In this document: in pieces, positions 1 to 64,000 of the stretch
Layout: the number at the start of each line of letters is the position of its first letter
How positions within the stretch are numbered: position 1 is the first letter of the stretch
DNA from: Ectothiorhodospira lacustris
Lineage (GTDB): Bacteria; Pseudomonadota; Gammaproteobacteria; Ectothiorhodospirales; Ectothiorhodospiraceae
Direction: 5' to 3'
Length of the DNA: 64,000 bases
NCBI RefSeq assembly: GCF_022227845.1
Contig: NZ_JAJNQN010000018.1
Location: 1-64,000 of the forward strand
Program-made: the position numbers and the translations under genes
The notes under the pieces: model-generated
The model's input: only the letters and a program-made list of their open reading frames with translations
Databases searched by the model: none
What the model was told of the DNA's origin: nothing

Positions 1-59
1 CCCCTCCCCCACCCCGGGGGCTGGCCAGTTTGGGGGCGTCACCGGCCGCCGTACTGCCC

Positions 60-1793
60 TCATCCCAGCCAACGCCGGGCCACCCTGGCGCCCTCCTCCA
101 TGTCCGTCACATAGGTCAGGCGCCCCGCCTCCTTGCGCACCCCGGCCCGGCGCAGCTTGACGATCAGCCGGGCCTTCATACCCACGAAAATGAGCGCGAT
201 CCCCTTCTGACGCAGGTCGGCAATCAGGCTCTGCAGGGCTACCAGGGCAGTGCCGTCCATGCTGGGGACATCCTGCATGTCCAGCATGACCACCTTCACG
301 CCGGGGTCCACCACTCGCAGGGAAGACATGGCCTTCTCCGCAGCGCCGAAGAACAGGGGGCCGTTGACGTCATAAAGGGCCACCGCCGCCGGCAGCGAGC
401 GGGTATCCGGATGACGGTCCGTCTGCACCCGGTCGGAGTGGGTGAGCAGGGACATGCGGTGAATGAACAGGGCAGCCGCCAGCCCCATGCCCACGGCCAC
501 CGCCAGCACCATGTCGAACAGCACCGTCAGGCCGAAGCAGATCAGCAGGATGGCCACGTCGGGACCGGGGGCGGAGCGGACCGTGCGGACAAACAAATGT
601 GCCTCGCCCATGTTCCAGGCCACCACGAACAGCAACGCGGCCAGGGCCGCCATGGGGACATGGCCCAGCACCCCGGCCAGGCCCACCACCGCAATCAGCA
701 CCACCAGGGCATGGACCACGGCGGCAATGGGGGATCGAGCCCCGCTGCGGATGTTGGTGGCGGTCCGGGCGATGGCGCCGGTGGCGGTGATGCCGCCGAA
801 GAAGGGCGCCACCAGGTTGCCCAGCCCCTGACCGATCAGTTCCGAGTTGGGATCATGGCGAGTCCGGCTCAGCCCATCCGCCACCACGGCACAGAGCAGG
901 GATTCGATCGCCCCCAGCATGGCAATGGCAAAGGCCGGCCCCAGCAGCGCCCGGATCAGGTCGAAGTTCAGCTGCAGGGGCTGCCCGTCGGGACCGGGGA
1001 GATGCCACGGCAAGGCAAAAGCGGGGGGAATGGACGGAATCCCCTGCCCCGACTCTCCCCGATATTCCCAGGTGAAACGGGAGGCAATGGTATCCACGGC
1101 CCCGCCGCCCAACCAGTGATTGAGGGCCCATGTGGCCAGGGCCGCCGCCACCAGTGCCACCAGGGGGGCGGGCACGGGGACCTTGAGACGGCCCCAGAAG
1201 ATAAGGATCAGCAGGGTGAAGATGCCCACCCCCAGTTCCATCGGGTTGATGCTGGGAAAGGCGGAGACGATGTTCCCCAGGTTGGCCAGATAGTGCCCCC
1301 CCAGATGGGCCACGGTCAGCCCCAGGAAATCCGGCAACTGCAGGGTGGCGATCACCACGGCGATGCCGGCGGTAAACCCCAGCACCACGGGATAGGGCAC
1401 AAACTGGATCAGGCCGCCCATTCGGGTCAACCCCAGTGCGATCAGGATCAGGCCGGCCATGACGGTGGCCACCAGCAACCCGCCCAGACCATACTGCTGC
1501 ACCACCGGGATCAGGATCACCACGAAGGCCGCCGTGGGTCCGGAGACATTGAAGCGGGAACCCCCGGTCAGGGCGATGATGGCCCCCGCCACGATGGCCG
1601 TGTACAGACCATGCTGGGGCGGCACCCCCACGGCGATGGCCAGCGCCATGGCCAGAGGCACCGCGACAATGCCGATGGTCAGACCCGCCATCACATCCTT
1701 GCGCAGATCGGCCAGGCCGTAGCCTTCCTTCCAGGCTGCCCTCAGCCCCATGAACAGACCGGGCATGCGGCCGGACCAGGGGGAATTGTGCAT
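60..1793 (-). CDS. dauA: SulP-family anion/C4-dicarboxylate transporter with STAS domain (DauA-like)
   Basis: A 577-residue inner-membrane transporter. Hydrophobic segments fill roughly residues 30-420. The conserved family stretch NVSGPTAAF is near residue 82, and a cytoplasmic STAS domain occupies about 450-560, with a DMQDVPSMDG strand-loop typical of anti-sigma-antagonist folds. Similarity to E. coli DauA (YchM) is clear along the length from memory, so dicarboxylate (succinate/aspartate) transport is possible; sulfate or bicarbonate are alternatives within SulP. A GTG at 1802 is in frame, but the ATG at 1793 is preferred because AGGAG lies 8 nt upstream of it. It diverges from the hydrolase gene at 2021 across 227 bp. 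Substrate cannot be settled from sequence. Confidence 0.9.
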   Translation of the reverse strand: MHNSPWSGRMPGLFMGLRAAWKEGYGLADLRKDVMAGLTIGIVAVPLAMALAIAVGVPPQHGLYTAIVAGAIIALTGGSRFNVSGPTAAFVVILIPVVQQYGLGGLLVATVMAGLILIALGLTRMGGLIQFVPYPVVLGFTAGIAVVIATLQLPDFLGLTVAHLGGHYLANLGNIVSAFPSINPMELGVGIFTLLILIFWGRLKVPVPAPLVALVAAALATWALNHWLGGGAVDTIASRFTWEYRGESGQGIPSIPPAFALPWHLPGPDGQPLQLNFDLIRALLGPAFAIAMLGAIESLLCAVVADGLSRTRHDPNSELIGQGLGNLVAPFFGGITATGAIARTATNIRSGARSPIAAVVHALVVLIAVVGLAGVLGHVPMAALAALLFVVAWNMGEAHLFVRTVRSAPGPDVAILLICFGLTVLFDMVLAVAVGMGLAAALFIHRMSLLTHSDRVQTDRHPDTRSLPAAVALYDVNGPLFFGAAEKAMSSLRVVDPGVKVVMLDMQDVPSMDGTALVALQSLIADLRQKGIALIFVGMKARLIVKLRRAGVRKEAGRLTYVTDMEEGARVARRWLG

Positions 1794-2020
1794 GAATGAC
1801 ACTCCTCAAGGTGCTGATGCTTTGAAAGCCGAAGGGAATGGCGGGCAATTGCCTGGGGCAGACCGTGGCCTGTGCCTGCTGCAGGTAACGGGAGGCGCGG
1901 CAGATATTGCCAGAGGGAATGATGATATCACTTTTACGGGAAATACAGAGGTGCGCGCGCAGCGGCCTTGCCCTGGCGGGCAGGAAGCGGTGAACATCCC
2001 CAGGACTGACTTCAAGGATC

Positions 2021-3610
2021 ATGGAGCAAGGCATGGCACAGACATCCCGTTTTCCCGGCAACGACCGGCCCCTGGCTCGCTGGCTGGTGGCGCTGCTGTC
2101 CCTGGCGGCCATCCTGACCGCCCTCTGGCAGCTTCACGCCGGTACCCAGGGACTTGAAATACGCCAGACACAGGTGGATGGCGTGCCCATGACCATGTAC
2201 CTGCCGGTTCATGACGCCCCCGCCCCGGTGGCGGTCATCGCCCACGGCTTTGCCGGTTCGCGGCAGATGATGCAGCCCCTGGCCATCACCCTGGCCCGCA
2301 ACGGGTACATCGCCCTGACCTTCGACTTCCCTGGCCACGGCGCCAATACCCGGCCCTTCGTCGCCAACCTGCTGGACGAGGACAAGCGTCGCGGCCTGCT
2401 GGGTGGGGCACTGGACGCCGCGGTGGCCACGGGCCTGGCCCTGCCCCGGTCGGACGGGCGCCTGGCGCTGCTGGGACACTCCATGGCCGGGGACATCATG
2501 CTCATGCACATGCATGAACATCCGGATCAGGTCCAGACCGCCGTACTACTCTCCCCCTATATCTCGGGCGCCTTCCCCATGGAGGCGATGAATAACCTGC
2601 TGTTCGTGTTCGGCAGCCTGGAACCGGCCAGCCTCCATGAAGCCGCTCTGGTGGCCTTTGCCCCGTTGACGGATACCCCCGAGACGGGTGTCACCTACGG
2701 CAACACGGCAGACGGCTCGGCCCGGCGCCTGGCCCTGGCCGGCGGGGTGGAGCACATCGGCGTGCTCTACGCAGAGGACATGCTGCGGGAGTCCCTGGCG
2801 TGGCTGAATGGCAGTATCAGGCCGGCGGGCGAAAGCCACGACGAAAGTTATCTGGACCGACGCGGCCCCTGGCTGGGTCTGCTGTTCCTGGGCACCATCG
2901 CCCTGGCCTGGCCCCTTTCCCGCCTGCTGCCCCGGGTGGCGGTCCTGCCGGTGGGCCTGGGGCTGCCCCGGCGGCAGTTGCTGAAGACCCTCTGGATACC
3001 CGCCCTGCTCACGCCTCTGCTGCTCTGGGCCGTCCCCGTGGGGATACTGCCTCTGCTGCTGGTGGACTACCTGGCCCTGCATTTTGCCGTCTACGGCCTG
3101 CTCTGCTGGGCCATGCTGGGATGGTCGACCCGTCGCGGTCAGGCCCCCGTGGCGGCACTGTCAGCCATCCGCTGGCAGGCCCTGGGTCCCGCCATACTCC
3201 TGGCGGCCGGCTACCTGACCCTGGCCATCGGCATTCCCATTCACCTTCACGTCACCGGCTACTTGCCCGGGCCGGAACGGGCCCTGATCCTGCCGCTGGT
3301 GTTCCTGGGCATGCTCTTGTTCTTCTCCGCCGATGAATGGATGACCCGGGGTGCCCAACCCGCCCGTGGGGCCTATGCCCTGACCAAGGTCTTCCTGTTC
3401 CTGTCCCTGATCCTGGCCGTAGCCCTGCGACTGGAGACCCTGTTCTTCCTGATCATCATCCTGCCGGCGATCCTGGTGTGCCTCACCATCTACGGTCTGC
3501 TCAGCAGCTGGATATACCGCGCCACGGGGCATCCCTGGGTGGGCGCGACGGCGGTGGCCCTGGCCCTGGCCTGGGGCATGAGCGTGACCTTCCCCCTGGT
3601 GGGGGCATAA
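2021..3610 (+). CDS. Alpha/beta hydrolase fused to a C-terminal polytopic membrane domain
   Basis: 529 residues. An N-terminal membrane segment (about 20-38) is followed by an alpha/beta-hydrolase domain: oxyanion-side AHGFAGS near 74, FDFPGHG near 101, and nucleophile elbow GHSMAG (Ser154). A possible catalytic His lies in GGVEHIG. From about residue 285 to the end there are several long hydrophobic segments (LLFLGTIALAWPL and others), giving about seven further membrane spans. The hydrolase half is therefore probably periplasm- or cytoplasm-facing and tethered by two membrane parts. ATG 2021 or ATG 2033 could both start it; AAGG lies upstream of each. Substrate unknown; an esterase, lipase or peptidase role is equally possible. 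Confidence 0.85.
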   Translation: MEQGMAQTSRFPGNDRPLARWLVALLSLAAILTALWQLHAGTQGLEIRQTQVDGVPMTMYLPVHDAPAPVAVIAHGFAGSRQMMQPLAITLARNGYIALTFDFPGHGANTRPFVANLLDEDKRRGLLGGALDAAVATGLALPRSDGRLALLGHSMAGDIMLMHMHEHPDQVQTAVLLSPYISGAFPMEAMNNLLFVFGSLEPASLHEAALVAFAPLTDTPETGVTYGNTADGSARRLALAGGVEHIGVLYAEDMLRESLAWLNGSIRPAGESHDESYLDRRGPWLGLLFLGTIALAWPLSRLLPRVAVLPVGLGLPRRQLLKTLWIPALLTPLLLWAVPVGILPLLLVDYLALHFAVYGLLCWAMLGWSTRRGQAPVAALSAIRWQALGPAILLAAGYLTLAIGIPIHLHVTGYLPGPERALILPLVFLGMLLFFSADEWMTRGAQPARGAYALTKVFLFLSLILAVALRLETLFFLIIILPAILVCLTIYGLLSSWIYRATGHPWVGATAVALALAWGMSVTFPLVGA

Positions 3611-3678
3611 GATGGGGCGGACCACACCTCATTGCCGTCTGGCAAGGCATAAGAGATGGTGCGGGCCACCCTCATTGC

Positions 3679-3750
3679 CGTCATTCCCGCGAAGGCGGGA
3701 ATCCAGGGTTGTCGGTCTGTGACTGGATTCCCGCCTTCGCGGGAATGACG
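3679..3750. repeat. 28-bp perfect inverted repeat (GAATGACG-type dispersed element), copy A
   Basis: Arms at 3679-3706 and 3723-3750 are exact reverse complements, each containing ATTCCCGCGAAGGCGGGAAT, and separated by 16 bp. Each arm is itself nearly palindromic. A close relative sits at 54548-54619. Elements of this ATTCCCGCG-type are common dispersed repeats in proteobacterial genomes. Together with the tandem units that follow, it fills the 360-bp gap between the hydrolase gene and pfkB. Confidence 0.9.
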
Positions 3751-3911
3751 TTTAGAAACCCGGGAGTGGCGTTTAGAAACCCGGAAATGACGTGCAGAAA
3801 CGCCGGAATGACGTGCAGAAATGTCGGAATGACGTGCAGAAATGTCGGAATGACGTGCAGAAACGCCCGAATGGCTTGTACTAAAGCGGGAATGGCCTGT
3901 TCAGAATATCC
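3744..3911. repeat. Eight degenerate 21-bp tandem units extending from the inverted repeat
   Basis: Starting inside the right arm of the inverted repeat, the sequence is a run of eight 21-bp units of the form AATGACGTGCAGAAAYGYCGG. Units 4 and 5 are identical and the outer units are more diverged. The unit begins with the same AATGACG that ends the inverted-repeat arm, so the array seems to have grown out of the element. No ORF with coding character covers it. Confidence 0.85.
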
Positions 3912-3970
3912 TTGAAGGGGGATTCAAGCCGTGGCCGTACTGGTGCAAGACAAAACATGAGGAAACCTGA

Positions 3971-4903
3971 ATGACCAAAAGAATCGTCACCCTGACCCTG
4001 AACCCGGCCGTGGATGCGTCCTGCACCACCGACAAGGTCAGGCCGGTCCACAAGATCCGCACCACCAACGAGCGCATGGACCCGGGCGGTGGCGGTATCA
4101 ACGTGGCCCGGGTCGTCAACGAGCTGGGCGGCCAGAGCTTTGCCGTCTATCTGGCCGGCGGACGTTCCGGCGATGTGCTCGATGAACTGGTAGCCAATGC
4201 CGGGGTCATGGCCCATCGCGTCCATACCCGGGAGACTACCCGGGTCAGCAATGTGGTTTACGAGCAAAGTTCGGGGCAGGAATTCCGCTTCACCCCGGAA
4301 GGCCCCACGGTGCAACCGGCCGAATGGAAAGCCGCCCTGGATTTCATCGAACTGCTGGATTTTGACTACGTGATCGCCAGCGGCAGCATCCCCCGGGGGG
4401 CACCGGAAGACGTCTATGCCCGCCTGTCGGTGATGACCAAGCGGCGCGGTGCCCGCATGGTCCTGGATACCTCCGGGCCCGCTCTGGCGGGCGCGCTGGA
4501 AGAAGGGGTCTACCTGGCCAAGCCAAGCCGGGGTGAGTTTGCCGCGCTGATGGGGCGGGACCTGGATGATCCCAAGGACCTGGAAGACGCGGCCCGGGAG
4601 ATCGTGGCCGACGGAGGCGTCGAGATCCTGACGGTCACACTGGGCCACGATGGTGCCCTGCTGGCCACCCGGGACGGCATCACCTGGCTCAAGACCCCGG
4701 AAGTGAACGCCAAGAGCGCCGTCGGCGCCGGGGACAGTTTCGTGGCGGGCATGACCTTTGGCGTCTCCACCGGTGAAAGCATCTCCCGGTCCTTCGCCCT
4801 GGGCGTGGCGGCGGGTACCGCCACCGTACTGACCTCCGGCACCGAACTGTGTCACAAGTCCGACGTCATGCACTTCTGGGAGATGCTGGCCCAGCAGGTC
4901 TAG
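3971..4903 (+). CDS. pfkB: PfkB-family phosphofructokinase (Pfk-2 type)
   Basis: 310 residues, the usual length for ribokinase-fold sugar-phosphate kinases. The substrate-binding motif PGGGGINVAR is at 38-47. The ATP/anion-hole motif VGAGDS at 251-256 carries catalytic Asp255. The start MTKRIVTLTLNPAVD and the near-C-terminal tract match E. coli Pfk-2 (minor 6-phosphofructokinase); 1-phosphofructokinase (FruK) or tagatose-6-phosphate kinase are close relatives and cannot be excluded. GAGGAAACCTGA precedes the ATG. No PTS or glycolytic genes adjoin it. It probably phosphorylates fructose-6-phosphate in the cytoplasm. Confidence 0.88.
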   Translation: MTKRIVTLTLNPAVDASCTTDKVRPVHKIRTTNERMDPGGGGINVARVVNELGGQSFAVYLAGGRSGDVLDELVANAGVMAHRVHTRETTRVSNVVYEQSSGQEFRFTPEGPTVQPAEWKAALDFIELLDFDYVIASGSIPRGAPEDVYARLSVMTKRRGARMVLDTSGPALAGALEEGVYLAKPSRGEFAALMGRDLDDPKDLEDAAREIVADGGVEILTVTLGHDGALLATRDGITWLKTPEVNAKSAVGAGDSFVAGMTFGVSTGESISRSFALGVAAGTATVLTSGTELCHKSDVMHFWEMLAQQV

Positions 4904-4931
4904 AGGCATGGCCCCCTGTCTGAGTGCCGGG

Positions 4932-5765
4932 TCAATCCAGCGCCGCCACCCCATCCACCAGGGTGTCCAGCGCCGCCGGGTCGGGCAATGCCAGATAATC
5001 CGCCAGCTGTTCGCTGTAGACACCCCACTCCGCATAAGTCATCAGGGAGGCATCCACCGCCGTGGCAAAGCGCAGGGCCAGTTTGAGAATGACGACCAGA
5101 TCCGGCACATCCTCATGGAGAGAGCCCAGATGCGCGACCTGATCCACGGCATACTGTTGATCGATGGCATGGACCACCGCCTGGGGTATATGCCAGCGCT
5201 GGGTGATCAGCGCCCCCACCCTGGGATGATGAATGCCGAACAGTCGGGTCTCTTCAGGGAGTAGCGTTGACCAGCCCTTGGCCGGCGCCGCCTTGACGAG
5301 GGGAACATAGTCATCACCCGCCAGACTGCACAGGGCTGGAATACCCACCATGTGGAAGAGACCCAGGAGATGGGCCTCATCCACCAGATCCGGGCGTTTG
5401 ATGACCCTGGCCGCCCGGGCGGCGGATTCCGCCACATGGACACCCCGACGCCAGAATGCCTCCATGCCGGGATACTGGGCCATGGCATTGCGCAGCGCGA
5501 CGGTACGGACAATGGCATAGATGCGGTTGAAGCCCAGCAGCATCACCGCCTGCGGTATGGAACTGATCTCCCGGGCACGACGAAACAGCGGAGAATTGAC
5601 GATCTGCAGCACCCCACCGGCAATACTGGCATCACCGGCGATATGCCTGGCGATCCGACCCAGATCAGGATCCTCCTTTCTGGACTCCGCCACCACCACC
5701 CGCAAAACTTCCGGCTGAGGGGGTATGACCAGCCTGTCGACGATGTCGTGTTCTTCAACCTGCAT
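4932..5765 (-). CDS. HDOD-domain signalling protein
   Basis: 277 residues, almost wholly one HDOD domain (about 10-210). This is the catalytically inactive relative of HD phosphohydrolases seen in bacterial signal-transduction proteins. Family cues are VIPPQPEVL near the start, a DPDLGRIARHIAGDASIAGGVLQIVNS helix pair, and IPQAVMLLG. The position that would be HD in an active enzyme reads GLFHMVG, so the metal-binding Asp is missing, as expected for HDOD. AAAGGA lies about 10 nt before the ATG. It converges with pfkB. A regulatory role, perhaps in chemotaxis or c-di-GMP output, is only a guess. Confidence 0.85.
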   Translation of the reverse strand: MQVEEHDIVDRLVIPPQPEVLRVVVAESRKEDPDLGRIARHIAGDASIAGGVLQIVNSPLFRRAREISSIPQAVMLLGFNRIYAIVRTVALRNAMAQYPGMEAFWRRGVHVAESAARAARVIKRPDLVDEAHLLGLFHMVGIPALCSLAGDDYVPLVKAAPAKGWSTLLPEETRLFGIHHPRVGALITQRWHIPQAVVHAIDQQYAVDQVAHLGSLHEDVPDLVVILKLALRFATAVDASLMTYAEWGVYSEQLADYLALPDPAALDTLVDGVAALD

Positions 5766-5850
5766 TGATCATTATCCTTTGACAGGCACAAGATACTTCC
5801 TGACCTGAAAGATACGGCATGACATTTGCGTCAATAAAACATGACCTGAT

Positions 5851-5858
5851 GCCGATAA
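5851..5858 (+). promoter_or_regulatory. Possible sigma-28 -10 element
   Basis: GCCGATAA at this position is an exact match to the FliA -10 consensus. Upstream, TCAATAAA with 12 nt spacing is only a weak -35. It points towards the unrecognised gene at 6030. A chance match is quite possible. Confidence 0.3.
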
Positions 5859-6029
5859 ACCGCTGCTCATTCAGACGATCGTTCTGCATTCTCCATCTCC
5901 GGAGGGTAATCTATTGACGGCCGATTGCGTAGCCGAGGCCGGAAAACGCCACGATGTCATCACAGCTCCCGTGGCCAATAGCGGATCCGGTCGCACATCT
6001 CCCCGTCCAGCGAGCAACTCGGGAACCTG

Positions 6030-6698
6030 ATGAACAGCACCAGGCAAGAAGACTCACATGGCCTGATCCGTGACCAAAGGATCATCACCAACTGCGCCCT
6101 GGAAGTCATCGAAGGCATTCGAATTCAGCGCGGCAAACCCCTGCAACCCAGGGACCGCATGGCCCTGAAACTGCTGACTCCACGCAATGCCGCCCTGATG
6201 ATGAAAGGAAACCGCCGGCATCTGGGGTGCCGGCAGGTGAGCTTCGAGATCCTCACCGACGACGTGGGCCTGGGCGCCTACCGCCTCATCCCCGTGGGCG
6301 TTCACGTGCTCAATCCGGAACGGGGCTGGTGGAATGATGACTACGGCGTCCGCCGATTCCTGTGGAACCTGTACCTGGGTGAGGACCCCATCGAGGGCAT
6401 GCAACGCATCCTGGAGCGCCTTTTCAAGGTATCCCCCCAGGGCCTGCGCTCCCTCTCCGGCAGCCTGGACATGCAGCAGGCAGAACACGATATCCAGGCC
6501 ACGGTACGCCCTGACCTGAGTCTTTACATCCGTCGCCACAAGGGCAGCGTGGAGACCTCCCTGCGGCGCCTCAACCAGGCCCAGGCCCTCTACCGGGTCA
6601 AGGATCTGGGGATCGACGCCGCCGGACAGGGGCGCATGGCCCTGGTCTTTGGCAGCAACCAGCGCTACGCGGTGAGTTTTGCGGTGGAGAGGGCTTGA
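6030..6698 (+). CDS. Protein of unknown function
   Basis: 222 residues, soluble, basic in its first third (RKP, PRNAALMMKGNRRHLG), no signal peptide or membrane segment. I do not recognise a family. The middle holds an aromatic cluster (GWWNDDYGVRRFLWNLYLG), and a predicted amphipathic helix follows (EDPIEGMQRILERLF). The GC and codon pattern match neighbouring genes, and no overlapping ORF looks better, so it is probably real. GGGAA lies a few bases before the ATG. It is followed by two hairpins (6706-6720, 6735-6766) before the polyamine operon. A weak sigma-28-like -10 upstream raises the untested possibility of co-regulation with motility. Confidence 0.65.
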   Translation: MNSTRQEDSHGLIRDQRIITNCALEVIEGIRIQRGKPLQPRDRMALKLLTPRNAALMMKGNRRHLGCRQVSFEILTDDVGLGAYRLIPVGVHVLNPERGWWNDDYGVRRFLWNLYLGEDPIEGMQRILERLFKVSPQGLRSLSGSLDMQQAEHDIQATVRPDLSLYIRRHKGSVETSLRRLNQAQALYRVKDLGIDAAGQGRMALVFGSNQRYAVSFAVERA

Positions 6699-6734
6699 TA
6701 CCGGCGCCCCTCAAGGGGCATCATCCCCGTCAAA

Positions 6735-6766
6735 GCGGTCCATGACACCGGCGTGTCATGGACCGC
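6735..6766. other. Perfect 14-bp stem-loop upstream of polyamine operon
   Basis: GCGGTCCATGACAC and its exact complement are separated by a CGGC loop. No T-run follows, so it is not a classical terminator. It sits 88 bp before the carboxynorspermidine dehydrogenase ATG and 36 bp after the stop of the preceding gene. It could be an operator, a leader structure or a processed 3' end. Confidence 0.6.
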
Positions 6767-6854
6767 GTGCATCATTCACTGCAACACGATCCTGTCTCGG
6801 GCTGCGGCCCGATCCGCTTTCCTCCCACATCTTTCCCAGTTTGATTCGAGGCCT

Positions 6855-8054
6855 ATGAGCAAAGTCCTGATTATCGGCGCCGGCGGCGTTGGCGGAGTTG
6901 TCACCCACAAGTGCGCGCAGCATCCGGAGGTCTTCACGGAGATCTGTCTGGCCAGCCGCAACGAGGAAAAGTGTCGTGCCATCGCGGCCCAATTGGACCG
7001 ACCCATCCAGACCGCCCAGGTGGACGCGGACGACGTGGAGGCCCTGGTGGCCCTGATCGAGTCCTTCAAACCTGACGTCCTCATCCACGTGGCCCTGCCC
7101 TACCAGGACCTGACCATCATGGAGGCCTGCCTGCGCACCGGCACCCCCTACCTGGATACCGCCAACTACGAACACCCGGATGAGGCCAAGTTCGAGTACA
7201 AGGAACAGTGGGCGTTCCAGGACCGCTATGCCAAGGCCAACCTCATGGCCACTCTGGGTTGCGGCTTCGATCCGGGCATGACCAACATCTACTGCGCCTG
7301 GGGCCAGAAGAACCTGTTCGACGAGATCCACCGCATCGACATCCTGGATGCCAACGGCGGCGACCACGGCTACCCGTTCGCCACCAACTTCAATCCGGAG
7401 ATCAACATCCGCGAGATCACCGCCAACGGCCGCTACTGGGAGGAAGGCGAGTGGAAGGAAACCGCACCTCTGGCGGAGAAGCGCAGCTTCGATTTCGACG
7501 GCATCGGTCCCAAAGACATCTACCTGCTCTATCACGAGGAGCTTGAATCCCTGTGCCGCAACATCAAGGGCCTCAAGCGCATCCGCTTCTGGATGACCTT
7601 CTCCGAGAAGTACATCACCCATCTCAAGGTGCTGGAGAACGTGGGCATGACGTCCATCGAGCCCATCCGGTTCGAGGGCAAGGAAATCATCCCCCTGCAG
7701 TTCCTCAAGGCCATCCTGCCCGACCCGGCGTCCCTGGGGCCGCGCACCAAGGGCAAGACCAACATCGGCGTGATCCTGGACGGCATCAAGGACGGCAAGC
7801 GGCGCAAGGTCTACATCTACAACATCTGCGACCACGAGGCCTGCTACCGGGAAGTACAGTCCCAGGCCATCTCCTATACCACCGGCGTACCCGCCGTCAC
7901 CGGCGCCATGCTCATGGTGCAGGGCATCTGGCAGGGTGCCGGCGTGTTCAACGTGGAGCAGCTGGACCCGAATCCGTTCATGGAACGCATCGGCGACATG
8001 GGCCTGCCCTGGCAGATGGTGGAACTGGATCCCGACAGCGATCCCCTGGCCTGA
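6855..8054 (+). CDS. Carboxynorspermidine/carboxyspermidine dehydrogenase (saccharopine dehydrogenase family)
   Basis: 399 residues. The N-terminal Rossmann motif VLIIGAGGVGGVV (residues 4-16) binds NAD(P)H; the rest matches the saccharopine-dehydrogenase-like family. From memory it closely parallels the Vibrio enzyme, with shared stretches such as GAGGVG, FDPG, GDHG, NFDPE-like NFNPE, AISYTTGVPA and EQLDP. It reductively condenses aspartate-semialdehyde with a diamine (diaminopropane or putrescine) to a carboxylated triamine. The longer ORF begins at 6753, but MSKVLIIGAGG at 6855 is the natural start because the Rossmann strand begins there. The decarboxylase follows 6 bp downstream, clearly an operon. 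Confidence 0.92.
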   Translation: MSKVLIIGAGGVGGVVTHKCAQHPEVFTEICLASRNEEKCRAIAAQLDRPIQTAQVDADDVEALVALIESFKPDVLIHVALPYQDLTIMEACLRTGTPYLDTANYEHPDEAKFEYKEQWAFQDRYAKANLMATLGCGFDPGMTNIYCAWGQKNLFDEIHRIDILDANGGDHGYPFATNFNPEINIREITANGRYWEEGEWKETAPLAEKRSFDFDGIGPKDIYLLYHEELESLCRNIKGLKRIRFWMTFSEKYITHLKVLENVGMTSIEPIRFEGKEIIPLQFLKAILPDPASLGPRTKGKTNIGVILDGIKDGKRRKVYIYNICDHEACYREVQSQAISYTTGVPAVTGAMLMVQGIWQGAGVFNVEQLDPNPFMERIGDMGLPWQMVELDPDSDPLA

Positions 8055-8060
8055 TCGCCC

Positions 8061-9221
8061 ATGGACAAGACGCGCTATCCCTGCTTTGACGTCAACGCCT
8101 GTCCGTCACCCGCCTTCGTGGTGGACGACGCCCTGCTGCGCAAGAACCTGGCCCTGCTCAAGCAGGTCCAGGCCGACAGCGGCTGTCGCATCCTGCTGGC
8201 CCTGAAGGGCTTTGCCATGTGGGACACCTTCCCCATGGTGCGGGAATACCTGGTAGGCACCACCGCCAGCGGTCAGGACGAGGCCCGCCTGGGGGCGGAG
8301 AAGTTCGGCGGGGAGGTGCACGTGTACTCCCCTGCCTTCACCGAGGAGGAGATGAAAGTGGTGGTGCAATATGCCGACCACATCAGCTTCAACTCCCCCG
8401 CCCAGTGGCAGCGTTTTCGCGAGCAGGTGGCCGGGGCCTCCCGGCACATCTCCTGCGGCATCCGGGTGAATCCGGAGTATTCCGAAGGCAAGGTGGCCCT
8501 GTATGACCCCTGCGCCCCCGGATCGCGCCTGGGGACCCGGGCGGTGGATCTGGCCGGCGTGGACCTGACGGGCCTGGAGGGCCTGCACTTCCACACCCTG
8601 TGCGAACAGAACAGCGATGCCCTGGAGCACACCCTGGAGGCCTTCGAGGCCCGGTTCGGGCAGTACATCCCGGGCCGGCAGTGGATCAACTTCGGCGGTG
8701 GACACCACATCACCCGGGACGACTATGACGTAGAGCGGCTGATCCGCCTGATCCGGGATTTCCGTGCCCGCCATCCGGGGGTGACGGTCTACCTGGAGCC
8801 GGGCGAAGCGATCGCCCTGCGCACCGGCTACCTGGTGTGCACGGTGCTGGACATCGTGCAGAACGGCGGTCCCATCGCCATCCTGGACACCTCCGCCACC
8901 GCCCATATGCCGGACGTGCTGGAGATGCCCTACCGGCCGGAGATCATCGATGCCGGAATGCCCGGGGAGAAGACCTTCACCTACCGCCTGGGCGGCTCCA
9001 CCTGTCTGGCCGGGGACATCATCGGGGAGTATTCCTTCGACCAGCCCCTGGAGATCGGACAGCGGCTGGTGTTCACCGACATGGCCCACTACACCATGGT
9101 CAAGACCACCACCTTCAACGGCATCCGCCTGCCGTCCATCTGCCGGGTGAACGAGGAAACTCGGGAAGTGAGGACGGTGAAGACCTTCGGTTACGAGGCA
9201 TACATGCAGCGTCTGAGCTGA
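8061..9221 (+). CDS. nspC: Carboxynorspermidine decarboxylase
   Basis: 386 residues, a fold-III (alanine-racemase-like) PLP decarboxylase. The PLP lysine is Lys49 in LLALKGFAMWD. Other active-site marks are GLHFH near 174-178, FGGGHH at 211-216, LEPGEA at 245-250, and GGSTCLAGD (Cys315, Asp319) from the partner subunit. It removes the carboxyl group left by the dehydrogenase encoded just upstream, giving norspermidine or spermidine. This is the S-adenosylmethionine-independent route, and neither speE nor speD is seen here. The operon ends at the strong terminator at 9240-9282. Confidence 0.93.
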   Translation: MDKTRYPCFDVNACPSPAFVVDDALLRKNLALLKQVQADSGCRILLALKGFAMWDTFPMVREYLVGTTASGQDEARLGAEKFGGEVHVYSPAFTEEEMKVVVQYADHISFNSPAQWQRFREQVAGASRHISCGIRVNPEYSEGKVALYDPCAPGSRLGTRAVDLAGVDLTGLEGLHFHTLCEQNSDALEHTLEAFEARFGQYIPGRQWINFGGGHHITRDDYDVERLIRLIRDFRARHPGVTVYLEPGEAIALRTGYLVCTVLDIVQNGGPIAILDTSATAHMPDVLEMPYRPEIIDAGMPGEKTFTYRLGGSTCLAGDIIGEYSFDQPLEIGQRLVFTDMAHYTMVKTTTFNGIRLPSICRVNEETREVRTVKTFGYEAYMQRLS

Positions 9222-9239
9222 CGGCCTCACCGAGCCACA

Positions 9240-9282
9240 GGGACGAAAAAAGGCGGGATAATATCCCGCCTTTTTTCGTCCC
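9240..9282. terminator. Bidirectional rho-independent terminator
   Basis: Arms 9240-9259 and 9263-9282 are perfect 20-nt complements, with an A6 run in the left arm, a T6 run in the right arm and another T6 at 9285-9290. It lies between the convergent nspC and bchH genes and can stop transcription from both sides. Confidence 0.93.
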
Positions 9283-9296
9283 GCTTTTTTAGTGCA

Positions 9297-12200
9297 TCAG
9301 GCGGCGGGCGGCTGCTCGTAGGTGCCTTCCAGGCGATCTTCCAGCTCTTCGCCGGCGCGACGCAGGGCCTCCAGGGTTTCCTCATCGGGCTGCCAGTAGT
9401 TGCGCTCCGAGGCCTCCAGCAGGCGGTTGGCCATCTTGGCCGAGGCGGTCGGGTTGAGCGAGGCCAGACGCTCACGCATCTCCGGATCCAGCATGAAGGT
9501 CTCGGACAGCTGCTGATAGACCCAGGGCTGCACCTGACCGGTGGTGGCGGACCAGCCCATGGTGTTGGTGATATGCACCTCGATCTGGCGCACCCCCTCG
9601 TAGCCATGCTTGAGGGCGCCTTCATACCATTTGGGGTTGAGCATCCGGGTACGGGTCTCCAGGGAAACCTGCTCCGACAGGGTGCGGACGGTCCCGTCAC
9701 CCCTGGTCTGATCACCGATGTATACCGGAGTATCCTGACCACCACGGGCCTGACGGACCGCCCGGCTGATGCCGCCCAGGGTATCGAAGTAGTTGTCCAC
9801 CGTAGTGATGCCCAGCTCCACCGAATCCAGATTCTGATAGGTGAGCTGCACGTCCGCCAGCATGCTCTTGAGCAGGGCGTCCTGCTTCACGGGACGCCCG
9901 GACAGGCCATAGGCAAAGCCCTTGCGCTGGGTGTAGGTATCGGCCAGTTCGTCCTCGTCGTTCCAGCGGCCGTTCTCCACCAGGTTGTTGACGTTGGAAC
10001 CATAGGCGCCGTCGGCATTGCCGTAGACCCGCAGGGCGGCCGTCTCCAGGTCGCAGCCATGCTCCTTCTGGTAGGCCAGGGCATGGGCACGGACGAAGTT
10101 CTGATCCAGCGGCTCATCGGCACTGGCGGCCAGGAAGGTGGCTTCGGCCAGCAGTTTGATCTGCAGCGGCAGCAGGTCACGGAAGATGCCCGACAGGGTG
10201 ATCACCACATCGACGCGGGGACGACCCAGCTCCTCCAGGGGAATCAGGCTGGCGCCGGCCAGACGGCCATAGTTGTCGAACCGGGGCTTGGCCCCCACCA
10301 AGGCCAGGGCCTGGCCGATCTGGCTGCCTTCGGTCTTGAGGTTGTCGCTGCCCCACAGGACCAGGGCGATGGACTCCGGCAGCGGGTTGCCGTCTTCCAC
10401 ATGACGGGCCAGCAGGCGTTCCGCCTGGCGGGCGCCGTCCTTGAGGGCATAGGCGCTGGGGATGCGGAAGGGGTCAAAGCCGTGCAGGTTGCGGCCCGTA
10501 GGCAGCACCTCGGGGGTGCGCATCACGTCACCGCCCGGGGCCGGACGCAGGTAGCGTCCATCCAGGGCCTTGAGGATGCCCTCCAACTCCGTTTCCCGAG
10601 ACAACAGATGATCCGCGTTGGCCAACTCCCGCAGGCGCTCCAGGGTCGTCTCATCCACCTGGGCACCGGTCTCCTTCACCGCCTTGTCGGCTGAACCGGT
10701 ACGGACCAGGGCCTCAATCAGGGCACGCTCCGGCCGACTCTCGTCGGTGGCCTCGGCCATGGAGAGGAGCATGTCCACCCGCTCTTCTTCCGACAGGGCC
10801 TGCCCTACCACGTGCAGACCATGGGGGATCAGGGTGTACTCCAGCTCCAGGATCTGTTCGTTGAGCTTGTGGATCTGCGCGTCCGCATCCCCGGCATCGG
10901 AGACATCCCACAGGGGCTCGGCCTTGCACAGTTCCAGTTCGGCGGCCTGGGACTGGACCAGGGCCGCCAATTCCTCCCGCTCATGGGCCTGATCCGGCTC
11001 CAGGCCGCGCCAGCGCTCCAGGGAACTCTTCAGGTCCAGCAAACCACGATACAGGCCTGCATGGGCCACCGGCGGGGTCAGGTAGCTGATCAGGGTGGCA
11101 CCGGCACGGCGCTTGGCGATGGCCCCTTCGGAAGGGTTGTTGGAGGCGTACAGATACAGGTTGGGCAGGTCGCCGATGAGGCGATCAGGCCAGCAGGTGC
11201 CGGACATGCCCACCTGCTTGCCGGGCATGAACTCCAGGGCGCCGTGGGTACCGAAATGCAGCACCGCATGGGCCTTGAAGTCCTCCCGCAGGTAGCGATA
11301 GAAGGCGGAGAAGGCGTGGGTGGGGGCAAAACCATGCTCGAACAGCAGGCGCATGGGGTCGCCCTCGTAACCGAAGGAGGGCTGCACCGCCACCAGCACG
11401 TTGCCGAACTGCCTGCCCTGAACCAGAATGGAGCTGCCGTTGCTGAGCAGCTTGCCCGGCGCGGCACCCCACTGGGATTCAATCTGCTGGAGCCAGCGTT
11501 CCCGGCGTACGTGTTCTTCGGCGGGAATCAGGGTATGGACATTGGCATCGGAGCCGTACTGCTCCCGGTTGCCGTTGATCACCGCCTCGCGCAGGGCATC
11601 GGTGCTTTCCGGCAGATCCACCTGGTACCCTTCCGCCTGCATGGCCTTGAGGGTGTTGTAGAGGGATTCAAACACCGCCAGGTAGGCGGCCGTGCCGGTG
11701 TTGCCCGCATTGGGCGGGAAGTTGAACAGGACGATGGCCACCTTGCGCTGAGCGCGCTCGGAGCGGCGCAGCGCCACCAGCTTGCGCACCCGGGCCACCA
11801 GCATGGCGGTACGCTCCTTGCAGGTGGACATGTCCTGGGGGTTCTCGATCTGGGTGAAAGTACAGGGGGTGTCGCAACCCTGACAGACCGCCCCCTCGCC
11901 GCCGGGGCGGCCACCATAGACCATGGGCACGGTACTGCCGTCCAGTTCGGGAATGGCCACCATGATGGTGCTCTCCACCGGCAGCAGACCCCGGTCGGAA
12001 TTGCCCCACTGGTCCAGGGTCTGGAATTCCACCGGATGGGCGGCCACATAGGGCACATCCAGCTTGGCCAGGATCTCCTCGGCGGCGCGGGCATCGTTGT
12101 AGGCGGGACCACCCACCAGGGAGAAGCCGGTCAGGGACACCACGGCATCCACCGTGGGACGGCCGTCCTTCATGAAGAACTTCTCGATGGCGGGACGGGA

Positions 12201-13085
12201 GTCCAGGCCGGAGGCAAAGGCCGGCACCACCTGCATGCCTTCCTCTTCCAGGCTGCGGATGACCGGGTCATAGTGGCCGGCGTTACCTGCCAGGACATAG
12301 GAACGCAGTACCAGCACCCCGACCCGGCCCTTGGCGTTCTTGTCGGACCAGCGGACCGGCAGATCCTGCAGACGGTCGGAGATGCGCGGCTTCATGTCCG
12401 GGTGATAGATACCCGTCTCGGGATATTCCAGCGGGAGGGAGGATGGTACCTTGCCCTTGAGAGCACGCCGGGGACCGGAGGCATAGCGATCAATGAGGAA
12501 GCGAATCATGTTGCTCATGTTCTCTTCCGAACCGCCCAGCCAGTACTGCAGGGTGAGGAAATAGGCGCGGACATCCTGAGCGGTGCCCGGAATGAAGCGC
12601 AGAAGCTGGGGAATGCGCCGCAGCATCTTCATCTGCTGGGCGCCGGCGGCACCGCCGGATTCCTTGTCCTTGCTGCCGCGCAGGCGCTTGAGCAGGGTCA
12701 TGGGGCCGCTGCTGGGCTTGGACATGTCGAAACTGCCCATGTGGGTCAGCTTGGTGACATCGGCGGCGGACATGGCACAGACCAGGGCATCGCAGTTATC
12801 GCGACGGGCTTCCAGAGCCGGTACGATGGGCTTGTACTGATCCTCCAGAAACAGCATGGTGGCGATGATGATGTCCGCCGTCTCGATATCCGCCCGGCAG
12901 GCATCCAGGGCCTCCTGATTACCCTGCCACTCGGACGCGGCGTGCAGGCTCAGCGTCAGGCCCGGCAGGTCTTTCTGAAGCTTGATCCGGGCCCGATCCG
13001 TGGCGCTGGCCAGATGGGTGTCCATGGTCACGATGACAACCCGGACGGGAGTATGATCAACTGTGGACTTGGGCTTTGTTGCCAT
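9297..13085 (-). CDS. bchH: Magnesium-protoporphyrin chelatase large subunit BchH
   Basis: 1262 residues, full length for BchH. It binds protoporphyrin IX and inserts Mg2+ together with BchI and BchD, the first committed step of bacteriochlorophyll synthesis. An N-terminal DUF3479 domain (about 15-170, VRVVIVTMDTHLA) precedes the CobN/Mg-chelatase region. The stretch MLRRIPQLLRFIPGTAQDVRAY is characteristic of BchH rather than CobN. The ORF could extend to 13142, but MATKPKS at 13085 starts just before the conserved strand. A sigma-70-like promoter and a TGT-N12-ACA box lie 70-115 bp upstream. No other photosynthesis gene is within the window, so this copy stands alone; it may be a second paralogue. 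Confidence 0.95.
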   Translation of the reverse strand: MATKPKSTVDHTPVRVVIVTMDTHLASATDRARIKLQKDLPGLTLSLHAASEWQGNQEALDACRADIETADIIIATMLFLEDQYKPIVPALEARRDNCDALVCAMSAADVTKLTHMGSFDMSKPSSGPMTLLKRLRGSKDKESGGAAGAQQMKMLRRIPQLLRFIPGTAQDVRAYFLTLQYWLGGSEENMSNMIRFLIDRYASGPRRALKGKVPSSLPLEYPETGIYHPDMKPRISDRLQDLPVRWSDKNAKGRVGVLVLRSYVLAGNAGHYDPVIRSLEEEGMQVVPAFASGLDSRPAIEKFFMKDGRPTVDAVVSLTGFSLVGGPAYNDARAAEEILAKLDVPYVAAHPVEFQTLDQWGNSDRGLLPVESTIMVAIPELDGSTVPMVYGGRPGGEGAVCQGCDTPCTFTQIENPQDMSTCKERTAMLVARVRKLVALRRSERAQRKVAIVLFNFPPNAGNTGTAAYLAVFESLYNTLKAMQAEGYQVDLPESTDALREAVINGNREQYGSDANVHTLIPAEEHVRRERWLQQIESQWGAAPGKLLSNGSSILVQGRQFGNVLVAVQPSFGYEGDPMRLLFEHGFAPTHAFSAFYRYLREDFKAHAVLHFGTHGALEFMPGKQVGMSGTCWPDRLIGDLPNLYLYASNNPSEGAIAKRRAGATLISYLTPPVAHAGLYRGLLDLKSSLERWRGLEPDQAHEREELAALVQSQAAELELCKAEPLWDVSDAGDADAQIHKLNEQILELEYTLIPHGLHVVGQALSEEERVDMLLSMAEATDESRPERALIEALVRTGSADKAVKETGAQVDETTLERLRELANADHLLSRETELEGILKALDGRYLRPAPGGDVMRTPEVLPTGRNLHGFDPFRIPSAYALKDGARQAERLLARHVEDGNPLPESIALVLWGSDNLKTEGSQIGQALALVGAKPRFDNYGRLAGASLIPLEELGRPRVDVVITLSGIFRDLLPLQIKLLAEATFLAASADEPLDQNFVRAHALAYQKEHGCDLETAALRVYGNADGAYGSNVNNLVENGRWNDEDELADTYTQRKGFAYGLSGRPVKQDALLKSMLADVQLTYQNLDSVELGITTVDNYFDTLGGISRAVRQARGGQDTPVYIGDQTRGDGTVRTLSEQVSLETRTRMLNPKWYEGALKHGYEGVRQIEVHITNTMGWSATTGQVQPWVYQQLSETFMLDPEMRERLASLNPTASAKMANRLLEASERNYWQPDEETLEALRRAGEELEDRLEGTYEQPPAA

Positions 13086-13157
13086 GATGCTCTTGGTGCC
13101 TGTTGATAAATTGGGCCGGGTGAGGCGATGGGGCGGATTCACCCTGGAATGCGTGTC

Positions 13158-13186
13158 AAATTAGATCGCCCTGCCCCGGGTGTCAA
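13158..13186 (-). promoter_or_regulatory. bchH promoter (sigma-70-like)
   Basis: On the minus strand TTGACA (13186-13181) and TAATTT (13163-13158) are separated by exactly 17 bp. The predicted start site is near 13151, about 65 nt before the bchH ATG. Confidence 0.65.
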
Positions 13187-13198
13187 CCAAGCTAGACA
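13181..13198. promoter_or_regulatory. PpsR/CrtJ-type operator TGTC-N10-GACA
   Basis: TGTCAACCAAGCTAGACA fits the TGT-N12-ACA palindrome bound by the photosynthesis repressor PpsR/CrtJ in purple bacteria. It overlaps the -35 box of the bchH promoter, a position suited to repression. One match in about 170 bp is expected by chance about 4% of the time. Confidence 0.5.
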
Positions 13199-13254
13199 AC
13201 AACCCGGGGTATAGTTGAGCTTTATCGTGTTGTCGGTTCAAGTGGAGACCTGTC

Positions 13255-13851
13255 TTGAAAGGAATTACCCGTACCTTCCTCACCGGCCTGGCGGCCATTC
13301 TGCCGTTGCTGGTCACCGTCGTGCTGCTGCTGTGGCTGAGCAACACCCTGGAAAACCTGCTGGGCGCGGTACTGCAGTGGGTCCTGCCCGATATGCTTTA
13401 CTTCCCGGGCCTGGGGCTTATCACCGGTATCGGCCTGATCTTCGCCCTGGGGCTGCTGATGCGGGCCTATATCGTGCAGGGGGTCTTCAGTTGGGTGGAA
13501 GGCTGGATGCAGCGCATCCCGGTGGTGAAGACCATTCACGGCACGGTGCGGGACGTGACCCGGCTGTTTTCCGGCGACATCCGGAATCGTTTTGGTGAAG
13601 CGGTACTGGTCACCCTGCCGGGAATGGACGGCAAACTGGTGGGATTCGTCACCCGGGAGGATTTCTCGGGACTGCCCGACAACCTGGGCGGCGAAGGCAT
13701 TATCGCCGTCTATCTGCCCATGAGCTACCAGATCGGCGGTTATACCCTGATGCTGCCGCGGAACCGGGTGGAGCCACTGAACCTGTCCCTGGAAGACGCC
13801 ATGCGCTATACCCTCACCGCCGGCGTATCCGCCCACCAGAACGACGACTGA
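13255..13851 (+). CDS. DUF502 family membrane protein
   Basis: 198 residues with two membrane segments (about 8-30 and 55-77), then a soluble region containing VKTIHGTVRDVTRLFSG and a GYTLMLPRNRVEPL tail typical of DUF502 proteins. Function is not established. Translation begins at TTG (MKGITRTF), with GGAG a few bases upstream; there is no ATG nearby that keeps the first helix. A -10-like TATAGT lies at 13210-13215. It diverges from bchH, sharing that 169-bp regulatory gap. Confidence 0.88.
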   Translation: MKGITRTFLTGLAAILPLLVTVVLLLWLSNTLENLLGAVLQWVLPDMLYFPGLGLITGIGLIFALGLLMRAYIVQGVFSWVEGWMQRIPVVKTIHGTVRDVTRLFSGDIRNRFGEAVLVTLPGMDGKLVGFVTREDFSGLPDNLGGEGIIAVYLPMSYQIGGYTLMLPRNRVEPLNLSLEDAMRYTLTAGVSAHQNDD

Positions 13852-13884
13852 TCCCGAGAGCCGGGCTTCCTGGAAGCAGGCCTC

Positions 13885-13963
13885 GTGGGAGCGGACCTGC
13901 CCGCGAACAGCGCCGCCCCCCCCTGCCATGCCCTGTCATTCGCCGGCAGGCCGGCTCCTACAC
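13885..13963. repeat. Inverted pair of REP-like sequences
   Basis: GTGGGAGCGGACCTGCCCGCGAA (13885-13907) and, inverted, the complement of ATTCGCCGGCAGGCCGGCTCCTACAC (13938-13963) resemble the extragenic palindromes of pseudomonads. They lie between the convergent DUF502 and sppA genes. A related single copy is at 56545. Confidence 0.65.
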
Positions 13964-13979
13964 ACTCCCAATGCCGGAG

Positions 13980-14951
13980 CTATCTCAAGGTGCCCTGGAA
14001 CCCCTCTTGGAACACCCTCAGGGCGGCCACCCCCAGGCCCTCGGTCAGACGGGTGAACAGGTCCTGACGCCGGGTGAAGTCCACGATCCGCTCTTCACCG
14101 ATCACCTCACGGGCGACATAACCGGCACTGCCCAGACCGTCGATCAGCCCCAGCTCCACACCCTCCTCCCCGGTCCAGATCAGACCGCTGAACAGACGGG
14201 GGTCATCCGCCAGGCGATCCCCTCGGCCGGTCTTCACGGCTTCCACAAACTGCGCATGGATGCGATCCAACATGGCCTGGACATGGACCTTCTCATCCGT
14301 CTGCACGGGCATGAAGGGATCCAGCAGGCCCTTGTTGCCACCCGCCGTCATGAGTCGACGCTCGATGCCGAGGCGATCGATGGCGTCTACGAAGCCGAAA
14401 CTGTCCATACGCACACCGATGGAACCGATGATGCTGGCCCTGTCGGCATAGATGCGATCGGCGGAAACGGCCACGTAGTAGCCACCGGAAGCCCCCACAT
14501 CGGAGATCACCGCATAGAGCGGGATATCAGGATGCTGCTCGCGCAGATGCCGGATGGCATCATTGATATAGCCCGCCTGCACGGGACTGCCGCCCGGGCT
14601 GTTGATGCGCAGGATGACCGCCACGGTATTGCGGTTCTCAAAGGCAGCCCGCAGGCCTCCCACCACCAGATCGGCACTGGCGGCGCCTCCTTCGGCGATG
14701 ATCCCCTGCACATCCACCACGGCGGTGTGCCGGGCCTTGCGATCCGCATCCCGTCCGGGCAGGGCATCCATGACCGCGAGCAGGATGAAGAAGAGATAGG
14801 CAAAGCCCAGCAGTTTAAAGAAGATGCTCCAGCGACGGGCAGCGCGACGCTCCTTGACGCCCGCCAGGGCAATCTCTCGCAGGGCCTCGCGCTCCCAGTG
14901 TTCCGGGGCGGGCCGGCGCTGATCGTCATCGGGATCAATTGAAGGGTTCAT
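13980..14951 (-). CDS. sppA: Signal peptide peptidase SppA, S49 family
   Basis: 323 residues with one N-terminal membrane anchor (about 41-60), so a short-form, single-domain SppA that degrades cleaved signal peptides in the membrane. Nucleophile Ser155 lies in VGASGGYY and the likely general base is Lys207 (GGNKGLL). Their 52-residue spacing equals that of B. subtilis SppA. INSPGGS at 116-122 forms the oxyanion strand. A GTG at 14975 could add eight residues; ATG 14951 with upstream AAGGA is preferred. The order rne-rluC-HAD-sppA is conserved in pseudomonads. Confidence 0.92.
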   Translation of the reverse strand: MNPSIDPDDDQRRPAPEHWEREALREIALAGVKERRAARRWSIFFKLLGFAYLFFILLAVMDALPGRDADRKARHTAVVDVQGIIAEGGAASADLVVGGLRAAFENRNTVAVILRINSPGGSPVQAGYINDAIRHLREQHPDIPLYAVISDVGASGGYYVAVSADRIYADRASIIGSIGVRMDSFGFVDAIDRLGIERRLMTAGGNKGLLDPFMPVQTDEKVHVQAMLDRIHAQFVEAVKTGRGDRLADDPRLFSGLIWTGEEGVELGLIDGLGSAGYVAREVIGEERIVDFTRRQDLFTRLTEGLGVAALRVFQEGFQGTLR

Positions 14952-15017
14952 CAGTCGGAGTGTCCTTGGTTGCACATGATGTTTTGGACAGCAGGCCCTG
15001 GGGATGTTCCGAGCAAG

Positions 15018-15704
15018 TCACCCCGATGAGGACCAGGCATGGCGCCGGCACCCCAGCCAGTCAGGCAGCTGCGCCACCCCATCCAGCAGGCCCTTGGGGG
15101 CATGGGGCTGCAACTCCCGGGCAGAGTGAACCCCGGAGGTCACACCCAGAGCGTCAGTACCGGCGTTGCGGGCCATCAGCAGATCATGGGTGCTGTCACC
15201 GATCATCAGTGTCTGTTCCGGCATGATGCCCAGCTCATCCATGATCGTCTGCAGCATCTGGGGATGAGGCTTGGACAGGGTTTCATCCGCGCAACGGGTC
15301 GTCAGAAAACGGGGGCCCAACCCCGTCTCATCCAGCACCCGATCCAGGCCTACCCGGGACTTGCCGGTGGCTACCGCGCACCAGTACCCCTGATCAAGCA
15401 GATCATCAAGCAACTCCGGCACCCCGGCAAACAGGGGCGCGGGGGTATCGTCGATGAACAGGAAACGCTCCCGGTAGGCTTGGGTAAAGGCCTGAAAGAG
15501 CGCTTCATCCGCGTCGGGATAGAGCTGCAGGATGGCCTCCCGCATGCCAAGACCGATCACGTCACGCAGACGCTGCGCCGGCAACGGCGTGGCGCCCAGG
15601 ACCTCAATGGTCGACTGCATGCAGGCCACGATGCGCGCCACCGAATCCATCAGGGTGCCATCCCAGTCGAAGACCAGTAATTGATAGGGATTTTCAGTTG
15701 TCAC
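15018..15704 (-). CDS. HAD-superfamily phosphatase, subfamily IA (phosphoglycolate-phosphatase-like)
   Basis: 228 residues. HAD motif I is FDWDGT (nucleophile Asp13, Asp15), motif II VATGKS (Thr113), motif III Lys145 in SKPHP, and motif IV IGDSTHD (Asp170, Asp174). The cap inserted after motif I is of the alpha-helical type. Substrate is unknown; orthologues sitting between rluC and sppA are usually annotated only as HAD hydrolases. It starts 12 bp after the rluC stop, so it is probably cotranscribed. Confidence 0.9.
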   Translation of the reverse strand: MTTENPYQLLVFDWDGTLMDSVARIVACMQSTIEVLGATPLPAQRLRDVIGLGMREAILQLYPDADEALFQAFTQAYRERFLFIDDTPAPLFAGVPELLDDLLDQGYWCAVATGKSRVGLDRVLDETGLGPRFLTTRCADETLSKPHPQMLQTIMDELGIMPEQTLMIGDSTHDLLMARNAGTDALGVTSGVHSARELQPHAPKGLLDGVAQLPDWLGCRRHAWSSSG

Positions 15705-15716
15705 GGGGGAAAGACC

Positions 15717-16685
15717 TCAATCCAGCGGGGTAAGCTGCGCCAGCACCTGACTCAATTCCGGTTCCAGCGGGGCTTCGATGGCATAGGTGCGGCCGCTGAC
15801 GGGCAGCGTGAAGTTCAGGGCGCGGGCATGCAGGAACTGGCGCCTGAGCCCCGACTTCTTCATCCGACGGTTGAACTCGAAATCACCATAGTGTCGATCC
15901 CCGGCCACCGGATGCCCCTCATGGGCCGCGTGCACACGGATCTGATGGGTTCGGCCCGTGCCGATACGGACATCCATCAGCGTGGCCTCCGTAAAACGTC
16001 GGCCGGGTATGAACAGGCTGTCCGCATCACGGCCATCTTCGTCATCCACCTGCACCAGTCGGATACCGCCACGGCGGACATTGCGGGCCAGACCGGCATT
16101 CACCCGACGCTCACCACCCGACCACTGCCCCGTCAACAGGGCCAGATAGGTCTTGTCGATCCCGCCGCTGCGCAAAAGTTCATGAAAGGCCAACAGGGCC
16201 GGGCGATTGCGGGCCAGTACCAGACAGCCACTGGTCTCTCGATCCAGACGATGGGCCAGTTCCAGAAAGGGTTCGCCCCGGCCCATCTTCCGCAGGGCCT
16301 CGATGACCCCTACGGCCACGCCGCTGCCGCCATGCACCGGCAAACCGGCCGGCTTGTTGATCACCAGCAGATCATCGTCTTCCAGCAGCACCGAGCGATC
16401 GAGCAGATCCGCCAGCCCCTGGGGTAACGGTCGGTCATCCTGTCGCGGCTCACTGCGGCTGACCGGAGGAATCCGCACCATATCCCCGGTCACGACCCGA
16501 TAATCGGGCTTGGCGCGTCCCTTGTTGACACGCACCTCGCCTTTGCGCAGCAGTCGGTAGACCCGGGTACGGGGCACACCCTTGAGGTGGCGCAGGAGGA
16601 AATTGTCCAGACGCTGCCCGGCATCGGACGCACTGACCTGGACGTGGACTACCGCCGAAGGGCTGGATTTGGGGGTTTCGGACAT
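15717..16685 (-). CDS. rluC: 23S rRNA pseudouridine synthase RluC
   Basis: 322 residues. An S4 RNA-binding domain (about 20-80, QRLDNFLLRHLKGVPRTRVYRLL) precedes a RluA-family catalytic domain with HRLDRETSG at 145-153, catalytic Asp148. By its rne-adjacent position it is RluC, which modifies U955/2504/2580 in E. coli 23S rRNA. The ORF extends 7 codons upstream to a GTG at 16706; ATG 16685 (MSETPKSS) is chosen on length. It diverges from rne. Confidence 0.92.
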   Translation of the reverse strand: MSETPKSSPSAVVHVQVSASDAGQRLDNFLLRHLKGVPRTRVYRLLRKGEVRVNKGRAKPDYRVVTGDMVRIPPVSRSEPRQDDRPLPQGLADLLDRSVLLEDDDLLVINKPAGLPVHGGSGVAVGVIEALRKMGRGEPFLELAHRLDRETSGCLVLARNRPALLAFHELLRSGGIDKTYLALLTGQWSGGERRVNAGLARNVRRGGIRLVQVDDEDGRDADSLFIPGRRFTEATLMDVRIGTGRTHQIRVHAAHEGHPVAGDRHYGDFEFNRRMKKSGLRRQFLHARALNFTLPVSGRTYAIEAPLEPELSQVLAQLTPLD

Positions 16686-16714
16686 CGCGAAATAATAACA
16701 GGTCACTCAAAGGT

Positions 16715-16743
16715 TTGATGGAATTTTGCCGGATTGCTATCAT
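16715..16743 (+). promoter_or_regulatory. Putative rne promoter with long leader
   Basis: TTGATG (16715-16720), a 17-bp spacer and TATCAT (16738-16743) form a good sigma-70 promoter. A start near 16750 would give rne a leader of about 370 nt. The E. coli rne leader is of similar size (361 nt) and mediates autoregulation. I see no other gene in the 433-bp gap 16686-17118. Confidence 0.5.
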
Positions 16744-17118
16744 GGCTCGTCGCGCTGGGTTGACTCGGCAGATATCGGAGCGGCCCCGCAGCCCCGCGGT
16801 CCCCGCGAATCCTCCCGAATCGCCCACCTCCCGCGACCGACAGAACACCAAACGGGGAATACCTGCCTGTATTGAGGGCATGTGTCGTTCCCCGTCATGG
16901 ATATGCACGCTCTAGAACAATAGATCCCTTGAGTATTCTGAGCGGTTTTTTGGACAACTTTGCCCCCACGCCCCTGTGCCTTGCACATGCGGGCGTTGTG
17001 CTCCCATGGCTGTTCGCATGCGCCCTGATGACCGGCGGCGTGCGCCTTCTCCATGCAGCACCGCCGACGCCGTGTGAACGCCGGGGCGTGGCCGGGCCCT
17101 GCACCCGAGATACACTTC

Positions 17119-20100
17119 ATGAAACGAATCCTAGTCAATGCCACGCAGCCGGAAGAGCTGCGTGTGGCCATGGTGGACGGCCAAAAACTCTACGATCTGG
17201 ACATCGAACTCCCCTCCCGCGAGCAGAAAAAGGCCAACGTCTACAAGGGTGTCATCACCCGTGTTGAGCCCAGCCTTGAAGCTGCCTTCGTCAACTATGG
17301 TGCGGAACGCCACGGTTTCCTGCCGTTCAAGGAGATTTCGCGCAGCTACCTGAACCAGCCGGACAACCCCGAAGCCTCCCCCAGGACCGCCCTCAAGGAA
17401 GGCATGGAACTCATCGTCCAGGTGGAAAAGGAAGAACGGGGCAACAAGGGGGCCGCCCTGACCACCTTCGTCAGCCTGGCCGGACGCTACCTGGTACTCA
17501 TGCCCAACAACCCCAGGGCCGGGGGCGTGTCCCGCCGCATCGAGGGCGAGGAACGCAGCGAAATCCGTGAGTCCCTGGCACAGCTGGATGTCCCCCAGGG
17601 CATGGGACTGATCGCCCGTACCGCCGGTGTCGGCCGTAGCGTCGAAGAACTGCAGTGGGACCTGGAGTACCTCAAGACCCTGTGGAATTCCATCGCCGAG
17701 GCCGCGGAAAGCCGCAAGGGCCCCTTCTTGGTCTACCAGGAAAGCAACGTGATCATCCGCACCCTGCGGGATCACATGCGCAATGACATTGCCGAGGTCA
17801 TCATCGATGATCCCAAGGTGTTTTCCCAGGCCCGGGACTTCGTCCAGCAGGTGATGCCCAACAATCTGCGCAAGCTCAAGCTCTACGAAGACCATGTCCC
17901 CCTGTTCAACCGCTACCAGATCGAAAGCCAGATCGAAGCCGCCTTCCAGCGCGAGGTCACCCTGCCCTCCGGTGGCGCCATCGTCATCGACCATACCGAG
18001 GCACTGATCTCCATCGACGTCAACTCCGCCCGTGCCACCAAGGGCAGCGACATCGAGGAAACCGCGCTCAACACCAACCTGGAAGCGGCCGAGGAGATTA
18101 CCCGTCAGCTGCGGCTGCGGGATCTGGGTGGTCTGATCGTCATCGACTTCATCGACATGGCCCCCAACAAGAACCAGCGCGAAGTGGAAAACCGCTTGCG
18201 TTCGGCCCTGGAGATGGACCGGGCCAGGGTCCAGGTGGGACGCATCTCCCGCTTCGGCCTGCTGGAGATGTCCCGCCAGCGCCTGCGTCCCTCCCTGGGA
18301 GAATCCAGTCAGATCGTCTGCCCTCGCTGCAATGGCCATGGCCATATCCGTAGCGTGGAATCACTTTCCCTGTCCGTGCTCCGATTGGTGGAAGAAGAGG
18401 CCATGAAGGAGAAGACCGGGTGCGTGCTGGCTCACCTGCCGGTGGATGTGGCCACCTTCCTGCTGAACGAAAAGCGGGATGTGATCTCCACCATCGAAAA
18501 CCGCTACACCGTGGACATCACCCTGGTGCCCAGCCCCAGCATGCTGACGCCCCATTTCACGGTGAGGCGCATGCGCGGTGAGGAAGTGACCGAGGAACTC
18601 GAAGGCAAGAGCAGTTACCAGATCCTGACCGAAGATGAACCCGAACTGGTAAACCAGACACGCAAGAGCCGCTTGGAAAAGGCCTTGGTGCAGACCATTG
18701 CACCAGCGGCACCGGCACCGATGGACATGCAGCCTCGGGCTCAGGCGCCCATCCCTCAGGCTCGGCGCAGCGTCTCCCCGGTGTCCCTGCCCGGCCTGTT
18801 CAGCCGTATCTGGAGCAGCCTGTTCTCCAACGATGAACGCCCGGCAGCACCCCAGACCGCCCCCCGGACGCCCCAACGCAGCCAGGGCCGGCCCGGTCGC
18901 AGCGCAGAAGCCAATGAAAACCAGAGTCGCAGCGAGCGTGGAGACAGCGGCACGCCTCCTGCGCGGCGTGAACGCCCGGCCCAGGACGGCGATTCGGACA
19001 CGAGCAGAGGGCGCTCCCGTCGCAACACTCGCACCCGACGGGGTCGGGATACCGGCAACGATGAGCGATCACGCAGCGCCGGCGGTCATCGCCCGGAACC
19101 CTCCAGACGTACCGAAGAGACCGACGGCAACAAACCCGCGGAATCCAGGACAGCCGAAACACCGGCAAAGTCGCCTGTCGATGAGCCCCGCCAGGAAACA
19201 CCTCAGCCCCCAGCCCAGGAACACCGGGACAAGGGGGAAGGTAACGGCGGCACCCGCAGCCGGGGGCGTCGTGGGGGGCGCCGCCGGCGTCGCAGCTCCG
19301 GCTCGGGTGATGAGCATCGTAACTCGGACAACGGTCGTCAGGACGACGCTCAATCCACCGTGGAAGCATCGACGGAAACCCGCAAAGAACATCCAAGCAC
19401 CGCGGAGCAGAGTACCGAGCAGGGTGAAGACAACCGTCCCCGGGATCGGCGACCACGCCAAGCGACTCAGGATGCCCCAACCGACGGCGCAACTTCCGCA
19501 GCGGTGAGCGCAAGCGCCCCACCCGCCCGGGAACCCGACCAGTCCAGCCAGGATGAAAGCGGCGCATCCAAAGCGAAAAGGGAGCAGCAACCCAGTCAGG
19601 AATCTCAGGCGGCACCGCTTCCCAGCCAGCCGCTGCCTCCGCCGGCCGCAGCCAAGCCGCCGGCCATCCCTGCGGAACCCCGGGCAGCCGGGCAGCCGAT
19701 TGCCCCCGAGACCAAGGTGGAAGCAGCCCGGCCGGCGCCCAAATCCGAGCCGACCAGAGAGGCATCACAGCCGCCTCAGGACAGGGAATCACCGACACAG
19801 GAAAAGGGCTTGCAGGCAACGCCTTCGGCCAAGCCTGACCAGAGCGCCAAGTCGGCAGTGGAAGAAACCCGGGAACCCCGACGCTCGGGCTCCGTCAAGG
19901 CCCAGAGACCGGCCAGTGCTCGTCGCAGCGAAGGCCGCCGCACTACTGCCGGCACCAGCAAGGAAGAAGTCGTCAGGGCGGTGAAAGAAAACGCCGGACC
20001 GGCAGCTGCCGGTCCGGAAACATCTGCTGTCGCTGAAAAGCCCGCCATGACCGACAAACCGACACCGGCCACACCGGCAAACAGCGACCAGGAGGCTCCG

Positions 20101-20142
20101 ACGACGGACGGCAGCAAGGGATCGGAAACGGCAGATCGCTGA
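17119..20142 (+). CDS. rne: Ribonuclease E
   Basis: 1007 residues. The start [17 protein letters not shown] equals the canonical RNase E N-terminus; the ORF extension to 17053 is leader. S1 domain about 37-120. Catalytic Asp300 ([10 protein letters not shown]) and Asp343 (VIDFIDM) match E. coli D303/D346. Cys401 and Cys404 in CPRCNGHG form the zinc link that joins protomers. From about residue 520 the chain is low-complexity: Arg-rich RNA-binding patches ([27 protein letters not shown]) and long Pro/Glu/Ala tracts. This is the degradosome scaffold region and diverges rapidly between species. It cleaves AU-rich single-stranded RNA and processes rRNA and tRNA. Confidence 0.96.
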
Positions 20143-20168
20143 CGGCGACGCCGGATCCGCAACCCGGT

Positions 20169-20191
20169 GGCCGGGGGAGTTACCCCCGGCC
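20169..20191. terminator. GC-rich hairpin between rne and ptp
   Basis: GGCCGGGGG-AGTTA-CCCCCGGCC forms a perfect 9-bp stem between the convergent rne and phosphatase genes and overlaps the end of the latter. There is no T-run, so it may act as an RNA 3'-end stabiliser rather than a true terminator. Confidence 0.45.
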
Positions 20192-20677
20192 CCTCAAGGG
20201 AAGATCATGGGCCTGACAGAGGTGTAGCAACAATCCTCTCGAAGCGTCTTCCACCATATCCATGACCCGTTCAAAGCCGGTAGAGCCGCCATAATAAGGG
20301 TCCGGCACCTCCAACTCGGACCACTGGGTCCCGAAGTCCATGAACAGTGACAGCCGCACGCCGGGACGTGCCTCTCCCATCAGGCGTACGTTCTCCAGAT
20401 TGTCCCTGTCCATCACCAATACGTAATCAAACCGTTCCAGATCCGCTCTCTCGATACGTCGGGCCCGCTGTCCGGACAGATCTATCCCCCGGCCCTGAGC
20501 CGTGCGCCGCGCCCGCTCATCCGGCGGCTCGCCCACATGATAGGCATGGGTCCCCGCTGAATCCACGTGAATCAGATCGGCCAGACCCGCCTGCACCACA
20601 TGGTGCTCGAAGACACCCTGAGCCATGGGGGAGCGACAGATATTCCCCATGCAAACGAACAGGACACTCAATTTCAT
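20180..20677 (-). CDS. Low-molecular-weight protein-tyrosine phosphatase
   Basis: 165 residues. The P-loop CMGNICRS near the N-terminus (Cys9, Arg15; CX5R) and the general-acid loop DPYYG (Asp126) are intact, so the enzyme should be active on phosphotyrosine or on small phosphate esters. The ORF runs 20 codons further upstream, but MKLSVLFVCMGN is where this family begins. Adjacent rne matches the pseudomonad arrangement. No capsule or tyrosine-kinase (wzc-like) gene is near, so a role in polysaccharide control is not supported here. Confidence 0.92.
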   Translation of the reverse strand: MKLSVLFVCMGNICRSPMAQGVFEHHVVQAGLADLIHVDSAGTHAYHVGEPPDERARRTAQGRGIDLSGQRARRIERADLERFDYVLVMDRDNLENVRLMGEARPGVRLSLFMDFGTQWSELEVPDPYYGGSTGFERVMDMVEDASRGLLLHLCQAHDLPLRGRG

Positions 20678-20805
20678 GTCGAAATCTCCGTCAGCAGGCT
20701 CAAGTTGCCTGAGCCGCTGAAACCATCTATTGAACATCTATCCCCACTCACTCTCACACCGCGCGTTGCCAGTGGGCACCGACGCAGGCTATCGTTAGAC
20801 CATCC

Positions 20806-22089
20806 ATGGATACTTCCGCTCCCCAGACGATCCGTCTCCAGCCTGCCGACCTGCAGGCCAAGGTCCTTGGGAATCTCCTGCAGCGCCTCCAGGCCGGACA
20901 GATCGTCCAGGCCAGGGTCCTGACCGACAGCCTCCGGGCAGGGGACGCCGTGCAGTTGCGACTGGCGGGCGAAACGCTGGAGCTGCGCCTGCCACTGGCC
21001 GTACGCACCGGGGATAGCCTGCGGATGCAGGTCACGGCCGTCAACCCCAGGCTGGAACTGGCCCTGCTGCGGGAAGCACCGGCACCGCAACCGTCTACGC
21101 CGCAATCTCCGCTGCAGTCCACGCGACAGTCTCCATTGCCGCACACGCCGCAGGCAATCCTGTCGACCTTTCTCCGGCAATGGGCGCCCCAGCAGTCGGG
21201 ACAGGCGCCCCTGCTGGCAAGCCTGCATGCACTGAACCAGCCGGGGCAAGCCGGTGCCGCGGGGCTTCCCGAGCCGCTGGCCCAGGCCTTGCAGCGCCTG
21301 TGGCAGGCCCTGCCCACCCCCTCACAGATTGGCACTCCGGAAGGCCTGCGCCAGGCGATGTTGGGTTCGGGCCTGTTCTATGAGGCACGGCTTGCCCACC
21401 CCGCACCCTCGGCGCGCACGGATCTCCCCCAGGACCTGAAGGCACGCCTGCTGTCCCTGGCCGAACAACTGCGCGCCCTCCCCCTGCAACCGCGCACCCA
21501 GCTGCCCCGCGGCGGTCCGGCGACGGCGGAGCTGCCACCGCCCTTGCCCAACACCTCACCGACGGCCCAGCCCCGCGCGCCGGCGACCGCCAGCGCCGCA
21601 CTCCTGCCGGCCTCTCTGCTGCTGGACACACTGCGCCAACAGGTGGAGCGATCCCTGGCCAGACTGGTGATCCATCAGCTTTCGTCCACGGAGAAACCGG
21701 ACGAGGTTTCCCAACCGCGATGGCTGCTGGAACTGGCCCTGCGCGCCGAACAGGGTATCGACATCATCCACATGCGCCTGGAGCGGGATGCCCGCCAAGG
21801 TCAGGGAGATGACGAACAGGCGCATACCTGGAAGGCCGATCTGGCCATGGATCTGCCGGAACTGGGGCCGGTGCATGTCCGGATCGTAGTCCGCGGGCAG
21901 GATGTCAGTACCCACTTTCGGGTTGACTCGGAGGAGACTCGCCAGCGCCTTGAAGATGCCCTACCCCAGCTGAAGGGTAACCTGGAATCCCGGAATCTTC
22001 AGGTCCACAGCCTGAACTGCCGAACCGGGACACCACCGGATATCCCCCCCACTGCCGCCGATGGGCCCTGGATCGACAGTCACGCCTGA
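20806..22089 (+). CDS. FliK-like protein with flagellar hook-length-control C-terminal domain
   Basis: 427 residues. A conserved N-terminal part (about 1-80: LQAKVLGNLLQRLQAGQIVQA, then VRTGDSLRMQV) is followed by a Pro/Gln-rich linker. The C-terminal domain at about 325-415 (WKADLAMDLPELGPVHVRIVVRGQDVSTHFR) is the Flg_hook fold of FliK. It is distinct from the cluster FliK at 42389. The FlhB-tail gene overlaps its stop (ATGA), so the pair probably makes a substrate-switch module. It sits apart from, and converges on, the main flagellar operon. Whether it works in hook-length control or another process is unknown. Confidence 0.82.
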   Translation: MDTSAPQTIRLQPADLQAKVLGNLLQRLQAGQIVQARVLTDSLRAGDAVQLRLAGETLELRLPLAVRTGDSLRMQVTAVNPRLELALLREAPAPQPSTPQSPLQSTRQSPLPHTPQAILSTFLRQWAPQQSGQAPLLASLHALNQPGQAGAAGLPEPLAQALQRLWQALPTPSQIGTPEGLRQAMLGSGLFYEARLAHPAPSARTDLPQDLKARLLSLAEQLRALPLQPRTQLPRGGPATAELPPPLPNTSPTAQPRAPATASAALLPASLLLDTLRQQVERSLARLVIHQLSSTEKPDEVSQPRWLLELALRAEQGIDIIHMRLERDARQGQGDDEQAHTWKADLAMDLPELGPVHVRIVVRGQDVSTHFRVDSEETRQRLEDALPQLKGNLESRNLQVHSLNCRTGTPPDIPPTAADGPWIDSHA

Positions 22090-22397
22090 TGAAGAAACCC
22101 ATCGAACACAAGCCGGGCAGACGCCAGGCCGTTGCACTGCATTACAGCGGCACCGGCGCCCCGCGCCTGACAGCCAAGGGTGAAGGAGAACTGGCGGAAC
22201 GGATGCTGGAGATTGCCAGGGCTCATGATGTACCCGTCCACCGGGATGCTGCCCTGAGCATGACCCTCTCTCGGGTACCCCTGGGGGAGGAGATCCCGGA
22301 AAATCTCTATATAGCGGTGGCGGAAGTCCTCGCCTTCATCTACCTGCTCAGCGGCAGAACGCCCGCTGATGCCGGCAAGGGTCAGGACACGGAGTGA
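22089..22397 (+). CDS. Stand-alone FlhB C-terminal-domain protein
   Basis: 102 residues corresponding to the part of FlhB after the NPTH autocleavage site: AVALHYSGTGAPRLTAKGEGELAERMLEIA, VPVHRDAALSMTLSRVPLGEEIPENLYIAVAEVLAF. It has no membrane domain and no NPTH, so it mimics the already-cleaved cytoplasmic tail that interacts with FliK and export substrates. Start ATG overlaps the preceding TGA, suggesting translational coupling to the FliK-like partner. Its last 16 bp overlap the convergent DUF2802 gene. Confidence 0.87.
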   Translation: MKKPIEHKPGRRQAVALHYSGTGAPRLTAKGEGELAERMLEIARAHDVPVHRDAALSMTLSRVPLGEEIPENLYIAVAEVLAFIYLLSGRTPADAGKGQDTE

Positions 22398-22774
22398 TCC
22401 CGGTGCATGGCCAGCAGCAGTTCCGCCTCCCCGGAAGACAGTCCGCAGCCGGCCACCAGGTCATCCCGAGTAGCCCCCTGCCTGACCATGCGCATGGCTT
22501 GCCGGTAAGGCCCCTCATCCACATCACGCATGAGCACCTGCTCCTGCTGCTCCGCCAAACGGCGCAGCTGCTGATCCACCGTCTTGCGGTAAGCCTCGAA
22601 CTGCTGTTCCTCGTTGTGCAACGCGCTCAGCGCGCCCCGCAGGGCCAGCACGGATGTTTCCTGAAGACTCAGGCGCTTGCGCAAGGCATCCAGCTGGCGT
22701 TTAAGCCAAAAACAGGCCGCGGCGCTTGCCAGTGCAATCAGCAAGGCCAGGGTCAGGACGATGTAAGAAATCAT
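22382..22774 (-). CDS. DUF2802 family protein
   Basis: 130 residues: one N-terminal membrane helix (about 3-24), a coiled-coil (25-90, rich in Gln/Glu/Arg), and a C-terminal DUF2802 module with a winged-helix-like GATRDDLVAGCGLSSGEAELL. In pseudomonads a DUF2802 gene likewise closes the che operon after cheW, so it is the last gene of the motility series here. Function unknown. Start overlaps the preceding small ORF by 4 bp. Confidence 0.82.
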   Translation of the reverse strand: MISYIVLTLALLIALASAAACFWLKRQLDALRKRLSLQETSVLALRGALSALHNEEQQFEAYRKTVDQQLRRLAEQQEQVLMRDVDEGPYRQAMRMVRQGATRDDLVAGCGLSSGEAELLLAMHRDHSVS

Positions 22775-22992
22775 GCGTATTCGTCTATGTGATTGGGGTC
22801 ATCATCCCGGTCGGACCTTCTCGGCGGCACGGACGGCTTATCGACATCCTCGCGTTCGGCATCCGAGTCGTCTTCCGGTGACTTGCGACGGGCCGGAGAA
22901 CGGGGAAACCGTCCCCGTTCATCCCCCTCCTCGGGCACCGGGCGTCCGGGAACCAGTGGATGGGCGGGAGGAATCGGAAGATCCGCAGCCAT
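22771..22992 (-). CDS. Small charged, proline-rich protein of the che operon
   Basis: 73 residues, predicted disordered, rich in Pro, Arg, Asp and Glu, no recognisable domain. Evidence that it is translated: GGAGGT lies 5 nt before the ATG, one of the best ribosome sites in the window, and its stop overlaps the DUF2802 start. It sits 28 bp after cheW. I do not know the function. Confidence 0.65.
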   Translation of the reverse strand: MAADLPIPPAHPLVPGRPVPEEGDERGRFPRSPARRKSPEDDSDAEREDVDKPSVPPRRSDRDDDPNHIDEYA

Positions 22993-23020
22993 GATTTACC
23001 TCCGAAGATCGTCCCCTTTG

Positions 23021-23491
23021 TTAAAGGGTAGCCACCTCAGCCCACTCATCATCGGTGAGCAGCTTGTTAAGGTCAACCACGATGGTCAGCTCACCATCAC
23101 GACTGGCCACCCCCTGAATGTACTTGGAGCTTTCATCATTGCCGACGTTCGGGGCAGGCTCCACATCACGGGCCGCCAGCTCGATGACCTCGGCCACACT
23201 GTCCACCATGATACCCACCACCTGCCCCCCCACCTCGATGATGACGATCCTGGAGGCATCATCCGAGTCCTTGTCCATAAGCCCCATGCGCCGACGGGCA
23301 TCAATGACCGTCACCACATTGCCCCGCAGGTTGATGATGCCCAGCACGTAGTGGGGGGCTCCGGGGACCGGCGCAATCTCCGTCACCCGCAGCACCTCCT
23401 GCACCTGCATGACGTTGATGGCATAGGTCTCCTCCGCAAGACGGAATGTGACGTATTGAGTGGCAGATGCCGCCTGGGATTCTTTTGCCAT
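23021..23491 (-). CDS. cheW: Chemotaxis coupling protein CheW
   Basis: 156 residues, one CheW domain (about 14-150): YVTFRLAEETYAINVMQVQEVLR, then LRGNVVTVIDARRRMGL and GIMVDSVAEVIEL. It links receptors to the CheA kinase in polar arrays. Same strand as, and 85 bp downstream of, the ParP-like gene, so part of the che/mot series. Confidence 0.94.
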   Translation of the reverse strand: MAKESQAASATQYVTFRLAEETYAINVMQVQEVLRVTEIAPVPGAPHYVLGIINLRGNVVTVIDARRRMGLMDKDSDDASRIVIIEVGGQVVGIMVDSVAEVIELAARDVEPAPNVGNDESSKYIQGVASRDGELTIVVDLNKLLTDDEWAEVATL

Positions 23492-23576
23492 GAACTGAAA
23501 CCTCTTTTCGGGCCGGATGCATCATGTCATGCCGGCGATGATCTTAATATTGGAATTCAAGACGCAGAGGATACCC

Positions 23577-24269
23577 TCAGCCCCAAGTCCCCTTTTCCAG
23601 ACTCCGGGCCAGATAGTCCGCATCCAGTATGGCGCACAGATGTTTGATCACCGTGCCGGACAGCCAGGGTCGCTTGCCGCTGGGCGAGCGCCAGCGTACC
23701 AGCTCGGGGGACAGGGTCAGGGTTTCCTCCACCCGGTCACAGACCAACCCCCATCGCCCCTCGTCAATGAGGATCAAATTGCCGGGAGGCGGTCTGTTCG
23801 CCAGACGATCCGGCGGCAATACGTGGGGGCTGATATCCACCACTTTCACCTTGCGGCCATGATGCTCCGTCAGTCCCAGAAACAGGGAACTGTGGCCGGG
23901 CATGGGGGTGATCTCCCTGGGCATGGTCATGATGCCGGTCAGTTTCACCAGTGGAATCGCCAACGTCACACCGCCCAGCCGGAACAGCAGACACTGAAAG
24001 GGCTTTTGCGCCCATGCCGGAGGGCAATCCTGCGCAGGCGCCGGAGGTGCGGGAGGTGCCGCGATCGGCACGGGTTTGATCGGGGTGACAATGGCCCGCA
24101 CGGGCGCAGGTTTCACGGGCGCAGGCGGCGGTGCAGACCCTGACGGCAGCGGGGTGACTTCAGCGATTTCCTGCAGCAAGTCATCCAGATAGGCGGTCAG
24201 GGCCTGGGGCTCATCCACCACCGTAACCCGGGGCTTGGAATCCTCCGGCCTGTCATCCCGGTGATTCAT
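23577..24269 (-). CDS. CheW-domain protein, ParP-like array-localisation factor
   Basis: 230 residues. An N-terminal acidic segment and a Pro/Ala-rich linker (about 48-85, PLPSGSAPPPAPVKPAPV) precede a CheW-type domain (about 95-225, FQCLLFRLGGVTLAIPLVKLTGI). In Vibrio and Pseudomonas a protein of this architecture next to a ParA-like ATPase is ParP, which recruits CheA arrays to the old pole. The 4-bp overlap with the ATPase gene and CheW downstream fit this. Named by context; the interaction itself cannot be seen. Confidence 0.78.
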   Translation of the reverse strand: MNHRDDRPEDSKPRVTVVDEPQALTAYLDDLLQEIAEVTPLPSGSAPPPAPVKPAPVRAIVTPIKPVPIAAPPAPPAPAQDCPPAWAQKPFQCLLFRLGGVTLAIPLVKLTGIMTMPREITPMPGHSSLFLGLTEHHGRKVKVVDISPHVLPPDRLANRPPPGNLILIDEGRWGLVCDRVEETLTLSPELVRWRSPSGKRPWLSGTVIKHLCAILDADYLARSLEKGTWG

Positions 24270-25063
24270 GATGCGGCCCTGCGGCGAAAGTCATGCTGTC
24301 CCAACAAGGAATCCAGCAGGCGTGCATAAGCCTCGGTCCCGCGGGCATCCGGCAGCATGATGGGCAGAGGCATGCCGGCGATGGCCGCCTCCCTGAATTT
24401 GGTATCCACCGTGATCACCCCCTGCCAGAGACAGTCACTGTAATTGTCACGCAACTCCCATAGGGCCTGGGTAGATGCGCGGGTACGGCGGTCAAACAGG
24501 GTGGGTACCACCACGTACTCCAATGCATCCTTGCGCGAGCGCTGGATCATTTTCAATGTCTGCAGCATGCGGTCAAGCCCGCGAATGGCCAGGTATTCCG
24601 TCTGCACGGGGATGAGCAGCTTGCTACAGGCAGCCAGTGCATTCACCATCAACACCCCCAGCATGGGAGGGCAGTCCAGCAGGACGTATTCAAACCGCCC
24701 CTGCAGCCCCTGAATCGCCCGTTTGATGACCAGGCCCATCCCCTCCCGGGTTCCCAACTGACGATCCAGCGTGGCCTGGGCCGTCGATGCGGGCAGGATG
24801 TACAAGTGATCGAAGCGGGTGGCGCGTACCGCCCCGCTTGCCTGGATCGGCCTGCCTTCCGCAGCCTGATGAAACAGGCTGTAGACGCCGCCGGTGGCCC
24901 CTTCCGGATCGCCGCCGAAATAGGCGGTCAGTGAACCGTGGGGATCCAGGTCCACCAGCAGGGTCTCATGCCCCCTGGCCGCCAGCAGCCCGCCCAGGGA
25001 CACCGTGGTGGTGGTCTTACCCACGCCCCCCTTCTGATTGGCGACAGCCCATATCACGGTCAT
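24266..25063 (-). CDS. parC: ParA-family ATPase, ParC-like
   Basis: 265 residues. Deviant Walker A motif QKGGVGKTTTT at 10-20, switch I DLDPHGSL, and Walker B LLDCPPMLGVL. It belongs to the MinD/ParA group. Located between motD and the ParP-like gene with 4-bp overlaps on both sides. That is the position of ParC, which places chemotaxis arrays at the pole; it is not a chromosome-partition ParA since no parB or parS lies nearby. Confidence 0.85.
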   Translation of the reverse strand: MTVIWAVANQKGGVGKTTTTVSLGGLLAARGHETLLVDLDPHGSLTAYFGGDPEGATGGVYSLFHQAAEGRPIQASGAVRATRFDHLYILPASTAQATLDRQLGTREGMGLVIKRAIQGLQGRFEYVLLDCPPMLGVLMVNALAACSKLLIPVQTEYLAIRGLDRMLQTLKMIQRSRKDALEYVVVPTLFDRRTRASTQALWELRDNYSDCLWQGVITVDTKFREAAIAGMPLPIMLPDARGTEAYARLLDSLLGQHDFRRRAAS

Positions 25064-25950
25064 GGCTGATCCTCCATATTCCGTCGTCCCTGGTTTAACA
25101 GTATCTGGATATCCTCGCGCAGCATCTCCGGCGGCGCACCTTCACCGGTACCGGGACGACGGCCGGCCAACACCACGATGTTGACGCGACGATTCTGCAG
25201 GCGCCCCTCCGGCGTCACATTGTCGGCCTTGGGGCGATATTCACCGAACCCGATGGCCGCCATCTGCTCCGGATCCACCCCGTTGCGGGCAAAGAGGTTG
25301 ACGACGGTGGCGGCCCGCCCGGAGGAAAGCTCCCAGTTGGAAGGATAGACCGGCGTACTGATGGGTATATTGTCGGTATGGCCTTCCACATGGATCCGTG
25401 CGGGGAACTGGGCCAGGATCGCGGCCAGCCTCTCCAGCACGGGCACCGCTTGCGCTGCCAGCTCGGCACTGCCGCTGGAAAACAGGATACTGGTGTTGAT
25501 CTGCACCTCGATCCACAACCGATCCCGCCCCACCTCAATCAGCCCCGCCTCGATCAATGGGGCCATGGCCACCTCGATCTGGTCCGCCATGGCATTGATA
25601 CCCTCGATGGCCACCGACAGCCCCTCCAGATCCATGTCCACCAGGATCTCCTCCAGGCTGCGCGTCATCCGTTCCATTTCCATGGGAGAGGTAATGGGCG
25701 GAGGCTCCACCGCGGAGGGGCGAGGCGACCTGGTCAGATCACCGACCTGAATGGGCTCGATGGTTCTGGGGGTTGCCCTGAAGGCCTCCACCAGGGATTC
25801 CGAAAGAATCCGGTACTTGCCTTCATTGAGTGATGAGATCGCGTACATCACCACGAAAAAGGCCAGCAGCAGGGTCATGAGATCCGCATAGGGGATCGCC
25901 CAGGCCTCGTGGTTGACATGCTCCTCGTGTTTTTTCCGACGTCTTGACAT
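25060..25950 (-). CDS. motD: Flagellar motor stator protein MotD (MotB family)
   Basis: 296 residues. One transmembrane helix (about 20-43) carries the proton-channel aspartate Asp23 in IPYADLMTLLLAFFVVMYA. A periplasmic linker leads to an OmpA-type peptidoglycan-binding domain (about 165-275, IHVEGHTDNIPI, NWELSSGRA). With MotC it forms a stator unit. Overlaps parC by 4 bp; 56 bp after motC. Confidence 0.94.
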   Translation of the reverse strand: MSRRRKKHEEHVNHEAWAIPYADLMTLLLAFFVVMYAISSLNEGKYRILSESLVEAFRATPRTIEPIQVGDLTRSPRPSAVEPPPITSPMEMERMTRSLEEILVDMDLEGLSVAIEGINAMADQIEVAMAPLIEAGLIEVGRDRLWIEVQINTSILFSSGSAELAAQAVPVLERLAAILAQFPARIHVEGHTDNIPISTPVYPSNWELSSGRAATVVNLFARNGVDPEQMAAIGFGEYRPKADNVTPEGRLQNRRVNIVVLAGRRPGTGEGAPPEMLREDIQILLNQGRRNMEDQP

Positions 25951-26006
25951 GACAGGCTTCCAGCAACCCCCTCAAACCTGCGGCCATGGCGCCAAGGCCC
26001 GCCGGG

Positions 26007-26747
26007 TCAGTGCAGGTACCCCTGCAGTTTGGTCTCGATATTGCGCGGGTTCTCACCCTCGGCAATGGAAATGATCCCTTCGATGATCATCTCCCGATAG
26101 GCACTCTGATTCTGAATGATGGCCTTCAGCTTGTTGGACACGGGCAGGAAAAAAAGGTTGGCCGAGGCAATCCCGTAGATGGTGGCCACAAAAGCCGCCG
26201 CGATACCGGCCCCCAGGCGACTGGGGTCGGCCAGATTCTGCATCACCGCCATCAGACCCATCACCGCGCCGATGATGCCCATGGTCGGCGCGTAGACCCC
26301 CATGCTTTCGTAGACCTTGGCGGCCTGGGTGTGAAAATCTTCACGGGTATGACTATCCACCTCCAGGATCGTGCGGATTGTCTCAGGCTCCGTGCCGTCC
26401 ACCAGCAACTGCAGACCCTTGCGGGCGAAGGCGTCCTCCTCGGTTTCCGCCAGAGACTCAAGCCCCAGCAGACCTTCCTTTCTGGCCACCTGACTCCAGC
26501 TGATGATCCGTTCGATGACGGCCTCGGGGTCGAGCCTGGGCGGCACAAAAGCCCAGGGCAGAATCTTCATGGCCTGCATGAACACCAGCGGACGCGCCTG
26601 AATCAGGGCCGCCGCAATCGTGCCGATCACCACGATCACGAACGCGGCCAAGTTCCACAGGGCCGCCAGTCCACTGCCCTTGGCAACGGTGCCGCCGAAA
26701 ATGGCCACCAAGGCCAGCAGCACACCGATGAGCGTGAGAATATCCAT
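26007..26747 (-). CDS. motC: Flagellar motor stator protein MotC (MotA family)
   Basis: 246 residues with four membrane segments (about 1-21, 29-50, 147-168, 182-205) and the cytoplasmic loop characteristic of MotA proteins (EEDAFARKGLQLLVDG). The second stator pair MotAB, usual in pseudomonads, is not in this window. Begins 3 bp after the cheB stop. Confidence 0.94.
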   Translation of the reverse strand: MDILTLIGVLLALVAIFGGTVAKGSGLAALWNLAAFVIVVIGTIAAALIQARPLVFMQAMKILPWAFVPPRLDPEAVIERIISWSQVARKEGLLGLESLAETEEDAFARKGLQLLVDGTEPETIRTILEVDSHTREDFHTQAAKVYESMGVYAPTMGIIGAVMGLMAVMQNLADPSRLGAGIAAAFVATIYGIASANLFFLPVSNKLKAIIQNQSAYREMIIEGIISIAEGENPRNIETKLQGYLH

Positions 26748-26750
26748 GCT

Positions 26751-27878
26751 TCAGCACCCCTCGGCCAGCAATCTGCCGATCTGGGACAGGGGCAGGACAC
26801 GATCCGCAAGCCCCGCATCCACCACGGCGGCCGGCATGCCGTACACTACGCAGCTCTCTTCGTCCTGGGCCCAGATCTTTGCGCCGCATCGCTTCAGGAG
26901 CCGTGCCCCCTCCCGGCCATCGGCGCCCATGCCGGTCATGATGATGGCCAAGGCATCGCCGCGGAAGGCCGCAGCGGCGGAATTGAAGGTGACATCCACG
27001 CTGGGGCGGTAATGTTGCTCGGGGGAACTGTCAGTGATCCTGACCCGGTGCTGCCCCCCACGGGCCTCCACCAGCATCTGTTTGCCACCGGGGGCCAGCA
27101 ACGCCAGCCCCGGTGCCAGCACATCGCCATCGCCTGCTTCCTTGATCCGGATCCGACACAGCTGATCCAGGCGCTGGGCGAAGGCGGGGGTGAAGGTGCC
27201 CGGCATGTGCTGTACCAGCAGCAACGGCAGCGGAAAATGGGCGGGCAACTCGGCCAGCACTTTCTGCAGCGCCAGCGGCCCTCCCGTCGAGGTCCCGATG
27301 AGCACCACCCGAAAATCCCGCAATTGAATCGGGGTACGATCCGGGACACTTCGCGCCGATCGGGGTGTCGGCAAGCCGGCAGGCGACGTGACCGCCACGG
27401 GGCGACCTGACGGCGGTGCTGCAGCCCCCCCACGGGAACCCAATCCGGACGACACGGTAGCAGCGGGCGGCGGTGAGAAGCGTCGCCTTCCCACCGCCTT
27501 GACACGACGCCGGAGCACTTCCTTGGCTTGCTCCTGATCACGGGCGATGTCTTCGAATTTTTTGGGCAGGAAATCCACCGCGCCGGCCTCAAGGGCATCC
27601 AGGGTGGCCTTGGCGCCTTCCGTGGTGATGGAAGAAAACATCAGGATCGGCACAGGATTGCGGGCCATGATGCGCCTCACCGCAGTGATACCGTCCATCA
27701 CCGGCATCTCGATATCCATGGTGATCACGTCAGGACTGAGACTGGCGGCCTGGTCCACTGCCTCCTGGCCGTTACTCGCGGTCCCCACCACCTCAATGGA
27801 CGGATCGGCATTCAGGATTTCCACGATGCGACGCCGGAAGAATCCGGAATCGTCCACCACCAGAACGCGAACCGCCAT
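26751..27878 (-). CDS. cheB: Chemotaxis methylesterase/response regulator CheB
   Basis: 375 residues. Receiver domain 1-120 with phospho-acceptor Asp55 (ITMDIEMP) and Lys106. A Pro/Ser-rich linker 133-185 is followed by the CheB methylesterase domain: Ser197 in GTSTGG, His224 in VQHMPG and Asp320 in GMGADG form the triad. It demethylates and deamidates receptors. Chosen start ATG 27878 ([10 protein letters not shown]) has GGAGAG 5 nt upstream; the ten extra codons to 27905 are not needed. No cheR is in the window. Confidence 0.95.
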
Positions 27879-27951
27879 CAAATCTCTCCGTCTTTTCCAG
27901 GTCATGGGCCCCGCATCCGGATCGTTCGGGATGATGCGGGGACAGGTCAGA

Positions 27952-29979
27952 TCAGTGCCTTCTGGCGTAATTCTTCAGAAGTCCAGGCACATCAAGGATC
28001 AGCGCTATACCCCCATCACCGGTGATGGTTGCACCTGCCAGTCCGGGGACTCCGTGCAGCATATTGCCCAGGGGCTTGATAACCACTTCTTCCTGCCCGA
28101 TCAGGCTGTCCACCACAAAGCCCACCCGTTGATTGCCGCTGAACACCACTACCACATGTCCCATCCCCCGATATTCATCGGTACTGCCGGAAACAAGCCA
28201 CCGCCGCAGATAGTAAAGCGGCAGGGAGCGGTTACGAACCATGATAACCTCCTGATCATCCACACGGTTCGTTCGCGACAGGTCCAGGTCGAAGATTTCA
28301 CTGACATTGGCCAGCGGCAACGCGAAACGCTGTCGGCCCAGCACCACCATCAAGGTCGGCAGAATGGCCAGGGTCAAGGGCAGGCGAATACTCAGGATGC
28401 TGCCCTTGCCCAGTTCGGAAGTGACATCCACCCGTCCATTGAGCTGGGCAATCCGGGTCTTCACCACATCCATACCGACGCCGCGACCGGATACGTCGGA
28501 AATCTCCGTCTTGGTGGAAAAGCCCGCCCTGAAAATGAGATTGAAGGCGTCGTTATCCGAAAGACGCGAAGCCGCATCCTCATCCATCAAGCCTTTTTCC
28601 ACTGCCTTTTTGCGCAGCACATCCGGATCCATGCCCTTGCCGTCATCGGAGATGGTCAGCAGGATATGGTCGCCCTCCTGGGCGGCTGACAGGACCACAT
28701 GGCCGACACGCGGTTTGCCGGCGGCCAAGCGCTCCTCCGGTGACTCGATACCGTGATCCACGGCATTTCGCACCAGGTGCACCAGGGGATCGGCCAGGGC
28801 CTCCACCAGGTTTTTGTCAAGGTCGGTATCTTCCCCCCACAGCTCCAGATTGACCTCCTTTTTGAGACTTCGGGCCAGATCCCGGACCACCCGGGGAAAG
28901 CGCCCGAACACCTTCTTGATCGGCTGCATCCGGGTCTTCATCACGGCCGCCTGAAGATCCGCCGTGACCACGTCCAGATTGGTCACGGCCTTGGATACCT
29001 GTTCATCCCGCATGCGTGAGCGCAAGGTCGCCAGGCGGTTGCGCACCAGCACCAGCTCCCCCACCAGATTCATGATGTCATCCAGACGTTTGGTATCCAC
29101 ACGAACCGATGTATCGGCCAAGGGAGTGGACTTGGCCGCCTTCTCCACGCCGCCGGCTACCGGTGCCGCCGACGATGTTGCTGCCGGCACATTCGGCTGG
29201 GCGGTTTTAGGTCCCTCCCCCTTGCCGTGAAGGCTGTCCAGCAGGCTTTCGAATTCATCATCGGAGATGGTATCGCCTGCCCCAGGGGGGGATGCCTGGG
29301 CGGAAGCCGCGGACTCCGGCTTTCTACCCTGCAGTTCGTCCAGCAGCTGGTCAAATTCTTCATCGCTGATGGCGTCGCCATCAGCCTGAGCCTTTCCCGC
29401 GGAGACAGGCGGTGGAACCGCAGACGTCATGCTCTCCGGTTTCGGGCCGCCGTTTTGCTTTTGATCCTGAAGGGCATCCAGCAAAGCCTCGAACTCGTCA
29501 TCCGTGATATCCCCCCGAAGCTCCCCCTGAGCCGGCACGGACCGCGGCGACACGGGTGTCGGCACCGGAGGCGGCGGCGGTGCCTCCCCCTGGGGCAGGG
29601 TCAGGGGTTCCAGGGCCGCCATCAGGTGATCCGGCGCAGGGGCCGGCATCTCGCCGGAGCGCACCTCATCAAACATCCGGTTCAACACGTCTACCACCTG
29701 AAGGATGGTATCCATCAGGTTGCTGTCCACATGACGCTGCCCCTGGCGCAGCAGGTTGAACACGTCTTCGGCCCGGTGGCAGATCTTGACCAGGTTTTCC
29801 AGATTCAGGAACCCGGCCCCACCCTTGATGGTGTGGAAACTGCGAAAGACCGAATTGAGCAGATCTTTATCGTCGGGGGTCTGTTCCAGCTGAACCAACT
29901 GCTCACTGAGGCCCTCCAGCAATTCGCCGGCCTCAACCAGAAAGTCCTGAAGGATTTCGTCGTCGGTATCCAGACTCAT
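27952..29979 (-). CDS. cheA: Chemotaxis histidine kinase CheA
   Basis: 675 residues. Hpt (P1) domain with His49 in SFHTIKGG. Then a 200-residue linker without a recognisable P2 fold, containing three copies of the motif I(S/T)D-acidic-EF-x2-LLD-x-L at about 158-170, 204-216 and 238-250. Dimerisation P3 (about 290-355), HATPase P4 (N box [11 protein letters not shown]2 GRGVGMDVV) and CheW-like P5 (about 540-670) follow. It phosphorylates CheY and CheB. The motif copies resemble the FliM N-terminus and the CheZ C-terminus encoded nearby. Confidence 0.95.
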
Positions 29980-30081
29980 GTCCGTCTCTCACGCCCAGTG
30001 CAATCGCACCCTGATATTCCGGTTTGGCGGCCGGACCGGCGAAATCTGAAACAGGCCGACGTCCCGGTGACAGGACAAGTT

Positions 30082-30840
30082 TTAAAATCCAAGGCTGGAC
30101 AACAAGTCATCCACATCATCCTGGCTTTTTACCACGTCGCCCTGATCCGACGTCCCCTTGACCGCAGGGCCGGCCGGCTCGGTCCCCGCGCCCCTGTCCT
30201 TGCCTTCCGGCGTGGACAGACGCTTACCGGAGATACGCACCAGCCCCACCAGGCTGTCTTCCAGATCCTGCACCAAGGTCATGACGCGGCGGATGACCTG
30301 CCCCGTCAGATCCTGGAAGTCCTGAGCCATGAGCACTTCCGAAAGCTGACTGCGCAGCGTTTCGGCATCCCGTTCCGTATCCTCCAGAAACTCGGCCAGG
30401 GCTTGGCTCACTGAGCGGAACTCGTCCACGGACATTTCCCGCTGGCGAAAACGAGCCCAGTCAGCCCGCAATGCCTGCGCCCGGTTTGCCAACATTTCCG
30501 AGACCGGTAATGCCGCCTCAACGGCGTTCAGGGTGCGATGGGCGGCCTGGTCAGTCATGGCGACCACGTAGTTGAGACGTTCCTTGGCATCCGGAATATC
30601 CTGATGGGTCAGTTCGGAGAGACGGGAATCCAGGCGGAAACTGTTCAAGGCCTCGTGCAGGTCCCGGGTCAGCTTGCCCAGTTCCTGGAACAGCAGACTC
30701 TCGTGCATGCGCCCCATCTCTTCGATGAGTCGCCCAGCCCCTTCTTCATTGCCGGATTCCATGAGCTTGACCAATTCCCGGGCGCGTTCCAGTTGCTGCT
30801 GCTTGAACAGGGCCTCTTTGCTGTCTTCCTGGTTCTCCAT
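30082..30840 (-). CDS. cheZ: CheY-P phosphatase CheZ
   Basis: 252 residues, mostly helical. AQDFQDLTGQVIRR contains the catalytic Asp/Gln pair of CheZ. The last residues, SQDDVDDLLSSLGF, are the CheY-binding tail. A GTG at 30852 overlaps the cheY stop (GTGA) and would add four residues; ATG 30840 is chosen because AAGGG is better spaced, but coupling from the GTG is possible. It dephosphorylates CheY-P. Confidence 0.93.
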   Translation of the reverse strand: MENQEDSKEALFKQQQLERARELVKLMESGNEEGAGRLIEEMGRMHESLLFQELGKLTRDLHEALNSFRLDSRLSELTHQDIPDAKERLNYVVAMTDQAAHRTLNAVEAALPVSEMLANRAQALRADWARFRQREMSVDEFRSVSQALAEFLEDTERDAETLRSQLSEVLMAQDFQDLTGQVIRRVMTLVQDLEDSLVGLVRISGKRLSTPEGKDRGAGTEPAGPAVKGTSDQGDVVKSQDDVDDLLSSLGF

Positions 30841-30848
30841 GACGTTGT

Positions 30849-31241
30849 TCACCCTTTTTCCTGCAGTCTCTCGAAGATCTTGTTGATCTTCTCCTTCAGG
30901 GTTTCCGCGGTGAAAGGCTTGACGATGTAGCCGCTGACACCGGCCTGAGCCGCTTCAACAATCTGCTCGCGCTTGGCCTCGGCCGTCACCATCAGGACGG
31001 GCATGTCCTTGAGCCGGGGATCGGCACGCACAGCCCTCAGCAGATCGATGCCGGGCATGCCGGGCATGTTCCAGTCGGTGACCAGGAAGTCATAGTTACC
31101 GTTCTGCAGCATGGGCAGTGCGGTACTGCCGTCATCAGCCTCAGCGGTATTGTTGTATCCAAGATCCCGCAGCAAGTTCTTGATAATGCGGCGCATCGTG
31201 GAAAAATCATCCACGATGAGGATCTTCATGTTCTTATCCAC
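30849..31241 (-). CDS. cheY: Chemotaxis response regulator CheY
   Basis: 130 residues, a single receiver domain ([15 protein letters not shown]; phospho-acceptor Asp in VTDWNMPGM; Lys in VKPFTAE). It binds FliM to switch motor direction. The likely start is GTG at 31241 ([12 protein letters not shown]) with GGAGG 5 nt upstream; ATG 31229 is possible. 89 bp separate it from fliA. Confidence 0.95.
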
Positions 31242-31330
31242 AATAACCTCCCGATTAAACACACACCGAAGACACGCCCTTGAGCGGGGTGTTCCGGCAT
31301 TCTGAAATCAATTCTGCCGGCAAGAGGGCA

Positions 31331-32053
31331 TCAGACCCGCTCACCGTCCGCCACCCACTCGACCATGCGGGCCCTGAGACGAACCAGCGCCTGACCGTGG
31401 ATCTGGCAAACCCGGGACTCGCTGACGCCGAGCACTTCACCGATCTCGCGCAGGTTCAGCTCGTCATCATAATACAGAGAGAGGATCAAACGCTCTCGCT
31501 CAGGCAAAGTGTTGATATGCTCGGCCAGGGCTTTCTGAAAATCCGCCCGGGTGACGGACTCCAATGGAGTCGGCCCCAGGCCCGGGAGGAAGTTGTCCAC
31601 ATCCCCATCCCCCTCGCACAGGTCATCAAAACCCAGCACGCGGCTACCGGCGGCATCCCGGAGCATGTCGTGGTAGGTTTCCAGATCCACCCCCAGGGTA
31701 GCGGCAATCTCTGGGCCGGTCGCCTCGCGCCCCGCCCGGTTTTCAATCTCCCGGATCACCTCGCTGATACGCCGGGCATTACGGTGCACGGACCGCGGCG
31801 TCCAGTCGCTCCGGCGGACCTCATCCAGCATGGCACCACGAATCCGGATGCCGGCATAGGTCTCAAAACTGGCCCCCTGGGAAGGGTCATAGTGACGGGC
31901 AGCCTCCAGCAGACCAATGACCCCGGACTGGATCAGGTCTTCCACCTGCACATTGGCAGGCAGGCGGGCGAGCAGATGGTAAGCGATTCGCTTAACCAAA
32001 GAGACATGCTCATCCACCAGTCGAGTATGGTCTGACTCTTTGCTGGCGTACAT
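31331..32053 (-). CDS. fliA: Flagellar sigma factor FliA (sigma-28)
   Basis: 240 residues with region 2 (LVKRIAYHLLARLPANVQVEDLIQSGVIGL), region 3 and region 4 (LPERERLILSLYYDDELNLREIGEVLGVSESRVCQIH). It drives late flagellar and chemotaxis promoters. Start MYASKES at 32053 is 2 bp after the flhG stop; longer in-frame versions would run through flhG. The antagonist flgM is not in the window. Confidence 0.95.
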   Translation of the reverse strand: MYASKESDHTRLVDEHVSLVKRIAYHLLARLPANVQVEDLIQSGVIGLLEAARHYDPSQGASFETYAGIRIRGAMLDEVRRSDWTPRSVHRNARRISEVIREIENRAGREATGPEIAATLGVDLETYHDMLRDAAGSRVLGFDDLCEGDGDVDNFLPGLGPTPLESVTRADFQKALAEHINTLPERERLILSLYYDDELNLREIGEVLGVSESRVCQIHGQALVRLRARMVEWVADGERV

Positions 32054-32055
32054 GG

Positions 32056-32958
32056 CTATGGCACTGATGTGACTGGCTCCAGGTCGTTTCGACCGCTGTT
32101 GATCAACCTTTCCACAAAAAACTCGATACCGCCACGGGTATTGCGGGGCATGGGCCACTGGTCGATGCGACCGGCAACCGCGCGAAAGGCACGGGCGGCG
32201 GGGCTGGAAGGATAGGCCTCCAGTACACTCTGCCGACGCTGAACCGCCTTGCGCAGCAGGTCATCATGGGGGATGGCGCCGACGTAATCGAGGATCACGT
32301 CCTCCAGAAAACGGTCACAGACCGACACCAGCTTGCGAAACAGGACCCTGCCCTCATCCTCATTGTCGTTGCGGACCATGTTGGCAAGGATGCGAAAACG
32401 CGTCAGGCCATGATCCCGGTAAAGCACCTTGATCAGGGCGTAGGCATCCGTGATGGAAGCCGGCTCATCGCACACCACCACCAGCACCTCCTGGGCGGCC
32501 CGGCAAAAACTGGTGACGCTGTCATGGAGGCCGGCGGCAGTATCCACCACCAGCACATCCAGGGGATGAGACAACTCGCTGAAGGCACGAATGATACCGA
32601 TATGCTGCGCCGGTTCCAGATCCGCCATGCGGGCGATACCCGAAGCAGCCGGCACGATCAGCATGCCCGCCGGACCTTCAAGCAGCACCTCGTCCAAGGT
32701 GTATTCGCCGTTGAGCACATGGTAGAGGTTGGCCTTGGGCTGCAATCCCAGCAAGACATCCACGTTGGCCAGCCCCAGATCGGCATCGAGCAGCATGACG
32801 CGCTTACCGCTCTGGGCCATGGCGGCGGACAGGTTCACCGACACATTGGTCTTGCCCACACCACCCTTGCCGCTGGACACTGCCAGGACACGCACCGGAG
32901 CGACCGCATCGACCGGTGAGGAAAGTCGGGCCGCCTGAGAATTACTGACTGGAGGCAT
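32056..32958 (-). CDS. flhG: Flagellar number regulator FlhG (FleN)
   Basis: 300 residues. Walker A SSGKGGVGKTN near residues 28-38 and the MinD-like ATPase fold follow an N-terminal SQAARL, a variant of the DQAxxL element that stimulates FlhF GTPase. In polar flagellates it restrains FleQ and limits flagellar number. Start ATG 32958 overlaps the flhF end by 17 bp; the longer ORF upstream is read-through of flhF in another frame. Confidence 0.93.
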   Translation of the reverse strand: MPPVSNSQAARLSSPVDAVAPVRVLAVSSGKGGVGKTNVSVNLSAAMAQSGKRVMLLDADLGLANVDVLLGLQPKANLYHVLNGEYTLDEVLLEGPAGMLIVPAASGIARMADLEPAQHIGIIRAFSELSHPLDVLVVDTAAGLHDSVTSFCRAAQEVLVVVCDEPASITDAYALIKVLYRDHGLTRFRILANMVRNDNEDEGRVLFRKLVSVCDRFLEDVILDYVGAIPHDDLLRKAVQRRQSVLEAYPSSPAARAFRAVAGRIDQWPMPRNTRGGIEFFVERLINSGRNDLEPVTSVP

Positions 32959-34429
32959 GGACGTACCTGGCGTTGGGCTGGTTGATGGGCTCACGGAACA
33001 TGGGAGAAACCACCTGGGCCTGACGGGTATCCCCACGCTCGCCACCGGCATCCGCCATCCTGGCGGCGGTGGCCACCAGCCGGGCGCCACGGGCCGGACG
33101 CAGATCATCGGGTATGCGCTGACCTTCGCTGACGAACGTCAGCGGCAGGCCGGCACTGATCAGGGTCGACAGGGCCTCACCCAGTGAAGCGGCTTCATCC
33201 ACCTTGGTCAGTACGCACCCCTCCGGCTGCAATCGGGCAAAGGACTTCACGGTCTCCATCATCACGGCTTTCTGCACATTGGCCGCCATCACCAGCAGGG
33301 TCCTGGCAGAAGGCACCGACGTCAGGGACTCCAACTCGCCAAGCAGTTTCATGTCCCGTTGATTGGTGCCTGCCGTATCAATGATGACCAGGCGCTTGGA
33401 TTTCAACCCCTCTAGCATATCTCCCAGCTGACGTGCTGTCTGCGCCAGATAGACGGGAACCTCAAGGATCTGACCAAAGGTCTGCAACTGTCGATGAGCG
33501 CCGATGCGATAGGCATCCGTGGTGATCAGCGCCACGGAATCATGGCCGTGCCTGAGGCTCTGCAAGGCGGCCAGCTTGGCCACCGTCGTGGTCTTGCCCA
33601 CGCCGCTCGGTCCCACCAGGGTCATGATGCCAGCCTGATCCAGAATGCCATCGGGGGTCACCGCCAAACGCCCGGAAAGATGAGTCAAGGCCTCTTGCCA
33701 AGCCTCCGCAGGGTCATCGGGATGGCTGATTGCCATGGCGATCTCCTTGGCCAACTCCGGCTCCAGTCCCATGCGCTGCAGTCTGGCCACCACGCCGGCC
33801 CGTCCCGGATCTCGGCGCATGAACTCCTGCCCCGCCAGGCTGGCGAGCTGGTCCTGCAGCATGGCCCGCAGCCCTTGAATCTCCTTCTGCATGGCCAGGA
33901 GGGTCGGTTCCTGGGACCACTCAATATTGGCGACCTTCTTGGCCCTCGCCGGTTTCGAGGGGGCAGGCTCCGAGGCCGGGGGCGAGGTCGGCGGCGGCTC
34001 TACCACCGGCGTCATCAGGGCATGCAACCCCTCCTCCGCCCACACATCATCACGGCGGGCGCGCAGCGACGGAAACTCCCCTGACGAAACACGGACCCCG
34101 GCATCGGCCTTGAGGGACACTGCCGCTTCAGGCTCGGGCATCCCGGGGTCGGCCGCGGATTCCATTCCGGTGTCCGGTGCCCTGGAACGAAGCCGTACGT
34201 CAGGGGATATCGGCCGGCCGGCGGTGGATGTCGAGGCCCTGGAAACCGGCTCGCCCGCCTGGGTGGCCATCTCCAGTACCGCTTCCTCGTCGTAATCCAT
34301 GGCAGCGATCAGTTCGATGCCACCCTCCACGCTGCGGCTGGAAAGGATCACCGCATCCGGTCCCTGATTTTCTCGCACCAAGCGAATGGCCTGGCGCATA
34401 TCCGGTGCAAAATAGCGTTTTATCTTCAT
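32942..34429 (-). CDS. flhF: Flagellar polar-placement GTPase FlhF
   Basis: 495 residues. An N-terminal basic B-domain (MKIKRYFAPDMRQAIRLVRE) and a variable linker with a Pro-rich run (PVVEPPPTSPPASEPAP) are followed by an NG SRP-type GTPase: GPSGVGKTTT at 273-282, TTDAYRIGAHRQL, and IIDTAGTNQRD. It recruits the first flagellar components to the pole. Located 85 bp after flhA; no clear promoter recognised in that gap. Confidence 0.95.
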   Translation of the reverse strand: MKIKRYFAPDMRQAIRLVRENQGPDAVILSSRSVEGGIELIAAMDYDEEAVLEMATQAGEPVSRASTSTAGRPISPDVRLRSRAPDTGMESAADPGMPEPEAAVSLKADAGVRVSSGEFPSLRARRDDVWAEEGLHALMTPVVEPPPTSPPASEPAPSKPARAKKVANIEWSQEPTLLAMQKEIQGLRAMLQDQLASLAGQEFMRRDPGRAGVVARLQRMGLEPELAKEIAMAISHPDDPAEAWQEALTHLSGRLAVTPDGILDQAGIMTLVGPSGVGKTTTVAKLAALQSLRHGHDSVALITTDAYRIGAHRQLQTFGQILEVPVYLAQTARQLGDMLEGLKSKRLVIIDTAGTNQRDMKLLGELESLTSVPSARTLLVMAANVQKAVMMETVKSFARLQPEGCVLTKVDEAASLGEALSTLISAGLPLTFVSEGQRIPDDLRPARGARLVATAARMADAGGERGDTRQAQVVSPMFREPINQPNARYVHASSQ

Positions 34430-34514
34430 GACGGTAACCCGTTATCCCCGTTGCACTGGCTGGTCAAAGCGCTGCACACGTGCCTGAAAACACCTTATGC
34501 CTGTTCGAACTGCG

Positions 34515-36608
34515 TCACCCCACCTCCCTACCTACGGTGGCAACCACCCGGATCTGCTTGCTATCCGGAATCTCCGTGTAGGCCAAGACATGGAGCCCAC
34601 GCACGGCTGAACGCAGCCAGCGGGACATCCAGGGGCGGATATCCGGCGACACCACCAGCACGGAAGGTTCGCCCGACATCTCCTGACGCTGGGAGGCCTC
34701 GGCAATGGAACGCTGCAGGCGTTCGGCCAGTCCCGGTTCGATTCCAAGTCCGGCACCACTGCCTCCCTGCGAGGACTTTTGCAATATCTGTTCCAACGCG
34801 GGATCAATGGCCAGCAAAGGCAGCTCTGAAGCGGTTCCCACGATATTCTGGACAATGGCGCGTGACAGGGAGATCCGTACCGCAGCCGTCAGTGCGTCAG
34901 GATCCTGACTCTTGGCACCGTGCTCCGCCAAGGTTTCGGCGATGGAGCGCATGTCCCGCACCGGGATCTGCTCCGCCAGCAGGTTCTGCATCACCTTGAG
35001 CACCACCCCCAGCGCCAGGGTCTTGGGCACCAGATTTTCCACCAGCTTGGGCGAATGCTTGGCCAGGGTATCCAGCAGATGCTGAACCTCCTCGTGGCCC
35101 AGCAGTTCATGGGCGTGGTCGCGCAGAATCTGGGACAGATGGGTGGCAATCACGGTCCCTGCATCCACCACGGTATAGCCCAGTCCCTGGGCCTCTTCCC
35201 GCTGCGCCGGATCAATCCAGAGTGCGTCCAGACCGAAGGTCGGATCCTTGGTAGGGGTGCCCTTCACCTGCCCGAAGACCTGGCCGGGGTTGATGGCCAG
35301 TTCCCGGTCCGGAAATACCTCACCCTCCCCCGTGGTCACGCCCATCAGGGTGAGCCGATAGTGATTCGGCCCCAGGTCAAGATTGTCACGGATGTGCACC
35401 GGCTGGATCAGGAAGCCCAACTCCTGGGACAGCTTGCGACGCACGCCCTTGATCCGGGCCATCAGCTGCCCCCCCTGGGAACGGTCCACCAGCGGAATCA
35501 GACGATACCCCACCTCCAGGCCCACCAGATCCACCGGCGGCACGTCATCCCAGGTGAGTTCCTTCATCTCCGGACTGGTGGGGGGCGGCGCCTCATCCTC
35601 CAGTGCCCTGGTGATTGCCGCGTCATCGGCGGCGCGCTGCTGGCTGATCAGATAGGCCGTGGCCCCCATCAGGGCGCCCAGGCTCAGAAATACCACGTTG
35701 GGCATGCCGGGGACCAATCCCAGAGAGCCCACGATCCCTCCCGCCACATAGAGGGCGCGAGGCGAACCGAACAGCTGCTTGACGACCTGCTGCCCCATGT
35801 CCTGAGCCGTCGACACCCGGGTGACGATAATAGCCGTGGCGGAAGACAGCACCAGGGAGGGGATCTGGGCCACCAGACCATCGCCGATGGTCAGCAGCAC
35901 GTAGTTGGTGGCCGCATCCCCCACGCTCATGCCGTGCTGCAGCGTGCCGATCACCAGACCGCCGATGATGTTGATGAACAGGATCAGGATGCCGGCGATG
36001 GCATCCCCCCGCACAAACTTGCTGGCACCATCCATGGAACCGTAGAAATCGGCCTCCTGGGCCACTTCTTCCCGGCGCTTGCGGGCGTCGTCCTGGGAGA
36101 TCAGCCCGGAGTTGAGATCGGCATCGATGGCCATCTGCTTGCCGGGCATGGCATCCAGGGTGAAGCGGGCACTGACTTCGGAAACCCGGCCGGCGCCCTT
36201 GGTCACCACGACGAAATTGATGATCACGAGGATGGCAAACACCACCAGACCCACGGCATAGTTACCGCCCACCACGAAATCGCCGAAGGCCTGGATCACG
36301 TTGCCCGCGGCATCCGTGCCGGTATGCCCTTCCAGCAGGATGACCCGGGTGGAGGCCACGTTCAGGGCCAGGCGCAGCAGGGTGGCCACCAGCAGCACCG
36401 TGGGGAACACCGCGAACTCCAGTGGGCGCGGGGTATACACCGCCACCAGGATCACCACCAGGGACAGGGCAATATTGAAGGTGAACAGCAGGTCCAGGGC
36501 CAGCGGCGGCAACGGGATGACCATCATGGCCAGCAACGCCATCAGCAGCAACGGCGCCCCCAGACCCATGCGGTTCACATTCTTCAGACTGTCTGCAAAG
36601 CTCGCCAT
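34515..36608 (-). CDS. flhA: Flagellar export gate protein FlhA
   Basis: 697 residues. Eight membrane segments within about 15-320 and the FHIPEP signature region (VSARFTLDAMPGKQMAIDADL) are followed by a large cytoplasmic domain (about 340-697) that docks chaperone-substrate complexes. The start ATG follows the flhB TAA directly with no gap. Confidence 0.96.
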   Translation of the reverse strand: MASFADSLKNVNRMGLGAPLLLMALLAMMVIPLPPLALDLLFTFNIALSLVVILVAVYTPRPLEFAVFPTVLLVATLLRLALNVASTRVILLEGHTGTDAAGNVIQAFGDFVVGGNYAVGLVVFAILVIINFVVVTKGAGRVSEVSARFTLDAMPGKQMAIDADLNSGLISQDDARKRREEVAQEADFYGSMDGASKFVRGDAIAGILILFINIIGGLVIGTLQHGMSVGDAATNYVLLTIGDGLVAQIPSLVLSSATAIIVTRVSTAQDMGQQVVKQLFGSPRALYVAGGIVGSLGLVPGMPNVVFLSLGALMGATAYLISQQRAADDAAITRALEDEAPPPTSPEMKELTWDDVPPVDLVGLEVGYRLIPLVDRSQGGQLMARIKGVRRKLSQELGFLIQPVHIRDNLDLGPNHYRLTLMGVTTGEGEVFPDRELAINPGQVFGQVKGTPTKDPTFGLDALWIDPAQREEAQGLGYTVVDAGTVIATHLSQILRDHAHELLGHEEVQHLLDTLAKHSPKLVENLVPKTLALGVVLKVMQNLLAEQIPVRDMRSIAETLAEHGAKSQDPDALTAAVRISLSRAIVQNIVGTASELPLLAIDPALEQILQKSSQGGSGAGLGIEPGLAERLQRSIAEASQRQEMSGEPSVLVVSPDIRPWMSRWLRSAVRGLHVLAYTEIPDSKQIRVVATVGREVG

Positions 36609-37766
36609 TTATGCATTCTCCGCAGGCGGCACATCACGTTTGAGAAATTCATCGGGCACCGGCAGATCGGTGGGTGGTGTCGGCACCACCCCGCCTTCGC
36701 GCAGCGCGTTACGGAGCTGATAGACATAGGCCAGCACCTGGGCCACGGCCACATAAAGTCCGGCCGGAATCTCCTGTTCCAGGCGGGTGCTATGGAACAG
36801 AGCCCGGGCCAAAGGCGGCGCCGACAGAATGGTGACGCCGGATTGCCTGGCCACCTCCCGGATCTCTCCCGCCACCAGATCCGCCCCCTTGGCCACCACC
36901 CGGGGCGCCCCACCCTTTTGCTGGTCATACTTCAAGGCCACCGCAAAGTGGGTGGGGTTGGTCACCACCACATCAGCCTTGGGTACCTCGGCCATCATGC
37001 GACGCCGGGAGACCTCGTACTGGAGCTGGCGGACCCTGCTCTTGACCTCCGGCTTGCCTTCGGTCTCCTTGAATTCGTCCTTGATTTCCTGCTTGGTCAT
37101 GCGCAGCTGGCGCTGGTGATTCCAGAGCTGAAAGGGCACGTCGATCATGACCACCAGGATCAAGGACACGCTCAGGGCGACGAAAGTCCAGGCAATCATG
37201 TAACCGGCACTGACCACCCCCGGCACCATCTCCTGCCCCCCCAGCCCCAGCAGACGGTCGGAAAACTGCCAGAGGATGCCCATCGCCACCACCGAGATCA
37301 GGGAAAACTTGGCCAGGGTCTTGGCCAGTTCCATCAGCCCCTGCGGTCCGAAGATGCGCTTGAGCCCCTTGATGGGGCTGAGCTTGTCCGGCTTGGGCTC
37401 AAGTCCCTTGAGACGGAAACGTCCCCCACCCATGACCACCGGCCCGGTGACGGCCGCAATCACCAGAACCAGGAACAGGGGGGCCAGGATCATCAGCCCC
37501 TCGCCGATCCGGGCATGCAGCGCCGTCAGCATGAAGGACGGATCAAAGATACGGTCCCGGTCGATGATCAGGCTGTTGCGCATCAATGCCTGAATATGGT
37601 TGAGGAACACCCCGCCGAACAGCAGCAGCGTGGTGGAGCCGGTGAGCAGCACCAAGGTGGTATTGAGTTCCTTGGAACTGGCGACCTGCCCCTTGTCCTG
37701 GGCATCCCGCAGACGTTTGGGGGTCGGTTGTTCTGTTTTCTCCTGTGAGGATTCATTCTCGGCCAT
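36609..37766 (-). CDS. flhB: Flagellar export switch protein FlhB
   Basis: 385 residues. N-terminal signature EKTEQPTPKRLRDAQDKG, four membrane helices (about 32-210), and cytoplasmic domain with the autocleavage NPTH at 270-273. It changes export specificity from hook to filament proteins together with FliK. Starts 3 bp after the fliR stop. Confidence 0.96.
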   Translation of the reverse strand: MAENESSQEKTEQPTPKRLRDAQDKGQVASSKELNTTLVLLTGSTTLLLFGGVFLNHIQALMRNSLIIDRDRIFDPSFMLTALHARIGEGLMILAPLFLVLVIAAVTGPVVMGGGRFRLKGLEPKPDKLSPIKGLKRIFGPQGLMELAKTLAKFSLISVVAMGILWQFSDRLLGLGGQEMVPGVVSAGYMIAWTFVALSVSLILVVMIDVPFQLWNHQRQLRMTKQEIKDEFKETEGKPEVKSRVRQLQYEVSRRRMMAEVPKADVVVTNPTHFAVALKYDQQKGGAPRVVAKGADLVAGEIREVARQSGVTILSAPPLARALFHSTRLEQEIPAGLYVAVAQVLAYVYQLRNALREGGVVPTPPTDLPVPDEFLKRDVPPAENA

Positions 37767-37769
37767 GGC

Positions 37770-38546
37770 CTAACCTCCCAAGATACGCTGGATGAGTCCG
37801 AATCCGGCCATGGCCAGATCACGGATACGGGGCTCCAGGGTGGGCAGATTGAGCATGATGAGCACAAAACCCAGCATGATCATCATGGGAAAGCCCACCG
37901 CGAAGATATTGAGCTGGGGCGAGGCCCGAGTGATCACGCCCATGGACAGGTTCACCATCAGCATGGCCGCCACGATGGGCATCCCCACCAGCAGGGCCCC
38001 CACGTACATGGCGGAACCGAAGCTTGCCACCCCCCAGAAATCCACCCGGGTCAGCCCTTCGACGCCGATGGGCATGAGGTAAAAGCTCTGCAACAGCATG
38101 TCCAGCAGCGCGATGTGGCCGTTCATGGCCAGAAAGATCAGCGTCCCCATGATCACGAAGAACTGGGACACCACCGGCACCTGGACCCCCATCGCAGGGT
38201 CCACCATGGAGGCGTATCCCAGCCCCATGGACAGGGCGATGGATTCGCCGGCCATGGTCAGGGCGCTGAACACCATTTGCAGGATGAAACCCATGGTCAC
38301 ACCGATCAGTACCTGCTGAACGGTGACCACCAGCCCCTCCATGCTCAAAGGCTGCACGGCAGGGGGCTCCGGCAGCATGGGCGCAATCAGCAGGGCAAGG
38401 ACCATGGCAAACACCAGGCGCACCCGCAACGGCACCGTCCCCGCACCGAAGATCGGCGCCGCCAACAGCATCGCGCTGATGCGCACGAACGGCCACACGA
38501 AGGCAGTGACCAGGGCGATGAGTTCGGTGTCGGTAAAGCTGAACAT
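37770..38546 (-). CDS. fliR: Flagellar export gate protein FliR
   Basis: 258 residues, about six hydrophobic segments with the family stretches FVRISAMLLAAPIFG and LGYASMVDPAMGVQ. Part of the FliPQR pore complex. 13 bp after fliQ. Confidence 0.94.
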   Translation of the reverse strand: MFSFTDTELIALVTAFVWPFVRISAMLLAAPIFGAGTVPLRVRLVFAMVLALLIAPMLPEPPAVQPLSMEGLVVTVQQVLIGVTMGFILQMVFSALTMAGESIALSMGLGYASMVDPAMGVQVPVVSQFFVIMGTLIFLAMNGHIALLDMLLQSFYLMPIGVEGLTRVDFWGVASFGSAMYVGALLVGMPIVAAMLMVNLSMGVITRASPQLNIFAVGFPMMIMLGFVLIMLNLPTLEPRIRDLAMAGFGLIQRILGG

Positions 38547-38559
38547 GGGGCGGTGACTC

Positions 38560-38829
38560 CTAGCCGATCAACCCGGGGATGCTCTCGTAGAGCCGCAGGC
38601 AGTAGTCCACCAGCAGATCCAGCATCCAGTTCCCGGCGATCACCAGGGCCGCAAACATGCCAAGCAGCTTGGGAATGAAGGACAGGGTCATTTCCTGAAT
38701 GGAAGTGGCCGCCTGGATCATGCCGATGAATAGACCAATGGCCAGGGCGGTCAGCAGGACCGGCGCAGCAATCAGCACGATGACCCACACGGCCTGCTGC
38801 CCCACTTCCACTACGGTATCCGGCGTCAT
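38560..38829 (-). CDS. fliQ: Flagellar export gate protein FliQ
   Basis: 89 residues, two membrane helices (about 15-40, 50-75), with QAATSIQEMTLSFIPK between them, the family's hallmark. Completes the FliPQR gate; 18 bp after fliP. Confidence 0.95.
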   Translation of the reverse strand: MTPDTVVEVGQQAVWVIVLIAAPVLLTALAIGLFIGMIQAATSIQEMTLSFIPKLLGMFAALVIAGNWMLDLLVDYCLRLYESIPGLIG

Positions 38830-38847
38830 CGGCGTGCTCCCCGCGGT

Positions 38848-39594
38848 TCAGACAATGAAACTGGTGGCCAGGGTACTCATGATCATCGCCCAACCATCCA
38901 CCAGCACGAACAGCATGATTTTGAAAGGCAAGGAAATGATCAGGGGTGACAACATCATCATACCCATGGACATGAGCACGCTGGCCACCACCAGATCGAT
39001 GATCAGAAAAGGGATCAGGATCAGAAAACCGATCTGGAAGGCCGTCTTCAGCTCACTGGTGATGAACGAGGGCACCAGAACGGAAAAGGGCACATCCTCG
39101 GGACTCTCGAAGCTGTCGTGCCCGGCAATACGGGCAAACATGGCGATGTCCGTCTCCCGGGTCTGCTCCAGCATGAAATCCCGCAGCGGCACCCAGGCTC
39201 GCCGAACCATGTCCTCCTGGCTGATCTCCTCAGCCATGAAAGGCTGGATCGCCTCCTCGTTCACCGCTTGAAAAACCGGTGCCATGATGAAAAAGGTCAG
39301 AAACAGAGCCAGACCGATCAGGATCTGGTTAGAAGGCGTCTGAGTGGTGCCGATCCCCTGGCGCAGAATCCCCAGCACGATGATGATCCGGGTAAAGGAA
39401 GTCAGCATGATGAGCGCTGCAGGCAGCAGGCTCATCACGGTCATGAGGATCAGGATCTGCAGTGTGACCGAGTAGGTCTGGGTGCCACCGGGGTCCGTAT
39501 CCACCGACAGCAGCGGGATACCTGCCTGGGCCAGCGCCTGTCCCGCCGGCAACAGCAGCAACAGCGCCAAGGACAACAGCGCGAGCGGTCTCAT
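38848..39594 (-). CDS. fliP: Flagellar export gate protein FliP
   Basis: 248 residues beginning with a cleavable signal sequence (about 1-22, ending GQALA), as usual for FliP. The membrane helices include [23 protein letters not shown] and the C-terminal [16 protein letters not shown]. Overlaps fliO by 4 bp. Confidence 0.95.
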
Positions 39595-40043
39595 GACGCC
39601 CCCCCCTGCCGGCCCATGGCATGACGCAGGCGTTCCGCAAACGCACCGGCATTCTTCTCCGACACAACACGCTCCCCGGGTCGGATCGGCTCATCAAGGA
39701 CGTGCAGGGTCTGCACCCGGCCCGGCGCGACACCCAGCAGCAACTGGGTCTTGCCCACCTGAACCAACACCATGCGTTCCCGGGCACCCAGGGACACGGC
39801 CCCCAGCACCCGCAGTTCTCCGGACACCCCGCTGTGCATGCCACCCATGCGCCGCATCATGAAACCCAGCACCAGGATGGCAACGATCACCAGGATCAGG
39901 CCGACAACCATCTGCCCCAGATAGGCCGCACCATCCCCGGTGATGCCCAATCCAGACGTGCCGCTGCCGGATTCCCCTGCCGACACCACCAGCGGCATGA
40001 GCAGAAGCAGCATCGTACCCATCAAAGGCTTGAGCACGGACAT
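39591..40043 (-). CDS. fliO: Flagellar export scaffold FliO
   Basis: 150 residues: signal-like N-terminus, one membrane helix (about 40-65, [21 protein letters not shown]), and cytoplasmic FliO fold ([21 protein letters not shown]). It assists FliP assembly. ATG 40043 has GAGG 7 nt upstream; GTG 40055 is an alternative. Confidence 0.92.
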
Positions 40044-40051
40044 GGTACGCC

Positions 40052-40588
40052 TCACTTGAGCTTGCGAACCCGTTCGGCCGGGCTGATCACGTCGGTGAGG
40101 CGAATGCCGAACTTCTCGTTCACCACCACCACTTCGCCATGGGCCACCAGGGTACCGTTGACCATCACGTCCAGAGGTTCCCCGGCCAGACGGTCCAGTT
40201 CCACCACGGAACCCTGGTTGAGCTGAAGTAGATTGCGGATGGGAATTCTGGTACGCCCGATCTCCATGGAGATGGTCACCGGCACATCCAGGATCACCCC
40301 CAGGTTGACCTCGGCCCCCCCTTCAGCCCCTCGCCCGGCAACGGCTTCGGCCGCCAGATCATCGAACTCCATTTTGGGCGTGGGATCCTTCCAGGCACTG
40401 CCCTTCGTGCCTCCCGTTCCGGCATCACCGGTCACGGTTTCGCCATCGTCGGCCGTCCCGCTCCCGATCTTGTCACCACCGCCGCTTCCCGGCGCCTGCT
40501 GCTCCGCCTCGGCCTGTTCGGCCAGAGCAGCAGCCCAGATATCCTCTTCTTCGGCTTCGGGCTTGTTGTCCAGATCTTTGTCACTCAT
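40052..40588 (-). CDS. fliN: Flagellar motor switch protein FliN
   Basis: 178 residues. An acidic, disordered N-terminal half is followed by a C-terminal SpoA domain (about 95-175, LDVPVTISMEIGRTRIPIRNLLQLNQGSVVELDR). Forms the lower C-ring with FliM. The N-terminus is longer than in E. coli (137 residues), as in pseudomonads. ATG 40588 with GAGG upstream is chosen over ATG 40612. Confidence 0.94.
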   Translation of the reverse strand: MSDKDLDNKPEAEEEDIWAAALAEQAEAEQQAPGSGGGDKIGSGTADDGETVTGDAGTGGTKGSAWKDPTPKMEFDDLAAEAVAGRGAEGGAEVNLGVILDVPVTISMEIGRTRIPIRNLLQLNQGSVVELDRLAGEPLDVMVNGTLVAHGEVVVVNEKFGIRLTDVISPAERVRKLK

Positions 40589-40608
40589 GGAGGCAGTCCT
40601 CACTTGGG

Positions 40609-41589
40609 TCATTCACTGAGCCGGATCGGCCCGGTAATCTTGATGGCGTTGAAACCGTCAGAAGTACCAAACTTGCCCCGGAATACGGGGATACCCTCGG
40701 CCCTGACGGTGACCTCTTGGGGGATTTCCACCGGAATGATGTCACCGGGCTTGAGATTGATCATTTCGGCAACGGTGAGCTCGGTTTCCGTCAACTTGGC
40801 GCTGAGTTCCACCTGGACCAGCTTGAGCTCCTCGCGCAGCGCCTTGACCCACCGATCATCCACATCCGCCCGGTCGCTCTGCAGCCCCGTATCCAGCTGT
40901 TCACGAATGGGCTCGATCATGGAATACGGCATGGTCACATGCAGTTCCCCGCCGCCGCCGTCCAGTTCCACATGGAAGGTACAGACCACCACCACCTCGG
41001 TGGGGCTGACGATATTGGCAAACTGAGGGTTGACCTCGGAACGGTTGTATTCGAAATCCAGCTCCATCACCGGCGCCCAGGCCTTTTTGAGATCCGTGAA
41101 GGACTGGTTCAGCAACATGCGTATCACCCGCAATTCCGTCGGGGTGAACTCTCGCCCCTCGATCTTGGCGTGGTAACGGCCATCCCCACCGAAGAAGTTG
41201 TCCACCAGGATGAACACCAGCTTGGGATCAAGCACGAACAAGGCGGTACCGCGCAACGGCCGCACCCGGACCATATTGAGGCTGGTGGGTACATACAGGG
41301 AGTGCACGTATTCTCCGAACTTCATCATCTTGACCCCGCCCACGGAGATTTCCGCCGAGCGTCGCAGGAGTTCGAACAGGCCGATCCGCATGTACCGGGC
41401 AAAACGCTCGTTGATCATCTCCAGGGTGGGCATGCGCCCCCGGACAATGCGATCCTGGGTGGTTAGGTCATACCCCCTGGCCACACCGTCATGAGCCAGG
41501 AGCTGGTCCCCAGTCTCCACCGCACCGCTGTCCACCCCGTGCAACAGGGCATCAATTTCGTCCTGGGAAAGAAGATCACTGGTGGCCAT
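40609..41589 (-). CDS. fliM: Flagellar motor switch protein FliM
   Basis: 326 residues. The N-terminal CheY-P docking peptide LLSQDEIDALLHG (about 5-17) is followed by the CheC-like middle domain and a C-terminal SpoA domain that pairs with FliN. GTG at 41592 directly precedes the chosen ATG; GAGG is 7 nt from the ATG. Confidence 0.95.
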   Translation of the reverse strand: MATSDLLSQDEIDALLHGVDSGAVETGDQLLAHDGVARGYDLTTQDRIVRGRMPTLEMINERFARYMRIGLFELLRRSAEISVGGVKMMKFGEYVHSLYVPTSLNMVRVRPLRGTALFVLDPKLVFILVDNFFGGDGRYHAKIEGREFTPTELRVIRMLLNQSFTDLKKAWAPVMELDFEYNRSEVNPQFANIVSPTEVVVVCTFHVELDGGGGELHVTMPYSMIEPIREQLDTGLQSDRADVDDRWVKALREELKLVQVELSAKLTETELTVAEMINLKPGDIIPVEIPQEVTVRAEGIPVFRGKFGTSDGFNAIKITGPIRLSE

Positions 41590-41598
41590 CACGTTGCC

Positions 41599-42102
41599 TC
41601 ACTGCATCACAAGACTGTTGAAGTACACCGCTTCCACCTGGGTGAGTTCCCCTCGCGTCTCCAGCACATTGATCACCTCGGCAAGCACCTCGGCACGTGC
41701 CAGTTCCTTGCCTTCCTGGGTAATCAGGTCTTCATAGGTCTTGTTGCCGATGAGCATCATCAGGTTGTTGCGGATAACCGGCATGTGGCGAGTCACGCCA
41801 TCCAGCACGGCCTGATCCCGCGCCATGAGGACGATACCCACCTGAACAAAGCGAATCCGTCCCGAGCCCTGGAAATTGACCACCAGCGGGGGATCCAGGG
41901 GCAGATAGATCGCCGGCCGCTCCGGCTCAGGACGTTCCTCACCCGGTTCACCGCTCCCCAGCAGGTACCAGGCAATCCCGCCACCCGCACCGGCAGCCAC
42001 CAACGTGGTCAGCAGGACGATGAGTATCAGTTTCCAAAGACCGCCCTTGCCCTTGGCGGGCTTGGCAGCTGCTGCAGCGGTTTTTTCAGGTTTTTTGGCC
42101 AT
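41599..42102 (-). CDS. fliL: Flagellar basal-body protein FliL
   Basis: 167 residues. A Lys/Ala-rich cytoplasmic start, one membrane helix (about 24-47) and a periplasmic stomatin-like domain that surrounds the stator. First gene of the fliLMNOPQR-flhBA transcription unit; a sigma-54 promoter lies just upstream. Confidence 0.92.
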   Translation of the reverse strand: MAKKPEKTAAAAAKPAKGKGGLWKLILIVLLTTLVAAGAGGGIAWYLLGSGEPGEERPEPERPAIYLPLDPPLVVNFQGSGRIRFVQVGIVLMARDQAVLDGVTRHMPVIRNNLMMLIGNKTYEDLITQEGKELARAEVLAEVINVLETRGELTQVEAVYFNSLVMQ

Positions 42103-42134
42103 GCCTGCTTGGGCCTCCGTTTTTTATGGAATAA

Positions 42135-42151
42135 AGCAACACCTATGCCAA
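42135..42151 (-). promoter_or_regulatory. Sigma-54 promoter of the fliL operon
   Basis: On the minus strand TTGGCATAGGTGTTGCT matches the -24/-12 consensus YTGGCACGRNNNTTGCW at all but two positions, with GG and GC spaced correctly. Predicted start near 42123, about 20 nt before the fliL ATG. It lies in an AT-rich part of the 286-bp fliK-fliL gap, which holds no gene. Confidence 0.85.
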
Positions 42152-42388
42152 GCGAGAACAGAATAAAAAAATCAATAAAATCAAACTGCTGAATTCGAAA
42201 GAAATCAGAGAGTGACGGATTATTGACGATCATTCACATTCGCAGGGCGGCGGGCCGATGCAGCCCGACACAAAGGCAAGGCGTAAGGAGAGGGGATTAT
42301 ACGGTGGGCAGACACTGGACGCCGCCCCGGATTCGGGCAACGTCAAAGGGCAGAAGGGCCTCCGACCGGGACCGGCCGGAGAGGGTGA

Positions 42389-43471
42389 TCAGGCATAGGC
42401 ATCCAGCAGGATGGCACCATCCCGCTCATCGGGATCCATCGAGACGACCTCGGCGGCAGTCTGATCGGACCCATCGCGGTCTTCGGGGCGCGTTCCGACC
42501 GACTCCTGGGCGGGTCCTCCCTGACCGCCGGTATCCCGGCCGGAAACATCCACGTCTCCCAACAGGACCCCGCTCTCGGAAAACATCTCCCGCAGCCGTG
42601 GCATGGCCGCGTCCAGTGCCTCGCGCGCCTGAGGGTGATGGGCCAGGAACTGAATATTGGCACGATCCCCTTCCATGGAGATGCGCACCTCCAGCGGCCC
42701 CAGGTGGGGCGGATTCAATCTCAGTTCTGCCCCCTGCATGTTCTGGTTCACCATCCACAGGACACGGCTACCCACCGCCTGCCCCCAGTTGGGCCGCGTC
42801 ATCGGCACGTCCAGGTCCAGAGCGCGCAGCGGGGAGTTCGGCACCAGGGACTGGGCCTGAACCTGGCCGGCAGGTACCGTCTCTGCGGCCATGGGCGTCA
42901 GTGGGGCGGCGGAATCGCGACCGACCCCTGCGGCATCGGCCCCCAGTCGAACGACCAAGGCATGCAATGCCTGGGGCATGACTGGATTCCCCTCCGCCTG
43001 TGCCGACCCCGTACCCTGCCCGTGCAGCACCTGATTCAACGCCGCCGTCAGCGCCGTGAGCCCCCCCCCGTCCAGGCGGCGTTCCGCACCGGGATTAAGC
43101 GATTCACCGGCAACCCCCGGCAATCCACGGCCTGTCTCGGCCAGTTGCTGCCATGTGATCAGCAGGGAGGCCAGCGCAGCATCGGCACCCTCCTGCTGTA
43201 GGTCTTCCAGAGTGAGGTCGGCTTGATCCATGAGCTGGGCCAGCCACTGGGGCATCAGTGCCATCGCCTCAGGATCCTGCTCCAGCAGGGCCTCCAGGGG
43301 CATGGTTCGCGCCGGATCCGGGTAACCGTCCGCCAGTAGTTGCAGCTGCCCCATCAAACTCGATTGAAAATCGCCACCCTGCCCAGGCAGAGAACCGGCA
43401 GGACTGCTCGAATCGCCCCCCAGGGCGGGCAATGTGCCCAGTGCAGAAAAGGGCATGAATGACATGTTCAT
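42389..43471 (-). CDS. fliK: Flagellar hook-length control protein FliK
   Basis: 360 residues. Variable Pro/Gly/Gln-rich N-terminal ruler region and a C-terminal Flg_hook domain (about 235-325: LRLNPPHLGPLEVRISMEGDRANIQFLAHHPQAREALDAA). Start ATG 43471 with GAGGG upstream; 60 bp after fliJ. Last gene of the fliE-K block. A second FliK-like protein is at 20806. Confidence 0.92.
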   Translation of the reverse strand: MNMSFMPFSALGTLPALGGDSSSPAGSLPGQGGDFQSSLMGQLQLLADGYPDPARTMPLEALLEQDPEAMALMPQWLAQLMDQADLTLEDLQQEGADAALASLLITWQQLAETGRGLPGVAGESLNPGAERRLDGGGLTALTAALNQVLHGQGTGSAQAEGNPVMPQALHALVVRLGADAAGVGRDSAAPLTPMAAETVPAGQVQAQSLVPNSPLRALDLDVPMTRPNWGQAVGSRVLWMVNQNMQGAELRLNPPHLGPLEVRISMEGDRANIQFLAHHPQAREALDAAMPRLREMFSESGVLLGDVDVSGRDTGGQGGPAQESVGTRPEDRDGSDQTAAEVVSMDPDERDGAILLDAYA

Positions 43472-43531
43472 GGCCAAACCCTCGGCTATGTCAGATGTGT
43501 CCTGAAAGACATACAAAAAACGCGCCGGAAA

Positions 43532-43972
43532 TCACTCAAATCTCCGGTGCCGGCGCCCATTACGATCATCCTGTTCAGCCTGTTCACGGCGATCCGCAGC
43601 CCTGCGCTCTTCCTGCTGGAACTGTTCGACCACACGATTGAGGGCCTTGGTCTTGCCGCTGGCTTCCACCCAACGACCGCGGCTCATTTCCAGTTCATGC
43701 CTGGCCGCCGCCACCATTCGTGCCTGCTGCTCGATCGCCTCATTGAGACGGTGCAGGAACAGACGGTAATCCCTCACCGACACGCCGGTCATGCCCGCCC
43801 CGCTCTGGGATTCGAAACGCTGGGCATATTCATCGCGGTAGCTGCTCAGTTCCTCCAGGCGTGCCATGCGGTCTTCCAGGGCCTGCTGTGATTGACCCAG
43901 GCGCTGAGCAGCCAGTTGCTGGCGGTTATCCGCCACTTGCACCACCGGTTCCATGCGTTTGGATCGATTCAT
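43532..43972 (-). CDS. fliJ: Flagellar export chaperone-escort protein FliJ
   Basis: 146 residues, almost all coiled-coil (QQLAAQRLGQSQQALEDRMARLEEL), with a charged C-terminus (RREQAEQDDRNGRRHRRFE). It couples FliI to FlhA. 25 bp after fliI. Confidence 0.9.
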   Translation of the reverse strand: MNRSKRMEPVVQVADNRQQLAAQRLGQSQQALEDRMARLEELSSYRDEYAQRFESQSGAGMTGVSVRDYRLFLHRLNEAIEQQARMVAAARHELEMSRGRWVEASGKTKALNRVVEQFQQEERRAADRREQAEQDDRNGRRHRRFE

Positions 43973-43997
43973 GATCTACCTCTTTGGTTACAGCCCA

Positions 43998-45416
43998 TCA
44001 ACGAACCAGCTGTCTGCCCCGGTCATCCCCACTGGATGGCGCCGGGGGCTCCATCAGTCCATCCAGTGCCTTCAGGCTGTCCTTGAAGCCCACCGATTGG
44101 TGCATGTCCTGCTGCAGGTACTGCTCCAGCCTGGGGTGCATGGCAACGGCCTCGTCCACCCGGGGATCGGAACCGCGCTGATAGGCACCCACGCTGATGA
44201 GATCCCGATTCTGCTGATAATGGGAATACAACTGTTTGAAGCGACGTGCCGCCTGGATGTGGCCGGGGTCCACAATCTCGTTCATGACCCGGGATACGGA
44301 CGCCTCGATATCGATGGCCGGGTAACGCCCCGTGTCGGCAATCCGTCGCGAGAGGACCACATGGCCGTCAAGGATCGCTCGGGCGGCATCGGCTATGGGA
44401 TCATTGGTGTCATCCCCTTCGGCCAGTACCGTATAGAACGCGGTGATGGAACCGCTGCCCTGATCCCCGTTTCCGGCCCGTTCCACCAGCTGGGGCAACT
44501 TGGCGAACACCGACGGCGTGTACCCCTTGGTCGCCGGGGGCTCACCGATGGCCAGGGAAATCTCCCGCTGGGCCTGGGCAAACCGGGTGAGGGAGTCCAT
44601 CAGCAACAGTACATTATGGCCTTGGTCGCGGAAGTACTCGGCGATGCTGGTGGCCAGCATGGCGCCATGCAGACGCATCAGGGGAGGATGATCAGCCGGT
44701 ACCGCCACCACCACGGCCCGGGCCATGCCCTCCGGCCCCAGAATGTTCTGGACGAATTCGTTCACTTCCCTGCCCCGCTCACCGATCAGGCCCACCACCG
44801 TGATATCCGCCGTGGTATAGCGGGTCATCATGCCCAGCAGCACACTCTTGCCCACACCACTGCCCGCGAACAGGCCCATGCGCTGGCCGCGACCCACGGT
44901 CAGAAGACCGTTGATGGCCCGGACCCCCACATCCAGGGGTTCGTGGATGGGACGCCGGGCCAAGGGGTTGATGCTGCGACCGTTGAGGGAGACATGATCA
45001 TCGCATTGGGGTGCGGGACGACCATCCAGGGGCCGTCCGGAACCATCCAGGACCCGTCCCAGCAGGGCATCACCCACCAGAGTATCGCGGGCATGGCGGG
45101 TAGGAATCACCCGGGCGCCCGGCGTCAGGCCGCTGACATCCCCCACCGGCATGAGAAAAGTGCGCTCTGCGGAAAAACCCACCACTTCCGCCTCCACCTC
45201 GTGGCCGCCCGCACTGATGACCCGGCAACGCCCCCCAATGGAGATCTGACAACCTTCCGCCTCCAGCGTGAGCCCTACCATCCGGACCAGACGGCCCTCA
45301 GCGACAACCGTTTGCGACTTGGCGGCCCGAGTCCGATAACGGGCCAGTTTTTCCACCAATCGACCGGCACGGACTTCGGGACGGAGGGCTTCAGGCAAGT
45401 GACCGGCGTCAGACAT
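43998..45416 (-). CDS. fliI: Flagellar export ATPase FliI
   Basis: 472 residues, F1-ATPase-like. Walker [12 protein letters not shown] near residue 190, [12 protein letters not shown], Walker [13 protein letters not shown]. It powers substrate delivery to the export gate. ATG 45416 overlaps the fliH end by 8 bp. Confidence 0.95.
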
Positions 45417-46167
45417 CGTCTTGCACCCCCTCCTGATCGGTGCTGCGGGCGCCCCCCCAGACGGTCGCAATCACCGCGTTCAGACGGGATTCCAGGGTGG
45501 CATCCACCCGCGAGGTTTCGGTAATCACACGCACCCCGCCACGACTCAGGGTCGGGTCCTCGACAATGGACCAGGGACGCTCCAGACCATCCAGCCGCAG
45601 GGTTTCCCTGACCAGCTTGCTGTCTTCAGGATGCAGGTGCAGGTGCAACTTGCGTTCGGCATTGGGCAGGGTCTCCAGGGCCTCCCGCAGCACCGCCACG
45701 ATCGCCCCGGGATCGGTCCTCAACTCACGCCGGACCAGTTGGCGGGCAACGGCCATGGCCAATTGCACCAGCTCATCCTCCACAACGGCGTCCAGCGCCG
45801 CGTAGGGTGTCTCAAGCCCCTGGATCAGCCGGTCCAGCAGCGCCAGGCGCGCTCTTACACCGGCCTCGGCGGATTTCAGGCCCTCGGCATGGCCCTGGGC
45901 AAAACCATCCTTGCGACCCTGCTCCAGTCCCAGGCTGCGCCCTTCCTCGCGCCCCGCCCGCAGACCTTCCTCATGGGCCTGACGCTCAATGTCCATGATG
46001 CGGTCAGCGGTGGGAAGGCTGGGGGCCGAGTCTGCCGGCGCGTCATCCTCCACCGATTCCAACGGCTCGTCATCCGCCTCCCGGGACAGCGTCGGCGCGT
46101 GGACATCGGGCACCTCCCAGCGTCGTGCCCCCGCCCCCTTTTCCGATGTGATAATGCGTTCAACCAT
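45409..46167 (-). CDS. fliH: Flagellar export stator protein FliH
   Basis: 252 residues. An acidic N-terminal segment leads to a Gly-rich repeat region with GxxxG-like heptads ([23 protein letters not shown], typical of FliH), then a globular C-terminal part. It restrains FliI. ATG 46167 with GGAGAAGG just upstream is chosen over ATG 46185. Confidence 0.92.
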
Positions 46168-46226
46168 TGACCTTCTCCGTGCCATACCGATTCCCGGTTA
46201 CCCGGAGACTGACTCCAGCCGTCCGG

Positions 46227-47234
46227 CTAGACCATCTGTTCGGAACCCTTGTTGCCCAGCACGATTTCGCCAGACTCGGCCATGCGACGGGCGATACTCA
46301 GAATTTCCTTCTGAGCGACCTCCACCTCGCTCAGGCGCACCGGACCCTTGGCCTCCAGATCGTCCTGCAGCATCTCGGCGGCCCGCTTGGACATATTCCT
46401 GAGGATCTTGTCCTTGACCGCGTCGTCGGCACCCTTGAGGGCCAGAACCAGCGAATCGGTGGAAACCTCCCGCAACAGGGACTGGATGCCGCGATCGTCC
46501 ACATCCACCAGGTTGGAGAACACGAACATGAGATCCTGGATCTTCTGCCCCAGGCCCTCGTCCAGATCCCGGACCTTGTCCATGATCATGCCTTCCTTCG
46601 CGGAGTCCATGAAATTGAGGATACTCGCGGCGCTCTTCACACCCCCCACCGACGAGGACTTGACGTTCATGTTGCCGGCAAACTGGCGCTCCAGGATGTC
46701 GTCCAGTTCCATCAATGCGGCCGGCTGCACACCATCCAGGGTGGCAATGCGCATGAGGATGTCCGGCTGGGTACGATCCGGTAGAAAGGACAGCACGGCG
46801 GCGGCATGGTCCGGATCCAGATAAGACAGGACGATGGCGATGATCTGAGGATGCTCCAGGCGGATGACCTCGGCCACGGCTCGGGGATCCATCCACTTCA
46901 GGGATTCCAGTCCCTTGGAATTGCGTCCCAGCAGGATCCGGTCGATCACCCCGTCGGCCTTATCCTTGCCCAGAGCCGATGTGAGCACGCTGCGGATGTA
47001 CTCGTCCGACCCCATGCCCAGGGCGGTCTGCTCCTCCACCACGGCGATGAAGTCGTCCAGCACCTCGCCCACCTCCTTTTTGGAGACATTGGTCAGCGAG
47101 GCCATGGCGGTCCCGATCCGCTGCACCTCCTTGGGTCCCATGTGCTTGAGGACCTGGGCGGCCGATTCCTCGCCCAGACTCATCAGGAAAACCGCGGCCC
47201 GGTCGGGGCCCGACATATTGCTTTTAGGATCCAT
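46227..47234 (-). CDS. fliG: Flagellar motor switch protein FliG
   Basis: 335 residues with three armadillo-like domains. EHPQIIAIVLSYLDPDHAAAVLSFL in the middle and the charged torque helix near the C-terminus (KILRNMSKRAAEMLQDDLEAKGPVRLSEVE) are diagnostic. Its start overlaps the fliF end by 11 bp. Confidence 0.95.
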   Translation of the reverse strand: MDPKSNMSGPDRAAVFLMSLGEESAAQVLKHMGPKEVQRIGTAMASLTNVSKKEVGEVLDDFIAVVEEQTALGMGSDEYIRSVLTSALGKDKADGVIDRILLGRNSKGLESLKWMDPRAVAEVIRLEHPQIIAIVLSYLDPDHAAAVLSFLPDRTQPDILMRIATLDGVQPAALMELDDILERQFAGNMNVKSSSVGGVKSAASILNFMDSAKEGMIMDKVRDLDEGLGQKIQDLMFVFSNLVDVDDRGIQSLLREVSTDSLVLALKGADDAVKDKILRNMSKRAAEMLQDDLEAKGPVRLSEVEVAQKEILSIARRMAESGEIVLGNKGSEQMV

Positions 47235-48891
47235 CTTCAGCCACCCAGTTCTTCACCACTTGAGCCACCAGTTTGGGATCTTCCTTGATCAGTTCACGCA
47301 CCCGCTGCAGATTTTCTTCATAGCTTGCCGGCTTCTTGCCCGGCAGGGCCTGAGGTCCTCCGGCCGCACCGCCTTCGTGGGTCAGGCTGAGCTGATCTTC
47401 TCCCAGCCCTTCGGCTTCAAGGCGCTTGCGCTCATCGGCCTCTTCTTCCGTTTCCGGCGCGCCCTTGGCGGCCAGCCCCTTGAGCATGGGACGGACCACC
47501 AGAAGGATCAGCAGGAGGGCTACCAGGGCCACCAGGGCCATCCTGGCCAGATCCTGAGCCCAGGGCTCCTGCCAGATCACCGGCGCGGGGAAGGGATCGG
47601 GTTCGGCCACGGCACGGAACGGGGCGTTCATGACATTGACACTGTCGCCGCGACGGGCATCAAAGCCCACCGCCTCGCGCACCAGGTTTTCAATACGCTG
47701 CAATTCTTCCTGAGGGATGGGTTCACGCACCACCTCCCCATCCTCATTCAACTGTTCACGGAAATCCAGTACCACCGCCACCGACAGGCGACGCACGGTA
47801 CCGGGCGCCTCGCGAACGTGGCTGATGGTCCTGTCCACCTCGTAATTGCGAGTCATGCGACGACTGCTGGAGCCAGGCATGGCGGCGGCATCAGGCCCCA
47901 GCACACCTTCACCTTCGGCATCCAGCACGCCCCCCGCAGGCGGCTGATTGGTCAACGCACCGGGGATACCCATCATGCCCAGACTGCCGCGGGATTCCTC
48001 TTCCGCAAGTTGCTCGCTGCGCAGGGCCGTGAGTTCGGGATCATAGTTCTCCACCGTGCGCTCAATGCGGGAAAAATCCAGATCCGCGGAGACCTGGGCA
48101 CGCACCCCGTCGGGTCCTGCAATGGGCGACACGATGTCCATGATGCGCCGCACATAGCTCTCTTCCATGCGGCGGGTGAATTCCAGGTTGCGGGTGGAGA
48201 GGTTCATGCCCTCATCCTCATCCCTGGGGGTCAGCAACTGTCCGCGCTGATCCACCACGGTCACCCGTTCCGGCTCCAGATCGGGAATGCTGGAAGACAC
48301 CAGATGGACAATACCCGCTACCTGGCGTTCCGTCAGCGTACGGCCCGGATGGAGATTGATCAGCACCGAGGCGCTGGGCTTGGTACGGTCACGCACGAAC
48401 ACGGTCTCACGGGGCATGGCCAGATGCACCCGTGCCGTTTCCACACTGGACAGGGTCGACACGGAGCGTGCCAGTTCGCCTTCCAGGGCACGCTGATAGC
48501 GAGCCGTCTCCACCATGCGACTGGTGCCGATCCCCTGATCCTGCTCCATGAGTTCAAAACCGAACCCCCCCGTTTGCGGCAGACCTTCCGTCGCCATCTG
48601 CAGGCGGGCTTCGTGCACCCGTGCCGAAGGCACCGTCAGGGCACCGGAAACCGGATCGACCCGATAGTTGATCCCCTGCCGCCCCAGCGCCTCCATCACC
48701 TGGGCCGACTCCCGCTCTCCCAGCCCGGGAAAGAGCACGGCATAAGATGGCCGGCTGACCCACAGGAACAGGCTTGCCACCAGGGCGACCACCGCAGCCA
48801 CCCCGACCAGTAAGCCGACCTGGCTCTGGCGGGGCAGACTGGTGAAACCCTGCATCTGCTGATTGAACGTTGTGGTCATTGAAGTGGCCAT
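47224..48891 (-). CDS. fliF: Flagellar MS-ring protein FliF
   Basis: 555 residues. Membrane helices at about 25-46 and 445-470 flank periplasmic ring-building motifs (YscJ/FliF domain: YAVLFPGLGERESAQVMEAL; then PSASVLINLHPGRTLTERQVAGIVHLV). The C-terminal cytoplasmic tail binds FliG. 19 bp after fliE. Confidence 0.95.
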   Translation of the reverse strand: MATSMTTTFNQQMQGFTSLPRQSQVGLLVGVAAVVALVASLFLWVSRPSYAVLFPGLGERESAQVMEALGRQGINYRVDPVSGALTVPSARVHEARLQMATEGLPQTGGFGFELMEQDQGIGTSRMVETARYQRALEGELARSVSTLSSVETARVHLAMPRETVFVRDRTKPSASVLINLHPGRTLTERQVAGIVHLVSSSIPDLEPERVTVVDQRGQLLTPRDEDEGMNLSTRNLEFTRRMEESYVRRIMDIVSPIAGPDGVRAQVSADLDFSRIERTVENYDPELTALRSEQLAEEESRGSLGMMGIPGALTNQPPAGGVLDAEGEGVLGPDAAAMPGSSSRRMTRNYEVDRTISHVREAPGTVRRLSVAVVLDFREQLNEDGEVVREPIPQEELQRIENLVREAVGFDARRGDSVNVMNAPFRAVAEPDPFPAPVIWQEPWAQDLARMALVALVALLLILLVVRPMLKGLAAKGAPETEEEADERKRLEAEGLGEDQLSLTHEGGAAGGPQALPGKKPASYEENLQRVRELIKEDPKLVAQVVKNWVAEDGS

Positions 48892-48910
48892 GATGGTTCC
48901 CTGAAAGGAC

Positions 48911-49234
48911 CTACACCTGCATGTTCATGATGTCCTGATAGGCGGACACCAAGCGGTTGCGCACCTGCGTGACGGCCTCAAAGGAGATGCTGGCCTTCTG
49001 CGTGGCGATCATCACCTGGGCCAGATCCACGTCCGGATCCCCCATCTCGAAGCGGGTGGACAGCTGGTTGCCCTTTTGCTGGGTACTGTTCACCTTGTCC
49101 ATGGAGTGTTTCAGTGCCGCGGCAAAATTGGGCTGGGCCGGCGGCGGCACCGCGACCTTCGGCCCCTCCAGACCGGCACTGGCCGCCAGTACACGCATTT
49201 GTTGAAGCACCTGATTAATCTGCATGTCACTCAT
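48911..49234 (-). CDS. fliE: Flagellar hook-basal body adaptor FliE
   Basis: 107 residues with the conserved C-terminal half (DVDLAQVMIATQKASISFEAVTQVRNRLVSAYQDIMNMQV). Links MS ring to rod. GGGAGGG lies about 8 nt before the ATG. 47 bp after the fleR-like gene; no separate promoter recognised. Confidence 0.94.
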   Translation of the reverse strand: MSDMQINQVLQQMRVLAASAGLEGPKVAVPPPAQPNFAAALKHSMDKVNSTQQKGNQLSTRFEMGDPDVDLAQVMIATQKASISFEAVTQVRNRLVSAYQDIMNMQV

Positions 49235-49281
49235 CTTGCTACCCTCCCGGCCCGGACTGACGGGCCAAGCGTCAATTCATG

Positions 49282-50298
49282 TCAATAGGGGATGGTCACG
49301 CCCGCATCACGCAGTCTGGCCAGCTTGTAGCGCAGGGTGCGCGGGCTGATGCCCAGACGGGCGGCGGCGTCCTTGCGGCTACCCTCTTCCACCCTGAGGG
49401 CATCCAGAATCAGCTGTTCTTCCCGGGAGCGGAGCCTGTCTCCCAGACGCTGGGTTTCAGCGCCTGCCGGCACCGGTGCGGAAGGATGGGAATTGCGAAG
49501 CTCGGCGGAGGCCATGGCTTCAAACTGAATGGACATCGAATCCAGCTCATCGCCGTCACGCAGAATCATGGCGCGCTGGATGACGTTGTCCAATTCACGT
49601 ACGTTGCCCGGCCAGGTGTGATCCACCAGCCGCGAAGCCGCCGCAGTGGTGAGCCGGGCATGGTCGATGCCGCGGCCATGGATATAGATCAGTCGCCGGG
49701 CCAGCGGCAGGATGTCGCCCGGACGCTCGCGCAGTGGGGGAATGACCAGAGGAAAGACATTGAGTCGGTAGAACAGGTCTTCCCGGAACTTGCCGTCCGC
49801 CACCGCCTGCATGAGATTCCGGTTGGAAGTCGCCAGCACCCGGACATCCATCTGCATGGGGCGACGCCCACCCAGTCGTTCCACCTCCCGCTCCTGCAGT
49901 ACACGCAGCAGCTTTGCCTGCAAGGAAAGATCCATCTCCGAGATCTCGTCCAGCAGCAGGGTGCCGCCCTCGGCCAGCTCGAACTTGCCGGGACGGGATT
50001 CATAAGCGCCGGTAAAGGCGCCTCGCTCATGTCCGAAGAGCATGGCTTCCAGCATGTTTTCAGGGATGGCCGCGCAGTTGACCGCAACGAAAGGACCGTC
50101 GGCGCGTGGAGAGTGGGTATGAATGAACCTGGCATAGACTTCCTTGCCCACCCCCGACTCGCCGTTCAGCATCACGGTCGCTTCCGAGGCCGCAACACGA
50201 CGCGCAAGCTCCAACAGTTCCCGACTCCGCGGGTCCTCCGCGACCAGCTCGAAGGCCCCGCCGGAAGGGTCGATTGTCAGAAGTGTTGCTTGGGTCAT
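49282..50298 (-). CDS. Receiverless FleR/FlrC-type sigma-54 activator
   Basis: 338 residues. AAA+ domain starting at about 18: Walker A GESGVGKE 46-53, sigma-54 contact loop GAFTGA 93-98, Walker B LLLDEIS, arginine finger region [11 protein letters not shown] Fis-type helix-turn-helix is at about 305-333 ([19 protein letters not shown]). By position (fleQ, here, fliE) it is FleR/FlrC, but those proteins begin with a receiver domain of about 120 residues, absent here. The start is firm: GGAGCAGGTGAG precedes ATG 50298, and upstream lies a non-coding AT-rich promoter. No fleS kinase gene is present. Confidence 0.88.
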
Positions 50299-50384
50299 CT
50301 CACCTGCTCCGAAATGTTGTCCGGTTGTCGACCCTCCCGGCGGTGACGTAACACCGACGATGGAGTGGCCTGCAACCTGACAAA

Positions 50385-50401
50385 AGCAGGTAACGTGCCA
50401 G
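50385..50401 (-). promoter_or_regulatory. Sigma-54 promoter upstream of the fleR-like gene and fliE-K
   Basis: CTGGCACGTTACCTGCT on the minus strand fits the -24 box perfectly (TGGCACG) and the -12 box as CTGC instead of TTGC, with correct spacing. Start predicted near 50373, about 75 nt before the ATG. FleQ encoded upstream is the expected activator. Confidence 0.8.
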
Positions 50402-50452
50402 AAAATTAAATCATTTAAAAACAGACACTTAAATCAAAGAAAATCAATAACG

Positions 50453-51931
50453 TCAGGATTCCGTCGCTTCATCATCCCTCTGGACGCCGTATTTCCGCAT
50501 CTTTTCCACCAGCGTGGTCCGACGCATCCCCAGCAGTTTGGCGGCATGGGCCACCACCCCGCCGGAACGATCAAGCGCCTGTCTGATCAGACGGGTCTCC
50601 AGATCGTTGATGTACTCCTTGAGATCAAGACCGGAATCGGGCAAGCCGGCCTCAGCGGTCATAGGATCCATCCCGTCTGCGGCGCTCATCGCCTGCAGGT
50701 CCTGCTCAGTCAGCCCCGCCCTGAACTTGCCGGGCAGATCATCCGCAGACACACTTTCCCCCGGATACATGATGGACAGGCGCTCCACCAGGTTGGCCAG
50801 TTCACGGACGTTGCCGGGCCACTCATAGCGGGACAGCACCCGCAGGGCGGCGGGAGAAAACCGCACCCCGGAACGTCCTTCGGCCTCCATGCGGCTGACC
50901 AGTTCGTCGATCAGCAACGGCAGGTCACGCATGCGTTCCCGCAGCGACGGGACTTCGATCGGAAACACATTGAGTCGGTAGTAGAGATCTTCCCGGAAGG
51001 TACCTTCGCGGATCGCCACTTCCAGATCCCGATGAGTGGCGGCAATGATGCGTGCATCGGTGGTCAGGGTCTTCGTACTGCCCACCCGCTCGAAGGTACG
51101 TTCCTGCAGCACCCGAAGGATCTTCACCTGCATGGGGAGCGGCATGTCACCGATTTCATCCAGAAACAGCGTGCCGCCCTGGGCCAACTCAAAGCGGCCG
51201 GGACGGGCGCTAATGGCGCCGGTAAAGGCCCCCTTTTCATGGCCGAACAACTCACTTTCCAGCAACTCCCCGGGAATGGCGCCGCAGTTCACCGCCACGA
51301 AGGGCTTGCCGCGACGGGTCGAACACTGGTGGACATTGCGGGCCACCACTTCCTTGCCGGTCCCGGTCTCCCCCAGGATCAGCACATTGGCATCGCTCAT
51401 CGCCACCTGCTGGATGAGTTCCCGAATACGCTGCATGGTCCGGTGATACCCGACCAGCGAACGATAGAGCGCCAGGTGCGGTACCTTGTCCGGCGTCATG
51501 CCGTTGACCACCAGGTGTCGGGCCGTCTGCAGACTGCCCGACAAGGTCGGATAGCGCAGGGGAAAGTCCAGACGCCCCACTACCCGGGAACGCATCTCGT
51601 CCGGCAGGGCTGCAAATTCCTCGGCGGCACCGGCAAGAATCACAGGGGGAGAGGCCTCAAGACCGGACCAGCGTTCCAGCAGAGTCGCCGCGTGCGGCAC
51701 AGCACAGCCGCTGAAGAGGATTGCCAGCCAGTCGGTCTGAACCGGCTCCAGCCATTGTCCGTTGTATTCCTGCGGCGACATCACCTGCGGGCGACAGCCC
51801 AGGAAGTCCAGCACGGTTTCCATGCGCAGGGCGCGCTGCGCATCCTGCGCCACCACCAGGATCTCATCGGGGAGCGCCTGCAGGAGACCGCCCTCATTGT
51901 CGGTTGTTGGTAATGCGTCTTGAAGTGTCAT
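50453..51931 (-). CDS. fleQ: Master flagellar regulator FleQ (FlrA)
   Basis: 492 residues. N-terminal receiver-like FleQ domain (about 22-140) without a phosphorylatable aspartate; AAA+ domain with Walker A GETGTGKE 187-194 and GAFTGA 234-239; C-terminal HTH (about 455-480, [20 protein letters not shown]). The c-di-GMP-binding elements of P. aeruginosa FleQ have counterparts: LYRSLVG at 155-161 for LFRSLVG and Arg198-Asn199 in VVARNVH. So it is probably a c-di-GMP-responsive activator of the sigma-54 flagellar promoters seen downstream. Confidence 0.94.
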
Positions 51932-52020
51932 GGATATCCGCCGTGGACCAGTCCATCAGTCCGAAACAATAACCGCTCTATAAGCAGGGTTAAATAATCT
52001 GAGCCGCCGTCATGATCCGT

Positions 52021-52593
52021 TCAGCCCGCCTCCGAATCACGCCTGGAACGGGTCAGGGCGATGCTGCGTCGATGGCGCCGGAAAACCATTTTCTGAATAC
52101 CGTCTTCCAGTGCCGAACTCATGCCCTGAAACAGCACGCTCAGTTCATGTCCCGATGCAGCGGATTCACAGGATGCCACCCGGGCAAACAGCGTCAGCGG
52201 CTTGGGAAACTGCGGGCACAGATAAAAACTCAGACACAGGATCTGCCCCGGCTGCTGGGCTTCAGGCTGAGCCCAGCCCAGACCCTCGGCGGAAATACGC
52301 ACCGGAACCGGAGGAGGAATCCGCGCATGGGCATGCAACAACAGGCTGACCATTTCCACCAGCAGATTGACCTTCGACTCGATCCTGAGCAGTTCCTGGC
52401 TCACCTCGCCGGCGTCGTCGGTCCGCCGCGGCTGCACATCATCCATGCCGGCGCAGACTCGAAGCAGACTTTCATTGGCCTCATTGATCCGGGCCAGTTC
52501 TTCAGCTGGAGGAATCCCGGCCACCGGTTCCACCGCCAGGGGGAGTCGATCCCTGATCACCAGCACATCCTTGAAGGGATCGTCTGTCGTCAT
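52021..52593 (-). CDS. PilZ-domain-type protein next to fleQ
   Basis: 190 residues. The N-terminal helical part (LLRIESKVNLLVEMVSLLL) is followed by a PilZ-like beta-barrel (about 95-175) with RISAEGLGW in the place of the D/NxSxxG motif and a C-terminal helix ending FRRHRRS. The acidic D/N of the c-di-GMP motif is replaced by Ile-Ser, so binding is uncertain. Ends near the fleQ start, 89 bp away, same strand. Probably links c-di-GMP to motility, by context. Confidence 0.75.
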   Translation of the reverse strand: MTTDDPFKDVLVIRDRLPLAVEPVAGIPPAEELARINEANESLLRVCAGMDDVQPRRTDDAGEVSQELLRIESKVNLLVEMVSLLLHAHARIPPPVPVRISAEGLGWAQPEAQQPGQILCLSFYLCPQFPKPLTLFARVASCESAASGHELSVLFQGMSSALEDGIQKMVFRRHRRSIALTRSRRDSEAG

Positions 52594-52653
52594 GGTCTCA
52601 TTTCAGCATAACCGCAAAGTGACAGGCAAAACCCGGACCCCGGATCAGCCTCA

Positions 52654-54153
52654 TCAGGTTCCACAGAAGGTCTGATACACCCGCTCCGTCGGGGCCGGGG
52701 GCCGGGCATAGGCCTGGTCGGCCTCCGCCAATACCCAGGGATTGCGCACCACCCCGAGCAGCCGCCTAAACGGCTCGAAATCCTCAGCCTCCAGGGCCGC
52801 CGCAATCACCTGCTCCACCCGATGATTGCGGGGGATACAGGCCGGGTTGACCCGCCGCATGCGCACGGCCCGCTCCCCGGGGGGCAACGGGTCCTGCCGC
52901 AAGCGGGACCGCCACTGCTGCGCCCAGGCAACCAAGGCCTCGGGCTGTGCAAACAGCCGGCGGACCGGCTCATCATGGGTCTCGTCTTCGGCCGCATCAC
53001 ACAGGTGGCGGAAACACAGCGTGAAATCCACCTGCCCCTGCTGCATGGCCTGCAGCAACCCTTGGATCAGGGCGATGTCACTCTTATCGGCCATGCTCAG
53101 TCCCAGCTTGAGGCCCATTACGTCAATCCAGTGACGCGCAAACCGGCTGGAGAAGGAATTTACCAGATCCGTGGCCTGTTCCAACGCCTGTTTTTCGTCA
53201 GAGCCGATCAGCGGCAGCAATGTCTCGGCCAACCGGGCCAGATTCCACTGGGCCATGGCCGGCTGATTGGCGTAGGCATAACGCCCCTGGGTATCGATGG
53301 CACTGAAGACCTGATCCGGATGATAACCATCCATGAAGGCGCAGGGGCCGAAATCGATGGTCTCTCCGGAAACGGCCATGTTATCCGTATTCATCACCCC
53401 GTGGATGAAACCCACCCCCATCCACTGGGCCACCAGCCGTGCCTGGGCCTCCACGACGGCCTCCAGCAGGGCCAGACAGGGCTGATCCGCCTCACGGGTC
53501 CAGGGGTAATGCCGATCCGCAACATGATCCGCCAGCTGCTGCAGCGCCGCCCGGTCGCCGCGCACGGCGAAATACTGGAAGGTCCCCACCCGCACATGGC
53601 TGGCCGCCACCCGGGTCAGGACGGCGCCCGGCAGGGCCGTTTCCCGCAACACCGGTTCGCCGGTGGAGACGGCGGCCAGGGCACGGGTGGTAGGGATGCC
53701 CAGGGCATGCATGGCCTCGCCGACCAGATACTCCCGCAGCACCGGCCCGAGGGCGGCGCGGCCATCCCCCCGCCGGGAAAACGGGGTACGGCCCGATCCC
53801 TTGAGCTGGATGTCCCGGCGCCGTCCCCGCACATCCACCACCTCCCCCAGCAGGACGGCCCGTCCATCCCCCAGTCGGGGCACGAAATGCCCGAACTGAT
53901 GGCCGGCATAGGCCATGGCCAGGGGTTCCGAGCCGGGCAGTATGCGATTACCCGCAAACACCTGGCCCCATTCTTCCGGCGTCAGGGCCAGAGGATCAAT
54001 GCCCAGTTCCCGACACAGGTCGTGGTTGAGTTCGATCAGGGAGGGATCAGGCACCGGATCCGGGTCAAGCCGGACATGGAAGGCGTCCGGCAGACGGGCA
54101 TAGGTGTTGGAAAACGGGATTGGATCAGGTGCCGGGACGGTCACGGAGTTCAA
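52654..54153 (-). CDS. selO: Protein adenylyltransferase SelO (YdiU)
   Basis: 499 residues, full length. Pseudokinase fold that AMPylates proteins. Lys118 in QLKGSGRTPFSRRGDGR binds ATP; Asn/Asp of HGVMNTDNM (Asp257) and DFGP (Asp267) hold the metal. GHQFGHFVPRLGDGRA is the family signature. The C-terminus ends CGT: one Cys near the end, in the position where eukaryotic SelO has selenocysteine. Linked to oxidative stress in other bacteria. Upstream 390 bp (54154-54547) holds no recognisable gene. Confidence 0.95.
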   Translation of the reverse strand: MNSVTVPAPDPIPFSNTYARLPDAFHVRLDPDPVPDPSLIELNHDLCRELGIDPLALTPEEWGQVFAGNRILPGSEPLAMAYAGHQFGHFVPRLGDGRAVLLGEVVDVRGRRRDIQLKGSGRTPFSRRGDGRAALGPVLREYLVGEAMHALGIPTTRALAAVSTGEPVLRETALPGAVLTRVAASHVRVGTFQYFAVRGDRAALQQLADHVADRHYPWTREADQPCLALLEAVVEAQARLVAQWMGVGFIHGVMNTDNMAVSGETIDFGPCAFMDGYHPDQVFSAIDTQGRYAYANQPAMAQWNLARLAETLLPLIGSDEKQALEQATDLVNSFSSRFARHWIDVMGLKLGLSMADKSDIALIQGLLQAMQQGQVDFTLCFRHLCDAAEDETHDEPVRRLFAQPEALVAWAQQWRSRLRQDPLPPGERAVRMRRVNPACIPRNHRVEQVIAAALEAEDFEPFRRLLGVVRNPWVLAEADQAYARPPAPTERVYQTFCGT

Positions 54154-54547
54154 GCTCCTTCAATCAGCGGGCCGGTTCAAGGGGAGAGGCGCGTCCTGCC
54201 GGCATCCTCGCCGCCACAGCATCCGACCACGGCACAGCGCCGGGGTTCGCTCCGTCGCGACCTCATGATATTGACCATACTCAATTCCGCGCCCGCGAGA
54301 TGCGCTGAACATCGACCTGGCCCCCCAACAGTCCGGAACCTATCTACGGCCTCGCCGCCGCCCTGGGTCTGGTCCACCCGCACCACCGGGCACGAAGCCC
54401 TTCCCTGGATAACCTGACTGACCGGGACACCAAAGGAGGTTCAGAACAACCCATCCCCATATCCTCACATGTCCTCACATGGCGTCATTCACCATCTCTT
54501 TACGCGACATCACTCCCCTTCACACCGCGCCATTCCCTTTTACACCG
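54154..54547. other. Intergenic stretch without recognisable gene
   Basis: The short ORFs here are low in coding character. Near 54462-54482 TCCTCACATG is repeated in tandem, and ACACCGCGYCATTCCC occurs twice (near 54522 and 54542), leading into the inverted repeat at 54548. Confidence 0.6.
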
Positions 54548-54619
54548 CGTCATTCCCGCGAAAGCGGGAATCCAGTCATGCGCTGAAAACCCTGGACTCC
54601 CGCTTTCGCGGGAGTGACG
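54548..54619. repeat. 28-bp inverted repeat (GAATGACG-type), copy B
   Basis: Arms 54548-54575 and 54592-54619 are complementary with two mismatches and contain ATTCCCGCGAAAGCGGGAAT and its counterpart. It differs from copy A at 3679 by a few bases only. Confidence 0.88.
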
Positions 54620-54660
54620 GCAAAAATTATGAACTGACGGCAGAAATTGCGAACTGACGG
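54611..54660. repeat. Two and a half 20-bp tandem units after copy B
   Basis: GAACTGACGGCAGAAATTGC-like units follow the right arm with a 20-bp period. As at copy A, the units start with the TGACG that ends the inverted repeat. Confidence 0.75.
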
Positions 54661-54830
54661 ATGGACCCGCCTGCTGTCGGTCCTGATACATCAGTAAAGG
54701 GGTAGTCATCCCATGTGCCATTGATGCCACCGTCTATTTGACGGCCAGTCTCCACCCGCCCCCGCAAGAAGGGGGAGTCCTTGGTATCCCTGGAATTGGG
54801 CATTGAAACATGCCCTGCGGCCCTAAACAC

Positions 54831-54866
54831 AAAAAAAGAGCCACCCCTACGTGAACAGGAGCGGCT
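54831..54866 (-). terminator. Rho-independent terminator of the tRNA-Leu gene
   Basis: On the minus strand AGCCGCTCC and GGGGTGGCT pair (with G-U pairs) around a 10-nt loop and are followed by seven T residues. It lies 5 bp past the CCA end of the tRNA. Confidence 0.85.
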
Positions 54867-54871
54867 TTGGA

Positions 54872-55184
54872 TGGTGCCCGAGGCCGGAGTCGAACCGGCA
54901 CGCCTTCCGGCGAGGGATTTTCTTACCACTTCGACTTTCGCCGCCAGCACAGGCTCGCTGTTCGTGGTCTGGAGCACGCCTTCACCATAGCCTTGCGGCC
55001 GTAGGTGCCCGCCGTCTGCTCTCTACACCTTCCCAGGCGCCGGGCCTGGGCTTGGCTCGGCGTTGGCTCGGATACCGGGGCATCCAGGGCGTTCGCCGAA
55101 TTTGACGGGTTCCACCCCTGGGGTTTCCCCCGGAGGGCTCAAATTGTTCAAGTCCCTTGTGTCTACCAATTTCACCACTCGGGC
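54872..55184 (-). tRNA. tRNA-Leu(UAA), interrupted by a group I intron
   Basis: Joining 55184-55150 (35 nt) to 54921-54872 (50 nt) gives an 85-nt leucine tRNA. The acceptor stem GCCCGAG/CTCGGGC is perfect, CCA is encoded, D-arm is GTGGTGAAATTGGTAGACAC, anticodon stem AGGGA/TCCCT encloses CTTAAAA (anticodon TAA), variable arm CGCC-GGAA-GGCG, and T-arm GCCGG-TTCGACT-CCGGC. The intron lies directly after U34. TATACT at 55205-55210 (minus strand) is a plausible -10, and a T7 terminator follows. It decodes UUA codons; no second copy is seen in the window. Confidence 0.96.
54922..55149 (-). ncRNA. Group I self-splicing intron in tRNA-Leu(UAA)
   Basis: 228 nt, starting after U34 and ending in G. 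The core helices occur in group I order: P3 55104-55108 with 55012-55016; P4 55094-55099 (UCGGCG) with 55057-55062 (CGCCGA); P6 55045-55050 with 55032-55037; P7 55017-55021 (GAGCA) with 54972-54976 (UGCUC), immediately followed by P3'; P8 capped by GCAA; P9 55-type pairing of 54964-54968 with 54925-54929. P2 is GGGG-GAAA-CCCC. The internal guide GAGCCC pairs with the exon end GGACUU through a U-G pair and an A-C mismatch. Layout resembles the cyanobacterial tRNA-Leu introns (subgroup IC3). No homing endonuclease ORF is present. Confidence 0.94.
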
Positions 55185-55283
55185 GTGGCATGTGATGGGC
55201 TGGCAGTATACCCGAAACCGGCACTGGAAGAATCCGTCCGAAACGCTAAGATGCGGGACTGACCTTACTCATCGGCGCCGCCC

Positions 55284-56537
55284 GTGTTTCCCACCCTCAC
55301 ATCCGTTTCCACTCTGCTCCTGGGCATGGGCATCCTGCTCTGCGGCTCCGGCATGCTGGGTACCCTGCTGGGCCTGAGCGCCGCTCAGGAAGGCCTGCCG
55401 AGTTGGCTGATCGGCCTGGTCATGTCCGGCTTTTTCATGGGCTTCATCATCGGCTCGTTCCTGTGTCCCGGCCTGATCCGCCGGGTGGGGCACATCCGTG
55501 CCTTTGCCGCCCTGGCCGCCGTATCGGCCATTGCCGCCCTGCTCCACGGTCTGATCTTCGATCCCTGGGTGTGGTGGGTATTGCGCATCGTCAACGGCAT
55601 CTCGGTGGTGGGGCTGTACATGGTCATCGAAAGCTGGCTCAACGAACGGGCACGACAGGACCGGGGCCAGGTCTTTGCCTTCTACATGACGGTCTGCCTG
55701 GTGATGCTGGGCGTGGGACAGTTCCTGGTACTGATCTACGGACCGGGACATCTGGCCAGCTATGCCCTGGTGGCCATCCTGTTCGCCCTGGGACTGATCC
55801 CCATCGCCCTGACGCCGGCCCTGCAGCCCACGCCCATCAAGGCCCAGGCCCTGCCGCTGAAGACCCTCTACGGCAGGACCCCGGTGGGCGTGATCGGGGC
55901 GCTGGTGGCAGGGATCGCCTCGGGGGGGTTCTGGGGGTTCGGGGCCATCTACGCCCAGCAATCGGGTATCGAGCCCCTGGGGGTGGCCGCCTTCGTCAGC
56001 GCCGTGATCCTGGGCGGCGCCCTGCTGCAGTGGCCCATCGGCTTTTTCTCCGACCATCGGGACCGGCGCTGGATAATGGTCTTTGCCTGCGTCGGTGCGG
56101 CTCTGGCGGCCCTGGCCATCTTCATGGCCGTGAATCAGTCACTACCGGCGTTGCTGGTAGCGGCCCTGTTCTACGGCGGGTTTGCCTTCAGCCTCTACGC
56201 CCTGGCGGTGGCCCATACCCATGACCGACTGGATGTCACCCAGGTGCTGGAAGGCACCCAGGGACTGCTCCTGCTCAACGGCATCGGCGCCACCCTGGGG
56301 CCGCTACTGGCGGGGATTGCGGTCAGCGTCGCCTCCATCAGTGTACTGCCCCTGCTGTTCGGCACCATCATCGTGCTGCTGGCCCTGTTCGCACTCTGGC
56401 GGATCCTTCGAGAACCGCCGGTGGCCCCTGAAGAGAAAGCCGGCTTCGTGCCGGTCACCCGCACCTCGGCGGTGGCCGCCGAGTTGGATCCGCGCACCGA
56501 ATTGCAGTCGGAGTTGGACCTGGCACACAAACCGTAG
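55284..56537 (+). CDS. Major facilitator superfamily transporter (YcaD-like)
   Basis: 417 residues with about 12 membrane helices. The MFS signature between helices 2 and 3 reads FLCPGLIRRVGHIRAFA, and IESWLNERARQDRGQVFAFYM after helix 4 is typical of YcaD-type permeases. A second charged loop SDHRDRRW follows helix 8. Substrate unknown. Start is GTG 55284 with no good ribosome site; a later start would lose helix 1. It begins 99 bp from the divergent tRNA-Leu gene. Confidence 0.86.
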   Translation: MFPTLTSVSTLLLGMGILLCGSGMLGTLLGLSAAQEGLPSWLIGLVMSGFFMGFIIGSFLCPGLIRRVGHIRAFAALAAVSAIAALLHGLIFDPWVWWVLRIVNGISVVGLYMVIESWLNERARQDRGQVFAFYMTVCLVMLGVGQFLVLIYGPGHLASYALVAILFALGLIPIALTPALQPTPIKAQALPLKTLYGRTPVGVIGALVAGIASGGFWGFGAIYAQQSGIEPLGVAAFVSAVILGGALLQWPIGFFSDHRDRRWIMVFACVGAALAALAIFMAVNQSLPALLVAALFYGGFAFSLYALAVAHTHDRLDVTQVLEGTQGLLLLNGIGATLGPLLAGIAVSVASISVLPLLFGTIIVLLALFALWRILREPPVAPEEKAGFVPVTRTSAVAAELDPRTELQSELDLAHKP

Positions 56538-56544
56538 GGGTCCG

Positions 56545-56566
56545 TTCGTGGGCCTGCCCGCGAATA
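56545..56566. repeat. REP-like element
   Basis: TTCGTGGGCCTGCCCGCGAATA shares its CCTGCCCGCGAA core with the pair at 13885-13963. It lies between convergent genes, the usual place for such elements. Confidence 0.55.
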
Positions 56567-56573
56567 ACGATAC

Positions 56574-59333
56574 TCAATCGGCGACCACAGACCGGCGGCG
56601 GGTGCGCAGGCCGATCAGGGCGGCGTGCCGAATACTCTGGAACAGGGCCTGGCGGCCGGTGCCGGTACAGGGAATCCAGGGCCGGGGCGGGTCATTGAGG
56701 GCCTCCCGCAGGACTCGGCCCAACGTGGTGCGCATCATGGTCATCAGGACCACGGCATCGGCCCCGGCCGCCTGGCGCTTGAGATGGTTGACGTCACGCC
56801 CCCAGTTGGAAGACCAGCCGGTATGACGAAACTCCACCCGGACCCCAGGCCACTGCGCCGCAATCTCCCGGCTCAGCTCATCGCTGTAGCGGGCCTGGAT
56901 CTCGTTGCCGCCCACGAACAGCACGGTCAGCTCGGCCCCGCCCTCCAACTGCTCCAGCAGATCGCTGTCCTCGTCGTGATCGGCCTCGATGCCGGGCAGG
57001 ACCAGATCTTCATACTGGGCCGGCGCCGCGCCGCACTCGCGGAACAGCGCCAGGGTCTGGGCGGCTTCAAGGGGCCGGGCATCGCGCAGGGCAAAGAACA
57101 GGGCACGCAGCTGGGAAAATGCCTCGGGGTCCCGCCCCAGTCGGCGGTACAGGCGAAACCGGGCGCGCAGGATATCCGTCTCCGACCAGGCCGGATCCAG
57201 CCGGGCCGGGGCCTCCAGAAGGTCCAGCATGGGTTCGCAGAATCGGGAGTCCTCATGGGCCAGGTGCTCCATCCCGTCCAGACCCTCCTGAGCCGCCTCC
57301 AGCCGACCCGCCGACAGGGCTGCCGACATCAGCAGCGACCATCGATCCCACTGCACCTGCAACGCCTGATCAGTGCCGGCCCGGCACAGGACCTGCAGAT
57401 CGTCCAGCAACCGGGGTGAGCGGGCAAACCATTCCGGTCGATCGATCAGCGGTAGAACGGCCTCCCCGTGCCGGCACCACAGGGATTCTGCAATCTCTCC
57501 CGCCAGGGCCGGATCCACCAGATCCGCGCATTCCAGCAGACGCTGTATTCCCCACGCCGGCCAGAAGGGCTGATCCTGCTGCGCCATCAACGCCCGCCAG
57601 CTCTCCATGGCCGCCTGGGCCGAGGCGGCATCCAGGCGGGCCATCATGAGCACGGCCTGCATGAAGCGGCAGCGATCCACCAACAGCGAACGCTCGGGAT
57701 CCTGGGCATCGGTTTCCGTCATCATCCCGATCAGGGCGGCATTCACATGCATCAGGGCCTGCTCCCGGGCCTCGTCACCGCCGTCGTCCTCCATCCAGCG
57801 CAGGAAATCACGCACCCCCAAGGCATAATGGGCCCCCAGGGCCACCGGCCCGAAACGCTCCACCGCCTCGGTGAAATAGCGCTCCCCCTGCCGGAGCTGG
57901 GCCTGGATCGTGCGCACCCGATCCAGGTCCGGCGGCAGCACCAGCTCGGCCAGGGAACGAAAGCCCCCCAGCACCAGCCCCATGTCCGCATGTAGCCGGG
58001 GCGACATTAGACGCCCTTCGGCGATCAGTCCGGCAAAGGCCTCCTTCGCTGCGGAAAAATTCCCCTGCAACTGCAGGGCCTGGCCCAGACGGCGCCCCAG
58101 TCCGGCCTCAAGGGAGGCGCGCTCGGCAGTGTCCAGTGCCACATGGGGCAGACCCTCCCGCAGTTCCACCAGCAACACGTTGGCAATGGCCGCATCGCCC
58201 CGGCGGATGGCGCCGGTGGCGGACTGGAGGATCAACCTGGCGGTCGCCGGGGTCAGATGCCGGCGCTGGCCGCGCAACAAGCGGGTGGCCTCGTTCTGGA
58301 ATCCGTGGATCAGCAAATAGGGGTGCACCTCGGTGAGCATGCCGGCCCCGGCCCCGCCGGGAGTGGACGAGGCGGCGCGAAAGATGGCGGCATACCGGTG
58401 CAGGGTATCCCTGATGGCAGCATGATTCTGCTGCCGCACGTAGCCGCTGAGCAGTCCCGCTAGATACCACTGGCGTCGTTCGTCATTCATCTCGGGGCGC
58501 CCCATGTCGGGACGTCGCCCGGGCAACAGGGCATCGAGAAAACCCAGGTGAAAATAGCTGCGCTTGCGACCGGTATCCAGGGCATGGACCGATTCCACCA
58601 GATCCACCAGTTCATCAGGCTTGAGGGCGCGGTCTTCCTCGGCCAAGGTGGCGATGATCTGCTCCATCACCACCCGGTCCAGCTGAGTGAACTCCTCGGA
58701 GACATCCAGCACCGCACGCGCCGTCGTCTCTTCCTCCGCCACCGTCCGTTCCTGCTGCCGAACCGCCTCTGCGGCCGCCATGGCCTGGTCCAGGGCCGGC
58801 AGCACCGGGTCCAGAAACTGCCACAGCCCCGGGTCCATCAGCTTGAGCACATGGAAATAGATCCCCACCTCCATGGCCCCGAATTCCTCAATCAGGGCAT
58901 CCTTGGTGCCGACCATGTCGGTAGGAGGATGGATCTTGTCGTCTCCGCCCGCCACGAAGCCCCGTTCATCGTGGGGGACGTCGCACAGATCCAGGAAGCG
59001 ACACATGATGGCCGCCTTGTAGTCGGCAAAGTACCCCAGGAACAGCAGGGTCCACTCCCGTGCACCCATGACCACCGGTACATGGGGCAACAGAACATCG
59101 GCCAGCTGGTGGTTATTCATGCGCTTGAGGGTTTCGACGCGAAAACCCTTGCGCCGCGCCAGGGTCTTGAGGGTGGCATCACACACCAGCTCAAGCCGGG
59201 AAGCCGGTTCCCGCAAGCGTTCCAGGAAGGAGATCACCGCCCGGTGTCGATCCAGGGGTAACAGCCGGTTCCAGACCGCCTTCCAGTCGTTGAGTCCCGC
59301 CTGCGGCATCGGTGCCGTCACGCCCTTGGCCAT
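56574..59333 (-). CDS. Large protein of unknown function with C-terminal DUF2325-like domain
   Basis: 919 residues. N-terminal part (about 10-200) is rich in aromatic and helical segments (REWTLLFLGYFADYKAAIMCRFLDLC); a long middle (200-800) looks like helical repeats of TPR type, with many Ala/Leu/Arg. The C-terminal domain (about 805-900) carries VLFVGGNEIQARY, VEFRHTGWSSNWGRD and ADAVVLMTMMRTTLGRVLR, matching the DUF2325 pattern as I remember it. No membrane segment or signal. GGGGAGGG lies 5 nt before ATG 59333, so that start is preferred over 59378. Role unknown. Confidence 0.8.
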   Translation of the reverse strand: MAKGVTAPMPQAGLNDWKAVWNRLLPLDRHRAVISFLERLREPASRLELVCDATLKTLARRKGFRVETLKRMNNHQLADVLLPHVPVVMGAREWTLLFLGYFADYKAAIMCRFLDLCDVPHDERGFVAGGDDKIHPPTDMVGTKDALIEEFGAMEVGIYFHVLKLMDPGLWQFLDPVLPALDQAMAAAEAVRQQERTVAEEETTARAVLDVSEEFTQLDRVVMEQIIATLAEEDRALKPDELVDLVESVHALDTGRKRSYFHLGFLDALLPGRRPDMGRPEMNDERRQWYLAGLLSGYVRQQNHAAIRDTLHRYAAIFRAASSTPGGAGAGMLTEVHPYLLIHGFQNEATRLLRGQRRHLTPATARLILQSATGAIRRGDAAIANVLLVELREGLPHVALDTAERASLEAGLGRRLGQALQLQGNFSAAKEAFAGLIAEGRLMSPRLHADMGLVLGGFRSLAELVLPPDLDRVRTIQAQLRQGERYFTEAVERFGPVALGAHYALGVRDFLRWMEDDGGDEAREQALMHVNAALIGMMTETDAQDPERSLLVDRCRFMQAVLMMARLDAASAQAAMESWRALMAQQDQPFWPAWGIQRLLECADLVDPALAGEIAESLWCRHGEAVLPLIDRPEWFARSPRLLDDLQVLCRAGTDQALQVQWDRWSLLMSAALSAGRLEAAQEGLDGMEHLAHEDSRFCEPMLDLLEAPARLDPAWSETDILRARFRLYRRLGRDPEAFSQLRALFFALRDARPLEAAQTLALFRECGAAPAQYEDLVLPGIEADHDEDSDLLEQLEGGAELTVLFVGGNEIQARYSDELSREIAAQWPGVRVEFRHTGWSSNWGRDVNHLKRQAAGADAVVLMTMMRTTLGRVLREALNDPPRPWIPCTGTGRQALFQSIRHAALIGLRTRRRSVVAD

Positions 59334-59542
59334 GATCACCCTCCCCTTGCCGGTCTGCCGACCGGCACCCGGGCGCATCGGGAGGAAAGGCTCACAAGGG
59401 CCTGAAGCATAAGCGGATGTACTGAAGGGTATCTGGACATGCCCCGATCATAGATGGGTCCTGGTGGCTCAACAATGGCTGTACAGCCTGAATTCCAGGT
59501 ATAAATAAGCTTATTTCAAATAATGCAACCGAGAATCACCCG

Positions 59543-60514
59543 ATGCCCCTGTTGCCGATCACCCGCACCGCCCTGCTGACACTCTCCGTATGGTTTCTGT
59601 TGCCCCCGAGCATCCTGCAGGCCGATCAAGACCGCCCCATCGACGCCATCCTGATCCCCCAGCCCGTCACCGAACAGATTTACTACTTCTACGGCTCCCT
59701 GGAAAACCGCACCCCGGCCAACCTCGGTCTGAACAACAACATCGGCTTCGTCATCACCACAGAAGGTGTGGTACTCATCGATAGCGGCCCCAGCCGCCAT
59801 GTGGCCGAGCGCATTGAGGCCGCCATCGCCACCGTCACCGACCGACCCGTGACCCATGTCGTCAATCTGGGTAGCCAGGACCACCGCTGGCTGGGCAATG
59901 ATCATTTCCTGTCCCAGGGCGCCCACGTCGTGGCCCTGGAACGCACCACCACCACCCAGACACAGTTTGCGCAGCAACATCTGGAACGCCTCACCCGGAC
60001 CCTGGGTGAGGCCGTCATGGCGGACACCGTGCCCCGTACCGCCCCCAGCCCGGCGCCGACGTATCATCATCGTTTCAGCATCGGCGGGATTCGCTTCGAA
60101 CTGGTCCATGCCGGCGACGCCCATTTCCCCGGCGATGCCGTGCTGCACCTGCCTGATCGGGGCGTGGTCTTCACAGGGGATGTGGTCTACACCGAACGCA
60201 TGCTGGGAATTCATCCCTGGAGTGACCCCGTCGGCCAGCTGGCGGCCTTCGAAACCCTGGCGACCTGGTCACCGGAGATCATCATTCCCGGTCACGGCGC
60301 CGCCACCGACCTGGCCACGGCCCGGCGGGATACCGGCGACTATCTGGTCCTGCTGAACCGGGAAGTGAAACAGGCCCTGGAAGACTGGGAAACCCTGGAC
60401 GACACGGTCGAACGCCTGGCCGAACTGCCTGCTTTCCGGCATCTTCGCCACTATGATGACTGGCACCGGATGAACGTGAACCGCACCTACCTGTTTCTGG
60501 AATCGAGGCAGTGA
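59543..60514 (+). CDS. Exported metallo-beta-lactamase-fold protein with degenerate metal motif
   Basis: 323 residues with a signal peptide (about 1-27) ending near LQADQ. MBL fold: VVLIDSGPS, NLGSQDHRWLGN (113-114 DH), AGDAHFPGD (His194), VFTGDVVY (Asp213), IIPGHG (His251). In the usual HxHxDH the first two histidines are here Leu and Ser, so one zinc site lacks two ligands while Asp113-His114 remain. It resembles SoxH/quinoprotein-associated hydrolases by general form; substrate unknown. Its 3' end overlaps the convergent sensor kinase gene by 28 bp. Upstream GGCTGTACAGCC at 59477-59488 is a perfect palindrome. Confidence 0.82.
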   Translation: MPLLPITRTALLTLSVWFLLPPSILQADQDRPIDAILIPQPVTEQIYYFYGSLENRTPANLGLNNNIGFVITTEGVVLIDSGPSRHVAERIEAAIATVTDRPVTHVVNLGSQDHRWLGNDHFLSQGAHVVALERTTTTQTQFAQQHLERLTRTLGEAVMADTVPRTAPSPAPTYHHRFSIGGIRFELVHAGDAHFPGDAVLHLPDRGVVFTGDVVYTERMLGIHPWSDPVGQLAAFETLATWSPEIIIPGHGAATDLATARRDTGDYLVLLNREVKQALEDWETLDDTVERLAELPAFRHLRHYDDWHRMNVNRTYLFLESRQ

Positions 60515-63500
60515 ATCGGCCGCAGGCCCTGTAACATGCCTTCCACCCGCGGCATCCCCTCCAGCAATACCTGACGATGGTCGGGCAATGCGCCCAACAC
60601 GGCCTTCAATGCACCTGGAATATGTTCGTAGATCCGCAGAAATGCATCACCCAGGGTCTCGATCATGTCCAGGACCCGGTCGTGATGATCCGTTCCAATC
60701 CCGGCTTCGATGATTTCCATGTCTTTGGCCGCAGGAGAGGCGCCGATGGTCAGCAAATGCCCTTTCAGGGAATGGGCCATGCGACGGGCCGTGATCAAAT
60801 CACCCGCCATGAGACACTGCCTGAGTTCGGTCAGCCTTTCCGGCAGCTCGGGAAGGACGCTGAGCAGGGTATCCACCAGCAGGGTACTGTCGTCCCCCAG
60901 GCGCTGCAGTACCACGGACAGATCCACGATGGGCAAGCCCTCTTCCCGTGGCCCTGCCGGGTCCTCGATTTCACCGAGCATTCGGCCACCCATCACCCGA
61001 TTGATCGTCCGCCCCAATCCGACCAGGCTGATGGGTTTGAAGATGTAATCATCCATTCCTGCCGCCAGCCCCCGCTCCCGGTATTCGTTCAAGGCATGGG
61101 CGGTCAGACCGATCACCGGCAGTTTCCGGCAGGCCTCCCCGGCCTCCCCTTCCCGTATCCGGCGAGTCGCTTCAAAGCCGTTCATACCCGGCATTTCCAC
61201 GTCCATAAGCACCAGATCGGGATACTCCGTTGCCAGACGTTCAAAGGCCGCCAGGGCATTGTCGGCAACCGTGACCCGATGCCCCAGCCGCTTGAGCAGA
61301 TGCACGGCCACCAGCACATTGGCCGGGGTATCCTCCACCAGCAGCACATGCCAGGATCGGGCAGGCTCAGCGCCGATACACGCAACCGGTGACGGTGCGG
61401 ATTCTTCCACCACATTGCCCGGTGCCATGGCCACGGTGAAATGGAAACGACTACCCTCTCCGGGACGACTGCTCACCCCGATCTCGCCTCCCAGCCTTTC
61501 CACCAGCTGACGGGTGATGGTCAGCCCCAACCCGGTACCGCCATGGCGGCGGCCCGCCGAACCATCCAGCTGAGTAAAGGCATGAAAGATCTCCCGCTGA
61601 CGCTCCAGAGGAATCCCCTCACCGGTATCGATCACTTCAAATGCCAGCCGCAGCCGCTGATCCATCTCACCCGGAAAATGGGCCTCCAATCGCACAGACC
61701 CCTGCCTGGTGAACTTGATGGCGTTGCCGATGAGATTGATCAGGATCTGCGATAGCCGGTGCACGTCGCCCTTCAGATAGCGAGGCAGATCAGGGGCCAG
61801 CAGCATCTTCAGCTCGAGCCCCTTGTCTTGGGCGGATACCTGCAGAGTCTCGATCACCTCCGCCAGGGCTTGGTGAAGATCGAAATCCGCCTCCAGCAGC
61901 TCCATGCGCCCGGCCTCGATCTTCGACAGGTCCAGGATGTCGTTGATGATGGTGAGCAGATGCCGGGCCGAGTGCTGGATGACGTGCATGAACTCCCGTG
62001 ACTGCCCGGCGGGTTCGTTGAGCAGCACCAACTCGCTCAGGCCCAGAATCGCATTCATGGGGGTGCGGATCTCATGACTCATCCGGGCCAGAAATTCGCT
62101 CTTGGCCCGATTGGCCGAGTCCGCCGCCTCGCGGGCGCTGATCAACTGTCGCTCCATGACCCGCAGATCACTGATATCGGTGTAATAGACCATGCCCCCG
62201 ATCACCTCCCCGCCCTCATCCAGGATGGGACCGGAGAAGATCTGTAAGGCCTTACCCCCGAAACGAGCCTCTTCCTGGGGTGTGGAATAACGAACCACCG
62301 GGCGCCTGGTGCGGAAACACATCTCCAGCACGCACTGCTGACAAGGGCTGGACTCGTTCCAGGCGATCCGGTAACAAGGCTGATCCAGGACGGCGGAAAG
62401 ATTGAGCTCGAAAAGTTCCAGCAGGCCCTGGCTGGCACTCACGATGCGAAAATCCGCATCAACGATGACGATGTAACCGGGGATATTCTCAAAGAAGGCG
62501 CGCAACCGGCTGGAGGCCCGATCCAGTTCCGCGGTCCGCTCCGCCACGCGCTGCTCCAGCAGGGCGTTTTGCTCCGAGATCACGCGTGCCTGGGACTCCA
62601 GCCGCTCAAACTGACCGCGTAACTGTCCGGACATGGACTGGAATGCACGATCCAAGAAATTGAACTCGCGGATGGAGGTGCGGCCCGGCGCTCGATTCCA
62701 ATCCCCCCTGGCCAAGCGATCCGCATCCATGCCCAGACGCTCCAGCGGCGCGGCAATGCGGGCTGCGATCACCACCCCCAACAGCAGGGCAGCCAGCAAC
62801 ACGGCGGCGATCATGAGCAGGGTGTCGCGGGTCTGAGCACGAATGCCGCCGAGAAAATCCCGTTCCGGCACCACCGCCCCCAAGACCCAGTCCAGCCCCG
62901 GTGCCGGCGCGAAGTGCTTCACCTGCAGGAACTGGCGCTCCCCATCCAGATCGAAGGTGAGCAATTCCTCATCCCCAATGGCGGCCAGTCCGCCGGGCCT
63001 GCTACTCAGCAGACGGGTGGCCTCCACCAGCGAAGGGATGCCTGACTCCACCGCCTGTAAGGGCAGAAAACGGCCGGCTTCCTCCCGGAAAAAACCGCCC
63101 ACGGGCGCCGATGATGACGCAACCAGATGACCGTCTCTCTGTATGACAAAGATCTGGGCACCAGGACTCAGATCGATACGGCGCAGAAAATCATGCACCT
63201 GGGTCAGCACGTAGTCCACGGCAAAGACCCCCAGCAGATTCCCCTCATGGTCCTTGAAGGGCCGAGCGGCGGTCAGCGCCAGATCATGAATGACAAAATG
63301 ACGATAGATGGGAGTCCAGGTCGGCCCGTCCGCCGCCGCCCCGGCCTGATACCAGGGCCGGGTGCGGGGATCAAAACCAGGGTAGACCTGTTTGAGTTCC
63401 AGGGCATCCCCGAGATCATTGGTAGAAAAATTATGGGAATCACCGCCGGTCACCGCACCGGCGCGCACCACTTGAACATCCCCATCCCTAATCCGGCGAG

Positions 63501-63900
63501 CGCCGTAGAATTCGCCTTCCACGGTGCCGAAGAAGCTGTAGGCCAGTGCGGGATAGGTGCTGAGGATGCCATGGAAATAGCGCTGCACATTGGCTGCATC
63601 ATCCAACCGCAGCACACCGCTGCGCAGGGCGCGGGCATTGGCTTCGTTAACGGCGGGGGGAATGCCCAGATATCCGGTCAGGCGATCTTCCACCCGGATC
63701 AGCACATCCGTGCGCAGTTGGCGTGCAATATCGTCCACGGCCAGTCGACCATCATGGATCGCCAGCCAGGCCGCCAGTGCGGCGGAGATCATCGTCAGCA
63801 ACACCAGCGGCAGACCGATGAGCAGACGCAGGGAAAAGGCTGGAGCCCTGAGGCTCTCGAACGCCCGCCTCACGCCTGCCCGAAGTACCGCCACTGCCAT
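60487..63900 (-). CDS. Hybrid histidine kinase with dCACHE, HAMP, PAS, receiver and Hpt domains
   Basis: 1137 residues. Membrane helices 25-48 and 358-383 enclose a periplasmic dCACHE-type sensor (FDPRTRPWYQAG). Then HAMP (about 380-430), coiled-coil, PAS (about 465-580) with a Cys cluster SSPCQQCVLEMC, HisKA with His609 in FLARMSHEIRTPMN, HATPase (about 710-825, GTGLGL), receiver with Asp900 (LVLMDVEMP) and Hpt with His1043 (MAHSLKGH). The whole phosphorelay is thus in one chain, to be passed to an unlinked regulator. The remaining 100 bp of the window (63901-64000) hold no gene. Confidence 0.92.
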   Translation of the reverse strand: MAVAVLRAGVRRAFESLRAPAFSLRLLIGLPLVLLTMISAALAAWLAIHDGRLAVDDIARQLRTDVLIRVEDRLTGYLGIPPAVNEANARALRSGVLRLDDAANVQRYFHGILSTYPALAYSFFGTVEGEFYGARRIRDGDVQVVRAGAVTGGDSHNFSTNDLGDALELKQVYPGFDPRTRPWYQAGAAADGPTWTPIYRHFVIHDLALTAARPFKDHEGNLLGVFAVDYVLTQVHDFLRRIDLSPGAQIFVIQRDGHLVASSSAPVGGFFREEAGRFLPLQAVESGIPSLVEATRLLSSRPGGLAAIGDEELLTFDLDGERQFLQVKHFAPAPGLDWVLGAVVPERDFLGGIRAQTRDTLLMIAAVLLAALLLGVVIAARIAAPLERLGMDADRLARGDWNRAPGRTSIREFNFLDRAFQSMSGQLRGQFERLESQARVISEQNALLEQRVAERTAELDRASSRLRAFFENIPGYIVIVDADFRIVSASQGLLELFELNLSAVLDQPCYRIAWNESSPCQQCVLEMCFRTRRPVVRYSTPQEEARFGGKALQIFSGPILDEGGEVIGGMVYYTDISDLRVMERQLISAREAADSANRAKSEFLARMSHEIRTPMNAILGLSELVLLNEPAGQSREFMHVIQHSARHLLTIINDILDLSKIEAGRMELLEADFDLHQALAEVIETLQVSAQDKGLELKMLLAPDLPRYLKGDVHRLSQILINLIGNAIKFTRQGSVRLEAHFPGEMDQRLRLAFEVIDTGEGIPLERQREIFHAFTQLDGSAGRRHGGTGLGLTITRQLVERLGGEIGVSSRPGEGSRFHFTVAMAPGNVVEESAPSPVACIGAEPARSWHVLLVEDTPANVLVAVHLLKRLGHRVTVADNALAAFERLATEYPDLVLMDVEMPGMNGFEATRRIREGEAGEACRKLPVIGLTAHALNEYRERGLAAGMDDYIFKPISLVGLGRTINRVMGGRMLGEIEDPAGPREEGLPIVDLSVVLQRLGDDSTLLVDTLLSVLPELPERLTELRQCLMAGDLITARRMAHSLKGHLLTIGASPAAKDMEIIEAGIGTDHHDRVLDMIETLGDAFLRIYEHIPGALKAVLGALPDHRQVLLEGMPRVEGMLQGLRPIHCLDSRNR

Positions 63901-64000
63901 GCTTCTGCTCCCCTTTCAGAGCAAGCCGCATAGTCAAATCCCCCTGTGATCCAGCGGCAGATCCTGTTCATCCAGTCAATGCCCCGTCCACGGCGACATC

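Follow-up and report, generated by a model that had tools for sequence, protein, structure and literature searches.

We analysed a 64,000-nucleotide stretch of the Ectothiorhodospira lacustris genome (the window) that carries, on the minus strand, a chemotaxis and motility cluster with fliM (40609–41592), flhF, flhG, fliA, cheY (30849–31262), cheZ (30082–30852), cheA (27952–29979) and cheB (26751–27905), together with a motA/motB pair, a gene for a ParC-like ATPase of the ParA family (24266–25063), a parP-like gene whose product has a CheW-like C-terminal domain (23577–24269) and cheW (23021–23491). The names flhF, flhG and fliA were given from the sequences. Gene order and the neighbours of homologues reveal the F6-type cheYZAB-parCP-cheW set, with all seven genes together here; the class name is borrowed from PMC7534058 and PMC7184735, and the window CheA is assigned to the class by gene order. 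The same genome (G000) encodes four more CheA-type kinases on contigs C5, C6, C47 and C48, and for the kinase on C6, whose open frame spans 1843 aa, the listed matches include two P1-like ones.

A repeated motif in a CheA linker without P2

The 675-residue product of cheA consists of P1 (residues 8–107), a linker (about 127–293), P3 (290–349), P4 (397–536) and P5 (543–669), as delimited by Pfam and AlphaFold2. The linker contains three copies of the motif I-[T/S]-[D/E]-[D/E]-E-F-[E/D]-x-L-L-D-x-L, at residues 158–170 (29470–29508, minus strand), 204–216 (29332–29370, minus strand) and 238–250 (29230–29268, minus strand). The third copy is followed by HGKG, as are most last copies of the homologues. 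AlphaFold2 (63 sequences) gives the linker low confidence and folds each copy as a short helix (160–175, 206–216 and 240–250); residues 127–293 have no other helices. The copies were originally described as lying at regular distances, which is wrong: they are 46 and 34 residues apart here and 26–111 residues apart in homologues (median 43). In the linker consensus of the class the motif is the conserved feature, with no other strongly conserved block, and the first, middle and last copies have almost identical consensus sequences. Alignment A3 was built without L137, because of its length, and without the window's own CheA.

The motif lies far above chance. Searched as a DNA pattern throughout the 3.28 Mb genome, E-F-[D/E]-x-L-L-D turns up four times: in the three CheA motifs and once as EFEAFLD. 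This near-uniqueness, together with the shuffled linkers and matrix ranks given below, rules out chance or acidic composition as the source of the motif, and the original prediction of three FliM-like acidic motifs in the linker holds. The linker matched nothing in the PDB at E 10. The literature searched, which covers few subscription papers, yielded no description of the motif.

Pfam finds P1, P3, P4 and P5 in the window CheA and no P2. The CheY-binding domain P2 (PF07194, PF09078) shares with the motif region its position between P1 and P3 and the job that we propose for the motifs; it differs in being a folded domain, which neither Pfam nor hhalign detects here and which is not seen in the AlphaFold2 linker. 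In a profile–profile comparison (hhalign), 105 class linkers aligned with a four-sequence P2 alignment at 0.1% probability, whereas the same P2 alignment reached 96.7% against eight other CheAs, five of which themselves have no Pfam CheY-binding match. This comparison rules out a P2 concealed by divergence, and the P2 fold that would have spoken against the original prediction was sought and not found. The Pfam search of the 105 linkers, read from the best 25 of 75 families, by itself allows P2 matches in at most 2 of the 105. According to PMC10782961, more than half of all CheAs lack P2, and deletion of P2 from Escherichia coli CheA slows phosphotransfer; the accessible text of that paper describes the P2-less stretch only as an extended unstructured region and does not explain how CheY is held.

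Distribution of the motif among CheA homologues

The survey of homologues that accompanied the original prediction as a proposal shows the motif to be class-wide. Our sample came from 274 gammaproteobacterial genomes, in 101 of which the best CheA passed E 1e-150; copies were counted in the 93 homologues that bear P1 (the open frames of the other eight have none). Two homologues have no strict copy, 7 have one, 47 have two, 31 have three, 5 have four and 1 has seven. The strict motif is thus present in 91 of the 93, and the other two carry variants: L127 has a variant motif three times and L186 a degenerate pair. The CheA with seven strict copies (L137, from G033) has a very long linker in an open frame of 1073 aa. 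The 80 named loci, with 2–4 strict copies each, were excluded from these frequencies because the search pattern that turned up part of them (DITDDEFE) was taken from the motif itself.

A second sample of 93 rows combined 90 CheA rows from a phylum listing with three loci of the window's genome; the linker is truncated in two rows (L252, L292), and one gene appears twice, as L189 and L245. Fourteen rows resemble the class by P3, and all 14 carry one to four strict copies. The 79 other CheA rows have no motif in any linker, with three matches that fall inside P1. Among the other kinases of the window's genome, L189, L190 and L191 have no motif, the scope of this comparison being the kinases outside contig C6. 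The motif marks one CheA class.

Likeness to the FliM and CheZ peptides

FliM carries the peptide LLSQDEIDALLHG near its N-terminus, and CheZ ends in the peptide SQDDVDDLLSSLGF. We sought FliM in 30 other genomes and found it in 28, all of which have the N-terminal peptide. A ten-residue profile made from these 28 genomes was scanned over all window open frames of at least 60 residues (76,512 positions). The best-scoring position is FliM itself, followed by the CheZ tail, and ranks 3 to 5 go to the three CheA motifs, all in register; the position at rank 6, which is unrelated, trails the fifth by only 0.2 bits. The likeness between the FliM start, the CheZ end and the CheA motifs that had been noted by eye is therefore objective. 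A CheZ-tail profile places FliM at rank 2, CheA motif 3 at rank 4 and CheA motif 2 at rank 14 in the window, with motif 1 not among the best 14 positions. When a matrix was made from 221 CheA copies of other genomes, without the window, the three CheA motifs came first among 74,880 positions, and the reverse test with the same matrix put FliM at rank 5 and CheZ at rank 13. In linker scans (180 residues before P3; 480 for L137), the FliM profile reaches at least 12 bits in 89 of 107 class linkers, compared with 2 of 76 other linkers and 5 of 2140 shuffled linkers, and its best position is the motif in register in 105 of the 107. The sole two non-class linkers above this threshold (L232 and L249) match inside P2, at VSQDDISAVL and VSDDDIEAVM; we regard the P2 stretch SQDDISAVL as a curiosity, since its hydrophobic side may face inward in the folded domain.

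The likeness spans ten residues, and the CheA sequence is in register with the FliM contacts: FliM L6-S7-Q8-[D/E]9-E10-[I/V]11-D12-A13-L14-L15 aligns with CheA I-[T/S]-[D/E]-[D/E]-E-F-[E/D]-A-L-L. A paper on Vibrio cholerae CheY3 (PMC3774744, Table 3) lists L6, I11, D12 (to K119), L14 and L15 of the FliM peptide, among others, as contacts with CheY, and states that CheZ shares FliM's face of CheY. CheA has counterparts of all five residues. At these positions the 247 strict CheA copies have I in 93%, F in 100%, E or D in 100%, L in 91% and L in 99%; the strict pattern presets the E that opens the core, the E/D following F and a hydrophobic residue at the F and both L positions, but not the F as such.

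The same position also provides the clearest difference. The second core residue is F in 247 of 247 strict CheA copies, compared with I or V in 28 of 28 FliM peptides, and the CheZ tail has mostly V there, so that CheA departs from the I or V found at FliM position 11. This systematic exchange weighs most heavily against a simple shared code, and it could mean another partner. The CheA motif further differs from the FliM peptide in having D or E for Q8 and an extra D-x-L-H-G, and it occurs in several internal copies, whereas FliM has one near its N-terminus. The CheZ peptide shares the acidic D/E-x-x-LL core and the further L three positions after it (LLSSL in place of LLDSL); it has V for F, lies at the extreme C-terminus and lacks an I/L four residues before the core. 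It also counts against the docking reading that neither FliM nor CheZ fully matches the conserved HGKG tail of CheA. The shared peptide code of the original prediction accordingly survives in part: the likeness and the contact-residue counterparts stand, and the F that replaces the I or V of the other two peptides speaks against it.

Joint deviation of CheA core and CheZ tail, alongside a standard FliM, occurs in two genomes: G010 (L164) has VL in the CheA core and IL in the CheZ tail, and G025 (L186) has a degenerate CheA core and the CheZ tail ADSLLDDLGI. Two cases prove nothing.

CheY, ParP and other candidate partners

The motifs are probably CheY-docking peptides of the FliM/CheZ type that stand in for the missing P2. 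Each motif would form a short acidic helix docked against alpha4-beta5-alpha5, the CheY face that FliM and CheZ use, and the flexible tether would hold CheY near the P1 phosphohistidine, giving a CheA dimer six sites, three on each chain. CheY would dock on any of the six motifs, take the phosphate and leave for FliM, while CheZ would compete for the same face. We infer CheY binding and the face used, as well as a preference for unphosphorylated CheY and any effect of copy number, such as the rise in local CheY that three copies might bring.

The face residues of the proposed partner are conserved. A CheY match was found in 89 of the 101 loci, with I95, A99, Y106 and K119 invariant (E. coli numbering); position 92 is R in 76 and K in 13, position 94 is Q in 85, position 103 is V in 87 and position 117 is K in 77. 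Since FliM and CheZ use the same residues, this conservation is not independent evidence. CheYs recruited from F6 to F7 kinases are reported to carry R92K, Q94N and V103A on the P2-facing side, and K117E in a helix known to interact with FliM (PMC7184735); the window CheY has R92, Q94, V103, K117 and K119. These changes fit a non-P2 docking element on the kinase side of the F6 class and are no proof of it. Position 117 covaries with the motif in three of four deviant genomes (rank 4 of 137 positions), a weak signal that we discount because the deviants are too few and too divergent overall.

The ParC and ParP genes of the cluster, and the Vibrio CheA LID ('localization and inheritance domain'), had no place in the original prediction. 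Vibrio ParP binds the LID, which in the accessible text of PMC5706961 and PMC7534058 is reported only with ParC/ParP and which the latter places between P2 and P3. The motifs could accordingly be a LID, bound by the CheW-like domain of ParP and tying CheA to the pole through ParC. We think this unlikely, although the published binding concerns the same part of CheA, parC and parP lie in the window cluster, and the linker offers no second strongly conserved block. We searched 32 genomes for ParC and ParP and took the upper score groups as real (best ParC scores are at least 288 or at most 206 bits, best ParP scores at least 79 or at most 49). With the loci included, 80 genomes have ParP, 10 have neither protein, 6 have ParC only and 5 are of unknown status; the comparison was made without these five. 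All 15 P1-bearing CheAs of ParP-less genomes keep at least one copy, one of them degenerate, and in genomes without detected ParC and ParP the E-F-[E/D] motif is present in eight of nine P1-bearing CheAs and degenerate in the ninth. The CheA motif is thus kept without both proteins, unlike the Vibrio LID, and, barring a divergent ParP that escaped the search, ParP is not the sole reason for it. The presence of ParP changes at least 10 times on a tree of 88 P3–P5 sequences. A LID would also not predict the likeness to FliM and CheZ.

Copy number is suggestively lower without ParP, a trend that would suit ParP binding. The mean is 1.87 copies in ParP-less genomes (n=15) and 2.68 in ParP-bearing genomes (n=73), with a rank-test p of 0.0009 before ancestry correction; two or more copies occur in 72 of 73 ParP-bearing and 9 of 15 ParP-less genomes, and a single copy in 1 of 73 and 6 of 15, respectively. 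The link is lost under ancestry control, where five well-supported independent pairs for the single-copy state gave on average 2.2 for and 0.2 against, which is not significant. The same trend is what one would expect if both partners used one fold, with the copies split between CheY and ParP or the partners in competition; we hold this to be quite unlikely, as the independent pairs fall short of significance here too and the consensus hardly differs between first, middle and last copies.

A ParC-like gene without recognisable ParP occurs in G270, G056, G193, G156, G267 and G111, where ParC may have another partner or ParP may be highly divergent. The ParP N-termini (alignment A1, including the window protein encoded at 23577–24269) share an A-L-x-x-Y-L-x-x-L-L segment with Y in 21 of 21, which falls in the part reported to bind ParC.

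Another partner such as CheB or CheV, or no partner at all, with the motifs serving as generic acidic helical spacers, seems very unlikely to us. In its favour, the generic short-helix family SHOCT of Pfam has matches at E ≤0.1 in 94 of the 105 linkers; against this, the E-F-x-x-L-L-D core is near-invariant in 247 copies, almost unique in the genome and restricted to the class. We took the SHOCT matches as a weak resemblance to a short acidic helix and did not use this identity. P2 is reported to dock CheB as well (PMC11978298). By eye, the receiver of the window CheB has no K-R-x-Q-I stretch such as CheY has; for this reason CheB looks less likely and was set aside as the main partner.

In its widest form the proposal would be that a whole kinase class has swapped P2 for a string of FliM/CheZ-type peptides, that a single peptide code sets kinase, phosphatase and motor in competition for one CheY face, and that some copies are lent to ParP, coupling docking to the anchoring of the polar array; taken as a whole, this is rather doubtful. 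If CheY docking is correct, variants of one peptide would let kinase, phosphatase and motor recognise a common face of CheY, and the exchange of I or V for F may tell CheY from CheY-P. The occurrence of the same peptides in related kinases suggests a simple answer to how P2-less kinases may work, and how such kinases hold CheY becomes directly testable with a defined peptide that can be counted and belongs to one large class.

Follow-up and report, generated by a model that had tools for sequence, protein, structure and literature searches.

The window, a stretch of 64,000 nucleotides of Ectothiorhodospira lacustris DNA, contains on its minus strand at 55184-54872 a tRNA-Leu(UAA) gene that is split after U34 by a group I intron of 228 nt, as identified by ARAGORN with introns allowed. 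Read along this strand, the gene starts with the 5′ exon GCCCGAGTGGTGAAATTGGTAGACACAAGGGACTT (55150..55184, 35 nt), which runs from the acceptor stem to U34 and was delimited by ARAGORN on the window and on the joined exons. The intron follows (54922..55149, 228 nt), of the IC3 type and without an ORF, with the omega-G at 54922; it is supported by ARAGORN, by the Rfam model RF00028 and by covariation. The 3′ exon AAAATCCCTCGCCGGAAGGCGTGCCGGTTCGACTCCGGCCTCGGGCACCA (54872..54921, 50 nt, ARAGORN) leads from A35 to the encoded CCA. A terminator-like hairpin with a T run lies 3′ of the tRNA on the same strand (54831..54866) and is homologous in the copies of the same genus and in those borne by integrative conjugative elements (ICEs). 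A divergent gene on the plus strand (55284..56537), which probably encodes an MFS-type transporter, marks the same locus in two further genomes, G002 and G003. On the 3′ side of the tRNA a minus-strand gene (52654..54153), presumably SelO/YdiU-like, matches G003 DNA at 87%, at a place ∼14 kb away from the tRNA-Leu of that genome. Beside the tRNA terminator we also observed a short block (54668-54796) that is 91% identical to a block in G002; there an ABC-F-like ATPase gene lies between this block and the tRNA.

In its default mode, without introns, ARAGORN returned zero tRNAs in the window. With introns allowed, the sole result was tRNA-Leu(taa) c[54872,55184] i(36,228); joining its exons yields a clean 85-nt tRNA-Leu(UAA) cloverleaf. 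The insertion between U34 and A35 of tRNA-Leu(UAA) places the intron in the tRNA-Leu(UAA) intron family. The coordinates and boundaries that the first-pass annotation had proposed for a tRNA-Leu(UAA) split after U34 by a compact group I intron thus proved exact by ARAGORN, Rfam and covariation, and the exons join to the faultless leucine tRNA that it had described. It had also predicted that standard tRNA finders miss the gene, in line with the blank default run and with tRNAscan-SE 2.0, which by its own statement is not designed for detecting group I introns (PMC8450103). The Rfam search that it had suggested gave a match of Intron_gpI (RF00028) at 55159-54999 with 32.7 bits and E=1.5e-6 (651-base search, permissive threshold). 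This score lies under the Rfam gathering score of 50 bits for Intron_gpI, a tool threshold and not a biological criterion, and a routine Rfam scan therefore misses the intron: Rfam at the gathering threshold gave no match over the window, nor did RF00028 over the whole genome. Nawrocki et al. doubted that one Intron_gpI alignment captures all group I subtypes (PMC6125680).

We characterized the fold of the intron with 39 intron cores from many bacteria, for which an RNAalifold consensus was computed and P7 was added as a pseudoknot. All helices are given here on the minus strand. In P1 (55138..55152) exon CUU and intron GAA pair with UUUGAG (IGS), which places a U34·G pair at the 5′ splice site; TTGAG is conserved in relatives. 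The inner stem of P2 (55120..55131, GGGG/CCCC with a GAAA loop) is paired in 90% of cells with three pairs changed on both sides. The 5′ strand of P3 (55104..55109, CCCGUC) pairs with GGCGGG at 55013-55008, with 100% of cells paired and four doubly changed pairs. Covariation supports P4 (UCGGCG/CGCCGA), which encloses an irregular P5 (55057..55099), P6 with P6a (55027..55056) and P8 (54983..55007), the last with a GCAA loop and the motif CCUACG...UAUGG inside. The guanosine-binding helix P7, whose 5′ strand GAGCA (55017..55021) pairs with UGCUC at 54976-54972, is pseudoknotted with P3 and is likewise paired in 100% of cells, with three doubly changed pairs. P9 (CCAC/GUGG), P9.1 and the GAAA-capped P9.2 (54926..54967) were located by the alignment of whole introns.

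The RNAalifold consensus of the 39 cores comprised P3, P4, P5, P6, P6a and P8, and 15 of its pairs show change on both sides. When P7 was added, 99.1% of cells were paired, compared with 82.4% in shuffles and no more than 48% in controls with slid structures, and compensatory change was seen in 18 pairs, distributed over P3, P4, P5, P6a, P7 and P8; none of 500 shuffles reached as high a value. P7 in particular reads GAGCA/UGCUC in the window but GACUA/UAGUC, GACUG/CAGUC or GACUU/AAGUC in others. A second alignment of 26 whole introns backed P2, P9.1 and P9.2 as well. The group I helix order, GNRA loops and terminal G that had been noticed from the sequence are thereby joined by a covarying core including the P3-P7 pseudoknot; P8, P9 and the GNRA loops also hold, and the irregular P5 is an addition to the earlier list of helices. 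A covariance model built from the 39 introns scores the window intron with 138.8 bits (E=2e-34), a value that arises partly by construction because the window intron is one of the 39 members. The minimum-energy fold of the single sequence fails to reproduce the core (z -2.1), by a method that leaves out pseudoknots. With P3-P8 and P4-P6 domains, the guanosine site in P7 and the P3/P7 pseudoknot (covariation, Rfam), and with a U·G pair in P1 at the 5′ splice site and a terminal G (sequence), the insert is a group I intron. It is small (228 nt), lies in a tRNA anticodon loop and has a short irregular P5 without a P5abc extension; size, site and the missing extension fit subgroup IC3, in which P5a-d are absent (PMC11835236). 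An endonuclease ORF, such as a mobile (homing) group I intron would carry, was not found in the 228 nt.

The window intron is one more member of a known family. It has the host gene, the site after U34, a P1 with U·G and the P3-P8 core in common with the tRNA-Leu intron of Anabaena. It differs from the cyanobacterial type in a shorter P6, a P9 closed by CCAC/GUGG and a different P8 loop, and its identity to the Anabaena sequence is ∼54%. The IC3 intron of the Azoarcus pre-tRNA-Ile has a near-identical core layout, but host tRNA and P9 differ. Vepritskiy et al. in 2002 reportedly described a tRNA-Leu(UAA) intron of 231 nt with the P8 motif CCUACG...UAUGG in the Pseudomonas-like isolate SMCC D0715. 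Judged by this description, both introns are gammaproteobacterial, of similar length (231 versus 228 nt) and share the P8 motif, although the isolate belongs to a different lineage from the host of the window. A Stutzerimonas intron (L133) in the clade of the window intron is ∼90% identical to it. In Beggiatoaceae (Thiomargarita, BOGUAY) interrupted genes for tRNA-Leu(UAA) and tRNA-Arg(UCU) have been described, with the type of interruption left undetermined there (PMC4853749).

The genome (G000) is a draft of 3.28 Mb in 49 contigs with a completeness of 99.93%. Besides the gene in the window it lists 43 further tRNA genes (RF00005, anticodons read), whose leucine anticodons are UAG, CAA, CAG and GAG; no other tRNA-Leu(UAA) is among them, and a search of the genome with the intact tRNA-Leu(UAA) of a sister genome found at full strength only the two exons of this gene. 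Both the tRNA listing and the direct search, which follow a check proposed in the first-pass annotation, hence leave it as the sole copy found. As the draft is in 49 contigs, an unassembled repeat could conceivably hold a second tRNA-Leu(UAA). The tRNA list of the genome also misses tRNA-Ile(GAU) and tRNA-Ala(UGC), probably because the rRNA operons are unassembled. UUA codons are rare but used: eight neighbouring genes contain 6 of them in 4338 codons. Since the gene is the only one found for reading these codons, splicing should be essential; both splicing and essentiality are predictions. The precursor RNA would fold into P1-P9 and bind an external guanosine at P7, which would lead to a cut after U34 at the U·G pair of P1; U34 would then be joined to A35 after the terminal G, with release of the 228-nt intron and a spliced tRNA that would read UUA. 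The setting is a gammaproteobacterial phototroph, as had been stated before, because reaction-centre genes are present in the genome.

A single strict DNA pattern of the intron was found in at least 119 stretches of GTDB genomes. Hosts among the matches listed belong to the Alpha-, Beta- and Gammaproteobacteria, Acidobacteriota, Bacteroidota and Actinobacteria, many of these hosts being represented solely by MAGs; the table of a 2014 review lists only cyanobacteria, alpha- and betaproteobacteria (PMC4033280). We examined 80 of the at least 119 loci: tRNA-Leu(UAA) is the gene interrupted at most of them, and tRNA-Arg(CCU), -Leu(CAA), -Asn and -Thr at others. At E≤0.001 the covariance model matched 73 of the 369 gammaproteobacterial genomes searched, and in 35 of the 369 a match reaches at least 60 bits. 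Matches of at least 60 bits were taken as real, and weak matches of model R1 (26–60 bits, many covering only positions 16–91) were left out of the intron count. Within the window's own family, 3 of 47 genomes have a full-length strong match. The counts in the Gammaproteobacteria and in this family indicate an intron family that is widespread but patchy, and together with the spread over several phyla they do not agree with the earlier view that such introns are rare outside cyanobacteria.

Several observations were made along with this survey. ARAGORN labelled many relatives as tRNA-Phe, tRNA-Ser or 'Stop', labels that we rejected in favour of the exon reading, which gives tRNA-Leu(UAA); the mislabelling occurs because the splice site is misplaced by 1–3 nt. 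Five loci (L105, L106, L117, L120, L138) are pattern-matched introns in tRNA-Asn of Actinobacteria, in betaproteobacterial tRNA-Thr(UGU) and in a probable tRNA-Ile or -Lys. In gammaproteobacterial MAGs, tRNA-Leu(UAA) introns (L093, L096, L101, L129, L139) carry on the antisense strand an HNH-like ORF of ∼155 aa, which lies between P6 and P7 (P6 loop); such ORFs occur only in distant relatives of the window intron and are possibly homing endonucleases. A complete, unannotated intron-bearing tRNA-Leu(UAA) occurs in 635 of 5426 complete E. coli genomes, and 1280 plasmid records contain it as well. This copy lies beside aac(3)-IId and the gene of an AAA ATPase, together with ISCfr1 and IS26 (L031:3995-4295, L032, L035, L230, L231), and is nearest in the intron tree to that of the alphaproteobacterium Enterovirga (L124).

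For the origin of the window's copy we compared introns, exons and flanks. The intron is 96% identical to that at the same locus of G002, a genome of the same genus. Outside the genus the closest among the matches listed is in Variovorax (intron 93%, exons 97.6%), and the introns of Rhodanobacter and Stutzerimonas are each 90% identical. Exon identities run parallel to intron identities (90–98%). In the intron tree, a phylogeny that the first-pass annotation had proposed, the window intron falls within a supported clade of 15 beta- and gammaproteobacterial entries (98/97, the bootstrap being not fully settled), set apart from other gammaproteobacterial introns. The Anabaena sequence forms a very long branch in this tree, and only its low identity was used. 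A recent transfer from a cyanobacterium, which had been considered earlier and would suit a phototrophic host, is not supported, since the nearest introns are beta- and gammaproteobacterial (93–96%, against ∼54% for Anabaena); the tree contradicts it, and we consider it very improbable.

A further genome of the genus, G003, carries at the same locus an intact tRNA-Leu(UAA) whose halves are only 82–84% like the window exons. G002 and G003 are 96–98% identical over most of the flank, with 96.6% over 3 kb on the MFS side, but on the other side identity falls to 86% for ∼3.6 kb and around the tRNA the two cannot be aligned. The exchange starts ∼24 bp before the tRNA and includes exons, intron and terminator. 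As G003 has an intact and different tRNA-Leu(UAA) at the same locus, the sequence comparison demonstrates that the whole gene was replaced relative to the sister genome. Plain vertical inheritance within the genus, the second possibility that had been raised, does not fit this intact gene with different exons. Descent from an old tRNA-Leu intron common to cyanobacteria and plastids, lost in most relatives, would account for the same insertion site, the similar P1/IGS and the wide scatter over phyla, yet a full-length strong match in so few genomes of the family and exons that track the intron across classes rather than the genus make it improbable. We thus conclude with high confidence that the locus is a working tRNA-Leu(UAA) gene with a small ORF-less IC3 intron, and that the whole gene arrived by horizontal replacement within a beta-/gammaproteobacterial pool.

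This replacement could have come about by plain homologous recombination of the tRNA locus with DNA of another proteobacterium, no element being involved. The G002/G003 pattern, with high identity on the MFS side, lower identity on the other and unalignable surroundings of the tRNA, is what is expected of a recombination tract. Stutzerimonas and Azonexus hold the intron-bearing gene inside an ordinary tRNA-Gly/Cys/Leu cluster, and recombination of the whole tRNA-Leu locus is said to have been found in cyanobacteria by Rudi et al. in 2002. The nearest donors belong to other orders and classes, however, where flank homology would be small, and we give recombination a probability that comes close to even.

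A different route is suggested by integrative elements that carry intron-bearing tRNA-Leu(UAA) genes in relatives. In G015, a genome of the same family and another genus, a 43.2-kb element (G015:C1:1988354-2031663; L232-L234) splits the native tRNA-Leu(UAA). An intron-bearing tRNA-Leu(UAA) sits just inside one element end, with the native 5′ half ∼200 bp upstream of it, and the native 3′ half lies 43 kb away, adjoining a tyrosine integrase. The two halves have CTTAAAATC in common, and a perfect tRNA-Leu(UAA) results when they are joined there; the insertion point is the anticodon loop. The element codes for the integrase, ParB, RepA, a DUF3363 protein, TraG, TrbB, TrbE, TrbL, TrbG, TrbI and kdp-type cargo; integrase and the ParB/RepA/TraG/Trb gene set identify it as an ICE. 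Like the genomic islands found in tRNA genes (Islander, PMC4383910), it enters a tRNA gene by a tyrosine integrase. Islands of this kind usually make the split gene whole again at their end; in G015, by contrast, neither native half is repaired, and the native gene is replaced by a complete intron-bearing one within the element.

The element end of G015 recurs in a Lysobacterales genome (99.8% identical), in Hydrogenophaga (∼88–90%) and in Variovorax (85%), and at each of these places the broken native 5′ half is a different one; a Rhodanobacter locus (L153) is similar. Five further loci (L078, L088, L089, L112, L149), from Phenylobacterium, Bradyrhizobium, Sphingobium, one unclassified proteobacterial and one acidobacterial genome, have an integrase-like gene between a broken 5′ half and the intron-bearing tRNA-Leu; they represent a second element type with the same habit. 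Two of their integrase-like proteins were scanned: that of Phenylobacterium scores above the Pfam Phage_integrase cut-off, and for the acidobacterial protein there is only a weak SAM-like match. A profile of the integrases from the five loci matched its own members only. In L111 a broken half is present but other genes lie in between. Altogether, among the matches listed, 11 loci including G015 (10 further) have a broken native 5′ half upstream of the intron-bearing gene, both element ends being verified only in G015; a second tRNA half within 1.5 kb was found at none of 22 intact tRNA-Leu loci. That elements carry intron-bearing tRNA-Leu(UAA) genes is well supported.

The gene in the window may accordingly be the relic of such an ICE, which would have entered the native tRNA-Leu(UAA), provided its own copy and later been deleted together with both halves. 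Just such an element is present within the family in G015, where the native tRNA-Leu is split at CTTAAAATC, and the gene of the window with its terminator is 88% identical to the element copy over 354 nt. The recurrence of the same end beside different broken native halves in Lysobacterales, Hydrogenophaga and Variovorax also speaks for it, as does the closest intron outside the genus, which among the matches listed is that of Variovorax. Against it, those 354 nt of tRNA gene and terminator are all that the window shares with the element, and the similarity ends at the first bases of the tRNA. Native halves and an integrase flank the intron-bearing copy in G015 and not in the window, and neither tRNA halves nor an element end nor further element homology were found in the window and its own genome. 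Descent of the window's copy from such an element is therefore only a tentative proposal, which we rate somewhat below an even chance.

The position of the intron itself hints at a possible role in these elements. The element would break the host tRNA-Leu(UAA) at CTTAAAATC and supply a full copy whose intron splits exactly this sequence; the integrase could then not use the intron-split spare copy, and splicing would restore the tRNA. That the intron interrupts precisely the sequence used by the element suggests that it shields the replacement gene from the integrase. The wider picture, in which intron-bearing tRNA-Leu(UAA) genes are replacement modules of anticodon-loop elements, the intron shields the spare copy and the window's copy is a leftover, is plausible and still rather less than probable.

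Within the set of papers searched, nothing relevant was found on group I introns, tRNA attachment sites and integrases taken together. While the gene type itself is already known, the link of relatives of the window's copy to integrative elements is the part that would be new to the specialist. Introns of this family are frequent in Proteobacteria and also outside them, are mostly overlooked by annotation and are partly tied to mobile DNA; the copy that stands unannotated in complete E. coli genomes marks a gap in present tRNA annotation. If the shielding of the replacement gene is true, a group I intron would be of concrete use to its carrier element by removing the attachment site from the spare tRNA, which would bear on the persistence of group I introns in tRNA anticodon loops.
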